Assembly (NCBI GenBank): GCA_950295325.1 | Contig: OX485803.1 | Span: 47,879,554-47,943,553, forward strand | Reading direction: 5' to 3' | Origin: Polytrichum commune | Taxonomy: Eukaryota; Streptophyta; Polytrichopsida; Polytrichales; Polytrichaceae | Length of the DNA stretch: 64,000 bases | Shown: piece by piece, positions 1 to 64,000 of the stretch | Layout: every line of letters begins with the position of its first letter | Position numbering within the stretch: position 1 is the stretch's first letter | Made by a program: the position numbers and the translations under genes | The notes under the pieces: generated by a model | Seen by the model: the letters and a program-made list of their open reading frames with translations, nothing else | Database searches by the model: none | Told to the model about the DNA's origin: nothing

Positions 1-760
1 AACCACGGTGAAAGCGTGCTACACACCATGCTATTACCTTGGGGGGTTGCAATTAGTGTAAATCTTGTGAGATACGTGTCAAGAAGAAAATGTTTCACTA
101 TATATAAATAAAATAAAGAATCAAGTATATGAAGAAAAGAGGCTTGAAAGAACTCTTAGAGAAAATATATAGCATGTATTTTCATAAAAAATTGGTAAAA
201 AGATAATGGAGAGTAATGAAAACTATCACAATTATTGTAGGATAGTACAAAGTGCTCAGGAACATGTCATAGTGTCAAGTTGGACATAAGTTGGGTATTG
301 GAGGATATCAAATGGTACTGTGGAGGGTATGGGATTTTATATGTAGTTTGGGTTGTTGAGTGTTTATGTAGAGCTTTAGGGTCCAGGCAAATGAAGCTTC
401 GTTGCTACTTCATTGGGATAAAGAGTTGGAGTGAAGGACATTGAGATTGTAATTATGCATGATATTGGTGGAGGTTGAGAAAGTAAATAGTGGTTGGCAT
501 GATCCTTTGTGACCTCCTCACAATGTTTATGTTCATTAACATGATGTTGGTGGCATGTTGTGTTTCATTATACATAGTGTATTTTGTTGAGTTGTCATAG
601 CCCATCTAAACTTGTTGTGTTCTTCCATCGATGTCATCCATCCATCCGTCTGTCTGTCCATCTGTCCATCCATGCGCATGAGCTCCAAGATTTGGTGTAA
701 GCCATTTGGAATTTTTGGTTGTTGGCAGTGCAGAGGATTTGTGGCAGAGAGAATTTAGCG
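1..760. other. Intergenic, no gene seen
   Basis: AT-rich sequence with no convincing coding exon on either strand. A short CCATC/CTGTC-type simple repeat lies near 630-675. The last part should hold the 5' leader and core promoter of the carrier gene that starts at 761, but no clear TATA element was picked out. Confidence 0.5.
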
Positions 761-3700
761 ATGGCGGTGTCCATGCTCCGCCTCTCCCACGGTTCGCTAG
801 GGGATCATGGCGACGCACCTCCCCCACACTCGAAGCAGCAAGGGTTCTACCACTCCTCCGCTGTGGCTCCTGCCTTTCATAATATTCACCAGGTAAGTTA
901 CTGTCCACGCATTCATTCATTCCCTTCCTTCCTCCCCTGCATCACAGCCAACTCACAAACCCCTTCGCTCTTTGCAAACATGCTATTAACCATCTTGTTG
1001 AAATAATTTATCTCTTGCTGAGATTGTGTGAGGAGGTGGGAGTTTGGAACATCATTCTGTACCTTTAGGTTTTTGAGGCAATACATCATTTGTGAGGGAA
1101 TTGTGAGATTAGAATTTGTTTTCAAGGGTTAAGGATTCGAGGTCACCTCGCTATAACTTTCTGTTACTGTGTCTGATCAATGTAGGGCACTTCGTATGGA
1201 CGAGATAATTTCTCAGGTATGGATAACATTCATCAGAGAGTCTTCAATAGAGAGTAGCTGTCACAAATTCGACCTCTGCAGTGAAGTTTTTGTGTCAATT
1301 GGTGGAGGGAACGTGTTGTCTTTGAAATATTGAAGGGTATTTTTTGAAAAAAAAATGAAACTTTTGAAATGCAAACATGTGTGCTTATCCTTGCTAGAGA
1401 GAGGCATTCACATGTCATTACATTTATGACTTGTTATGTTGTTTGGAATCGATGAAGTGAGTGAGGGGGTCCTACAGACAATCCCAGAAGGAGAGGAGGA
1501 AGACGAAGACAAGGACCTTTGAATTCGTCCGAGCAAAGACCGTCTTTGCTCTTTGTAGCAAATTCTGTGGCTGAACCAGCTCCAAAGCCTCTGAATTTTG
1601 TTCGCATATTACTTGGTAAAGGCCACTGTCTGCACTCTACCTACAGCATTTTAAGATTCATTAAAGAGTGTCTTTTTAGCTGTCAGTTTTTGGACTACTC
1701 CAAGGAAATATGCATTCACAGTATGGGCCACCAAAACAAATTACAAGTCCTGCATTCTAGGTTGTAAAGTGCATCTGGGAGTTCCAGATGAAGGCTGTCT
1801 TGTTGCTCGTATTGTGATGTTAGTGTTTATTTTGATGGGAACAGAAGGAGCAGTTGCTGGAGCCACAGCTGGAGTGGTGGTTGAGACAGCACTGTACCCT
1901 ATTGATACCATTAAGACTAGGCTTCAGGTTAGTGCGTTTGAACTCTAGTCTGGGTGATGAGTTAACTTAGTGTACACTCGAATTTGCCAGGTGATCCTTC
2001 GGACAGGTTTTATAGTGGCCAACATGTACAAGCATGTCTTGCATGAGTTCAAAGGTGCATTGTTACACAATTTGTAGAGATTGCCTTTGTGCAGTCTCAC
2101 GTTCTACATCTTCTAAGAGTGGCTTTTGAGCTCTTCATGTAATAAATAATGCTGAAGAGATTGACTTGACATGGACAATAAAATTTACTTACAGAGCTGT
2201 TGTTTTGAAATATTATCAGGCTGCGCGGTCAGGTGGAGGAATAGTTTTTAAGGGATTGTACTCAGGTCTTGCAGGCAACCTTGCTGGTGTTTTACCGTCC
2301 GTAACTGCCCGTATTCCCTCTCTATCACCTTTTCACCATTGTTTGTTTGAATTATGCCAGTTCACAAGGATGGCTCCAACTAGAATCAAGGAAACTCTCT
2401 TATTGTTATTAGTTTCCTTGTAGATGTTCCAAGATTTTCTGCATGAATTAGCACTTCAAGTACATAATGTCCTAGACTGTTGTAATAGAGCCTCATGTTG
2501 AATTTAACGTGTGGATTGACAATCATTATATACTGAGGAGTATTACTTTGAACAGGGCATCGGCAATTTTTGTTGGGGTATATGAACCGTTGAAGAGGAA
2601 ACTGTTGGGTGTCTTCCCAGATCACCTGAGCTCTGTTGCACATTTGGTAAGAAACTGCCACTGCTTTGTCCTTGGTTTCTGTATTTCATCCTCCTATGTG
2701 CTCATGTTTCTAAATAGGTGAACAGTTCAAAATTCTTAAATTCTAATCTCAGGTGTTGCTGTGAATGTAATGAGACAGGCTGCAGGTGCTGCAGGAGGAG
2801 CAACAGCATCACTTGTGCGCGTGCCCACAGAGGTGAATGCTGGAAGTCTGAATCTGATGACATAAATGCGAGTCCTTTGTACATCACAAAACTTGCAAAT
2901 GTGAAATTATTACATCGAAATCACTCCTATTGGTGTATAACATGATTATGCTACAAATAATCTATTATTTTCATGTAACATTGTTTCTAAATAGTAGTAT
3001 AATGTGACATGTTAGCAATGAAGTTATAAAAATAATCAAATGATCATGACATTATTTGAAAAATCATGACGTTATTTCAGAGTTGATCCTTTCAACATCC
3101 TATTTTTTCCATCAGGAAATTTGTTGATGTGGTACCTTCTGTATCAGATCATGGATTGTGAGACTTTGCTGGAATGGTTCAATGACAGAGGTCTAGTGCA
3201 CAAAGTTGTGTAGGTTGTGAAGCAGAGGATGCAGACTGGCCAGTTCCCATCAGCGCATTCAGCAGTGAGACAGATCTTAGCCAAAGAAGGTGTTCGTGGA
3301 CTATATGCGGTACATAATCTTTCTACCTTTTGTAGCCAGTCAGTTCAAAAACATGAATTATCTACAGTTACAGTCTTCCTCCCTTATTTGAGCTGAGTAT
3401 CAGTGAGGCATGTTTCGGGAGGCATGCTTTATTACTGAATTGGTGAGATGCTCTTGTGCTGCAGGGCTTTGGTTCATTTTTATTACGAGACTTGCCGTTT
3501 GATGCAATCCAGTTTTGCATTTATGAGCAGCTCAGAATAGGCGTAAAGAAAGCTGTAAGTATATATTATGGGCCCAGGGCTTGCACACTATGTGATTTAT
3601 ATATTTTCTTTGTACCATTATTGGCATAGCATCTTAATGCACCACATTGTATCCAATTAGTTCTGAACGAATGATTTGTTATGGCATTTCAGTGGATTCT

Positions 3701-5048
3701 TTGAGGGTTTAGTAGATTGGTTATGGTGATGGTTTTATTTTGAGGGTTACTCATCATGTATGGCATGTGCATTCAAAGGTCAAGAGAGATCTTCTAGATG
3801 TGGAGACTGCACTTATTGGAGCAACATCTGGTGCGTTCACAAATGATCTCCTTGCTCTGATTAGTGCTCATATGCTTTCTGGCAGGAGCTCTGTTAAGTA
3901 TCATACTAACAGCAGTTTTGTCTGTGAGTGGTGGCTAGTATAGTTAATATTGAAAGATGTGTCCAGGTGGAGATGTAGCAAAATATGGATGCATTTGAAG
4001 TTTGGTTCCGGATTGCCTGTAAAAAAGTGACACTACATATATTGGCACACAAGTTCGTTGGTGGAAAAACACCTAGAGTAACATACTTCTCTACATTATG
4101 TTCGCACAATCAGCCTGTTGACAAGTGGGCATGATTACAGGTGCTATTACTGGTGCAGTGACCACACCTCTTGATGTTATTAAAACCCGACTCATGACTC
4201 AGGCAGGTCCTTCAACCTAGGTTGTTTGAGGGTTTTGAGATAATTGATCATTAAAATGAGTGGCACTACGCATTATGATGGGATTCATCTTCTACTGCTC
4301 CGACTAGCGCCCTCTATTCTGCTATCATAATTAGTGGGTATATGTGGACCGAGTGTGACGTGCTTTGGCTTGTGCAGGGGGCTAAAGGACATTACAAAGG
4401 TATTGGTGACTGTGTGTCAAAGATTATCAAAGAGGAGGGTGCAAGCGCATTGCTCAAGGTATCACTTCTGCTCCCACTTCCGTTTGTATAACACTTATTT
4501 TCAGTTTGTTTCTTCATGGAGTATAAAAATCAGGTCACTGTGCTATACTTGGAGCCTGTTTACACTATAGCATGAGGGCCCGTAACCATTGAAATCTAAA
4601 ATCTCTTATTGGTGGAAAAGGCCAAGATCGTCCCACTTCACTGTACACTAGATCTTGAGGGCCTAAGGGACTAAGGAAGTTAACACATGACAAACCTGCA
4701 TGGAGTCCTACATGGCATGAAATGGATAATGTATCATGGTCTACCAGATGTACGAGAATAAGTATGCATAGTGGCAATGACAAACTGACATAGGACATGT
4801 TTGCTTACCATAAAATCCAGATTTTTTTCAAGTAGACACAAACTTTGCCTTATGCTTCAGGGCATTTCAATGCACTTACATCTACCGAGTTTGGAACTGT
4901 GGGGGGTTTATGTGTGCAGGGAATAGGACCCAGAGTGATGTGGATTGGTATAGGAGGCTCCATTTTCTTTGCAGTGCTTGAGCGAACTAAGCAATTACTT
5001 GCAGCGCGGTCGCTTCGTGAAGAATTTCGAGATGCAAGACTAGCTTGA
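761..5048 (+). CDS. SAMC: Mitochondrial/plastid S-adenosylmethionine carrier (SAMC-type, mitochondrial carrier family), 13 exons
   Basis: Exchanges S-adenosylmethionine for S-adenosylhomocysteine across organelle inner membranes, supplying methyl groups to organellar methyltransferases. Exons read 761-892, 1186-1216, 1478-1615, 1845-1927, 2220-2296, 2556-2646, 2779-2832, 3214-3309, 3465-3554, 3779-3830, 4141-4202, 4378-4458 and 4920-5048; phases agree and give 371 residues. Three mitochondrial-carrier signatures are visible: YPIDTIKTRLQ in exon 4, VPTEVVKQRMQ across exons 7-8, and TPLDVIKTRLM in exon 11. VVVETALYPIDTIKTRLQ, LPFDAIQFCIYEQL and GPRVMWIGIGGSIFF closely match plant SAMC as I recall it. 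The N-terminal ~110 residues before the first repeat are Arg- and Ser-rich and suit an organellar transit peptide. Start chosen at the first ATG of the open exon; ATG 773 is also possible. Intron 11 appears to use a GC donor. Family call is strong; the two smallest N-terminal exons are less certain. Confidence 0.9.
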
Positions 5049-5546
5049 GGTTCTCATTTATTAGAGCTATTCATCTAGTTTAACGTAGGCTTAATTCAGG
5101 AGACTATTTTTATGAAGATCTACTGCTCTATTTGCAATGAAGAAAATGCAGGACCCTCCCCTGCCCAAAGCTGAACCGAGTGTAGTATTGATGGGTGGTC
5201 TGATCAGCGTACAATTGTGTGGCTGCTCTCTCAGTTGAGAATTACAATGTTCATAAAGAGAAAGGCAATGGATAAATAAAACCGATTTTGTGCATATAGT
5301 GCACGAAATTAATCCCAAATTACACTCAATAATATATACAGGCCATGACTACTTGGGAGTAATACTAATGATCATCTCCACACCAATCTTCATGTGACTC
5401 TAAAGTTACTGTTGTATTATTTAAGTAACAATTTCAATATCAAAATTGGGTATATTTAATCTTCGAATTAAATTTATAAACAATGCAAGTTTTTGTTCCT
5501 CTACTTCTTGTGATTTTGATAGCTAAACTAAATATGATGTTTACTG

Positions 5547-5715
5547 TCACTTACTATTTGGAATTACACATATCCTTTTACTATCAATGTAATCTTTTAC
5601 CAAGTAAAGATGATAATATTTGATAATGTCTAAACAACCAATTTGACCTTTGTTGACAAAAATTGAGATATACAGCAAATAGGTATAGCAGTGTGTAATT
5701 CCAAATAGTAAGTGA
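5547..5715. repeat. Fold-back MITE with 24-bp perfect inverted arms
   Basis: TCACTTACTATTTGGAATTA begins at 5547 and its exact reverse complement ends at 5715; the perfect match runs 24 bp and a weaker match extends outward about 10 bases on each side. The 120-bp core is AT-rich and has no open frame. Structure is that of a small non-autonomous element; superfamily not assigned because no clean target duplication was found. Confidence 0.75.
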
Positions 5716-6850
5716 TGCTAAATACAATGCTTTTTGTAGTATGAATTCAGTAAACTTTCACTATTGAAAATACAAACTTGGAATTCAATGTTAGTCACCT
5801 ATGAGGGCCTAACCTGAAAACTAGTGTGATTATTTTGGAAACAAAGTGAGTCACTCTAAATCAGCAAATCAGTAAAGCTCCAGACTATAGTTCCAATGTG
5901 AAAATATTGCAAAGGGTTAAATAGAGTTCATAGTCTACACCAATTTTTTGCTCTAAAAGTTAAAGTGACATTTTTGAAACTATGGGACTCTAAATATTTA
6001 CATTGAACAGAGTAGTGATTCATACATTGTATTTCATACACTGTCGCTGCAGGAAAAATAAAGTTGCTCTTAATGAAAGTTGACCTGCAGTGAACATGTA
6101 AATTTGTGCATTGTGGCTTCATCTTACATTCCACAGAGCTTATAAGCTTTACAAATCCAAAGGAATTCTCATTGAAGTTGAGTCCACTTCTATTATGTTT
6201 GTTCAGGAGAGATGGATCGTAGATGGTTACTTTTTCCTGACTTGTCCACTTCTCCTGTGATATGAAAACATGGTTAGTACGAGATGGTTAACAAATCCAA
6301 ATTGAGGCCAAAGTATTCCACTTTCCTGGTAGTATTTGGAGCTTATATGAATATCTTACTCATTATCAAAGTGAAGATTCTTGTGCTCATTAAATGGTCA
6401 TATAGGTCAACCACACAAATTATGTTTGATTGTTGAGTCTTGAATGACAATAATATTTTGGGTACGTAGTCCAATCACATTTAGACACATGCCATTTTAG
6501 TATCCATTCTTGGAGTTGGACTTAATCACATACCACTCGATTATAGGTGTTTGATTTAGAAAAATGACCGAATAACATTTGTCTACCTCATGATATCTGA
6601 ACACTAACATGATGTCGGCATGAGCCCCTTGGCTCAATGGGTGTTCTACTAGGACAATAGCTAGTCCTTGCCATGTATGTCAATCATCCTTGGGGCTTGG
6701 AAATCTTGGTGACCGTGTTAAGGAGCCCATAAAAACTTGTTCCTTATGGGTTTGTGGTCGATTTGTCTCAACTTATTCTCACTTAACTATATTGGGATCT
6801 TTAACCTCATATTCACATATGAACTTCTGTCTACGATCAAGATGAAGCGT

Positions 6851-6874
6851 CTCTCTCTCTCTCTCTCTCTCTCT
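6851..6874. repeat. (CT)n microsatellite
   Basis: About twelve uninterrupted CT units in otherwise AT-rich intergenic DNA. Confidence 0.9.
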
Positions 6875-8088
6875 TCCATGATCATGTCATTTTTTCAATG
6901 AAATTTCTAAATACACATTTCCCATCAAGACTTTCATATCTCCAACTATCTCATAGTACATTGAAATAGAACATGTGGACCATAGGACATGAGCACTTTA
7001 ATTGCACCCATGAAGTGTTTGTTATGGTCACTCCTTGCTCATCATATTATGATGCTTATTTATGTAATAAATTTTACATGCACTATTAGGTACCATAAGC
7101 AAGCTCATGGTTCACCTGTCGGAGCTGACACTCCTCAAAAACTTAAAAAACTATTTGCCAAAGATAGGGGTTTTTTGGGGTTTTATTTTTATTTTATTGA
7201 TTGATGGTATCAAAGAAATTGAAGCAATTTCAAAATGAAGTAGGCCCCACACAATATGTGACTTTGAGTTCAAAATAATGCAGGTTGGTATAAATTCCAT
7301 GAAATTAAGTTTATATTATTTCTAAGACACCATGCTATAAATTGGATATCATCGGTCTATGGTTCCAAAATAAAAGCAATTCATGTTGTTCATGAGTGCA
7401 TGTCTTTTTGTGTATGTCTATTTTGTATTGTGGAATTTAAAAATTGCTTTGAGGACTGCATTGCAATGAATTAGTGGCTTTGCCCTTATAAGATAGTTTT
7501 TTAAATGAGCCAAAGTTTGGCCTTGGTTGGAGAACCAACTAGATTTGGCTACATGTGAAGGATAAGCATAGGGCATAACACTCTTGCCACAAGTTGCTTG
7601 TTGATTTAAAATGCAAATATGGCACATGAAAATGACTCACCCCAAACAATAGTCCTCTTGCTGCATGTGGTTCCCATAACATTAATTTAGCCACGTGGGT
7701 TGGTTTCATGACCTTGGAATATGTCAACTATATTCCATGACCCCTTGAACAAAGTAAGAATATTCATTTACTATTCACACATTCAGGCCAAACTTGGAAT
7801 TTTGGGTGGAATCATGCTGATGGCACTATGCACAAGAATTATTGTTTATCCCAAGAATATTCACATGAGATATTATTCATCCTAGTATTATTCCTTAGAA
7901 ATACTATTCATAGCAACTTTATCATTGAAAATACGACGCTATTCATTATTTGTACCATCATTAGTTTCTTCCTATTTTCTAAATTTCTTCCCATGAAGGC
8001 AAGATAATGAAGACTCATGTCCAATGTTGAATATAAAGTATAACACAACCATGTATCTTGATAATGTTATGCCCATGAGTCACACTAA

Positions 8089-8625
8089 GGGCCGCTTTAC
8101 ACCTAGAGGCCAGGCCAATCCGTTGTGTAAGAGGCTTGAAATCCTCACTTGTGATTGGCCAAAAGGTTGAAATCGGCCCCAACCCCTTTACACCTAGAGG
8201 CTGGGCCGATTTGGTGGTATGAAAATTTTTAATCAAAAAATGCATGGTATGACACGGACCGAGCTCATCAAATTGGGTGCACCCAAAATGGAAGGCCAAG
8301 TTCTTGACCTCATGACCAATGCCAAATTTCAATAAAATAAACTTTTAAAAATAAATTTTGATTTTTTTAGCAAACCATATCCATTGGAATATGTGGAAAT
8401 ATGAACGGCTCTATGCTAGATTATGCTAGATCGGTTGGATTATGCTCGATTTATTGAATTGGCCTAGCTTCTTGGCCCTAAGGCCTTTACATATGGGAAA
8501 ATTGGCCCCCATTATAATCTTATTATAATGTGTAGTTGAGGCTGGCCTCCAACCCAAAAAGGGCTGAAATTTCTGGCAATCGGCCTCAAGGGGAATTGGC
8601 CTGGCCTCTAGGTGTAAAGCGGCCC
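8089..8625. mobile_element. Tourist-like MITE (PIF/Harbinger-type), 537 bp
   Basis: Terminal inverted repeats of about 33 bp start GGGCCGCTTTACACCTAGAG and are almost perfect. They are flanked by a TAA trinucleotide on both sides (8086-8088 and 8626-8628), which fits the 3-bp TAA/TTA target duplication of PIF/Harbinger elements. A partial inner copy of the terminus (TTTACACCTAGAGGC near 8187) is present. No transposase is encoded, so it would depend on a partner element. Near-perfect ends suggest a fairly young insertion. Confidence 0.88.
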
Positions 8626-9988
8626 TAAGTGTTAGCCACATGGTTCACTTTTCTTTAATGCCAAACTATACCTTTTTACATGGGATTTACGTGGGTCTTC
8701 AATACAAGATTTCCAAGTGGCTAATTTTACAAAATGAAATTTTTATTGAAACTCAAGCATGGAGCACTTGTGCTTAGTAATGGACGTATCGAATGGGAGG
8801 GCCACGTTGAATGTGAACAATTTGTTCTCTATTATTGCTAACATTTTGTCCTCTGAAGTACTAGAAATTGAGGTAAGTCCCTTCACTTGTACAAGTGGAT
8901 CCCGATGACATAAAGTGGGGTAAAATTTGTAACACCTAAGTGTCTGGAGATAAAATTTTGTTTTGAGGCAATTGACTATTGCCTATTGCATACAACTGTT
9001 AAGGTAGCTCAATTCCGTAACATTATTTAGATCCATAACAATGTTACGTGGGACTGACATAATTCCACATAATATTCTTCACATTTAGACTTAAATGTGG
9101 GAATATCTGGGAACATTATGTGGAACATTGTCAGTTCCACAAAACATTGTCAGTTCCACAAAACATTGTTATGAATCTGAATGATGTTTTGTTGACACCA
9201 ATGTCAAATCTATGACTATCCACATAAAACGGGGAGCTTCATTTTAGGCTCGGTTTAAGCTTGGGTAGGTCACTAAAGGAATTTTTGTGGGCCACGTGCA
9301 ATTGAGGGTTATTTACCTCCAAGAGATGATTTTAAATATACTATAATTAGTTAATTATTTGAAATAATATATTTTATTCCATCCTACCATTAGGTGCATT
9401 GCCAATGTCATTATATTTTTCTGTTAGTTTATATTCCTTATACCAGTAATTAAGAAAACTCTCAAAAGTATACACCCGGTGGCATCTACTAGACTATGGT
9501 GGGCGAGTGGCCTACATGGAAACTAAACCCATTTCGAACATTCTCGTTTTCGAACATGTGTGGCCTCCTCTTCAATGAGTAGGATCACTCGATTTCAAAG
9601 TTTTTTTGGTTTTGGACCCTGGTGTAAATTCACCACTTAAGGTACGTGGGTGTTATGGGGTTCCTTTTTCATGTTCTCCAACTTCTATTGATGCAAATTT
9701 ACAAAACAAAGCTCGTGTTGCATTAGCAAATCTACAATGAAAAGTTGGACCTCCTGTTATAGTCATTAGAAGTGCATGTTTGTTGATTTCTTTAAGTGCA
9801 GACACGTGTCGTTCCAAATTTGTTCACTATTGAGTGTAGAGTAGTTATTAATATTTGAAGATATAGTCCAATCTTTTTAAACACATGCGTTTTTATGATG
9901 TTTGCTATTTGCTCCTCACCAAACCACATACCAATCTAATCTAGGGGTCCAATTAAGAAAACAAGCCACTTACAATCCATCTATCTTA
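8626..9988. other. Intergenic, AT-rich
   Basis: No coding exon seen. Contains the fold-back element at 9017-9187; otherwise unremarkable AT-rich sequence. Confidence 0.5.
9017..9187. repeat. Fold-back element with an internal arm duplication
   Basis: The left arm (about 9017-9076) matches the reverse complement of the right arm (about 9110-9187) with scattered differences. The right arm contains a direct duplication of a unit of about 21 bp around GTCAGTTCCACAAAACATT, so one arm is longer. Non-coding, probably a decayed MITE. Confidence 0.65.
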
Positions 9989-10583
9989 GGGGTTGTTTAC
10001 ACCATGGACCATGAAGTCGTCTCAAGGCCCTGTGAAATCTGTGATTGGTTGTTGAACTTGTCTTGGGACCACTTCAAGTCTACACCAAGGAAAAAATGTT
10101 AGAGTGACCATGGAGGTCAAGGTCCCCAAAAGACATATTTTAAGGCCTACATTATCCATTGACATGGTCCAACGAGTTTTTCAGTGGGAGAGGCAAAAGA
10201 GGTGCTCTAATAGAAATAGGCAAGGGCCCATGGCAAAGAAATGTTGTTATAGTAAATTTTCAATGAATTTTTTTTGGGGGAAGAGAAGATGAAGACAAGA
10301 GAAGACAAGAGAATGGTCAAACTTGATATAGATATATATTTTTCAGAACTACCTTTTTTGGGCATATATTAAAAAATTAAGCATATTCATTTTTGGGTGC
10401 ATGGTCATTCCTCTTGGTCCACATTCGATTTACACCTAGTGAGGGACCCAAAAACTTTATAAATTGTTATTATTATTATTATTTTATAAAAATCAGATTA
10501 TGAAAATTGGACTATCAAGTCGGACCATGGGAAAATGCCATCTTCCGTGGTCCAACTTCATGGTCCATGGTGTAAACCGGCCC
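9989..10583. mobile_element. Tourist-like MITE with TTA target duplication, 595 bp
   Basis: Ends read GGGGTTGTTTACACCATGGA on the left and, reverse-complemented, GGGCCGGTTTACACCATGGA on the right, continuing as CCATGAAGT in both. TTA flanks both sides (9986-9988, 10584-10586). The terminal GGG-CC-TTTACACC theme is shared with the element at 8089-8625, so both may have used the same PIF/Harbinger transposase family. The interior contains an AT-rich (TTA)n stretch and no transposase. Confidence 0.82.
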
Positions 10584-11231
10584 TTAGGTTGAGCCGAGTT
10601 TGGATATCGAAACATATTGCTCAAGCTGTGCATTAACATACTGCTCAAATCGTGGGCCTAGTATAGACCACCACATGCAAACGTCTAAAATCTACGGGAT
10701 GCAAAGATCTCAGGAGTAGGCTACCGTGCCTAGAAGCGCCAAATCTCCCTTGCCCCGTCAGAGGCTTCTTTCATTTACTCGCGCGCGTCAGATCTACTCC
10801 AGTTGTAGATCCCAGGGAAGGCCTTTGTGGTTGTCCTCTGCACCACCACCGGGCTGCTTCCGAGACTACGAACCCTAAGTTCCGTCGTCGCCGTAACTTC
10901 GTTGCAAGGAATCGATTCCCGGTGTATACTGCTGCTGCGTCTTTTTTTTGATCTCTCGCAACTTCCCTCGGTGTTGCTGCAGATATAGAACAACTCGGAA
11001 CAACTGGAGCTCAATTTACCGCCATGGCCATAGGATTGTTCCATCATCTCCCATGCCCTGGCTCCTCGGGGCGCTCACAGGCTGCAGCTCTCCTTTAATC
11101 TCCTCCATATGTGAGTCACGGTCCGATTGTATCTTGAGGCGGCCCGAGGCGCGGGATCCGGTGGCAGACGCGGAGGAATGAATTGGAGCTTGTAAAAAGC
11201 AGAAGAACAGGAATAGGAGGGAAGCAAAGCG
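10584..11231. other. Promoter region and 5' leader of the ARF gene
   Basis: GC content rises from about 10740 onward, with many CG dinucleotides and CT-rich tracts, as expected of a plant 5' UTR. No upstream exon is supported. The MITE at 9989-10583 ends about 650 bp before the start codon. Confidence 0.5.
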
Positions 11232-14147
<2,916 letters not shown>

Positions 14148-15067
14148 GTTGCAAAGGTTGCGAGTCTAACAGCCTCCTGTTTCATACTTTGTATGCCAGC
14201 TGTTCTCTTAGATAAGGGAACGAACAACTACATGCTTTTGTAATTAGTGGCTGGTAGGATAGCTGCACCAATGTTGAACTGCATAAGGAGATCTGCACAA
14301 TTTCATGCCATGTTAGTGAGAGGAGCACAGTGAGGATGGAGTTCTGCATGTTCAACTGTGCGGTATTCTTGGGTTCATATTTAGTTGTCATGTGAATTAG
14401 GTGTTGTTGTGGGAAGTGCATTGACTTGCGGGTTCTTCAACTGAAGTAGGTGATCTGTGTACTGGCCCTTAAATTATCTTATCATTCTTTGTCATTGAGT
14501 GTATACTCCCTTGCTAATGCACACATTGGCAATCTGGTTAGCAGAGGTCCACTTGGTTAGGTCACTGTTGATCACAGGGACATGTGTGGGAGCAAAAATC
14601 TCACAGAATCAAGGGAATCTTGGGTGGCATTTGAACCTGGTCACAAGTAAGGTGTTGGTGATAGTCTCTGCTAGAGGACATGTAGTAAGATCATCATGTT
14701 AGCAAAACCTGCAAGAGGATGCTCTTGCATAGCATTTGAAGGATTTGCAGGGACTGTCTGCTGTCTTGAGGAAGGATGACCCCTGCGTTGCCAAAATACT
14801 GTTCTTGGATACACTTCTGTAATCTATTCAATCTACTCAATTGACCTGCGAGGATTATGACACATCTGTGGTCTGACATTTGCTCCTGAGGTGCAAGGCA
14901 ATCTTTCTTCGCATGTGTTGGCCAATATATGTTTATGACATGGTTTTCTGGAGTCAACCAGAGCCATGGCAGTGTTTATGGCAGTGTGTCTAGTAATGCT
15001 GATCTGACCAACAAAGAATAATGTGCCCAACACGCATATCACACTTGTATCATGCATCTTTGTACTA
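14148..15067. other. Intergenic after ARF gene
   Basis: Contains the ARF 3' UTR and non-coding sequence. Open frames here are short and resemble no known protein. Confidence 0.5.
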
Positions 15068-15658
15068 CTGTTCTCCCTCTTTAGTATGACATGTTTGGGA
15101 AACACAAAAAAAGTCGTACTATCGAGGTGTTGTCTTCTCATGAATATGATAAATGGCGTAAAGCTGTCGTATTATTGAGAAAATACAAAAACGTAAGTAA
15201 TATGAACTTCAAAATATATACAATAAGTTTAAGCAATATATATGGTATTAAATAATAACTTAGAACTCCAAACAAATACAAATATTTTCAAGAACTCTCG
15301 AAATAGGAGTCCAAAGATCTCTGGTGTTACAGACCACTCTAACTCTAACCATATGCATTCAGCACTAGTAACCTTAATTATCATTAAGTTCCCAATGATA
15401 AGTGAAGTCCCCAAGTAGTTCCCCAGTAGCTCCCAAGTGAAAACGGATGTATTTTAGATGTACATACCATAGATGAAAGGAATTTTAGCATTCACTACCT
15501 CTTCAATGTGACAAAATGGAGATTCTAAATGTCACATTGTCGAGTGTCGTAGTTGTATAAAAGAGGGAGTTTTCAGCTAGAAAGTTTGGTCTCGCAAAAA
15601 TGTGTCGTAATATCGAGGGTGTTGTATAAACAAGTGTCATTTTAACGAGGTTAGACTG
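15068..15658. mobile_element. Diverged Lemi/pogo-like MITE
   Basis: The right end, reverse-complemented, begins CAGTCTAACCTCGTTAAAAT, the form known for plant pogo-type (Lemi) MITEs, followed by repeated TATTACGACA/TATCGAGG-type subterminal words. The left end (CTGTTCTCCCTCTTTAGTAT) is a degraded copy. TA dinucleotides lie at both edges (15066-15067, 15659-15660), consistent with the TA target site of Tc1/mariner elements. Terminal divergence indicates an old insertion. No transposase. Confidence 0.62.
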
Positions 15659-15798
15659 TAATCTGGAATATGTGGTTAATTCAGATAAAACACTCATCAA
15701 AACAATGTGATTTGCAGTTATGATGCATTGTCGAAGTTTTAATCAATGCACTCATCTCCTGCTTAGATCCAAAAAGAAAAAAGAGCCATCGAGGAGAC

Positions 15799-16898
15799 CA
15801 GGCCATAAATTTGACACCCTAGCCAAATTTCCAGGGGACACCCTGCTCCAATTTTTGGGTGTCCTCATAAATTTCTCTTAAAAATGTTTTTTTGTCAAAA
15901 TAGGTACAATTTTGAAAAATATATAATATCATTTCAAATTTTCAATTAAAAATCAAAAAAATCACTACATATCATAACTTGCAATGCAAATCAAACCTAC
16001 AAGCGGCGGCCTTTCATAGCACACCACTTTACCCATACTTGTTCAAAGTCAATGGCCTCTATGGGGATTTTTGCCATTGCAACTCTCATTTGTGCTTCCA
16101 AAGTCTCTAATACCAAACTACACCGTAAAGTAGATTTAATATGATTTTGAGTAGAAAATCCTCTCTCACAAGAAGTTGTACTAGCAGGAATTACAAGAAC
16201 AGCTTGCCACAACTTTGTCATATGAGGATATCTTCCAACATAGTCCAAATTGGAAGAATAAACCATCCAAGCTTGGTGCATTTTAAGACCACCACATGAA
16301 ATATGAAGTGTATCCAAAAAACCTCGAAGCTCTGATTTTAAACCACGCTCATCAAAAAGATTCTCTCCATTAGTGCAGAATTGGTCAATGAAACTCTGAA
16401 GCCATAAACGAGCATTTCGATGAAGAAGTGTCAAGTCTGTTGAAAAACAGACAGGGCTAAATAGCTTAGCTGCATTGAAGAGCTTCAAATCAGGAAATCG
16501 TTGCTGCAATGATTCTATCACCTTAACCACATAGGCCTGTGCAATCACCTTGCACCCATGGAGGGTACCATCACCACCAAACTCACCAAACGTGTGATTT
16601 TTTTCTTCACAAGTCACAGTACGTGTCAATTTCTAGAATGTGCGTGTCAATTGACGTGCATTTTTTTTTTGTGCAAGTTTTTGCGTGTCAAAAAAGAAAA
16701 ACTTGCAAAAACTTTGTCAAACATATACGCTGATAGGCCCTACAAGTACAGGGGACACCCTGAATTTTTTTTGAGTGTAAAAAGGACACCCTTGTAGGAT
16801 TTTTGGGTGTCCTCGGGGACACCCTGTTTGAGATTTGGGTGTCCTAGGACACTCTAGGAAGCAAAATACACCCCCCAGGGTGTCAATTTTATGCCCTG
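15799..16898 (-). mobile_element. hAT DNA transposon, internally reduced, with perfect 8-bp target duplication
   Basis: GAGGAGAC lies immediately on both sides (15791-15798 and 16899-16906), the 8-bp duplication typical of hAT. Termini are short inverted repeats: CAGGCCATAAATTTGACACC on the left against CAGGGCATAAAATTGACACC from the right. GGACACCC words recur near both ends as subterminal repeats, probably transposase-binding sites. The 1100-bp body keeps only a C-terminal piece of transposase (15997-16629), so it is a deletion derivative. The undamaged target duplication suggests a recent insertion. Confidence 0.9.
15997..16629 (-). pseudogene. C-terminal fragment of hAT transposase (ZNF862/DUF4371-like, dimerisation domain)
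   Basis: A 210-residue open frame. Its end matches the hAT C-terminal dimerisation domain: LVIPASTTSCERGFSTQNHI, then IKSTLR and LEAQMRVAM. The N-terminal zinc-finger and most of the RNase H-like catalytic core are absent, because the element around it is only 1.1 kb. It cannot be an active transposase alone, though a dimerisation fragment could in principle act as a dominant regulator. The frame is open with no internal stop, consistent with a recent insertion. Confidence 0.85.
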
Positions 16899-17043
16899 GA
16901 GGAGACATTTGAGCACACTCACCATACAACCTCAAAATTTGTTAAGCCCAAGAGGACTAAAAGCATCCTGCTTCAGATAGAGAGACTTAACTCACACTAA
17001 TTTACAGTCAAGTGACAAAAGATAGAAAAAGAGATGCGCTTGT

Positions 17044-17115
17044 AGGAGGCAAGCGGGGTTGAACCGCTGACCTATCGGACTGCAGCCGATTGCTCTACCA
17101 CTGAGCTATACCTCC
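17044..17115 (-). tRNA. trnC-GCA: tRNA-Cys (GCA), copy 1
   Basis: Cloverleaf read on the minus strand: acceptor GGAGGTA pairs with TGCCTCC, D-arm contains AGCTCAGTGGTAGAGCA, anticodon stem ATCGG/CCGAT encloses loop CTGCAGT with anticodon GCA, and the T-arm contains GGTTCAACCCC. Discriminator is U, as expected for Cys. A T5 Pol III terminator follows about 14 bases downstream. Box A (TAGCTCAGTGG) and box B (GGTTCAACCCC) are intact. Confidence 0.97.
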
Positions 17116-17116
17116 A

Positions 17117-17134
17117 CGTGTCACATGTGACACG
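17117..17134. promoter_or_regulatory. 18-bp perfect palindrome just upstream of tRNA-Cys copy 1
   Basis: CGTGTCACATGTGACACG starts two bases upstream of the tRNA 5' end and embeds CACATGTG, an E-box-like core. Its place in the tRNA 5' flank suggests an upstream element or part of the pre-tRNA leader. Function not shown. The same palindrome lies at 17391-17408. Confidence 0.5.
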
Positions 17135-17317
17135 CACCTGAGCATTAGACCAACTTTCCGCTTCCAGCTTGCTGTTCCGATGTGAAAATAATCAACCATA
17201 CAACCTCAAAATTTGTTAAGCCCAAGAGGACTAAAAGCATCCTGCTTCAGATAGAGAGACTTAACTCACACTAATTTACAGTCAAGTGACAAAAGATAGA
17301 AAAAGAGATGCGCTTGT

Positions 17318-17389
17318 AGGAGGCAAGCGGGGTTGAACCGCTGACCTATCGGACTGCAGCCGATTGCTCTACCACTGAGCTATACCTCC
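17318..17389 (-). tRNA. trnC-GCA: tRNA-Cys (GCA), copy 2
   Basis: Identical to the copy 274 bp away, with intact stems, box A, box B and its own T5 terminator at about 17300-17304. Both copies look functional. Confidence 0.97.
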
Positions 17390-17467
17390 ACGTGTCACAT
17401 GTGACACGCACCTGAGCATTAGACCAACTTTCCGCTTCCAGCTTGCTGTTCCGATGTGAAAATAATC

Positions 17468-18855
17468 TTTACATATTAAACATTATACTGCACATCCTAG
17501 AGTCCAGACCCATATAGTTACCGATACACATATTATTTCACTACTCTATCCACTGCTGTGACCCCCTTAACAATATCCCCTAAAATTTTCCACACCAGAA
17601 AATTCCATAAGGGTGCCCAATCTCTTGAAAGATGACTACACATAGTGTAATAAAACCAAGTAATTTTTACCTTCCAATCCTCCCACATTTCCTCACTCTC
17701 TTCCTACTCTCCTCCCTCTCCATTCCTTCCTACTTGATGCAATCCTTGGTTCTTCTCTTACCGTGATAAACATTATGTTCATTGGTGTTCTAGGCAAGTG
17801 TGCCCTATGGCAATTACCCAATGCTCCCAAAAGGTTATAAATAGTGGTATGCAAATTATCGTTACCTAACATTAGTTTCATCATGAAGAGGCCACCTATG
17901 TGCATCATTTCGGACCTTTGTAACAATCTATTAATTGACGTGGCATTTTCTGAGTGAGGTGGATGAGTTTCAAAGTGTGGTATTGTCCTACGAAACTTTG
18001 GGTTGAGTGATCATATTATCTGATTAAAAATGAAGTCACATTTGGTATGTAGTACAATACCCAACTCCTATCTTCCTTACATAAAGACCTAATACTAAAC
18101 AAGAGATGTAACGTATCAAATGTGCAGAACACTAACGTGCACACTTCTTTGATCAAGCTTTTGATGTTGATGAACCAAATTTTGCATGATGAGAGGAGAA
18201 TTTATTGCACACACATATAAGGTATGTGGCCCTATTGTGAGCACTTCCAACCATGCAAACATGTCAACCTATTCAAATGGCTTCGGGTACGTCTAATTGA
18301 AATTTATCTCATGAAATATTAGCAATTTTTGAATTATGAACCTTGTCATTTCAAGTTCCATAAACTACAATACACATGCAAAAATTATTGAAGGTTCATG
18401 TAGGTCCTTTGAACAATGACGGTCCACTATTGATCTTAGAACGGTCTCTACTTTTTAAGCATATTGTCATGTCTCATCATAACACATGTGAGTTCGGTGT
18501 CCATCATAATAACAAAGCTTGTCGTATTCCACTCAAATATGAAAATGCAATTGAGAACATGTTTAAATTCAAGTTTGGGTCCAAGAAACTTGTGGTCCAA
18601 AATACCCCTAAGTAGACTTTATTTTCGGACTCAAGACTGGACCCAACTTTAGAATTGGTTTCTCCAACTAGGAAGATTACTCTCTTGAGATGAAACCACC
18701 CACATTTGGAGGGAAAATGATGCCACATCAACGCCACATCATTTTTTCATACCTTGGAGCAACAGCGTAGTGTGAATTCCTTGGATCCATGATTTTGCTC
18801 GACCAATAGGATGTCATTGGGCTTGGACCTTAGTGTAAACCCACCCTAAGCTCTC
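17468..18855. other. Intergenic between tRNA-Cys pair and cyclophilin gene
   Basis: No gene seen. Sequence from about 18570 to 18849 is related to the MITE family at 47.7-48.6 kb: it has the same 'GGTCCAA...ATGCCACATCA...CACATCA' body in opposite orientation and ends GGACCTTAGTGTAAACCCAC, CCTAAG, which resembles that family's terminus. The other end was not located, so it is a truncated or diverged copy. Confidence 0.5.
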
Positions 18856-18875
18856 AACCCTAAACCCTAAACCCT
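18856..18875 (+). promoter_or_regulatory. Telo-box repeat in cyclophilin promoter
   Basis: AACCCTAAACCCTAAACCCT lies about 70 bp upstream of the start codon and is followed by a CT-rich tract (18880-18893). Plant telo-boxes (AAACCCTAA) with pyrimidine tracts are known in promoters of housekeeping and translation genes active in dividing cells. Confidence 0.8.
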
Positions 18876-18946
18876 ACTCACTCTCTCTCTGCTCTGTTTT
18901 CGTTCAGTGCCCTCGCTTCTGTTTCCTTTGCAATCCATTTGTTGCG

Positions 18947-21406
18947 ATGGCGGACGAGTTGGACGCACCTCAGGTGGTTCTCCACACCTCTATGGGCGAC
19001 ATCACCATCGAGGTGCCTCATCTCAACCATATATGCTCCTTCATTCTTCATCCACTATTTTTTCACTAAATTTTTTCAGCCAAGTTGTGGCATCCTTCCC
19101 TTATCGAAGCTCAATTGCGCTCTCTTGGTTGAGAGGATAAGAGACAAACAGATGAATGTAGAATAGAATGTGATTGATCGCTATACCACCGCATTATATG
19201 TGCAGTATATCAAGAGTCCGTAATCTGGACATAAAATTCTGCAACAATGGTGTACTATTACTCTCAATAAGAGCAGGTCGGTTTGAACTGTATGGAATCC
19301 TGTTATTACTGAGAGTACCGGCATTGCCTCAATATAAAGAGGCCGTATTTCAGATGGCATTTTGTCTGTCTTGGAGTTTTTCTTTGGAAATGGCAGTATT
19401 TGAGCTGGAAGAAGACATTAGTCCATGCAGTTCTAAACCTCTCATCATCTTTGGTATAAGTAATCACCTCAATTTCATACTCAATGCAAGAACAGGGTCG
19501 TATATCAAGATAGCTTGAGTAAGGTGTAACGCCCTTCCTTAACGGATATTCTTGCTTTTACAAACAACATTTCATGCCTCTTCAATTTTTGTTTTGATTT
19601 GCACAACTGGACTTTCAAGCGCTGTATGAAATGGACATGCGTAACGCTTAGGGTTTTGGTTTTTCTCCACTTCAGTGTAATGATCACCATGCAATTCAAT
19701 TTCCAATTTGGGAAGGTGACACCTGTTACAGTATTCTAAAGCGATATCATCCAAACACTGGGCATTGGACATGATATGGCTAAGCTCTGGCTTTGTCAAC
19801 CGATTTGAAGGTGACACTCTTGCTCAAGTGCTCGGAAAGATACTAACGGAAACTTGGTGGGAAATGTGGGCAGCTGTACAAGAAACATGCTCCAAAAACA
19901 TGTAGAAATTTTCTGGAGCTGTCGCGTAGAGGTTACTATAATAATGTTCTTTTCCACCGCGTCATCAAGGTCAGCATCATGATGAGCTTCATCCTCTTAA
20001 GAACATGGGAATCGTATGGCAAAATTGCAATTCTAGTTTAGTATCTTGTATACTACGTACCATATGCAAATTACTTGAAGTACTTGGGTACTTTGAATCT
20101 GATGATGTGATACTTCCCTATACTCCTGTAAATTACAGTTTGGAGTGTTGTAATTAACGAACTTTCAAGCAGCCTTGTTGATTTAAAAGTCAGCTCCGGT
20201 GCAGAGCTCTCATCAGTATCTTTTGTGGCCATTGAGGTTGACTCCCAGCTGGAAATGTGTACAGAATTTCATGGTGCAAGGTGGCGATCCAACAGGCACA
20301 GGACGAGGCGGTGAATCAATTTATGGGTATGTTTTGCATGACAACCTGAGAGATAGGGGTGGAGAGAGTATTGTGCAGTAACAATATTTAAAGAAGACTT
20401 TAGAAGAGATCCGTTGGGAATTCACCTATTATATTGTCTCACACTTATTGCCCTATTTAGAAGAAATGACGAATTCTACATCCATTCTGTTCAAGCACAG
20501 GTCTATTTCTGTAGACTTTGAATGCCATCAATGTCACGTACACACTTGTTCATGAAAACTTGCAGTGCAAAGTTTGAGGATGAAGTGACAAGGGAACTCA
20601 AGCACACTGGGGCAGGCATTCTATCCATGGCAAACTCAGGACCCAATACTAATGGCAGCCAATTTTTCATCACCTTAGCGCCCACACCTTGGCTGGATTG
20701 TAAGTCTATCTCAAGATTTGTGCCTTAATCTCTGTCCATCAAATTTTTTGTGGGAGAATGAATCTAAGGCCTCCTTTGGGGAGGGTTTTTTTGGAGGAGG
20801 TTGCATATAAATCTATGCAGATGCTGGAATCTTATGGTATTTCCAAAGCTTGACCAGTTCCTTTGTGATTCTGCAGCAAAGCACACCATTTTTGGCAGGA
20901 TCTGCAAGGGTATGGATGTGGTGAAACGCCTTGGCATGGTTGAAACTGACAAACATGATCGGTAAGTTAGACTTGGATTGGCAGAAAAAGTATATTCTCT
21001 TTCCATCCTGTTAAATATATGCTACCTGCCTGGCCCAAGTGGTTTAAACATATGGGTAGGTACCTGTCTGCCCCAAGTGGTTTAAACATATGGGTAGGCA
21101 CCTGTCTGCCCCAATTGGTTTTGCATGGTTGAGGACAACCTACATGTAAGTGAAAGTGATAGGGTATTTTATCTGTGACAGTGAAAAGGCAAATATATCC
21201 AATATTCTTTCACAACTTGGCTCAAGCCTACTTGTTTTCTACTGTGGTCAGATGTAGTTAACTATCAACAATTTAACTTGAGCATTCTTGCTCCTGAACT
21301 CAATCATTTGGGTGGTCAAAATTTGCACTGACAACTTTCTTTGCTATGCTCACCTGGCAGGCCTATTCATGAAGTGAAAATTTTGAAGACGTCGGTGCAA
21401 GACTGA
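18947..21406 (+). CDS. PPIL1: Peptidyl-prolyl cis-trans isomerase, PPIL1-type spliceosomal cyclophilin, 6 exons
   Basis: Cyclophilin that isomerises Xaa-Pro bonds; PPIL1 orthologues sit in the activated spliceosome through SKIP/SNW1. Exons 18947-19012, 19874-19969, 20265-20326, 20566-20699, 20877-20961 and 21361-21406 splice in phase to 162 residues, the usual single-domain length. Active-site features are present: [33 protein letters not shown] (catalytic-pocket N and Q) and the W of TPWLD in the cyclosporin-binding position. [20 protein letters not shown] and [11 protein letters not shown] align with human PPIL1 as I recall it. Start is the first ATG after the telo-box and CT tract. Likely expressed in growing tissue. 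Confidence 0.94.
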
Positions 21407-22496
21407 AGGATGATTGGTGGTCCTACATAATTGCTTGCATCTCCTATTTTTGTTGTAGTTTGCCTTCCACATTTGTAGACCGACTTGAACACATTTGAGG
21501 TCACGTGCATTTCTGGAAGTACCTGTAAATACTTCATGTATTAATGTCATGCAGATGCTGTGGCCTCATTAGAGAAGGGATAGCTTGTAGAAAGTTTTCA
21601 TGGTCCCAAAAAGGTTGTCCTGTAACAGTGAACAGATAATCTTGATGAAAGCCCCATGGCTGTATTGTCATGGTAATGGGAGCAATCCGCTTGGGTACAT
21701 GTGTTGGTTACAGTTGAGGATGAGAAGTCTGTATTATTTGGACTCTGGAGTTGCTCTCTTCCTTTTATATGTTCTATACAAGTCTCATATGTTGCAAACC
21801 TCGTATGTTGATTCTGACGGTCAATCACATCCAGCCTCTGCTATTACAAGATTTTGTTTTAAGCATGACGATGAGGATATCCTCATGGCACAACAGTGCC
21901 ATCCACCAATTCTTGCATGTCATGTTGTGTCATTTCTCTGCATTGGTAGGAGCCCCTGCATTGATGGCTTCTGTTTTCTTAGACCTACTGTAGTTATCCT
22001 CAATGGCAAAGCTGGAAGTTTTTGGAGTTGCAAAAATGATACGTCCAGGCTTCTTGGTCATGGGCAGTGTTGGTGTTCAATAGCTTTCTCCATTGAAGTC
22101 TTTGAGTATTCTCATTACCATCACCAGGTTCATTCTGAATGTAGGCAGAATCATGACCTTGTGATAAGAATTATATGACATTAGAAACAAGAAGTGTGCT
22201 TTTAGACTCAAATCTGTCATTCGAGTGCTTGGATCCTATGAAATGTATACAATTTGCACCATGCAAGTAGTTTGTGGTTATTGTTTCTATTGATAGGGAT
22301 CGAATGGCGGTGGTCATCAAAATATTTCATGTGGGGAAATCCAAGTAGCCAGCTGCTGCCGCCCTTGCCAATTGACATCAGCAGGTTGCTATAAAAAGAT
22401 GTACAATAAATGTGAAAATATTCTAAAATTAAATGAGTATTCCCTCAAAGTTGGAGGTCCAAAAAATGAAAAACCTCCTCGAACAAAGATCAGTGA
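21407..22496. other. Cyclophilin 3' UTR and intergenic sequence
   Basis: An open frame of 192 codons (21600-22178, plus strand) lies here, but its composition is not protein-like and it has no recognisable domain. I treat the region as non-coding. Confidence 0.5.
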
Positions 22497-22569
22497 TGGA
22501 GACGCCGGGTATCGATCCCGGTACCTCTCGCATGCAAAGCGAGCGCTCTTCCATTTGAGCTACACCCCC
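22497..22569 (-). tRNA. trnA-UGC: tRNA-Ala (UGC)
   Basis: On the minus strand the acceptor GGGGGTG pairs with CGTCTCC (two G-U pairs), the anticodon stem CTCGC/GCGAG encloses TTTGCAT with anticodon TGC, and the T-arm holds the box B-like GGGATCGATACCC. The discriminator is A, as in tRNA-Ala. A T5 run about 24 bases downstream (22469-22473) can act as terminator. This is the standard plant nuclear form. Confidence 0.95.
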
Positions 22570-23000
22570 TCTCGATGCATTGAATGGCAGTAACATGTTA
22601 TATGTATAAAAAAGAATGGACTCACTGTTGAAGTCTGTTATAACTAAAGGACCGAGTTGATTCTCGGATTAGAGATCCGCAAAGCGACTGGCGATGAAAG
22701 AATCGCCACTTGCATCTCTTTGATTAAGGATCTCTACAGGTAGTCTCTCGGATTTCGTGGCATTCAAATTTTTACTGTACAGATCTTTGAGTTGAGTCGT
22801 GCGAGTTCTGGAAGGCCGAAATAAGTAATGTGGCTCTTCAGAGAATTTTGCTGAGCCTTTTCTGACTTGGTAAAGGTTGAAGGCAAATTTGGCGAGGTAT
22901 CCACAACCATAGTCTCAGAGCAGACGGTTTTGCTAGGTGACATACCAAGACTCGACATGTGTGGCTGTGGGAACCTTCGTTGAAGTTTATTTATTTTAGC
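22570..23000. other. Upstream region of the release-factor gene
   Basis: No coding exon supported. ATTCTCGGATTAGAGATCCG and similar words near 22660-22760 are not assigned. An in-frame ATG lies at 22959, upstream of the chosen start at 23001. Confidence 0.4.
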
Positions 23001-25726
23001 ATGAAACGCCTGGGAGCTCCTGTTGGCCGCTTTATTCGATCAGCGTGCGCAATCCAGTCCGCGCGAAGCGTTTGGCATGCTCAAGCTGGAGGCTCTCTAA
23101 ATAGCGCAGCTGCGGAATTGCTGTGGGTGCCACGATGGTCACCGGGTGCCTGCAGGCGGTTCTCTACTGCCGGTGAGCCTCATTTTGGACTAAGAAGTTT
23201 TTAGAGAAGCATCACCATCCGTGAATGAGGTTGATGAATGTGGTAGTACAAACCAAGGGATTAGGGGCTAAGGGCGAAGTCGTAACCTTGGGGTCTTCGT
23301 CCTGTGGATTTGGGAGTAAATTTGTGTTTATTCATAAGCGGATTGCTTTGGTAGCAAAACATGTGGGCCAGGCGAAGCTGAGAGAGAAATCATGTATTTT
23401 GATAATCGCCTGTAAATCTTGTAAATGTTGGACTACGGAATCTTTGTAGAAGGAGCGCCATCCGTGAATTAGGTTGATGAATTTGGTAGTAGAAACCTAG
23501 GGTTTAGGGTTTAAGGGCGAAGTAAAATTCTTTACGGTCTTCCTACTGAGTGTTGTGGAGTAAACTCGTGTCTATTCATAAGCCGATTGTTTTGGTAGCA
23601 GAATGAAGTGTACCATTGGACCAAGCGCAGAGAAATAATGTGTTTTTGATAATCGCTTGTAAATCTTTCCAACCCTGAGTGATTGGTAAGATATCAAATC
23701 GTCTCTGTTCTCTCGCGAGGGTCATGATAATTTGTTCCTTCCAGATGCTGGTGATTGAACCACTTCAAATCTGCCATTATGCGTTCCCCTAGAAAGTAAG
23801 GAAATTTTTATTAAGGCATTTGAGGTTCCGGGATCATGCAAATAAATCATAGACGCAATGTCTGTGAAGGATTGCAATGTGGGAAAGGGAAAAATAGAAG
23901 GATGCATAAAAGTTGAGATATGGAATTTGTGACTTTTTAGAAGAGATGGGAGTACATGACTAGGTTATCCTAACCTGCGGGTCCAAGAGCATTGCGTAGA
24001 GGGGTGGGAAATATGGACATTTATGAAGAATTGTATTGGGAGGACAGGAAGGCGAGTCTTGCTTATGTTTCAGATATGGCCCTCATGAGCATTGATATTC
24101 TGAAATGCAGAAGGGCAAGTATCCATTTCACAAGACATGTTGCCGATTGTAGAAAGAGGAATGGTGGCAATTGAACAGCGCCATGCCCGACTTAGTGAGG
24201 CTCTCTCGGAGGTAGAGTACCCTTCCTTCCTGTTGAAAATCCATACAAGAATAGTAGGTATGCACATTGTGTGTAGTTTTTGAACGAACTACTAATCTGA
24301 AAGAACTCTCAGAGTCGACTTCGCTGTGGTAGTCATATATGGAAGGATGCGATCTATGAATTCTTTATTACTCGGTATATAACCCTTACACTAAAAAATA
24401 GTGATGTTTTCAGCAAAAACTTTTGTGTCGTCCTTTTCTGTAATTATAATATGTGCGCAGGATTTGAAGAAAGTAACAAACTTGCTAGGATGTTCAAGAC
24501 TCTTTCAGCTATAACCTTGGAGAAATGTCAATTTGCTCTTTAGTGTCGTGTTTCTGAGAAAATAATTGGTGCAAGGACAGCCTGCAGCTCCTCCAGATGA
24601 GATAGTCCGTGTAAGTAAAGAGCTCAGCAAGCTAGAAGACTTCATGGAATGTATCTCTTCGTTGAGAACAAAGCGGAAGGTGTGTATAAGCTTCACTTTC
24701 TTCTTGTGGACTTTAAATACTTATTCAGGTCCTGTATGTTGTCCGTATTCTTTTCCATAGGATCTGAATTGACGAAAATCATGAGTCCTGCGTTGCACTC
24801 TTATGTACTGCTAGGAACCGATGAAGTCAGCTGGAAGTTTGGACACATTCCAAAACGCATCCTACAACAGCCCTGTGTATGCAAAGGATTTCTTGATGCT
24901 GGCTGAAAAACAAGAGAGATGGTTTTTAATATGATGAGATGTATATGTGGCCAAGGGGTGATCATAGAAACTAAAGTGTAGGTTAACTTCAAAGCTTAGG
25001 GTTCTGCCATTGCTTGGGGTACCTTAGTGCATTCTAGGTTAGGCATTGAGCAGGAGGATAACACCTGTGCTTCTTATGGCAGGAAATGGAAGGCTTGAAA
25101 ATGTTGGTAGATGAATCAACAGAGGATGAAGAAATGAGGTCGGCAGCAATTGAAGAGCTACGGTCTATTTCAAAAGGAGAGTCAGAGGATTTACACCGCA
25201 TGCTAACTCTCATGCTCCCCCAGGATGAAGCTGACAGTCGGGGCTGTATTCTTGAAGTCAGAGCTGGTATGTAACATCGGTAAACAATTTGTCTTATCTA
25301 ATCAATTACATGTTCACAAACCATCCTTCTGAAAATTGATGAACTGCTGAAGTCCTATTAATGTATGTTCTTCGAATTCTCTGAGGTTGTAAGTGACCTA
25401 CCTATTCTTTCAAACATACTCTATTTGGGTGGACATTTCAAGCAGGGGTTGTACATTAAATTTCATTTTGTCAATGCATTTTTTCTCTGGCTGACAATGG
25501 AGGTGGCAGAGTCAATCCTGCATGGCTAATTGGAACCCAAATTTGATCATTTATTCCTTCATAATGGTTCAATATTTGCATTTTTTGCATCTAGACACCT
25601 TACTTCGATACATGTGCTTGTAAATTTTGAACTCCAACATTTTACCAGGTACTGGAGGAGAGGAGGCATCATTGTTTGCCATGGACATTTTCAGGATGTA
25701 TGTCTGCCTCGTAAGCTGTGCTTCTT

Positions 25727-25760
<34 letters not shown>

Positions 25761-27815
25761 TATGGTTTTTACAGGTTGCTTATCATCGTGTGTACCTCAA
25801 ACCGCCACAAACTTATGGGTTTCTGAATTCTGATTTTGAATCATACGCGCACATTACAATGGCTGTCTTCCCTACATATCTATATAGCCACCACATTGAG
25901 ATTGCTTGGTAGAGAAAGAGGAAAGCCCGCACACTTGGCAATTTTTAATACAAACCTTGGACTTTGAAAACAGGTATGAAAGATATGTGCAGAAGAAATC
26001 CTGGAGATTTGAGGTTCTCAGCATTACACAAACAGAGAGCAAAGGATACAAGGTCTTTCACGCATTTTCTTTGTGGTGTTGTCTAACTTATATCTGGATC
26101 ATCGTGTTTTCATTTGTAACGAGGTTTGTATTTGAAGCAGAGACATGTGCTTGGGTTATTATGTTGTACATACGGTCACAGGAATGGTCCTTGACCTAAT
26201 GAATCTCAAGTTGGATACAAATATATTGCTGTGTCAGCTGTCTTGATGCAGGAAGCCAGTGCTTCTATCACTGGAGATGGTGTGTATGGGAAGCTTAAGT
26301 TTGAGAGTGGTGTGCATCGGGTTCAGGTATAAAGTCCGTACTATTTAATGGCATTTTAGTTTCTATCATTTTACTGATCCTGGATCCTGTCTGCTTTCTC
26401 ATGTGTAGCATTTTTGAGATCAATGGTCTTTTCATGTAAAAGTAGTCCATTGATTTCAGTTGATATTGTTGTTTGGATTTGACTTCTCAGACTTGAAGAG
26501 GCTATGCTCTTATCTGGTTTCCACAATTTTGCAGAGGGTTCCAGTTACAGAGAAAAGTGGACGAGTACACACAAGTGCAGCTTCTGTGGCAGTTCTTCCT
26601 CAAGCTGATGAGGTAACGATGGAGGGTTCTTTTTCTGTATTTCAGTAGTGGACTTGGAAATTAGTGTTATCTAATGTAATCGCTAGAGTACTATCGGTGC
26701 CTATGAAGTACAACACTCTTTGAATTAGAAGAAAATTCTAGACCTATCTGAGTTGCAATCAAGATCTAATGACTACAACAAATCAGAAGACATGCATAAA
26801 CGTGAAGAAAAAATACATCTGTGTATTAAAGTTGCATCTATCTATCCAAGTGTGTACCAGGTTATAGAGAGTCCTTGAATTGACTCGAGCAGTAATTTTT
26901 GGGGGTACTTCAATGACATTCAAGTTTTGTTGTTTTTCCTCATAGTTTTATGCATTTTTCAGGTGGACATCCAAATGAGGAACGAGGACATGAGGATTGA
27001 CACATATCGAGCAGGTGGGGCAGGTGGACAACATGCCAATACCACCAGCAGTGCCGTTCGCATCACTCATTTGCCCACAGGCATTGTGGTTGCTATTCAA
27101 GATGAGCGGTCCCAACATATGGTATGGGCTTTTTCTGTAAGAACTTATGTAGTTCAAATCCTAAAACTCATTTATCCCCTTGGTGTGCTTTTTACTGCTT
27201 GAAAACATGATTGGGATTTAATCTGCTTATGTGTTGAGTTTCCATTCCTTTGTAAAAGTTTTGGAGGTGATACCCTGTTGTACAGAACCGAGCAAAAGCT
27301 CTCAAAATCCTGCGGGCAAAGCTCTTTGAAAAAGAGAGGTTGCAAATTGCCATGGTGCGGTCCAACCTTCGCCAAGAGCAAGTAAGAGTTCTCATGAAAT
27401 GTACCATCTTTGGTTTCAAAGATTTGTGTTCAAAGAGGTTTCTGAGTTGCTACAAACTTGCAACTCAGGGTCATATTGTGAGTGCCAAAATGTGATGCCC
27501 ATATTTAACCGTAATCTGATACTAAAGTGCTTTAATATTTGGAGAAGAGATTAAAGGGAATTTGTACTAGTCCTGACTGAAATGGATTTTCTTAAACTGG
27601 TGAGTACTGTGGTGCAGATTGGTAGTGGTGATCGGTCAGAGCGAATTCGAACTTACAACTTCCCCCAAGGAAGAGTTACAGATCATCGTATTAACATTAC
27701 ACAGCACTCCATTGACCAAGTAATGCAAGGGGAAGGTCTAGATGGCTTCATAGATGCCCTCACTATGAAACAAGAGATTGAGGCTCTAGCAAGTCTAAAA
27801 GCTGCTTCCTTGTAG
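23001..27815 (+). CDS. Organellar class-I peptide chain release factor, RF1 type, about 11 exons
   Basis: Terminates organellar translation at UAA and UAG codons. Exon 1 (23001-23172) encodes an Arg/Ala/Ser-rich presequence ending RRFSTA, typical of a mitochondrial targeting peptide. Recognisable exons follow: 24111-24211, one around 24565-24680, 25083-25267, about 25650-25696, 25974-26050, 26252-26326, 26535-26612, 26963-27120, 27286-27380 and 27618-27815. Diagnostic motifs: [21 protein letters not shown] with the RF1 tripeptide PVT, the catalytic [20 protein letters not shown], and the tail [14 protein letters not shown]. The GGQ Gln is intact. PVT rather than SPF assigns RF1 over RF2. The acceptor of exon 3 could not be fixed in phase. 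Mitochondrial targeting is inferred from composition; a plastid destination (APG3-like) is not excluded. Confidence 0.9.
23215..23680 (+). repeat. Diverged tandem duplication in intron 1 of the release-factor gene, period about 244 bp
   Basis: The segment starting CATCCGTGAATGAGGTTGAT at 23215 recurs as CATCCGTGAATTAGGTTGAT at 23459. Both contain TTTATTCATAAG/TCTATTCATAAG and end in GATAATCGC.TGTAAATCTT. Substitutions and small indels throughout show an old duplication. Confidence 0.8.
25731..25757 (+). repeat. Homopolymer C tract, about 27 bases, in an intron
   Basis: An uninterrupted run of C lies about 35 bases after the donor that splits the Met codon of FRMYERY in the release-factor gene. 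Pure C runs of this length are rare in plant introns and prone to length change; the base count in the assembly may be unreliable. Confidence 0.85.
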
Positions 27816-28538
27816 GAATTGCTCATCATTTATTGTTATCCTATGAATGGAATGAGAATAATCTAATCTATTTTTTGCATTCTGCTTGTTACTTGGTCCT
27901 TGCATTCAGAACCAATCTGTCTGCTGTTTTTCAAGCTGGAAGGGTACACTTTTCCATTGGCACATGCATGCGAGTGAAATCAGATCAAGTGCCTCATGAA
28001 GAAACATTGTTTACCAGACACTACAAGCACATGCCACTTGTAAATGAATGTCATATGCGCTTCAAGCACATGTGATAACTTGATTATTGGTTGTTTGAAG
28101 GTCAATTTGGGCTCAAACACAGCATTCATGGATATGGGCTCCAGCTTACTCCAAGACCACCCCCCCATGCTGGTTCACTGCACTGGGAGCTTTGGGAACC
28201 CTAGGAACCCTAGGAACCCTAGGAACCCTTTTTCCTAATTTGGTCTGTGGAACTTGGTGTAAATTATCCCCCTTAGCAGTAAATTCGGAATAAATACAGA
28301 AAACACAAATTTGAAAATGCAAACCTCTTCACAAGCTGAACTCAATTCTGATGCCAAAGATTTGGACACTTACAGAGAATAGGTAGATACAAAATACACA
28401 GCACAGGGCAGCCTGAAGGAGAATAACAGGGTATGCTTTCTTCTTATTTTCCACCACAATAAGTTCAAAACCTAGTGGTATATTCTAAAGCCTACCAGAG
28501 AGAGATATCTTCTGTCTTTGAGATGGATACTTGACATA
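27816..28538. other. Convergent 3' region between release-factor and SelK-like genes
   Basis: Two genes end toward each other here. The region includes GGAACCCTA units repeated about four times at 28194-28231. No further gene seen. Confidence 0.55.
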
Positions 28539-29866
28539 TCATCCACAGCAAGAGCCACAAGCAGGAGCTGCACCTGCCATGGCCAACATACAAAAACGTT
28601 CACGAAATCTGCCTGTAAAGGTATGTAGCCTATTGAGGGCACTTTTGACACATCAATTTGGTGGTTGGAATAGATCAACAAAATCATTATCCGTTTAGCA
28701 ATTGCAAATCAAGAAGATTGGAATTTCAAGTTTCCATATTGGAGTTGATATCAACTTTGAGGTCAAAGTAGAGATTCTCTTTCTTGTCAAATGATCAAAT
28801 AGACCCTCCTAGATGTGTTTTCCTATGAAACCTAGAATGGTATCTAGATTCATAGTCCAATCTTATTGCAATACATGTCCTTCTGGTGACCATTCTTAAC
28901 TAGAAAACCTTGCCAAATACCACTCAAATGTAGGTGTCCGATTAAGAAGAGTGACCACATAACATTCACATACATTAACTATAATTGCAGAAGTATCACC
29001 CATAAATAAGGTGTTTACTTCATTTGTTACTATTTTTTTGAAGAATTCAAGACGTAATTTGTCACTACATAGTTTTAGGTTTTGAAACATACTGTGATCA
29101 ATGCCGCGCACATTGTCAAGGCCTCCACGTCGTGGTCCTCTCCCAGAAGGACCACCAGGACCCCCTGGCCCTCCTGGTCCGAAACCGCCACCACCTCCGC
29201 CAAATGATCCAGGGCGTTTGCTGTCCGACCTTTTACCATAGTTTTGATGTGCATCCAACTGCAATTTTGACGACGCAAAACATTCAATTAATTTTAACAC
29301 ACACACAAGCTGGGCTCTATCTCCATTACAGCCATTTTGCACATGTGGTGGCGTTCAGAGATTCAGGGGAGGATGGCTTCCATAGAGGATGACCCTCTCC
29401 TTCCCATGCCCTCGATCTATATCATTTATCTCCAGGATCAAAAGGGTCCAAAGAGGTTATGGACTAGGTATCCCTTGAGGGCCCTTGAGGTTATCTAGTC
29501 CGTATACTCGGTTACTTAAAACTTAACTTCCTGTCCACAATTTTCAAGGATCATCAATAAATCAATTTTCCATTCCGGTCATTTGTATCTATCAATCCCA
29601 CACAATGTCTTATTCTTTGTTGATGAAATTAGAGTCCTTACAGACAAAACCCTAACTTGTATATCACCTTCCTTGGAGGATCATCAATAACTCGATTGAA
29701 ATTATGGGTTTGCACTGAAAGGATGTACAACAATCCGACACATCCCCAGAGAGTCCTTACCGAGAACATGGTTTTGAAAAACGCCAGAATTATACTGACG
29801 AGGGCCCAAAAGGTTTCGGGAATGATGCTCAATCTCCATGGCGATCTTCTTCTTCCGCGGACCTCC
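28539..29866 (-). CDS. Selenoprotein K homologue (Cys form), 5' exon not identified
   Basis: Small ER membrane protein of the SelK/SelS family; animal SelK acts in ER-associated degradation and protein palmitoylation. Three minus-strand exons are clear: 29761-29866, 29093-29258 and 28539-28573. They encode RSPWRLSIIPETFWALVSII plus LAFFKTMFS (one transmembrane helix after the conserved WRLS), then NYGKRSDSKRPG, a Gly/Pro-rich tail, GLDNVRGIDHS, and finally PACGSCCG-stop. Phases join exactly: A at the end of exon 3 with GT of exon 4 makes the Ser codon. Human SelK has SPWRLSLITDFFW and ends in Gly-Sec-Gly-Arg; here the Sec region is Cys-rich, as expected in land plants, which lack selenocysteine. 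Exon 1 (the first roughly 10 residues and ATG) lies upstream on the minus strand, beyond 29867, and was not found. Confidence 0.85.
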
Positions 29867-32800
29867 CTTGAAACACCAAAGATCAGAAACCGAATTAAGA
29901 ATTAGACCCTCATGCATATGCGACAGACGGAAAGGAAAGCCTTAAAAATCACACCACATCCCAAGAACAAAAATCACAACCGGATCGTGTCGGATGTCTC
30001 GACTCAAGAATGTCTGCCATATGAGACAAATGGGAAAAAATTGGAGAAGGAACTCTTTCCTATCCGCAATAAGTTGTTTGCTGAGGATTGTAGAACTTAC
30101 ATTGGTGCCAGGTCCTCTCTTAAGCTGGAAGATGATCTTATTCTTATCTTTTCAACTCAAGTCTGTCTATGAAGTGCCAGTGCATCAAGTGATCAGATCA
30201 TAGGACTACCTCAAATTCTCCATTAAAAAATGCACTGGAATCTGACCCTTGCGTATGACTACTTGTCCCTGGATCTGAGTCTTCCGTTTAATTTTTCTGC
30301 ACTGTATCTATTCTGCAAACTTCTCAACCCCGACCCTCGTTCGTAATGAGCCCTCAGAGGCGTAGGTGCTACTTTTGCCCGGGTAAGCGTTTTTTCAGGC
30401 CTGCCCGTGCAGCCCCACGAGCCCGTTCCCAATAAGTTCCCACAAAAGTTCGCCCCGGAAGCTGGGAGGAAGTCCTTTATAGTCAAACCCAAACAGTGAT
30501 TGGGGAGATTTTTGGGCATAACCGGTTGAGATCCTAGGGTTTGCAAGTCCAACCGGTTACATGTTATTAATGACATCCTCCGGTTTTCATTTATGAAATT
30601 GGGGTGTATTCTATAAATTCCTCTAAAATGATCGGTAATTTTCCTGCAGTCTTGAACTTCAACCGGTTATATCTCAAATTCAACCGGTTCATCTGTAACT
30701 AACTACCGGTTCTCCCCGATCATAGAACCCAAACAACCAATGTTCTAAAGACGAATTGAAAGAAAAAGAAAAGCAAAATGTCTCATTGGTTTCAACATAA
30801 CATTACTTGGTTGTCGGCTAATCCACGGGGCATAATACCCCATTTATTTCGGGGTTCCTTTGCAAACATGAACAATACACAGTCTTGAACAACACTCAAT
30901 CCCCGGGAAGGGAGGAAAACAATGAGGCTAAGTAATGTTATGGCAGAACTTGACCTATACATGATCTTAGGGTGCTTAGTTAGGGGGGCTTGTAAGGCCC
31001 ATGTTAGGGTTGAGCCGCACCACCTAGTTGGGAGAATTAGCTAACAATATGAGTTGGTGAAAATTAGCTAACCAAGACTCTAGCTAACTAAAATCATGGT
31101 TGCACCACCTAGTTAGGAGAATTAGCTAACAATGTGAGTTAGTGAAATCGACTAACTTATAGGTGAGCTAACTGATTGCATGGCCGCACATCCTGGTTAC
31201 CACTAACCAAAGGTTGACCAATTTAAGAGAGGAGTTAAGGTTGACCGACTGAAGTTTTGCTCAACTTGGTCAAGTTTTGAACATGACACTAATTATGATA
31301 CATTACAATTTTGTGGCACATACCACTTTTATGTCTTCTGAATAAAATAAAATGAAAATTTCAAATATAATTTAATAATAATCTTCAGATCAAGTTGGGC
31401 TTGAAAATATTAATGATATTTTAATAATTAATAAAATTTCTACAAGCATATGCCAATTTAAGACAATGTAAGAAACAATGTGGTCCACCTTGTAGCGGAA
31501 TAGAGAAGAGGTGGGGAAAATTGAAAGGTGGGCAGTCAAGAAAAAAAATTGGAGTACTTATTTGTAAAAGTTAGTTAGCACTAGGGGTGTGGATGAGTTA
31601 AGCTTTCTTCACAACAGCAAGATCCCAAAAGTTAGGTTACTTCTAGTTTGGTACCTTGTAATTTAAACCCTAATCTTAACTAAGTGGTGTGGCCACGAGA
31701 TGGATTAGCTCTCATATAGGTTAGCTACCTCACAATATGTGAACTAATTCTCTTAACCGGGTAGTGCGAGCATAATCGAATTGGAGCCTTAACCAGGATG
31801 TGCGGGCATAATCGAACTGGAGCCTTGACGAGGATGTTTGGGAAATAGATTTCATAACATTTGTCACCACCTCGTCCATGCTATGTAATCCAACAAGATC
31901 AACATGCACATTCTGTCCACGAGCTGATTGGTTATGAGCGATAACGAGCTCGAGGACGTGAATGCCTCGCCCAATTGTCTTCCACTCTTCTCTCGCCGGT
32001 TGTAAATCCATAATGCACTCCCCTCATGCATTACCTAACCTATTACATAACCCATATTGTTTGCAGCAGAGAGATACTGCAGCTTTATAGCTAGAGTTCC
32101 TACCAACCCTTCCACAGCACGGCGAAGGGGTGCTTCGGTCAGTCGAGCAGGCATTCGGAGACGGATGAGTTCGTGCATTCGACACAGAGGCCGGGTGAAA
32201 TTCCCCGAGCGTTCCGAGGCAGAGAGTGCCGCCCCGAAAGGGTAGACCTGCAAGTGCCAAGAGCCCTGACGAGCTGAGAAGCTTCGGCTGAGCTTTACGT
32301 GGCTAATGGCACTGCAGTAGCTCGCTAAATCACAGTTATGCAGCCCCACCCACTTGTGGGTGAACAGAATGGGGATTACTCTCGCCGTGCTCCTTTTTGC
32401 TTCCAACCATCAGATCTTGAGAAGAGTTGTGCAGATTGCCGAAATGCCCCTTGTCGGGCCTATTGATGTGTTCTTGTGATGATATATGACAGTGGTTATG
32501 TGGCGGCCCGGAAAGACAGGTCTGAAGTGCTGACTGAGGTTATTATGATCATAAATTTGTACATGAGGAGGATTTGTGGCCGTGTTGCGCAACTGGCGGA
32601 AGTGGATCCAGCTATTTTCAGCAGGATCTGCCTTTCGTGGATCCGCGAGGCAGACTTGTGTGCAGAAGGCAGGAATCTTAACCCCATCATAACAACGTAG
32701 AGTATAAAGTTATTCTTGTCGTGGTGAGTAATCTTTCGTGTCAATTGGTGGAGGGAGGATTCGTTTGAGAAGAATTCAACCCAGGCGAAATCACTTTACC

Positions 32801-32927
32801 TCCATCTGTCTCAAGATAAGTTCACACGAAGAATGACTATGGTGGATGTGATCATGAAATGCCAACTTGATTATAAGTGTGACGTCGAATCTAATTATTC
32901 TACAATTGGCTCTTTGTTGTTGGTCGT
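29867..32927. other. Intergenic, repeat-rich
   Basis: Should hold the first exon and promoter of the minus-strand SelK-like gene. No other coding exon is supported. Short words with AACCGGTT (30522-30712) recur about eight times, and a DNA-element remnant lies at about 31010-31780. Confidence 0.4.
31010..31780. repeat. Decayed inverted-repeat DNA element
   Basis: The left side (GCACCACCTAGTTGGGAGAA, TTAGCTAACAATATGAGTT) matches, with many changes, the reverse complement of the right side (TATGTGAACTAATTCTCTTA, ACCGGGTAGTGCGAG). The first arm is itself duplicated at about 31094-31150 (GCACCACCTAGTTAGGAGAA). The core is very AT-rich. Probably an old MITE or nested pair. Exact ends and target duplication not determined. 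Confidence 0.5.
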
Positions 32928-33570
32928 ATGATAGATTACATGGAAGAAAGCAACATCCCTTCCCCTAGCGTCACAAAGAAAATGCTTCAAGAAGGAGTTC
33001 ATGTGGACGTGACGTTGAATGCTGGGGATGGCGGCACAGCCAAAACGCACTGCTGTATCTTGGCAACGAGGTCTCCTGTGTTCGAGGCGATGTTCAGGAG
33101 CAACATGAAGGAACGGAAGACGTCGGTGGTGGAGTTGCAAGACATGAAGCTGGAGGTGATAAAACTGTTCCTGCTGGCAGTGTACTGCGGGTTCGACGAA
33201 ATTGAAGGTGAGGCAATCCTGGTAGAGCATTGGAAAGAGGTTATTGGAGCGTGCCACAGATACGACGTGCCATTTCTGCACAACTGTGCCAGATTCATGC
33301 AAACGAATTTGACGTGCTCATGTAACTCCTCGCATTAGTCGCTGCCAAGCTTCTACCCTTACTACTCTTGGTGTGCAAGGCTGCAGAGTGAGGAGGCGGG
33401 TCCACTTCAGGTCATATGCCTGGATTTCATGGGCATCGACTTCCTGAGGATGTCAACGGAGACAAAGATTCTGAAGGCGGCCACAAGAGCAAATCCCGTC
33501 CTTGTTGCCGAGGTTATGTCAAGATTATGTGCCACACGCTCTACGCGAGAAATGTGACCATGTCCACAAA
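32928..33570 (+). pseudogene. BTB/POZ-domain gene, apparently decayed
   Basis: The first frame (32928-33338, 136 codons) encodes a BTB domain: HVDVTLNAGDGGTAKTHCCI, LATRSPVFEAMFRSNMKER, VIKLFLLAVYCGF, then ACHRYDVPFL and FMQTNL. Plant BTB proteins of this type are substrate adaptors for CUL3 ubiquitin ligases. After the stop at 33336-33338 homology seems to continue in shifted frames: an ALVAAKL-type helix at about 33330-33360 and SEEAGPLQVICLDFMGIDFL, ANPVLVAEVMSRLCA at about 33388-33560, resembling the usual BTB C-terminal helices. That calls for at least two small indels, hence pseudogene. A truncated but translated 136-residue BTB protein is the alternative. Confidence 0.55.
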
Positions 33571-33597
33571 TTTCTTACTGCAATTTGAGAGGAATAT

Positions 33598-34280
33598 CAG
33601 TGTCTTGCTAGGATTATGTTGTCATTCCAGACAAAGCGTACTTTTGAACTTGCTACTAACCATTCCCGGATTCATCAGAACAGTTCAGATGCATCACTAC
33701 GAATTGTCGAAGCTGCCCTTTGTCTGGAATGAGGAGGCTATAAGCTATTTTCCTTTCGGATTCTCAATCCAGCATACTGTATGACCATCTCAAAACAGTT
33801 TGCCATCCAGGATAATTTCATTGTAGTTGCAATTTTTATTCTGCAGAGGCCCTTTGCATATAGCCCGTGTTTCAGATGTATATATGAGATATCCTTGCGA
33901 GTAGCATCAGTCTCTTGCTAGGGTTTTGTTGGCATTCCAGACAAAGCGTTTTGAACTTGCTACTAACCATTCACGGATTCATCAGGTCAACTTAGATGAA
34001 TCACTATGGTTTCTCGATGCTGCCTTTGTTTGGAATGAGGAGGGTGGTTTTGTTTGCCTTTTGGCACTGTATGACCAGCATACTGTATGACCGTCTCAAA
34101 ACATTTTGCCGTGTTGCAGGTCCATCTGAAAATATTATGAGCGCTGGATCCGAGTATTTTGTAACTTTTCTTTAGTTCCAGGATGATTTCTTTGTATTTG
34201 CAACGTGTATTCGTACGGAGGTCCTTTTGTATATAACCCATCTTTGGCATGTATATGAGATATCCTTGTGAGTAACTTAC
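33598..34280 (+). repeat. Diverged direct duplication downstream of BTB gene, offset about 310 bp
   Basis: The block from 33598 (CTTGCTAGGATTATGTTG, GCATTCCAGACAAAGCGT, TTCATCAG) recurs from about 33908, including the trailing part with CATGTATATGAGATATCCTTG, GAGTA. Identity is roughly 80% by eye. It probably duplicated the 3' end of the BTB transcript. Confidence 0.7.
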
Positions 34281-34937
34281 TAACCATGTCAATGAAGAAA
34301 TACCTAATCCAATTTTCTTGAACGCTTACCTTTGCCAGCAAAGATGAGTGGAGCCTAGTTGAGAGTCTCTACAGCCTTTGCATGCTGATGATGCTCTTCA
34401 GCAACTCTCTAATTTACATATTCGCCGTTTTAAGTGCCCACTACCTTGCCTTTAACCAATTGTTAGCATTTATTGCCAGCGATGACGCCCGTCCTCTTTT
34501 CCTCCGACAATTGTTTCATGTGTATTGCTGTCTCGACCTCCGGGCCAAGTAATTAGAGTTGCAACACGGAAAGAAGGGAGCCGGTATTGCTACGAGTTAG
34601 TAATATTAGAGAGTTGAATATTCTGAGACTTCTACAGAATCAACTGAAAGGCAAAGTGGTTGAGAGATGTAAGAAGGAAATCCACAATTTAGGTATCTTC
34701 CAAAATCAAGACAAATCCTCGTCCCCTACGATGATAAAGAATATTGCAGATTGAGAGGTTCGGCGACGTCATCAGCATTATGTTCAGCTGCGGACACACA
34801 TGCCTCATTTATGGCAGTGTCCTTCCTTGTGGGCTTGATCGACAGCATTTAGCACGACCACTGTCGAGATCACTTACGATCGTCTTGCCATTCCTACACT
34901 GCGAGAGAAAGAAAGAAAAATATTCCTGCGTGTCTCT
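34281..34937. other. Region between BTB remnant and kinase gene
   Basis: No gene recognised. It presumably contains the promoter and leader of the kinase gene at 34938. Confidence 0.4.
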
Positions 34938-37042
34938 ATGGCCGGCGCCAGGGATCGTCCATTTATTAGGGCTCCCGGCTCGATTTGTCCAACAGGAGGC
35001 CGGTTACTGAAGCCTGACAGCGAGAGGCATTGGACGCAACCTTGGACTAGTAAAGGAAACGATCACGAGTTGGCGGAAAAATATTTAGACTGCACAACTT
35101 CAAATACGTACTACGTCGCCGATGGCAACGAAGTCAGACCGTTGAAAAAAATAGGAGAGGGTGGACAAGCCGTCGTGTTTGAAGCCATCTGGAGCAACAG
35201 AAAAGTTGCGGTCAAGAGATTCAAGCCACATAACAGCAGGTCTCAGCTATGGCCGGACAAGGATTTCAAGCTCGAGAGCCCCTACATTTGCCAGCGGTTG
35301 GTTACATTAGGGTTGGAGGACAAGTCGTATGCGATGGTGATGGATCTCTATTCAACCGATCTTCGCAGGTCCGAGCTTCTTCTACGAACAAAGTTTGTGA
35401 AACCAAAGGCATGGAGATCATCCAGTTGCACACTTCTTCAAAATTGTGATGCACATGTGATACTTATCCTTCGATTTCATGAATGATGTGCATTCTGCAG
35501 TCTCATAGCTCAAGAGTATTTAGCTCCGAGTTTTTGGAGTATTGTTAGTTATACGGATTCATAGCCGATTTTAGAACTGCTCTCATTGACACATCGGTGG
35601 CTTAGAGCAGGCCTAATAGAGGGTACTCTGCATGATTGTATACGGAACGTATTCGGCCTCATCGTGGATGATTTCGTTGCTCGATTAGTTCAATCATCGG
35701 CTATGTCCAGTATTTATTGCGATTCGACCTGCTACCGGGAGTAGCAGAGTACAGTCTTGGCGCTCAAGCGTGGCCAAACTTTCTTTTCACTCACGTAAGT
35801 CGAACGTGGAAACGTTGGGAACCCTGTAGAACTCGGAGATTCTTTTGTAGCAGATTGAATCCTAATATTAGCGTCAGAGATCCCGAATCGGTCTAGTGAG
35901 ATCAAGTTGAGAGAATCAACCATAGACCTATATGGATAGATTCATAGGAATTCCATGGCATATGCGCCTTGTCCTCACACATGCTCCTCCTGCGACTCCC
36001 GGTAGCAAGTCTCATCAGAACAAATGCCTAGTCTATTGATCTGAAGATAGATAGAAAAAATGGTTGCAGCCTGCTGGACAATCGAATGAAGGAGCACCAA
36101 AAGGATGGTCAAGGACAGGCGCCTACTTTTACCGTTATAGTTGCCGTCGATTTCATCCTCCAGATTGCACTGGGAATGGAGGCCTTGCACAAGCACGACC
36201 TTCTTCACCGAGACCTCAAGGCTGCCAATATTTTAGTGCGGGAAGCCACTCCGTTCCACGATGGCACGTATAGTCTTGGAATCGGCGATTTTGAGCACTC
36301 GGAATGCACGGCAGCCACCGGCTTTTGGAGGGCGCCTGAGATCTTGCGAGCTCTGAACGCCATAAGCACCTTGCCTCTGGAAAGCCGAACAAAGTTGCCA
36401 TTTACTCGAGAGGCAGATGTGTACAGTTTTGGCATGACTTGTTACGAGGTTTTGACAGGGAAGATCCCGTTCGAAGACCATCCCCAGTCGTCGTCGTCGA
36501 TTGATAAGATTTTGTTTGGAGACCGCCCCAAGCTCCCTCACTATCTCGACAAAAACCTCAAGAAGCTCATTGGCAAATGCTGGGAAGGGGATCCGCTCAT
36601 TCGACCGACTTTTACGAACATTCTGTTTGAGCTTGTCGACATCATCGCCGAGACCAAAGGCCTGCAAGGCGTGCTTCAAAGGTTGGATATCAATCCTTCG
36701 AGGAGCACCGCCAACTTGAGGTTGGAGATCGGCGAGTTTGAGCAGGAGCTTGAGAGTATCAAGTCCCATGACCCTCAATCATTTCAACGTGGCCGGGATT
36801 ACCTCGAGAGCATCAAGAAGTATCTCACGCAATGTGAAGTGAAAGTTGCGAGTGCGTACCAGCCGTTCAGCGACGACAAATACACCATATACGAAGAAGC
36901 AACACGATTGTACAAACAGCTTCACAAGTCGTGCAGAATCTTCACCTCCGGATTGGTTCCTCACACTCAAAATAATGGGTTGAATCGTACTCACTGCACC
37001 TTGATAAAAGCCGGTACAGAATTGGTGTTTCACATGCCTTAG
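34938..37042 (+). CDS. Ser/Thr protein kinase (TKL-like), two exons, DFE in place of DFG
   Basis: Exons 34938-35368 and 36070-37042 join in phase (AG + C gives Ser144) to 467 residues. Features: Gly-rich loop GEGGQAVVF at about 73-81, VAIK-type Lys93 in VAVKRF, hinge MVMDLYSTDL, catalytic loop HRDLKAANIL with Asp192, DFE at 217-219, APE in WRAPEIL at about 233, DVYSFGM, and a subdomain XI Arg in PLIRPTF. The activation segment is short and the span between Lys93 and the hinge (about 35 residues) is shorter than normal, leaving little room for a standard alpha-C helix. A C-terminal extension of about 120 residues is helical and charged. Whether it is active is open: HRD and Lys are kept, the DFG Gly is replaced. 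Start is the first ATG in the open exon; upstream exons are possible. Confidence 0.82.
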
Positions 37043-38050
37043 CCACTGTGACATAGTAAGCCATGGTGAAGTACTTGACTCAATGTTGAATGTCTTTTAG
37101 AAAAAAGCCTTTTCATCTACACCAAGGCATTTACTAGTTCTGGGTTTGTCAGTGAAAAGGCTCCCACATCTTTGTAGCTTTCAGGTATTGCAAATCGCTT
37201 TGGAAGGACTGTCAGCACAGATCTCTTGTATACGTGAGATTAAGGACACAAGAAATGTTACTAATATATACTGGTGATTGATCAATAGGTGGTGATGTTG
37301 CACATTCATAGGCAGTTCTCAGAGCAGTATTAGGTCGAGTTTAACATCTAGGATTCCATGGGGGAAAATTCCTCATGATCAATTAAATTGCATATTATTT
37401 GAAACTTAAGAGACTTATAACGTCACTAATCCCTACGTACCCTTGAGTCCAATAAATCTCTTTGTAAAACATTGTAATGTTTCATATTGTACTCATAATG
37501 TGAGACTAATAATGTATATAATGTCATAATAACATCTACAATGTAGTCCGAATACACTTTGACAGAGCGAGTGAGGTGGCCAAGTGAAGGACCTCTTTGA
37601 AGAAAACAACAAAGATGACAATGAAAACTAGAACATCAACACGTACTGAGAGAGGAGACGTGGTATTAAATGGCACTAACAATAAATAAATAATTGATGG
37701 TCAACAAGAATGCTACTTAGAGCTTTCTAATACCTATCTATCCATCCAGATGTAAGCATTGAGGTGAGGTCACAAAACAATGTGAAGTAATCTCGTGACT
37801 TTTGTCCCACAATTTGGCTGAGCACAGTACTCAATTTTCAAGTTCTTTGAACACTCCAGACAAGGCCCTAAATGACCTGCACAAATGCGAAAAGTGGACC
37901 TTCCATATAAGTGAGTGAAAAATGTCTGTAATGCTCATGTCAGTTGTATGGACAAGTGTATGTAGCCATTTACACGTGCAAGGAAAAAATTTCAAGCAAG
38001 CAAGTGGACAGCACAAGATTTGATCTACTTCCTAAACTATCCAATATAAT
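37043..38050. other. Intergenic, AT-rich
   Basis: Convergent 3' ends of the kinase gene (plus) and the large minus-strand gene. Nothing else recognised. Confidence 0.5.
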
Positions 38051-41000
38051 TCACCTGCTTATATACAAACAAACAACATACAAAAATTCAAGTTGCCTAT
38101 ACTGGCAAGGGGTTAACGAGATCTTACGGCAATCAATGATGACGTGGTCAGCTCTTTGCATAAAGCAATAGCAACAAAGGGTCTGATCAAGAGGTGCAGC
38201 TTCTGAAACAGTCTCTGGGCCATTTGCTAACGAGTTCATTGACTGGAGTTCCTCAAATCTGACTCCTGAGTTCTGGAGGCCAATTGTGGTGGTGAAGTGT
38301 GATTCATTTCTGGGAGCATCGAGTGGTGAATTTCTTGCCACCTGTTGTACCCATAGCATACAAAGAGGTTAGCCAAAGAGCACCAGATGCGTGCAGTGAA
38401 CACGTATGGAAACTTTGCTGACAGAAATGCATGCATAGATAGCTGATGAAATAGCAACATCGTACAAATCACAGTATGACCAATATTGCCTAGAATACAG
38501 AAGAGTATCTGTAAAGTCCCTCTGTGAGAGACCTTCTATTAATAGCACGTTCACTTGTCTTGTTTTGGAGCCTAATTTTGAAAGTTGGGTGAAACTCCTT
38601 TGGACCTCCTTTCAATCCAAAAAACTTAGAGAGATGCCCATGGGACTTGCTACCCTAAAATTCGGATCAGCCTATGCAAGGGTAGCTTGGGCCACCCATC
38701 TACTGTGACGAGCAAGAACACCAGTTTTTTTTATAGCCTGACGCCACTCTTTTAGCATGTTAGATTCAGCATTAAGAAAACTTGGGTGACTTTGCGGATA
38801 CGCTCTCAAGCTCACCTTTGGGCCAACTCACCCGGAGTTTGATTTGGAGGGTTTATGGATAACTCTATCTTGATGACTGGCTGCACAGTGTGGCAAGTAC
38901 TTAAGAATCTCTAAAGGTCCAATGGAAACCAGGTTATCAGAGCTTAAACAGTTACAAGAAATTTAAAGCCTGTCACAATGAACTGACCAAGCCAGATTAT
39001 TGATTCATATTTCAATCTCAATCTATATCCATACTATGCATAGCATGCTTAAGCATGTGTAAGGACGTTCTCTTTCTATTTTAGCTTCATGAATAACTTT
39101 TCAAGAATTAAGGTCCTTCAGTACATGCATGAATGCCGAGCATAGTCAAGTGACAAGGTCTCATTAGTCAACACATCACTGTTGGCTATCTTCGGATGCA
39201 CACAGAGCCTGCTTCCATCTACCAAGATTCAATTGAAGAGATGCGTCCTAAATAGAATCATTCTGTGGTTATCTCAACTACCTAAGAATTAATCCAACTG
39301 CATTGAAACCTAAATAGGCTACTTAAGAATGTTATGTTAACTTCATGCCAAAAATGTCAAAACATAACAAGGAATCTAGAGATTACCTGATATGTCGAAG
39401 GAAACTGAGGGGGTGGTGACAAGGATGACAGAACAGGCACAGAAGGGGTAGACATAGCAACCAACTTTGCTTGCTCAGAGCCAACAGGCAACATCTTCGA
39501 GCTCTTAATATGGCTTTCTTGTACCCTTTGATGGCTCAAACTTGAAAGTTGTGGGTACTCATGATCACCTGCTCCTACTGACCAACTTGAAGACATTGAG
39601 CCTTCAAATAAATGCTTCTGTCGACCCTGTTCCATCGCAAGTGGGTTATAAGCTTGCTTCGGTCTCTGTACTTTATGTTGTACTCGGGATTCCGGATGGG
39701 ATCCATAGCCCTGTTCCGTTTCTGAATCTGCCCAAACTCCTATTCTAGTCCTTTCTGAAAGCGAAGACGTCACCTCTTTGCCATCCAACTGCGTGGAACT
39801 TGAAGATGCCACACTTTCGTGGTCAACAGGACCTGCCTGTTTCATCCCAGATAGACTTAAATTAGTGAACTTTGTGACCCAGGGTGGGTGCTGGGAATAA
39901 ATCATGAAACTGTAGTCGTTAGGTTTACCAGAGCTTATACAAGAAGCTTAAAGACTGTTACATACTGTAAGTGTACGAAAATAACATAGAAATTCACATG
40001 ATGTAGCATACAAAAACCACCCAAACAAACAAGAGTGTGTACTACAATGGTACACACATCCTTTGGATACCTATCTGAGGCAAACAACTGCAAGGTACTA
40101 GGTTTGATCAACATTGAGCTCAGTGTAGCAACATCTAAAGAATCAAACACTCTCTGTTCCTCCTATCTACTTATAAGGCACTTACCAGCAGCAAAAAGAA
40201 CTACTTACTTTTGGAAAAAGATGGGGCCAGAGAGCCGTGGGTGATGGTGCGGGCCTTTGCTCATGTGGCTTCCACACATTTGACGCCTGAATTACCTCTG
40301 GCCTGGTAAGACTTGTTTCTAAATTTGTAGTTGTTGGTAGCGCTGGCGATGGAAAAACATGTGCTGGAGGAGGTGGGGCATATTCAAGTGCAACAGAGGA
40401 TCGCTCATTCTCTTGAAACTCTGCACTGGAATTGCTAGACCTTGAGCTCCAGGACTCTACACAGCAAATAGAGAGTGAACATGTCAAGACATTGTGAGCA
40501 GGAACAAGAAGATCACAGACACAGACACAGACCATCACAACAATATTCCTTCCAGAAAATCCCCTCTGAGCCAGATATGTATCTCCTTTCTGCTTCTTGT
40601 TAGTCCATAGAGTCAACAATTGATTAGAATATATCATCTCACATGTCACTCACATATCACATCTTACCCCTTGATTGCTTCCTGCTTTGCCATAAAGGAA
40701 AATTAGGAGGGAAATTAGAAAGTTGATGTTTTCAAGAAATTTCAAACCTAGATGGACCAAGAAAGTAGAAGTTCATGGAGTACAGTTTCTTGGCATATGG
40801 TTGTTATGGTGCTATATAGTGTTGGACCTTGCAATAAGTGCAGGATGTACAAGCAATGAATATTCTTGCAAGCTTACACACCTAGATTGTGAGGGTATTA
40901 AACTGGACATTGTTTGAGTACAATATTCAACTGAAAATTCTACGAAATATTGCAACTTACATGGATTATTCACCTCAAGCAAAAAGTGAAGATATGTTTT

Positions 41001-44000
41001 TACCTCTGGCCAAATCGGCAGTTGTACTGGCAGGAAAGGGAGATGAGAAAGGGAGAGAAGGTGCCAGTCCCCTTGTATCTGAAAGATGGTTCTGGTTACT
41101 TGTAGTGAAGGTCTTGGAAACCGGGAGTGAAGACACTTCAGTGAACCCTAAAGAACTGTCATCAGCAGCAGGAAGGGAAACATACGCTGTTGAAGAAACC
41201 CAATTCTTCCTATCAAACCATGTTACTAGATCATTCACCTGCAGAAATGAGTATAAAATTGGGAGTTGTCAGGTATCAACATAGAAGGAGAGGCATTTAG
41301 AAAGGAATTTAGTGACAGTATATGTAAGAGTTGTCTAATTTCAGGAGAAATTCACATAGTACAAATTAATCTCAAATAAGGCGAGCTAGACAAAGTTCGC
41401 AGGTCATATACGTGCCAGAAAATGCATGCAGAGAGTATTTTATTGCTTACCAAATTTGCTTGTAGGAAAAGTGGGTTGTTATTTCCATTTATTTGCCTTG
41501 CACTAGGAAGGACATCATCAAGTTCAGCCATTGTAAGGGGATACAAATATTCTTTTGTGCAATCAAAAGCAACAGAAGGTTCCTGCATCGCTGAGGTCTG
41601 CATCATCCACCCTGCTAAAGTCAGTAACTGATTACAAAAAGAAGTTTGACCACAAGGTGTCGGCAATATCAGTATCCGGGTGATAGTAAATTCTGGAGCC
41701 AGAAAATAAATAAATAAATAAATAGAGAAACGGGCTAATCCACTTTCATCCTCTACATTTGGCAGTAATGTAATTGTGACACACGCAAATTTTCCAATAG
41801 GACTGCATCATGAACTTCGTGGCCTCAAGTTCCTAAGTAAGGCATCTGGAATGTATCATTGAACCCCTCACCACAACCACAATCTTCAAATTCAAACATT
41901 GAAGAGATAAGTATGTACTCTTTCAGTTTTCAAATCCACCATGTTGCAAGATCTTGATGATGATTTGTACAACCCATGCAATTCCTGAGTATCAATGTTA
42001 AATAGAAAGAGTGCACAATTTCCTGGAGCGATATTGGGGACATTTAATAGGTGTTTTGATTCAATGCGAAAATTACGCATCTCCTCATAAAGTTTCAGTG
42101 TTTTGTTGTCGCAGCATATGACCTGGAACCAAATGCATCACTTTTGTCACTAAAACTGTTAACATAATGAATCTACAGGCACATCAAAACCCAAACTCAA
42201 CTGGAGTATAACACATTTGTGCAGGTTAACAAATCCTAGAATACAGTATTCTTCAGCAGTCTGGACATACCAAAATATCATAACATCTCCTCTTTGGTTC
42301 CACAATCAGACAGGCCCAACATACTGTCTAGGACATTGATGAAAATACTAAATCAACTCATGCTCTACTAAATCATATAGTAACTCAAGTAATTTCAAAC
42401 AGGTACAATGCTGCAGTGGATTTTCTTGGGCACCTTCAAATGAGCTTAGGCTCACAAAGTTTGTGCTAAAACGAAATCAAGGGGACTCTCATCATGCTTA
42501 AGAACAACATATTTCACATATTTTCCTATAAACAATAGGTAGGATCTGATTACCTGACCGAAAGATACTGTAGCACCTATAGAAAGTGTAGAAAGGTCTT
42601 GGGCAATATCAACTGCCTTCAGCCCACTCCCTGGAGGTGGCCACAAAGAGTTGCCAATACCTCTGTTGTCAGGATAGAAAGAAGAGGTATTCATCATCTC
42701 CTGTCCAGAAGCAGACGCCATAACAGAATTATGACCGTGATATTGAAGATGTGAAACTGGGGCCTGCACAAATCGTGTTATTTGACTGTTGATGCCCATG
42801 CTTACGGTTGTTGAGAACCTGGAGCTTGAATGAGGTGGTGTAGGAAGGTGAACTCTTGGTAGTGAGGATGGAATCACACTTGCAGCTAGAGAGTTGGGAG
42901 TCACCAGCCCTACATTTCCATCTGTTGTTGATGATGAGGCTTCCCAGTTAGAGGCTTCTGGGTGTACAGGGAAATTGTAAGGAGCAATTGAAGTGCTAAC
43001 TGCTGCGTTTGATAATAAAGGACCAACCTGTATCATAGTCCTTGCTAAGTTTGATGAAATTAAAGTACCACGGGGTACACTAGCTGCTAACCAATCTGCT
43101 GGAGATGGTGGGGGTTGTGTAGCGAACACAGACTTGGAACTATCTTCTCTACTATTTCTTGAATTGTGTGCTGCAGTTGCTTCAAGACACTGCAGAGCAC
43201 TATGTTCAGATTTGGTTGGTAACCACCTAGGTAAGGTTGATTCCTCTTCACTGTCCAAGTTCTCCATATGAACAGCAAAAGGAATATCAGTTCCTTGGGC
43301 ATCTATTACTATGCTGCCATCACTGGTCCTACTGTCTGAATAAGTAAGTTTGTGTCCTTCCAGTTTCCCTTTCAAAGAATCAGCCTTAGAAACATTTGTC
43401 GTGCCAAGGTTTAATGCAGCTCCACTTGTGTCTGTAGCTAGCACAGCAGGATCAGCCTCCCTAGCACTTCTTGAGTTTGACTCCTGTGCATGAGGATTAT
43501 TCCTGGCTCCCAAACCTGGCAAACAGCAGAAATTGCTTATAGATTGAATAAAGTTGCCTATGCTAAAAAACTAACACAAACGCCAATAAAGTTATCCTTT
43601 AACTCAATTGGACTTTTCGTCCGACATCGGTTGTTCTGCACACAAAATCAGTAATTTATTTCCACTTGTGGTACATGAGCGGAGGCAGTGTTTGAATTTG
43701 AATGAATAGCAATCTATTTTGCTTCTTTGAGGGCCTAACCCACTTTAGCACCTCTTGTTATGCCAAAATCAGTTTGACTCTCAATGAACCGATATAGAAT
43801 GCTCTTCATTCAAACCTCCACACTACCTCAGAGCATGCCCCAAAAGCTTACCAAACATGGAAGGTGTTGTATTCAAAATAACTAACTCCCAACCAAAAGT
43901 CCTGTCAAGTTGAACGACAATTCTAATGTGCAGACTGGAAGATGCACCAAATAGAAATTCTGTAGTATCACTTGGTCAACAATCATGATCCAAATTGGGT

Positions 44001-47000
44001 CTAATTTTCGCGCAAATATTACAGCAGGCTAACACAAATGATAGCTACCTAATAAGCTATACGTACTGAGGTTTTCACCTTCAAGTTTGTCCTTCACAAG
44101 GTCAACCACAGGATCTTTGTATATAGAATCCACTGCAACCTCCTTGTCTGGGATCTGAGGTAAAGGTCAGCATATTTCCATCATAAGAGATCTGCAGCAC
44201 TTTGTAATCTTCCGATTCTAGAACTATGAAACAAAATCAACGCTATTTTATTCAGGCACACTTGCATTATGAAGGTGTAACATAGGACCTTACTCTATTA
44301 GAATCAATTAACATAGTGATTTTCTGGTCCTGAAGGTGAAAGCTGACAAGATCTTAAATTGGGATGGAATTTACATAATCAATTTTTTGCAAGAAAACAA
44401 AGGAGAGAACAACTTACTACTATTTCAGCTGCCTCATGTGGTGATCGCAATCCATGAGGATTCGATATTGGGTCATCATCCGGTTCTCTGGCAGAAGGAA
44501 GAGTAAATCCATCATGGAAAAGATGTAATACCTTCTTTCCTTTAGTAGGTTTGGTCTTCTTTGCCTGCACAGCAATAGTGTCATTGGGCCAGAGATTAAC
44601 TTGTCTACATCTATGCATTTACTCAAGTATCCTATGCAATACTTGTCAACCATGAGTGTGGTCTTGCAATACAAACCTTGGTCTTTCGTTTTGAATCGTG
44701 TGTGGCCTCAATGACTGATTGTTTCTCTTTCTTGTAAACATGATATGGCACATCAGGTAACTTTGCCTCCGACGTCAATGTCTTTGCATCACTCTCCTGA
44801 ACATGAAAGAAGCTGCTGAGACCATTCTGAGATGTTCACTGATCATCTGAAAGAGAGGTGGAGCGCTTACCTTTGAGATGACCCTATTTAAATACATTGT
44901 TTCATGCAGTGAAGTAAAGGTCATAAGAATGGAGGAGCCTAGGGAGATACCTCTACATCTACCTATGAAGGGACCACAAGAAGAGCCACATGATTGACAT
45001 GTGAAATACCTTTGAGGTTTCAGGAGGCTGATGCTCTATACTTGATGTAGTAACAGGAGACGGTTCAGCAGCAATGGACAATCTTTCCTCTACGATACTG
45101 CCACCTGGTGATTTCTTCCCTTTTGAAAGTTTCTCTTGCTCATTACAACCATTTTCTACAGATTTGAATGGTGAGACTTCCTTTTCTTCTGATTCCACTG
45201 CATTGATCTGGAAAATGAAACGGTCAACCAAATGCTGAATAGTGATATGAATGGCATTTTAGACTTCATAGATCCCAGTGAAGAGTACCCCAATAGGTCA
45301 TCTTAAAGTGAAACATCTTAACTCAAATCTCTGGAAGAAGTGGGATGAGTTTTTTCATGCATATAATACCTCTCAAGCCATTTCATAGTATTGGATTAGA
45401 GTGAGGACCTACCCTATTCCCAGTTCGATTTTGGATCTTGGTAGACTTGCTTGAGCTATCTGCAGTTAAAAATAGATCAACAATTCAAGATCAATATCAG
45501 AAAAAGGATTAAATTGTAGCTGGTCTTAATCCAGACCAGCCACATTGACAAAGAGACTGCAATTCATATCTCCACTGTTCCTAATTAATGAGATTTTCAG
45601 ATCCAGAAACCAAACAACAAAGGGTATAAAAAATAAATAAAAATGAAATATGGTTTCAATCCCTCTGATGAACAGAGAACAGATCTGTGCCCTCCAAAGT
45701 CCAAGCAGGTGTTTCTACCGCACCTGGGACACTTTGAGTGGTTTTCCAGTCCCCCTTATCGTCCAGAATCTTCCTCTCTGATTCAAGCCAACAACTTTGC
45801 TTCTTAAGACTGGAAATTTCTTCTTTTCCATCCACAGGTTCGTCCCTTGCAGTGGAGAGATTGGAAGATGACTTTTTCCTTGAAATAGAGATCTCCACCT
45901 CCATATGTGGGCTTCCATTTTCCTTCGCTGCAGTATCCTTGCATATATTTTCAGTAATTGGAAGCCCATCAGACAGTTGCTCCGATGTGTTCTTCACCCC
46001 ACGTTCTAGCACCTTCTCTCTCTCCCTCCTTTCCTTACCAGTCTCTTCATCATCCTTATTCTTGTCATCTGCTACTCCTTTGCGTGCATACACATCCTGC
46101 AGGTAGTAATGCATGCTACTGTCACCAATTATGCAGATAATGATGAGAATTTTCACCTTCAAGCAAAATTTTGTCAACAAAGAAAATTTTCTGATGGATC
46201 CATAATTCCTCCGCAAGTTCATCCGCATGTTTCTTTAATAAAAAATCCTTGACCTACTCTTGAAATATCAAGGATCATCATGAACACCACCGTCATTGAA
46301 GAGTAAACAACTAACCTGCTCATTGTCATGTGGCACTCTTGAAAGACTGGCCCGTTTAAGAAGTTGTTTTGGTGTATCCAGTACAGTACATTTAAATTGT
46401 GTACTAAATCTACGAGCACCTTTGGACAGCTTTGTGGTCTGCACTTCAGACGCACCATCTCCACCTTCCTGCCCTTTACTCCCACCATCCAGTTTCACCA
46501 GCTGCCCCATGTGGCAGCTGGTGGAATTTCCAGCGTGTCGAATTGGATCAACTCTGCCAGATAAAACCTCCTCTGTCAGAATGCTCATCACCTCTGCCCC
46601 GTTGGAATCCATTTTCCAATATACTTTATCACTTCCCCCATGTGGCATATTTCTTCAAACCTATTCTATCACCGTTGTCACTTAACGAATGTTCTACACC
46701 ATGCCATCACCATCACCATCACCATCACCATATTACCTGGCATAATTCCTCATAGCCATGATATGCCATGTTTACTCCGCTTTTACTCGTAGAAATTGGA
46801 AGGGCGATCACAAGACAAAATTCCTCTCGCCGAGACTATCACTAGAACAAATGGATGATAGTGATAGAACAAACGACTGTTATATCACCATGCCATCGCC
46901 ATCGCCATCACCATCACCATCACCATCACCATCACCATCACCATTTCACATGGCAAATCTCTTCAAATTTTATCATGTCATAATATGCTATAACAGAAGA

Positions 47001-47534
47001 TGTTTATTACCGCTTGCCACTTACAGAATATGCAAGGGCGATCACATTACAAATTTCCCCTCACTGAGGCAATCACCGAAACGATGGAGAAAAAAAATAA
47101 AAACAATGAACAAACCAAACATAATGTAAATTGCACCTGCGGTCGAGGTTTCTGCTGTAAAACCCCTTCCTCATCGCACTGAAGAACATGATGTGCTCGC
47201 AAGCGGAATTGAGCGAAACCTTCTTCTTCTTCTTGGACTTGGAGGTCCACCCCCCGTCCTCGTCCGATTCGGAGTCCTCACATTCTTCGGAATCCAGCCG
47301 CTCGTCGCTCCAATCTTCCATGGAGTCCATCGAGGTGCGGTCATCCGATTCCGACTCCAATTCCAACACATCCACATCGCTGTCACTGCTCCCCTCGGAG
47401 GGGAGGTACGCCTTGACGAGGTCCAGCAGTCTGTTGCGGCGATCGTCCTCGGTCTCGGCGGGGGAGGCCGCAGGGGCGGGGGCGGCAGCCTCCTCGGCAG
47501 GCGCCATAGAGGCCTCGTCGGCCGCGGTGGCCAT
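38051..47534 (-). CDS. Large multi-exon gene, Ser/Pro-rich protein with a DCD-like segment
   Basis: The minus strand carries a long chain of exons with low-complexity, Ser-, Pro- and Glu-rich products. Exon 1 (47534 to about 47141) starts MATAADEASMAP, with an acidic Ser-Asp stretch and a KSKKKKK cluster that could be a nuclear signal. Well-bounded exons include 42554-43515, 41919-42122, 41451-41582, 41004-41238, 40209-40456, 39387-39836 and 38051-38341; probable ones lie near 46316-46640, 45670-46100, 45010-45210, 44420-44570 and 44060-44150. Exons 41919-42122 and 41451-41582 give GQVICCDNKTLKLYEEMRNF, NIAPGNCALFLFNIDTQELH and GLYKSSS, then KEYLYPL. LFLFN..T.ELHG(I/L)Y is the hallmark of the plant DCD (development and cell death) domain; the LFGLP motif is not obvious, so this is a distant match. 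DCD proteins respond to ER stress and hormones in plants. The exon set could also represent two genes. Confidence 0.55.
46702..46731. repeat. (CAT/CAC)n trinucleotide repeat, intronic
   Basis: About nine CAT/CAC-type units in the intron after exon 1 of the large minus-strand gene. A longer block of the same type lies at 46888-46944. Confidence 0.85.
46888..46944. repeat. Hexamer repeat (CATCGC/CATCAC)n, intronic
   Basis: About nine copies of a CATCAC-type hexamer, starting as CATCGC. Both flanks share words with the block at 46702 (ACCATGCCATC before; CATGGCA/TACCTGGCA after), suggesting the two blocks arose by local duplication. Confidence 0.85.
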
Positions 47535-47730
47535 GGCCGTGGCGAATAGCTATGGCGTCGCGTGTTCTGCTTTCGTTGCGAAATTTCAATACAAACATGA
47601 CAACACATAAGAAGGCGAAGAATGACGAAGTACGACGCAAGCTTTGTGTCGGAGTTAAGGGAACCTCGTTAGTCACAAACGACCCGTTTAGGTACGTATA
47701 TGATTTATAATAGTAAATCACATGCTACTC
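47535..47730. other. Promoter region of the large minus-strand gene
   Basis: Upstream of the minus-strand start at 47534. CG-containing sequence near the start gives way to AT-rich sequence; a MITE cluster starts at about 47731. Confidence 0.4.
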
Positions 47731-48620
47731 TAGGGTCTAAGACCAAAAGAAACTCCTAAATTGAGCGATCTCTTTAATCGAGAGCAAATTTTGGGACTCA
47801 AGGACGTATAAGGAAATGAAGTGGCACTAATGTGGCATCACTTACCTCTCAAATATGGTCGGCTCCAACTCAATGTTGTACTCTCCTAGTTTAAGAAACC
47901 ATTTGTTAAAGCTTGGGTTCAATGTTGAGTGTAGACACCAAGGTCCCTTAAAAGGGTGTTTTTGACCTGGACCTTAATGTAGTGGACTCACTCTAAGTGT
48001 GAACCCTAAGGTTGGGTGTACAATAGGGTCCAAATCCAAAGAAACTCCTAAATCGAGCAATCTTGTTGGTTGAGAGCGAATTTCGGGACCCAAGGACGTA
48101 TAAGAAAATGAAGTGGCACTAATGTGGCACCACTTTTCTCTCAAATCTCATCAGTGTGAACTCCATAGTATGCTATCCTAGTGTACAACCCATCTTGAGT
48201 CTGGAAATAAGGTTCATCATTAAAGGGTATTTTGGACCAAAACCCTAATGTAGACTCACCCTAGTGTGAACCCTAAGGGTGGGTTTTCATTAGGGTCCAA
48301 GATCAAATAAACTCCAAAATCAAGCGATTCTATTGGTTAAGAGAATTTTTTTGAACCCAAGGAGTTTTCACTAGGGCCCAGGTTCAATGTATGAGGAAAG
48401 GAAGTGGCGCAAACGTGGTATTAATTTCCTACCCAATCTTGTCAATTCCAACTCAAGAAAATGCTCCATCTAGTTTGAGGGTGAGTTTGCACTAGGATTC
48501 AAGTCCGATATTTTTGAGCTTCAATACACCTCTAATCATACTCAAGTTTTGGACTCAAAAAAATAATATAAGTAAGTTGGACCCAAACCCTAATATAAAT
48601 GTCTTCAATCCAATATGGAG
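47731..48620. repeat. Three adjacent copies of one MITE family
   Basis: Copies begin near 47731, 48006 and 48273, each with an (A)GGGTYBAARDYCAAA motif, then ACTCC.AAAT.GAGC.ATC and a GAAGTGGCACTAATGTGGCA-type core. Copies 1 and 2 end with ACTCACTCTAAGTGTGAACC or ACTCACCCTAGTGTGAACCC, which also forms the junction with the next copy. Copy 3 is more diverged. Head-to-tail order suggests insertion of copies into the same preferred target or later tandem duplication. A relative lies at about 18570-18849. Confidence 0.72.
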
Positions 48621-49392
48621 TTTTTTGAACTTTGGACTTACATGTAAATACCTTGGGTCCAAAGTTACTTCCAACAAGAGGACTAGGGTTTGAGCATAAC
48701 CTTCTTGGTCACTCAATAACACACATGTTTAAGAGATTTTCAAGTCTTTTTTTTCTCTTGAGCACTCCAACCTCCCGTCGCATTGAAAATGGAGCCTCGG
48801 AGCTAGCACAAAGTGTTGGTAGTGAGTGCTTTTTTTTTTGTTTTGTTACGGTCGTGCATTCCATCGTGAGACAAGTTGCTTCTAGTGTGCAACGTGTTGC
48901 TCTGACAAATTGTTATTTCTTGATGGATGTGTTGGAGCTCACAGCAATCGTGAACAAGATGACTCCTAAATGGAAGAATCATTCAACTTGGAAGGTTGAG
49001 AGGCTCGGTGGGCACATTGGAACATCATCGACTCAAGGTCCCGTGTTCGTTTTGAATCATCTACCAATCAGATTTCGAACCCTCATAACTTTTGCATACA
49101 TGATTCAAATAAAACACATTTTGATGCGTTGAAATTCTCTGTCGAATTTCCAAAAAGAATGCCTTATTAAATCACAAATATGACAACTGTATATGCATAC
49201 TCTGCTCTTGAACTTTGAGGTGGCAGTTTTAGCACTTTGTAGGGTTGTTACCATCTGCAGTAGATGCTAAGGAGGGAGAAGTGATTGGTAGATGACCCAA
49301 ACACCTTCACTTGTGCGACTACTACCCTAATTTAGTCATTTCTAGGACAATTCTCATGAGTTGAATCACAAACAACTTCTTCACAGAATCAT
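48621..49392. other. Intergenic, no supported gene
   Basis: An open stretch of 166 codons (48632-49132, plus strand) has no domain and no matching neighbour exons, so it is not called as a gene. Confidence 0.5.
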
Positions 49393-49400
49393 GGTCAAGA

Positions 49401-49874
49401 CCCGGGTACGCAACTCCCATATTATACGCAGGGGGCATCGTACTTAAAACGGCTTAGAGGACGGCTTTTGTAAAAATCATATCAAATTATATCAAATTAA
49501 AATGATCAAAAAGTTGGGTGAAGACCAAATTAAATAAAATGAGATGAAAAAAAAGTTGGGTTGCATATTTATTAAGCCTCCCATTAAAATTACAATTCAT
49601 TCACAATGTTAAAATTTTATTAAAAAGTCCAAAAAGTTGGGTAGTTTGACCTATGGTACCTGTATTAAAAAAAATCATGTAATTAGGTTTTTAATGCAAT
49701 TATATGCTTAAAAATATTTTCATTTCCTATATATAATTACATTTTTGGATTCCTTGTTAGAAGGGCTACAAGGGTTTCCTACATTAAAACAAATTGTATC
49801 ACTCAATATTGGACTAAAACGCATTATAAGTGATTATAATCAGGACCATATAATACGGGAGTTGCGTACCCGGG
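49401..49874. mobile_element. MITE with 8-bp target duplication (hAT-type), 474 bp
   Basis: GGTCAAGA occurs directly on both sides (49393-49400, 49875-49882). Termini are CCCGGGTACGCAACTCCC, perfect at both ends, extended to about 27 bp with two mismatches (the following bases are ATATTATA and GTATTATA). An 8-bp duplication fits hAT; the GC-rich 18-bp terminus starting CCCGGG differs from the CAGG end of the hAT at 15799, so it is a separate family. The core is AT-rich with no open frame. Confidence 0.88.
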
Positions 49875-50019
49875 GGTCAAGAGTGCAGCAACTGAATGAT
49901 AATTCACAAGATCACCATGGACCTACATGGCAACTAAGCTACACTGTGCACACATGAATGAATACTTAGGATTGGTGAACGAAACTAAGAAGACTCATGT
50001 GGAGGCTCCCACGTGTTCG

Positions 50020-50325
50020 AAAACGTTGGTTTTGAAATCGAGTTTGGTGAGCCAAGGTAAAAGAATTTCGGCCTTGACGTGTGCCTAATTTTGAGGAGCC
50101 TGGTTTCAAGGTGGGTCCCTCTTTTATTGGGTATAAACTTCCATCCTCAACTCCAATCCAAGACAATTGTTTTGCAAGGCTTCTGATCTCCTTTTCTGAT
50201 CGGAGTTGGAAACGGACAGTTTTAACCAAAGAAAAGAGAGACCAAGCTCCTCAAAGCTAGGCACATAGCAAGGCTAAAATTCTTTTACCTTGGCTCACCA
50301 ACCTTTGTTTCAAAATGTGCGTTTT
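50020..50325. repeat. Fold-back element with arms of about 57 bp
   Basis: TTGGTGAGCCAAGGTAAAAG, followed by AATTTC.GCCTTG and GTGCCTA..TTTGAGGAGC, is mirrored by the reverse complement near 50245-50305. Weaker similarity (TTTTGAAA, AAAACG) extends both arms outward to about 50020 and 50325. No coding capacity and no target duplication found. Confidence 0.78.
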
Positions 50326-50936
50326 TTACTGTGTGTAGCCTTCCGTTCAAGAAGATGTTTCAAACATAGATGCCTTACCAATCTTCATGTGATTTTAGGT
50401 TGAGAACAAGTCAAGCAACATAGTTGTCCGGAGGAGCTTACTAGATATATCAACCTTGGAAGAATGCGGAACTTGCATGTAGAAGCTACAATCCTACCTT
50501 TCTAATATTACACGTTTGGGAAACAAGAAAACCATCATATAACACTATATTCGGTAATTGGAGACTTTTTGTTGATTATGAGACTATTGAAGGATGCACT
50601 TTTCAAAATTGGACTAGTAATGACAACCTAAAATCCCATATGTATAATTTTGAATACTATTATTAGACATGAAGGAATCAAAGTGAACAAAAATGTGAGG
50701 CATACATGAAAATAGTAGCGTATGAAATGAGAGATCGTTATGAATGGAAGGGAGGATGCGGAGAATGATTGGAAGTTGAATGAATTCAATGGGAGTGAAA
50801 TACAATTATAATGGAAATACCATCAATGTCTTGAGTAACTTGAAATAGAATAGAAAGTCAGCACTAATATGTTCTATACCTAAGCGCATTTAGGGAGTCC
50901 GTCCCACTCATACGCTTTTAGTCCCACTAGTCCGTC
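50326..50936. other. Intergenic, AT-rich
   Basis: No gene recognised. The last part would be the 3' region of the minus-strand fragment at 50940-51435. Confidence 0.45.
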
Positions 50937-50939
50937 CTA

Positions 50940-51435
50940 CTAATTTTTTTTCGCGGCCTTGGCCTTGTTTTTGGCAGCCTCCACGGCTCTGAAAATCTCA
51001 GGCCCGCGGCTATAACCGTTTTTGTTGACGGACCCGGAATACGTGTTGTTATTCCAAATTTCCGGACGCGCTCCCGAATTGTACGGAGTGGTATTGTGAG
51101 TGGAATACGAGTGCGTTTGTGAGAGGGAATGTCTTGCGCTACGGCGGAGGGCCAAACAACGATCGGACTCGGATGATGCGGCCTTGAGGGCATGCCTATC
51201 CAAGGAAGACGTGGAGGAGGGCCGGGCACCGAGAGAGCGGGTAGCCACCTGCGGAACAACGTCATAGGAAAATAAGAATAAGAATGGAGTGTGGAAAATA
51301 ATGAGGGTGGTTTGGGATTGGCGCTCGTAAAGAGAACGGCACGCACACGGAAGACAAGGGAAGCAAAAGCGGGAAAGGGGTTTAGGGTTGAGGAGGGCAC
51401 CTTGGCTTTGGGGATGTCGCGGCCCGCCTTTTCTT
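50940..51435 (-). pseudogene. 3' end of an unidentified minus-strand gene, 5' part missing
   Basis: The last exon (50940-51248) follows a clean acceptor (TTCCGCAG) and encodes VATRSLGARPSSTSSLDRHA..., ending KNKAKAAKKN-stop. One exon upstream, at about 51404-51435, reads GRDIPKAK before a GT donor, and the frames join as AK-VATRS. Immediately 5' of that the sequence changes to the unrelated element block (51436 onward). The simplest reading is that the element inserted into, or replaced, the rest of the gene. The 102-residue tail is basic and Ser-rich with no known domain. Confidence 0.5.
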
Positions 51436-51669
51436 AAAATCTTAAGAAACCTTGTTTTAAGATTAAGAAATAGATTTGAGCGAGGAAAACATAGTAAGTA
51501 GAGTACTTTATTGGTAGATAGTTAGGTAGGCTAGTTAGAATTGAGGAGAAAAACTAAAATCATTAAAGTAGTTAAAAATACCGAATTGAGTTAGTGTTAG
51601 GAATTCCGTTTCGACTCGGAAACCTTAAAGCGGAGCGGACCGCACCGGCGACGGCGGGCCGCAACCATT

Positions 51670-52557
51670 ATGGCCACCCAAACACGGAAGCGGATCGCGG
51701 ATAAGCCGCTAGCCCTCCGCAAGGTGCACGTGGTCACCCCCACTGGTAGAGAGGAGAACGATGAGTTGGAGGCAGACTTGAGGCGCATGGGCTGCCTCGA
51801 GTTATGGAAAAAATCGTGGAGAGTACGCTCTGAGGGGATGGTGAGGGAGTTAGTCACGGGAGAGGTGGACCACGTTTACGCTTCCACCATCCGGGGCCGA
51901 CCGGATAGGTGGAATGCGGAATTGTGGAGTCGGGTTTACGGCTTGGAGCAAGGAGGGGAAGGTATGGCTACTAAGAGAGAGGATTGTACGGGGGATAAAT
52001 TCTCCCAGAGGCTAGACCCCAAGTATGGATATTTTGTGAAAGATTGTAAAGATGAGAGGGAAATGAGGATGTTAGCTTTTCTAGTGCCTATCTTTAGCCC
52101 GGAAAAACCTTATAACATCACTCTTACACTTGCCACCACCTTACTTCTTGCATACTCCGAGAATAAGGTGGTGGATTGGGGGAGCATCATTGGAGAGTTG
52201 GTGCACAAGTTGGCAACCAATACTAAGCGCGGCCTACCTTCCTACATAGGGCCTTTCCTCTTCCACCTTTACGCACATGAAAGCCTACTCACGGACGAAG
52301 AGGACACCCTATGGACATCGCATCAGTTTATGCGGGAGCTCCAAACTACCGACTCGGAGCCGGAGATGGGCCATGAGGATTCGAAGGAGAAAGACGTGGT
52401 GGAGATTAGCGACGAAGAGCGGCCTGCGACCAAGAAACGGAAACTAATATTGGGAAATCGTGCGACGCGGACCAGGTCCGCCACCAAGCCGGTGGGAGAT
52501 GGAACCTCCACCTTGTCTTTGGAGGACAATCCGGTGGACTCCATTATCGATCCGTAA
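51670..52557 (+). CDS. Element-borne open frame, plant-transposon-domain-like
   Basis: 295 codons starting MATQTRKRIADKPLALR. A central stretch (NITLTLATTLLLAYSENKVV, DWGSIIGELVHKL, LPSYIGPFLFHLY) resembles, in layout, the helical plant mobile domain found in many plant repeat-derived proteins. An acidic tail with a KKRK cluster follows and could direct nuclear import. No catalytic motif seen. It is part of the element block at 51436-55190. Confidence 0.5.
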   Translation: MATQTRKRIADKPLALRKVHVVTPTGREENDELEADLRRMGCLELWKKSWRVRSEGMVRELVTGEVDHVYASTIRGRPDRWNAELWSRVYGLEQGGEGMATKREDCTGDKFSQRLDPKYGYFVKDCKDEREMRMLAFLVPIFSPEKPYNITLTLATTLLLAYSENKVVDWGSIIGELVHKLATNTKRGLPSYIGPFLFHLYAHESLLTDEEDTLWTSHQFMRELQTTDSEPEMGHEDSKEKDVVEISDEERPATKKRKLILGNRATRTRSATKPVGDGTSTLSLEDNPVDSIIDP

Positions 52558-53554
52558 CTTGGAGGAAGTACGGTCCCGGATTGTGGACTATGAGCTACAA
52601 ATGCACCAAGTAGGGGAATTGGTGGGCAACCCGCCGCGTGAGGGTTTGGTTGCCGCAATAAAGGAGGCCATCCAAGATCCGCGTTGGCTGCGGGAGTTGG
52701 AGCGGAAAGTGGACCACCTTACTGCGGAAAAGCGGAAGACCGCGGAGCGAGTGCGGAAGTTGGAGGTGGAGCGAGAGAAACTCCTTAAACAGGTAAAGGA
52801 TACCACTCTCACGGTACAAAAGTTGAGTGATATGTTGGAAATCCCGGGGAACGTGTGGTGGAAAGCCAAGATGTTCGACGCGGAATTGAAGAACGCGGGC
52901 CACGTTTCCGGGTCGAAGATGGTTACCTTCATCATGGATCAAAGGAGTAAGATGGACGCGTCCTTGAAAACAATGAAGGCCCTCATTGCTAGTTGCACGG
53001 AGTTGTTTCCCGTGGTAGTTGAGTCATCGGAGGAGAGGGAATCTTCATCCGACTACTCTGACTTGACCCCTCATGACATGGTGGAAATTCAAGGTGCCGC
53101 GGTGGAAGGTGGAAACCAACATGCGGAAGAGGTGGACCAAGTGGAGGACATCACGGCGATCACGGCCCTCCCGGTTTCCACCACTGAGGTGTTAGTTCCC
53201 AAGGCCACCCCAGTTTCCGCCGCGGTTGGTGAGGAAACCTTGGGTGATTGCCACGTGGCCGAGGTCTCAACTCCAACCCTTGCCACGGACTTCCAAGTGG
53301 TTATCCGGGATCCGCCGCCACTTGCCATTCTTGCTCCGGAATTTCCGCCGGACAACCAACTATCCGCCCCACTGGCACCGGACGTTGCGGAAACGGTGGA
53401 CCACGTGGGAGTGAGTTCCGCGCCGAATGCTCACGATGTGCAAGTGGCGCCACCACGTGCTCCTTTTTTGGCAACGGACAGCGCGGACCGCCGCGAGGAG
53501 CGGAAGCAGAATAAGAAGGAAGCCAAGTTGAAGAAGCGGAAGGATAAGGAGTAG
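52460..53554 (+). CDS. Element-borne second open frame, coiled-coil and Pro/Ala-rich
   Basis: 364 codons overlapping the end of the previous frame. Residues about 75-125 (LERKVDHLTAEKRKTAERVR, KLEVEREKLLKQV) form a clear coiled coil. The C-terminal half is Pro/Ala/Val-rich and ends in a Lys/Glu-rich tail (KKEAKLKKRKDKE). No enzymatic motif. How it is translated relative to the first frame is not known. Confidence 0.45.
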   Translation: MRRGPGPPPSRWEMEPPPCLWRTIRWTPLSIRNLEEVRSRIVDYELQMHQVGELVGNPPREGLVAAIKEAIQDPRWLRELERKVDHLTAEKRKTAERVRKLEVEREKLLKQVKDTTLTVQKLSDMLEIPGNVWWKAKMFDAELKNAGHVSGSKMVTFIMDQRSKMDASLKTMKALIASCTELFPVVVESSEERESSSDYSDLTPHDMVEIQGAAVEGGNQHAEEVDQVEDITAITALPVSTTEVLVPKATPVSAAVGEETLGDCHVAEVSTPTLATDFQVVIRDPPPLAILAPEFPPDNQLSAPLAPDVAETVDHVGVSSAPNAHDVQVAPPRAPFLATDSADRREERKQNKKEAKLKKRKDKE

Positions 53555-55194
53555 ATTTTAGTTAGGATTCCATTTTGGTTTGTTTTGGGCAAGTAGTTAG
53601 GTGGCCCCGGGTTGTGCGCCTCGTCATTTTCTTTGTTTAGGTTTTGATCTCTCCATGAGGTGGATTGTCGCCACGTGGCCCGCGATTTCCGGCATGGAAA
53701 CCATGGCATGTGGGTGTTAGTTTGGTTTTTAAAGGGAAAACACTTCGGTGTTTCTCTCATTATTTTGCAATACAAGTGTTCTTTTGTTCAATTCGGACCT
53801 TATGCTTTACTTCACCTTCGGTTTGAGTTGAGTCTTGAGTACATGTGTAATGCAAGTGGTTCCTCTTTTCCGTACTTGAGGTTTCCGAGTTTTCCGCCAT
53901 TCCCTATTATTGTGTAGGTTAGTATTCCGTGATAGGACAGGGGGTAAATAATACCCGGAGGTGCGTGTGGTTAAAACGCCCCTGTGTGAGCAGGTGATGG
54001 GCGGAGGAATCTTAAACGCGGAAAGGAAGAAAGGATTGGCCGAGCAAGGGGAAAGAACCCCACCGTGGGGTTGTTGGACAAGGGAAGTTCCACACACACG
54101 GTAGGTTCTTCCCCACTTACTCCGTCCAACTAGAGACCGACAATAAGCAGCAGTGGATAGACCTGTCCAATAGTAGGGGGAGAGTTCTGGTTTATGCCTT
54201 CCGCTTGCTGTGACCTGGAGGTGGATCACACCGATCAGCAGTAACGGAATGGTCTAGAACACTCATGCACCTGCCGCGACTGGCGTTTGGTTCCCACCGC
54301 GGATGGTAGGCGTGGTAGCCCCATCCCTATGTTAGCCCCGCCGTCACGAAAATCAACAAACCTTAGGTCCTATCTTGTGTGACCTGTGGAACAGCACAAG
54401 CTACCCATTGTGAGGATAGGAGCGAAGATGTTGTGTTTCCACCTTTCTCGAGGGAGGATTCGGTTTCCGTGTGTGGTATAGTGGAAACTGTGCCATCACG
54501 GAAAACGGATCAGGCTGGTTTTGTAGACCCAAAACTTCCTCCACCTTTCTCCCCGTCAAAGGGGGGTGGCACGCGTCGGATATTTGAGCGGGACACCTTC
54601 CCGAGGGAGGGCTGCCCCCATCGAAACACTAGTCTAAGGGAGTAGTAGTTAGAAAGAGGAAGTGGAGATAGGGAGACAACCCTAAGAAATCAACTCAAAG
54701 GGTGAAATCCTCATAAACAACTACCAAGTCTCTCTGAGCATTCTAGCCTAAAACACTAGAATTATGGTCTTTGTGACACGGTCGAAAATCTAGTGGATAG
54801 TGGAAATACAGGTCATATCCGCTACCTCTATTGTGGAAACCTTATCCCGGAAGTCATGACCCGTAATAAGGAATCTTAGAATGGAGTGTATATAGTTGTT
54901 ATACTATGGATTCGGGACGCTGAGTCTATTGTTGTTACTATTCTAGGGTGGGAGCTTGTCCATACTTTGTGTTGTGTTCCCTACCTCGGTCCACTACCGG
55001 GAAGGCGGAAATTTCCGTGCTATAATTCCCGTAATATCCCGGATTTCTTAATCCGATTTGTGTTAACTTAGTTTCTAGTGTTTCTTGTGTGTGTGTGTGA
55101 GTGAAAGTTTTTCCCCCCTCTGTATTGTGAACGACCGCAGGTTCTTCGTGGGAACGAACTCGGCGCGGTTTTGACATTTTACGCATTAATTAGG

Positions 55195-55845
55195 TTAATT
55201 AACTGAATACGTTACCACCGTGCTACGACAGGGGACGTCCATGCCGGGGACGGTGGGCACGAGGGGGGCGTCGACGGGAGCAAGCAGAGCCGATCGCACT
55301 ATGGCAGTGTTGAATAACGAGTCGGATTCGAGGCGCGGAGGGCCGACCGTGGTGGAGCATGTTGGTGGGGGAGGAACGGAGTCGTCGCGGGAGGTGTGGC
55401 ACGGGGGGCCCTCCATGCGGAGACGCCGGCTGGGCCCACGACGAGCAATGGTTTCGTCCCTCGAGGGCGAAAGGTGTCCCAAACGAACGAGCATCCATTT
55501 CTCCTTGGAGAGGGGGGAGGGCGATGGGGCGTACGCGCGGGGGACAAGTGCTGGGGGCGGGCTATTGACGACGCCGTCGTCGCGGGAGTAATCCACGGCC
55601 GAGGCCGCGTCGACCGCCGAAAAATGGTAGAGGGATGGCATTTGGAAGTCCGTGACGTCGCGGGAAAGGGAGGCAGGGGGCGAGAGGGGACGGGAAGGGC
55701 CGTCGACTACAGGGGCGTCGCATATGGGGGCAAACTATGGGCAAGAACAAGAACAAGAACAATCACAACAACAAAAGACATCCAAAAACGGAGCAAGCAC
55801 TAAATATGTGAACCACATGATAACAAGCAAAGACATGGAGGAATT
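55195..55845. other. GC-rich non-coding block 3' of the palindrome-marked gene
   Basis: Very GC-rich, with repeated CGTCGCGGGA(G) words (about 55383, 55575, 55660) and an AAGAAC repeat at 55742-55769. Several frames are open on both strands because of composition; none is convincing. It may be the 3' flank or terminal region of the element-like locus on its right. Confidence 0.45.
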
Positions 55846-56613
55846 TCAAATCAATTTATTGAGTTTGGCGAGCCTCATGATGCTCTTATATACATTATCG
55901 CGGGGGCTTAGCGCCGCATTGCCGAAGGGGTTGGACCTAACAAATAATGGGATGCTACCGGCGTGGAGCACGAGCCTTCTAAGGTAGAGGGCTAGCCTAT
56001 CGACCAAAAATGTGTCTTGCCTATCGCCGGTCCAAGTGTCCGGGAAGATGACGTTGCCCAGGGGGTTCAAGACGCTCTTGGTGGGGCTGTCGTCGATGAG
56101 GACGGTGTTCTCAGGAGTCGGCCACCACCCATGGGGCATCCCCTGCAGACGGGGGACGCCTTGCCAGAGTCTTGAACGGAGGACCTTCAGGAATTGTTGT
56201 CCTCCGCCTCGACCGCCAAACTTGGGCACCGGTTGACCCTTCTTGTCGAGCAGCTCGTCGCATTCCTCTCGGCCGAGGACGAGGCAAGGGCTCGGGAGAT
56301 CACGGAACAAGAAGTCGACGATGGGCTCCGTGTTCTCCATGACCATGGAGCTCCACACAACGACGTGGGCGAACTTGACCACCTCGCGAAGGAAGTCCCG
56401 CAGGCCGGGACGGGCGTGGACAGCCTTGCGGTTTATGAGGGTGTCGAGCTCGCCGTCATAGTCCCTTTCGTCGGGGTGACGGAAGGGACGCGTGGGAACC
56501 CTGGGGATGTGTTGGGTGTGACACAACACCCCGTTGAGATAAAAAACGAGGAAAGGTTTGTTCCGGGTTCGAGGTCCACTGGTCAAGGGGTTGCGACCTA
56601 TCTCCGGGGGGTC
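55846..56613 (-). other. FCP1/NLI-interacting-factor-like HAD domain, nucleophile lost
   Basis: Compared with the plant family whose first motif is LDLNG, this exon has VFYLNGVL, motif II VVVWSSM, and motif III/IV ENTVLIDDSPTK followed by SVLNPLGNVIFPDTW. The first Asp of DxD, the phospho-acceptor, is Tyr. Phosphatase activity is therefore unlikely; binding of phospho-Ser/Thr substrates remains possible. The domain looks captured from a host gene. Confidence 0.75.
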
Positions 56614-59600
56614 CTGTGATGAACAACGCGACTAGTTTAATTCTATGATCCAATAATGAATTTTTTGCGTTGAAAATAAAAGACGATGCATTATGGGAAA
56701 AGAGGAGGAAGTAAGGAGGGTGCAAGGAAAATGTGCACAAGGGCACACTTGCGAACGACCGTTCGTGAATGAAGGCTGCGGGGCGGTGCGCATCATTTAC
56801 GAACGCTCGTTCGTGAGCGCGGATGCACATACATATACGAACACTCGTTCGTGAAGGAGGTCGAGACGGGGTCGCACATTTTTACGAACGAGCGTTCGTG
56901 AGACAGGTGAGTCAGCAAAGAATGCAAAGACGCGGAAGAACATAGACAACACAAGATGCGAGAATATGCAATAAGTTGAGGGGATGCGAGCAGAGATTGT
57001 CTGCTCATATATTAATTCGGTGAATATGTACAATTGTCTCGCGTGATAATCTATCACAGTTTCCTAAGGAAAAAATGCAGTGTCCTACAAAATTGATCGG
57101 CCTAAGGAATCACGTAGAAAAAGGCTCGCGCGGGCAACGTGATGTCGATGGAGTTGAAGCGCCAAGAACACAATGCAGGGGTTAGTGATGTTACGAATGT
57201 GCGTTCGTAAAACATTTGGCATTCTCAGAGATGAGTTACCTTTTTTATTAACGAACGCGCGTTCGTAATATCCATTGGGGCAGCAGCCTCTGCTTCCATG
57301 ACCTCCGCTGGACGCTCCTCCTGAGACGACTGGGTTTGTTGGATGAGCTCCACGTCGTTGTCGTCCCCGCCCAGGTCGAGTCTCTCCATGGGGACATCCT
57401 CCATGTGCGGGGATGGATGTCGTCCCTGGTCAGGGCTCTCCACGTCCATCCCACGTGGACCTGCCGCGTCATTGGGGCTCCCCTGCGTTTCCTCCACAAT
57501 GACCATGTCAGTGTGTTGCGCAGTGTCATCGCCCCGCCTATCTACAACCCTTGGGACGACGGTGAAAGAGGCCGTGTCCGTGTCTGTGGGCAGTCCTACC
57601 CTTGAAGGGGGAGGGGTGAGGACTGCCAGACCTGAAGATTCACGAACGCGCATTCGTAAATCTTCGTCCTCCCTTAGCGCCGCCGTGATTGCATCATGGG
57701 AGGTTGAGGCAGTCGCTGTCACCTCCGGGGACAATGGACTTCCCGCCGGCGTTGGGTGTGGCGTTGTTTGGTGGGAAAGCCCTCCTTTGGTACATGACTG
57801 GAGGTGGGGGCTGTGAGGGGTATCCTCCAAGGGGGAAGGGGTAAGGTTGCTGGACTGGCGCAGAGAAGCTCTGCATGTTTCTGAGCATCTCGAAGATGGC
57901 GTCGGTTTTGGCAGCGGAATCCCTCACCTGCTCCTGCATCCTGGCCAGATGTTTGGCGCTCTCCTCCTGGGCTGCAGCCATCTCCTCCTTCATCTTCGCC
58001 TCAAGCTTGGCGTTGAGCTCGGCGACGGTGAGCGCCTCCTCTTTCACCTGCTTGTTCTCGTTGTAGTCCACCCCAAGCTCGGCCATGATGTCCATGTCCC
58101 CCTCGTCCTCGTCCGAGACCTCGATGATTGCTCCCGGCGGCAACTCCACATAGGGAGTACGTCTTCTTCATCCTCCTCCTCGTATTGCGGAAGAGGTCCA
58201 AAGATGGACACGAGCGTTGGTCGAGGATGTCCAGGGTTTCCATCTTCGGAACCACGGCGGGCCTTGGAGACTGTGACGTCGAGCATCCGCCTGGCGTTCC
58301 GAAAGGCTCCGCAGGAGACGTTCTCGCGGGGAGGACGTCTAGGGTTATCCCCGCGGACGACCCGGTATAACCACCCGGGGTCCCTTGAGGGTCGGGAAGA
58401 TCTGTCGTTGGCGGCAAGATCCGAAGCGGGGGTATGTCGAAGGACTGCAGAATGGCGTCCACGTTGGCGGAGGGGGCGGGCTCGTCGTCCTCTGAATCGT
58501 GGACTGGTATGCCCTCGTCGGCGGGCATACTGAATTCCATCCTGGGGACAGAGATGTCCCTGAGGTCCATCGTCGACGCCTTCGCACGGTGGATCTTGAA
58601 ATCTTCTTCCTTAACAGCGTCAATGAATGTGTTGACTACGAGACCCATCATCTGTGAAAAGAGAGCAATAAGGTCAGAAAATATGAACGCACGTTCGTAA
58701 ACATCAAAGCGTGGCATGCAATGAGTTTTCAAGCATTACATTAAGAAGGGGATTATGTTTATGAACGAGCATTCGTAAACATGAATGCGTCACATGCAAC
58801 GACTGTGAAGCAATACTTTGAGAAGTTGGTTAAATTTACGAACGAGCGTTCGTAAATGGAGTATGGACAACTTACCATGGCTGCATACATGAATTTGGAG
58901 CCTCCACATACGTTGTACACCGTCTCTCCACTTATAACCAGACTCTGCAATACAGAGACGTAGAACTCCATCCTGAGTTCCAGGGCGGGGAAGACGGTGT
59001 AGAGGGTCTCTTGCAGCAGATCCTTGGGAGGGGGATGCGGGATGCTGTAGATTTTCTTGAACGTGTTGTTCGCCTTGATAGGCGGTCGCCCATCCCTAAG
59101 CTCATTGTACGTCAAGAAAATCAGGCTGACCGCTCCCACCTGCTTGTTGCCCCTGGCCTCGTTGATGGCCACGATCCCCTCCGTCTTCGCTGGCAGGTAC
59201 GTGTTGTGGAAGATGTTGTACTCGAATTTGATCTTCTGCTCGTACAGCTCTGTGACGACCGACAACTTCTCCCGTTCGACTATCCACAGCCAAACGTGAG
59301 GCTCCCTCATGGCCGGCAATTTGTACTCCATGAATTTGGCCATGAAGGGGTTGTAGAAGGGAATGTCCTTCCCCCCCTGCCTTGACGCACCCAGGATCCC
59401 CTTGAAATCGATCAGGGCAAATGGGCAACCCCGTCGATCCTCCCTCACCTCGGCCATGCTAATGGTGCCGTCCCACTTGGAAAATGTGACCCTCTCCACG
59501 CCGGAGGTCATCACGCAAAACCTTGCCACTCCTTCGAATGTGGCGCTCCTCTTCCTCTCCAAAAATTTTATGTACAGCATTACCTCATGGGGATCCGTGT

Positions 59601-61614
59601 CGGTTTTCTTAGTCCTTTTGTTCCCCTTCAACTTCAAAACCGAGGCGTGCTCCTTGACCAGACTGCGCATGGAGGCTCCGTTGATGTTGTAGTCGACCTT
59701 TAACAGTTGCCATTGCGGCCAGTTGATGTCGCCATCGACTTCAAAGATTTTGTACTCTGGTACGAGTACGCTCAATTCTCTCATGGCAGCAGTCTTCAGC
59801 TTCCGGTGGTCACACCATTCCTTGAAAGAGTACGTGCCGGGCTTGTGCTTTGGCCTCCTCAAAAAGATGTTGGGATAGGGAAGGTTTTTTCCCACGGTGT
59901 TCCCAAGAACATGAATCGCACACCTCTTTAGCTCTAACTCCGTCAATCCCTGGAGGTGTCTGAAGAACTCCCTTAGTAGTGGGGGCGCCTCACCAATTTT
60001 TTCCGTGCTGTACTTCTCCTCGGTGTCGGGATTGACCAAATCGCCCGAGCTGTGTGCATCAAAAAACTGGGTCCACAAGTCCCATGTGTCCCTGTTGCAG
60101 CAGATCAGTCTGAGCTCACCCTTCAGCTCAAGCACAGACTTGGTGGTGGTGGACTTCATATCGATGGAAGAGAACTTGTCTACCATCGCGTCGCAAAATG
60201 CCTGCACAAAACAAGATGTCAATGTTGCACATAATACGAACGCACGTTCGTAAATTGAGTATGTAATTGAAGTTTTCATGAATCTAACACTTTACGAACG
60301 TTCGTTGGTAAACTCACCTTCCATTGGGGAGACTGGTTCTTGGCGTTCTCCCTCTCCTTTGGTGGGCATCCGTGTGCCACCCAGACGTCTCTCACAGCCA
60401 CTATGTTAGCCGCCCACGAAGCCTCGAACGCCTTGATTTTGTTCCCCGAGTTCAGGAAGGTTGAAATCTTGCGTAGTTTGTCCCAATCGTCCGACCAGAC
60501 CAATAACGCCTTCCAGTACCGCAGGTCAGCCTTCAGTTCGTGCTGGAAGTTGTCGTCCTTGAGGATCTGTTGCGACGCCTCCAAGCTGTGTTGACCATCT
60601 ATAATCCAGAATTCTCCATTATGGATTCGCGGCCAATCCATCTCTGTCGGTCGGGATGTCAGCCCCTTGGGCATGACGCAGACGGTCTGCCTATCCCATT
60701 TGACGTTATTCATGAGGTTGTTGATCTGCCACTTCACCCCACCGCTCTCGCGAGACCTTACCACCCACTTGTTGGAGGACTTTTCGCACTTGAAGCAGTC
60801 CACGTTGAACGTGAAGTGGCGCCCCATGGGCCAGCAATCCTTCGAGTAATTATTGAAGTCTCGTAGGATCTTCGTTGCCTTTACTGCATCTGGATTCTCA
60901 CCCTTCTTTAAAGGGGTTGGCATCACGGGAGGAGAGCTCACCTCAGCGCCCTCTGTTACCCCAGACCTCTCCATTTCGTCCCGGGACCTCTTCGATGGCG
61001 TGGAATGTCGGTTGGGACCCTCCGTCACCCTGCTCGCGGAAGGCACCGGCCTGGGTGCACTTCTCGATCCTCATGCCCCGGATGCGGATGATTTTCGTGG
61101 GCTCTTCTTCTTCTTGTTGGCTTCGGTGACCGCGCTATTGTACTTGGAGATATTCAATGAGAGCGCGGCCAACTTCCTTGCTGTCCAGTACGAGCTCAGG
61201 GCGTACTTCGTGAAGAGGTCCTTGAGGAAGTGTTTGGCATCAACCACTACGTTATTTTCTGCGTATGTGTAAGAGAAACTATGTCTCCTGTACTCTAACA
61301 AGAGGTTAATGTGATCCTTCTTATTTTTCATGTCTAAAATCACATAATCTCCTTGTGCCTCAATTGATTCTACTTCCCAAGTCTTCATCTGCACCCATTT
61401 CTCTGGCTGGTCCGGGGTCGTTTCCAGCTCGTAGGTAAAACGAAGACAGAAAAGACCGTCTGATGTCTTCTCTGGCAATGCCGTCCATTCCCCAATGAAA
61501 TCCTCTTTGGGGACATAATTATCGTTTCCGTTGGGGTTGGACATTGACGCTAGTAGCTGATCTATCTGCACTGCGAACATCTCAATGGCGCTTCGATCTG
61601 CTCGGTCTAGCCAT
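55846..61614 (-). CDS. Large multi-domain gene: unknown N-terminus, ParB/DGQHR-like domain, novel region, coiled coil, FCP1-like HAD domain
   Basis: Minus-strand exons 60318-61614, 58876-60201, 57240-58651 and 55846-56613 are bounded by good signals (AAG|GTGAGT, ATG|GTAAGT, AAG|GTAACT; TGTGCAG, TTTTCACAG, TCATCACAG), and all three introns are phase 0. Exon A carries about 180 unknown residues, then a ParB/Srx-type core: WPRIHNGEFWIIDGQHSLEA and KISTFLNSGNKI. Exon B is 442 unknown residues. Exon C is acidic, with a coiled coil (ELNAKLEAKMKEEMAAAQEE) and a Pro-rich stretch. Exon D is an FCP1/NLI phosphatase domain of the plant LDLNG type: VVVWSSM and NTVLIDDSPTKSVLNP are kept, but the nucleophile motif reads FYLNGV, so the catalytic Asp is absent. 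The reading frame is interrupted in a few places, so this copy may not yield one continuous protein. At least one further 5' exon is required. It could be the coding core of an undescribed mobile element. Confidence 0.6.
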
Positions 61615-62209
61615 CTGCAGAGCACATAAACATTTAGTATTGTGTTTACGAACAAGCATTCGTAATTGACAAGCAAATCATATATACTAATCAATATACG
61701 CTGGCTATGGATACCCATGAGGAGTTTTAATGATGTCTTCGCTGATTTCATTTACGAACGATCGTTCGTAAAGAATGTGGTTGCTAAGGTGTATTTAGCA
61801 CAAGTTTACGAACGTGCGTTCGTATTGTTTCTAAACAAGTCTACGAATTGTCCAGGGTTATCGAATTTCCACGAGGATTGTTCTAATTTCCATGAGTATC
61901 TTCTAAATAGGTGAATTAATACTTTAGTTCTTATTTACGAACGTGCGTTCGTAAATTATGCTACTCGGGAATGCAGACAATTAGCATGAAGGGTTTGGTA
62001 TATTGTTATAGTTTGTGATTACGAACATTCGTTCGTATTTTTGTATGTGTGATTTGATTTGTGGATTTGTCTGATGTACCGGGTATAGACGAATATACGA
62101 ACGTGCGTTCGTAAAAATGGAGGGTGAGGTGTGTATTTACGAACGCACGTTCGTAGATGTTTGTGGGGTAAGGGATGTATTCACGCCACATTTACGAACG
62201 ATCGTTCGT
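56751..62209. repeat. Twenty dispersed copies of a 16-bp dyad, ACGAACG-NN-CGTTCGT
   Basis: Starts (16 bp each): 56751, 56799, 56837, 56884, 57193, 57251, 57642, 58683, 58761, 58838, 60236, 60294, 61648, 61754, 61808, 61937, 62021, 62097, 62139, 62194. Most are extended by T before and A after, giving an 18-20 bp dyad. Arms are conserved; the central two bases vary freely (AC, CT, AG, TG, CG, CA, TT, AA, AT). By place: 5 in the intron 56614-57239, 2 in exon 57240-58651, 3 in the intron 58652-58875, 2 in the intron 60202-60317, 8 upstream of 61614. None is seen in exons 58876-60201 or 60318-61614. Not a tandem array: spacing is 40-1400 bp, with 40-48 bp spacing in the left cluster. A binding site for a dimeric protein fits better than an RNA hairpin because the loop would be only two bases. 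Confidence 0.93.
60318..61071 (-). other. ParB/DGQHR-like domain region
   Basis: This part of the first visible exon holds WIIDGQHSLEASQQI, equivalent to the ParB 'IIDGQHRLEAA' box, preceded by a box-I-like stretch (MPKGLTSRPTEMDWPRIHNG) and followed by a helix with FLNSGNK, the position of the ParB N-x-G/xxK helix. In bacteria this fold serves ParB CTPases, Srx and DGQHR proteins of DNA-modification islands. The usual helix-turn-helix of ParB was not identified. Homology is by motif only. Confidence 0.6.
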
Positions 62210-62220
62210 AAATGTGGTCA
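61615..62220 (-). promoter_or_regulatory. Upstream/5' intron region of the large gene with eight dyads
   Basis: Between the first visible exon and 62220 there are eight ACGAACG-NN-CGTTCGT dyads at 42-130 bp spacing. The acceptor at 61615 (CTCTGCAG) implies at least one more exon upstream, not identified, so this may be a 5' intron or the promoter with a short first exon. Such dyad density next to the gene start suggests regulation or maintenance by a dimeric binder. Confidence 0.5.
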
Positions 62221-62754
62221 TCTAGGATTAGGAAATGGTATATGTATTTATATATATCCATACATATATGTATCCGTATATATATATATATATGTATACG
62301 TGTATATGTTGATATGAATGTTGGGATCTTGCGTTGTTCATGATCCTGCAACTCGTGATCAGAATGATGAAACACAAGTGAAAAATGGAATCAGAACAAA
62401 ATTGCGAGTCAGTGATTGATAATTCAGAATGAAGAGGAAAGTGTTATTCCATACAAAACATGCCATACCTCATAATGCATAAAACAAATCACAAGGAATT
62501 CATCAAACAACAATTTCAGATTGTGAAGGAGCGATTTGTAAAGGAAACATGTACTCACATTGAATTGTTGCACACAAAACCTCCTGCCTTCTACTGTGAA
62601 ATCCAGAAATCCTCACAAATGCACACCAAATTGTCTTTCAAAAGCGTTGAATTCGCTTTCAATTGCAATTTCTTCTACCCTCACTCCTTTCTCACACTCT
62701 CAAGCCTTCACAACTTATATGCAAATCCTACACAAACCCTGATGTACACAACTC

Positions 62755-62945
62755 ACAAGCTTTGAAAACTCAAGCTTTCTGAAACTCTCAAGCTCTCAAG
62801 CTTTCCTACTCTCAAGCTCTCAACCTTTCTAAAACTCTCAACCTCTCAATCTTTCTAAAACTCAAGCTCTCAAGCTTTCTAAAACTCTCCACCTTTCAAG
62901 CTTTCTATAACTCTCAACTTCTCAACCTTTCCTACTCTCAAGGTT
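62755..62945 (+). repeat. Degenerate CTCAAGCTTTC minisatellite
   Basis: About ten imperfect units of an 11-24 bp motif (CTCAAGCTTTCTAAAACT, CTCAACCTTTCTAAAACT). Units alternate CTCAAGCT and CTCAACCT forms. Confidence 0.75.
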
Positions 62946-63136
62946 CTGACAACACAACAAAACATAACATTCACAATAAGGCTCTAAAATTGGCAAGGGC
63001 TTCGCCGCAACTAAGAGTTCCTCTCCTCCTCTGCTCCAAATGACAAATGAGGAGGAGAGAGAGGGGCGCAGGGAGGTAGCCGGTGCCGCTAGGGTTTCCC
63101 GGCGGCGGCCACGTGGCTAGTGGCCACTGGCGAGGG

Positions 63137-63200
63137 CTGGGATGGGGGGAGGGAATGGGCAGGGGATGGGCAGGGGGAGGGGATGGGGATGAGGGGATAC
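63137..63200 (+). repeat. G-rich tract with G-quadruplex potential
   Basis: Runs such as GGGGGGAGGGAATGGGCAGG followed by GGATGGGCAGGGGGAGGGGA give more than four G3+ runs within 50 bases on the plus strand. Confidence 0.7.
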
Positions 63201-64000
63201 CATTGGGACATGGAGGGATGAGGGTTCAGGAAAAATGAAATAGGAAATGGGAGGAGCTTAGTTTAGGGACATAAATTTAACTTTCCGTATCCCCTTAGTA
63301 CCTCGACATATGGATTCCTTGTAAACATATTTTAGAAAAGTATGTTAAGATAATTTGTATTTAACAATTCATGTCATTTAGTAGGTTTTCGATGAAGAAT
63401 CCACCCCCAAGATGCAAATGTCGTTTTCATGAACGAGACATCTTTAAAGTTCTTCAATGGTTCCTCAAATAAATATTACATATATAAATGACTCAATTTG
63501 AATTGTGGAGAGGGGCTATCTGATTCTCCACAAGAGGTGGAGAAAAATTCAATTTTCAATACGCTGTCATTAATTTAATGAGGTGTTAGCTTGAACCACC
63601 CTTAATATGATATTTAGTGTTACATACTCTAAATACAAACGCAAAGTACACTAAATATCACTAACCCTATGAAAGTAACTACTATTCATTGCGAACTCAA
63701 ACACTTAATTTCAACTATAATGGTAATATGTGGATGTCGCATGCACAAATATTGTGTAAGGAAATTAATATGAAAAAAACAATTAACAATAATAAAAACA
63801 TAAAGGACATGGTAGTAGGAAATGTGGTGGCCCATTTAATATGTCCAACACTAATTATCAAAGAATTGAAATTTAGTGTTGACCATGATAGTGTAACAAC
63901 AATATATTATACAATCAAACACTAAATATCATATTTAGTGTAGTGTATTTTAGCCATGTGGTTGCATGTTTTGCTAGTAGTATCAAAGAATTGAAATTTA

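Follow-up and report, generated by a model that had tools for sequence, protein, structure and literature searches.

What role could twenty copies of a short palindrome play when they are crowded in and around a single gene of Polytrichum commune? The window analysed here, a stretch of 64,000 nucleotides of contig OX485803.1, contains such a cluster between positions 56751 and 62209, built on the dyad ACGAACGNNCGTTCGT. Our analysis suggests, with a probability of roughly 0.45, that these dyads are the self-recognition sites of a mobile element and are read by a dimeric protein which the element itself encodes.

A search with up to two mismatches recovers 20 copies of ACGAACGNNCGTTCGT in this interval (11 perfect, seven with one mismatch and two with two) and none outside it within the 64-kb window: zero in 1–50,900, zero in 62,240–64,000 and zero in 50950–56618, which is half of the CpG-rich block described below. 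When three mismatches are allowed, there are 22 matches in 64 kb, where 100 shuffles predict 0.82 and never exceed 4. The other two of these, at 55131 and 55483, have three mismatches each, are located in the dyad-free half of the block and may be chance matches. In 200 Markov simulations of the block 50950–62240 the mean number of dyads was 0.025 and the maximum 1. The cluster is real and far above chance, and the mismatch search bears out the number of copies claimed by the sequence-only reading; its claim that the dyad is absent from the rest of the 64 kb stands at up to two mismatches. In the viral_contigs collection the 18-mer TACGAACGNNCGTTCGTA is present in seven stretches, of which one locus has two sites at up to two mismatches and the other six have one each, so no cluster is found there; PF01555, searched for in two of the seven records, was not found.

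The dyads are located at one end of a CpG-rich block (Table 1), the last one ending about 30 bp before its approximate right edge. The observed/expected ratio of CpG is 0.49 in the first 50 kb of the window (GC 0.41), about 0.9 at 50.95–62.24 kb and 0.44 beyond 62.24 kb. The block is probably an inserted element whose CpGs are still largely unlost. A smaller CpG-rich stretch is present at 47–48 kb, so CpG content by itself is no proof of insertion. Self-comparison, in which the edges are approximate, reveals no inverted repeat joining the block edges and no CACTA-type ends. The edge regions share scattered exact words of 10–12 bases, none of which we read as a terminal repeat or a target-site duplication. 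No transposase family was detected in the 18 block frames searched (66 frames of at least 80 aa are present at 50–64 kb). With neither a transposase nor a terminal inverted repeat recognised in these searches, the putative mobility of the block rests on its CpG content. Because the dyads are absent from 50950–56618, there may be two elements in the block, or a single gene may be all that the dyads serve. Beyond the last dyads on this side is a frame for an NLI-interacting factor, which also matches TIGR02251 (E 5.2e-9, below the cut-off of that model) and is either a separate gene or a last exon. Plus-strand frames at 51601–53551 gave only weak, sub-threshold rows. The window holds other genes as well, for example a protein kinase, the best and third-best solved matches of which are 'Protein kinase family protein' and 'F22L4.1 protein', presumably plant entries.

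The gene that the dyads surround and interrupt is on the minus strand. Its successive reading frames are 226, 264, 510 and 244 aa long from stop to stop, and two introns with GT-AG borders, both in phase 0, are located at 60317–60202 (116 nt) and 58875–58652 (224 nt). In each of the seven coding stretches measured, GC content at the third codon position is higher than at the second. An in-frame TGA at 61071–61073 ends the first identified coding stretch, and two frame changes in the 3' coding stretch represent either frameshifts or unrecognised introns. The in-frame stop together with the frame changes suggests that this copy of the gene may be broken.

Table 1. Coordinates of the gene, the dyads and the surrounding features in the window (position 1 is its first nucleotide).
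Feature	Position	Strand	Annotation
CpG-rich block, about 11 kb, edges approximate	50950–62240		CpG obs/exp about 0.9
NLI-interacting-factor (phosphatase-like) frame, beyond the last dyads	55849–56631	-	PF03031, E 8.4e-15
Four dyads (56751, 56799, 56837, 56884)	56751–56899		
Dyad with one CpG transition, gap between reading frames	57193–57208		
3' coding stretch, three successive frames (open reading frames ending near 58001, 57694 and 57225)	57228–58651	-	
Perfect dyad, coding, near 3' end of open reading frame	57251–57266		
Dyad with one CpG transition, coding, within open reading frame	57642–57657		
Three dyads (58683, 58761, 58838) in the 224-nt intron, on a 77-bp repeat	58683–58853		
Exon, 442 aa, GT-AG borders, phase 0	58876–60201	-	without Pfam match
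Two dyads (60236, 60294) in the 116-nt intron	60236–60309		
Exon, 251 aa, contains WIIDGQHSLEAS	60318–61070	-	DGQHR/ParB-like, sub-threshold
First identified coding stretch, 182 aa, after acceptor-like CAG	61074–61619	-	
Eight dyads (61648, 61754, 61808, 61937, 62021, 62097, 62139, 62194), 5' of the first coding stretch	61648–62209		

Relative to this gene, eight dyads are upstream (61620–62215), two are in the 116-nt intron, three in the 224-nt intron, five in the gap 57224–56619, which is either an intron or intergenic, and two inside open reading frames (57251, 57642). The dyad at 61648 sits in a frame that is open to 61751 and is counted as upstream because an acceptor-like CAG directly precedes the first coding stretch. 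The earlier assignment of eight upstream, ten intronic and two exonic copies therefore holds as a tally, but GT-AG borders are confirmed for only two of the three introns that it assumed. The avoidance of exons, also proposed earlier, is supported. Non-coding DNA makes up only 26% of the interval yet holds 18 of the 20 dyads; if all frames are counted as coding, two of 20 dyads are coding compared with 4,048 of 5,459 bp (P 3e-9). The well-bounded exons, 60318–61619 and 58876–60201 (2,628 bp), contain no dyad at all (P 2e-5), while the four non-coding compartments have one dyad per 58, 75, 75 and 121 bp.

Placement of this kind raises the possibility that the dyads are host regulatory sites, through which a dimeric host transcription factor drives the gene from promoter copies and intronic enhancer copies. 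The eight dyads upstream of the first coding stretch and the five in the two confirmed introns would suit such a role, and there is nothing unusual in a dimer site that is palindromic around two central bases. However, 20 near-perfect copies at one locus, with none elsewhere in the window despite its other genes, are more than is usual for promoters, and we regard a host factor as unlikely. Among the literature matches listed for the motif letters are several lox-site papers and otherwise unrelated titles, which have no bearing either way on a known host factor.

The structure of the dyad itself was resolved by stacking the 40 half-sites, which extends the unit to TTTACGAACGH, with T at positions -1, -2 and -3 in 34, 33 and 29 of 40 half-sites, respectively, and at most 0.28 bits of information from -4 outward. 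The full unit is thus about 22 bp long, TTTACGAACGHDCGTTCGTAAA, and the flanks of different copies are unrelated. The centre base adjoining the half-site is G in only one of 40 cases (P from 0.00014 at a G frequency of 0.25 to 0.0015 at 0.20). Pairwise identity among the 20 copies is 0.73–1.0 in the arms and 0.52–0.81 in the three bases that flank them on each side; one base further out it is 0.39 on the left, and past that point 0.22–0.32. An identity edge as sharp as this, at about 22 bp, favours a bound site over copied stretches of DNA. In the four copies at 56751–56899 the right flank is GTGA in place of GTAAA.

Some of the dyads do lie in tandem arrays. A 38-bp array at 56783–56854 contains the dyads 56799 and 56837, and a 77-bp repeat at 58694–58856 carries those of the 224-nt intron. 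These two arrays are what would be expected if a functionless short palindrome had been multiplied by local tandem duplication and slippage. Such proliferation appears improbable, as the flanks fall to background identity across the 20 copies, the exons are avoided, and the arms have been kept where the remainder of the tandem unit has diverged. In three aligned 77-bp units the arms, even though the mutable CpGs lie in them, agree at 38 of 42 compared positions and the remainder at 79 of 152, in a comparison whose pairs are non-independent and whose units were located by their dyads. The direction of this difference points to constraint on the dyad. Mismatch counts per copy, taken by themselves, do not separate selection from recent origin.

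Each dyad contains four CpGs, and nine of the 11 mismatches in the arms are changes of CpG to TpG or CpA, an excess with P between 1e-5 and 0.017 depending on the assumed transition bias. This pattern of decay makes past methylation of the dyads in the germ line probable. The same mismatches bear on the idea that the dyads form RNA hairpins in the transcript (a stem with a GNNC loop) for splicing or processing. Perfect copies could fold in this way and five dyads are located in confirmed introns. But no position has changed on both arms and, with seven of the 140 arm pairs disrupted, nothing indicates that a hairpin has been maintained; the innermost G and C, which would be free in the tetraloop, are conserved in 37 of 40 half-sites, and the eight dyads upstream of the first coding stretch may be untranscribed. 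An RNA hairpin is therefore very improbable. A site read by a dimer, as the sequence-only reading had proposed, fits these observations: the arms are conserved, the centre varies, identity is at background outside about 22 bp and compensatory changes are absent. The sequence-only interpretation is in this sense partly supported. The bacterial SOS (LexA) box, of the type GAAC-N4-GTTC and found in bacterial promoters, has the same half-site spacing as the dyad; no LexA-like family is among the matches, and the likeness is probably a coincidence of dimer geometry.

The product of the minus-strand gene is the candidate reader. The stretch WIIDGQHSLEAS, which we take to be typical of ParB-like proteins, matches the NCBIfam DGQHR model with E 0.27 and 10.9 bits against a cut-off of 58.85. 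A ParB-like domain was not found in Pfam with the six gene frames or the spliced 723-aa stretch and, the NLI-interacting-factor frame aside, every row from Pfam and NCBIfam falls short of its curated cut-off; in these collections there is no DNA-binding domain above threshold. Two further rows, phrog_21482 (function unknown) against the first coding stretch (E 8.8e-4) and a lipase-chaperone model against a coiled-coil-like frame (E 7.1e-4, with 18.8 bits where the cut-off is 285), are taken for chance or composition. PADLOC gave nothing on three frames. In a PDB search with two exons, one was without a match and the other gave FAIM at E 0.072 and 0.93; structure prediction without an alignment for two exon products reached mean pLDDT values of 37.9 and 34.3, too poor for use. 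Relatives were sought with short peptide patterns, which reach close relatives only, for the stretches named in the next sentence, the spliced 723 aa including the start of 57228–58651. On this basis there are no relatives in viral_contigs of 58876–60204, 60318–61070, the 69-aa DGQHS stretch, the NLI-interacting-factor frame or the plus-strand frame 51601–52554, and none of the spliced 723 aa in phages. One match in genome_contigs (L059) was dismissed as chance, an overlap of QQILKDDNF in an unrelated Bacteroidetes protein.

By eye, the exon 58876–60201 and the next exon together look like an N4/N6 DNA methyltransferase from the class in which the DPPY motif comes first, with ALIDFKG in that place followed by GETVYNVCGGSKFMYAAMMMG, the two anchors being 165 residues apart. 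This likeness failed the tests made of it and is kept as a lead only. Pfam gave no methyltransferase for the spliced 723-aa stretch at E up to 10, and the PDB search gave only vitamin K epoxide reductase-like entries (E 2.6 and 4.3). A test set of 25 methyltransferases, E. coli yhdJ together with relatives from IMG/VR (25 of 51 loci), gave no match in hmmsearch. With 24 of the 25, hhalign chose the same segment as had been chosen by eye (P 0.55), and in global mode a different stretch (P 0.82). A profile of motif I, built with 13 of these sequences, found its best place at a width of 36 one residue off the by-eye segment, but 676 of 1,500 shuffles scored as high; at widths of 22 and 14 it preferred other places and was equalled by 479 and 385 of 1,500 shuffles.

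Among known systems the closest parallels come from transposons that recognise themselves. VANDAL elements carry a Mutator-like transposase. VANC proteins carry DUF1985 and DUF287; here neither gave a match in the six gene frames (Pfam, E up to 1) or in the spliced 723 aa (E up to 10). Sequence-specific self-recognition by a transposon is already known from VANC in Arabidopsis, and the available part of Hosaka et al. (2017, PMC5735166) describes how the VANC21 and VANC6 motifs of VANDAL elements, like the dyads, occur as many short motifs in introns, upstream and in other non-coding DNA of the very element that codes for the binder. In VANDAL21 the VANC21 motif YAGTATTAY is densely packed, frequently as tandem repeats, in introns and in non-coding DNA between the genes and at the ends (PMC5735166). 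VANC21 binds the motif and causes loss of methylation at these places, according to the available parts of two reports (PMC5735166; PMC10398659). Local tandem repeats and a link to cytosine methylation are further features that both systems share (PMC5735166). A motif cluster in the non-coding DNA of the encoding element is also what is seen here with 18 of 20 dyads, in DNA that is a putative element. The VANC21 motif differs from the dyads in being 9 bp long, arrayed in one orientation and without CpG (PMC5735166), whereas each dyad spans about 22 bp and contains four CpGs.

The subterminal repeats of CACTA elements (Spm/En, Tgmt*), as described in the available part of one study (PMC2613891), are likewise a repeated, element-specific motif with an element-encoded TNPA-like reader, which at our locus would be the gene product. 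TNPA of Spm/En recognises subterminal repeats that vary between CACTA elements, and methylation has been suggested to hinder TNPA-like binding at such repeats (PMC2613891). The dyads could be transposition sites, to which a TNPA-like accessory protein or a transposase binds in order to join the element ends. Eight dyads stand within 596 bp, the outermost about 30 bp short of where the CpG-rich block approximately ends on the right, which is compatible with this role. CACTA repeats, however, are located near the element ends (PMC2613891), whereas the dyads occupy one side of the block and internal introns. On the assumption that the element ends at the block edges, the motif is not near both of its ends (zero dyads at up to two mismatches in 50950–56618), and no inverted repeat was recognised between the two approximate edges. 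A role in transposition is for these reasons a doubtful alternative, somewhat less probable than a host factor.

A third parallel is provided by the 21.5-kb Sola1-1 element of Ectocarpus, which has an accessory protein combining ParB-like and DNA methyltransferase parts, and it is suggested there that proteins of this kind may bind their own transposon and modify it (PMC12477816, available part). The locus described here resembles it through a gene of accessory type whose DGQHS stretch is possibly ParB-like. Unlike in the Sola1-1 protein, the ParB-like match is sub-threshold (E 0.27) and a methyltransferase was not detected. As for residence in a giant DNA transposon, the gene lies in the CpG-rich block of about 11 kb, in which neither a transposase nor element ends were recognised. 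The available part of that source names no binding site for the ParB-like protein (PMC12477816). Charophyte retrotransposons have also been described, in the available part of another source, to carry cytosine methyltransferases (PMC5890265).

Taking these lines together, we favour self-recognition by a mobile element. The minus-strand gene most likely encodes the reader protein, which would bind TTTACGAACGHDCGTTCGTAAA as a dimer. Many dyads spread across non-coding DNA would allow the protein to find its own element and to coat it, and the outcome may be control of the chromatin or methylation state of the element, either as anti-silencing or as self-marking. An outcome of this kind is suggested by the four CpGs of each dyad and by a decay that points to past methylation. 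A more specific version, which we consider unlikely, is that the gene encodes a strongly diverged ParB-like accessory protein, possibly with an inactive methyltransferase, of a plant or charophyte transposon, and that the dyads are its parS-like address sites, by which it would coat the element and, through their CpGs, sense or set its methylation.

Among the literature matches listed, from a search with most subscription journals outside its scope, there is no description of this dyad site. If the ParB-like reading were true, the dyad would be the first target motif for that class of proteins and would offer a test site for the suggestion that ParB-like transposon proteins bind their own element (PMC12477816, available part). 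The CpGs within the dyad would allow a direct test of methylation sensing by the reader. A second, independent case of self-recognition, this one through a palindrome loaded with CpGs, would suggest that this strategy arose more than once.

The CpG-rich block that carries the dyad cluster, and is probably an inserted element, has a short way to its left an inverted repeat, which may represent a small foldback element. To the right of the cluster lies an imperfect tandem repeat of the CTCAAGCTTTC type, and an inverted repeat of MITE-like appearance is located at 63595–63944. A second CpG-rich stretch, smaller than the main block, is surrounded by CpG-poor DNA. Elsewhere in the window, a partial hAT transposase is matched in its C-terminal dimerisation region, and a tandem duplication contains two tRNA-Cys genes.

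Repeats, reading frames and other features of the window
Feature	Position	Strand	Details
hAT transposase, partial	16000–16632	minus	E 1.1e-7
tRNA-Cys duplication	16921–17467		274-bp unit, two copies, 100% matches
CpG-rich stretch	47001–48000		CpG obs/exp about 1.0
Inverted repeat	50020–50107 / 50238–50325		88 nt, 81% complementary
Two overlapping reading frames	51601–53551	plus	318 and 368 aa
Tandem repeat	62769–62931		periods of 26 and 50 bp
Inverted repeat	63595–63944		38-nt arms, 79% complementary

Family profile searches with the two plus-strand reading frames in the block returned weak matches, all of them below threshold. These frames may constitute a gene of the putative dyad-bearing element or of another one.
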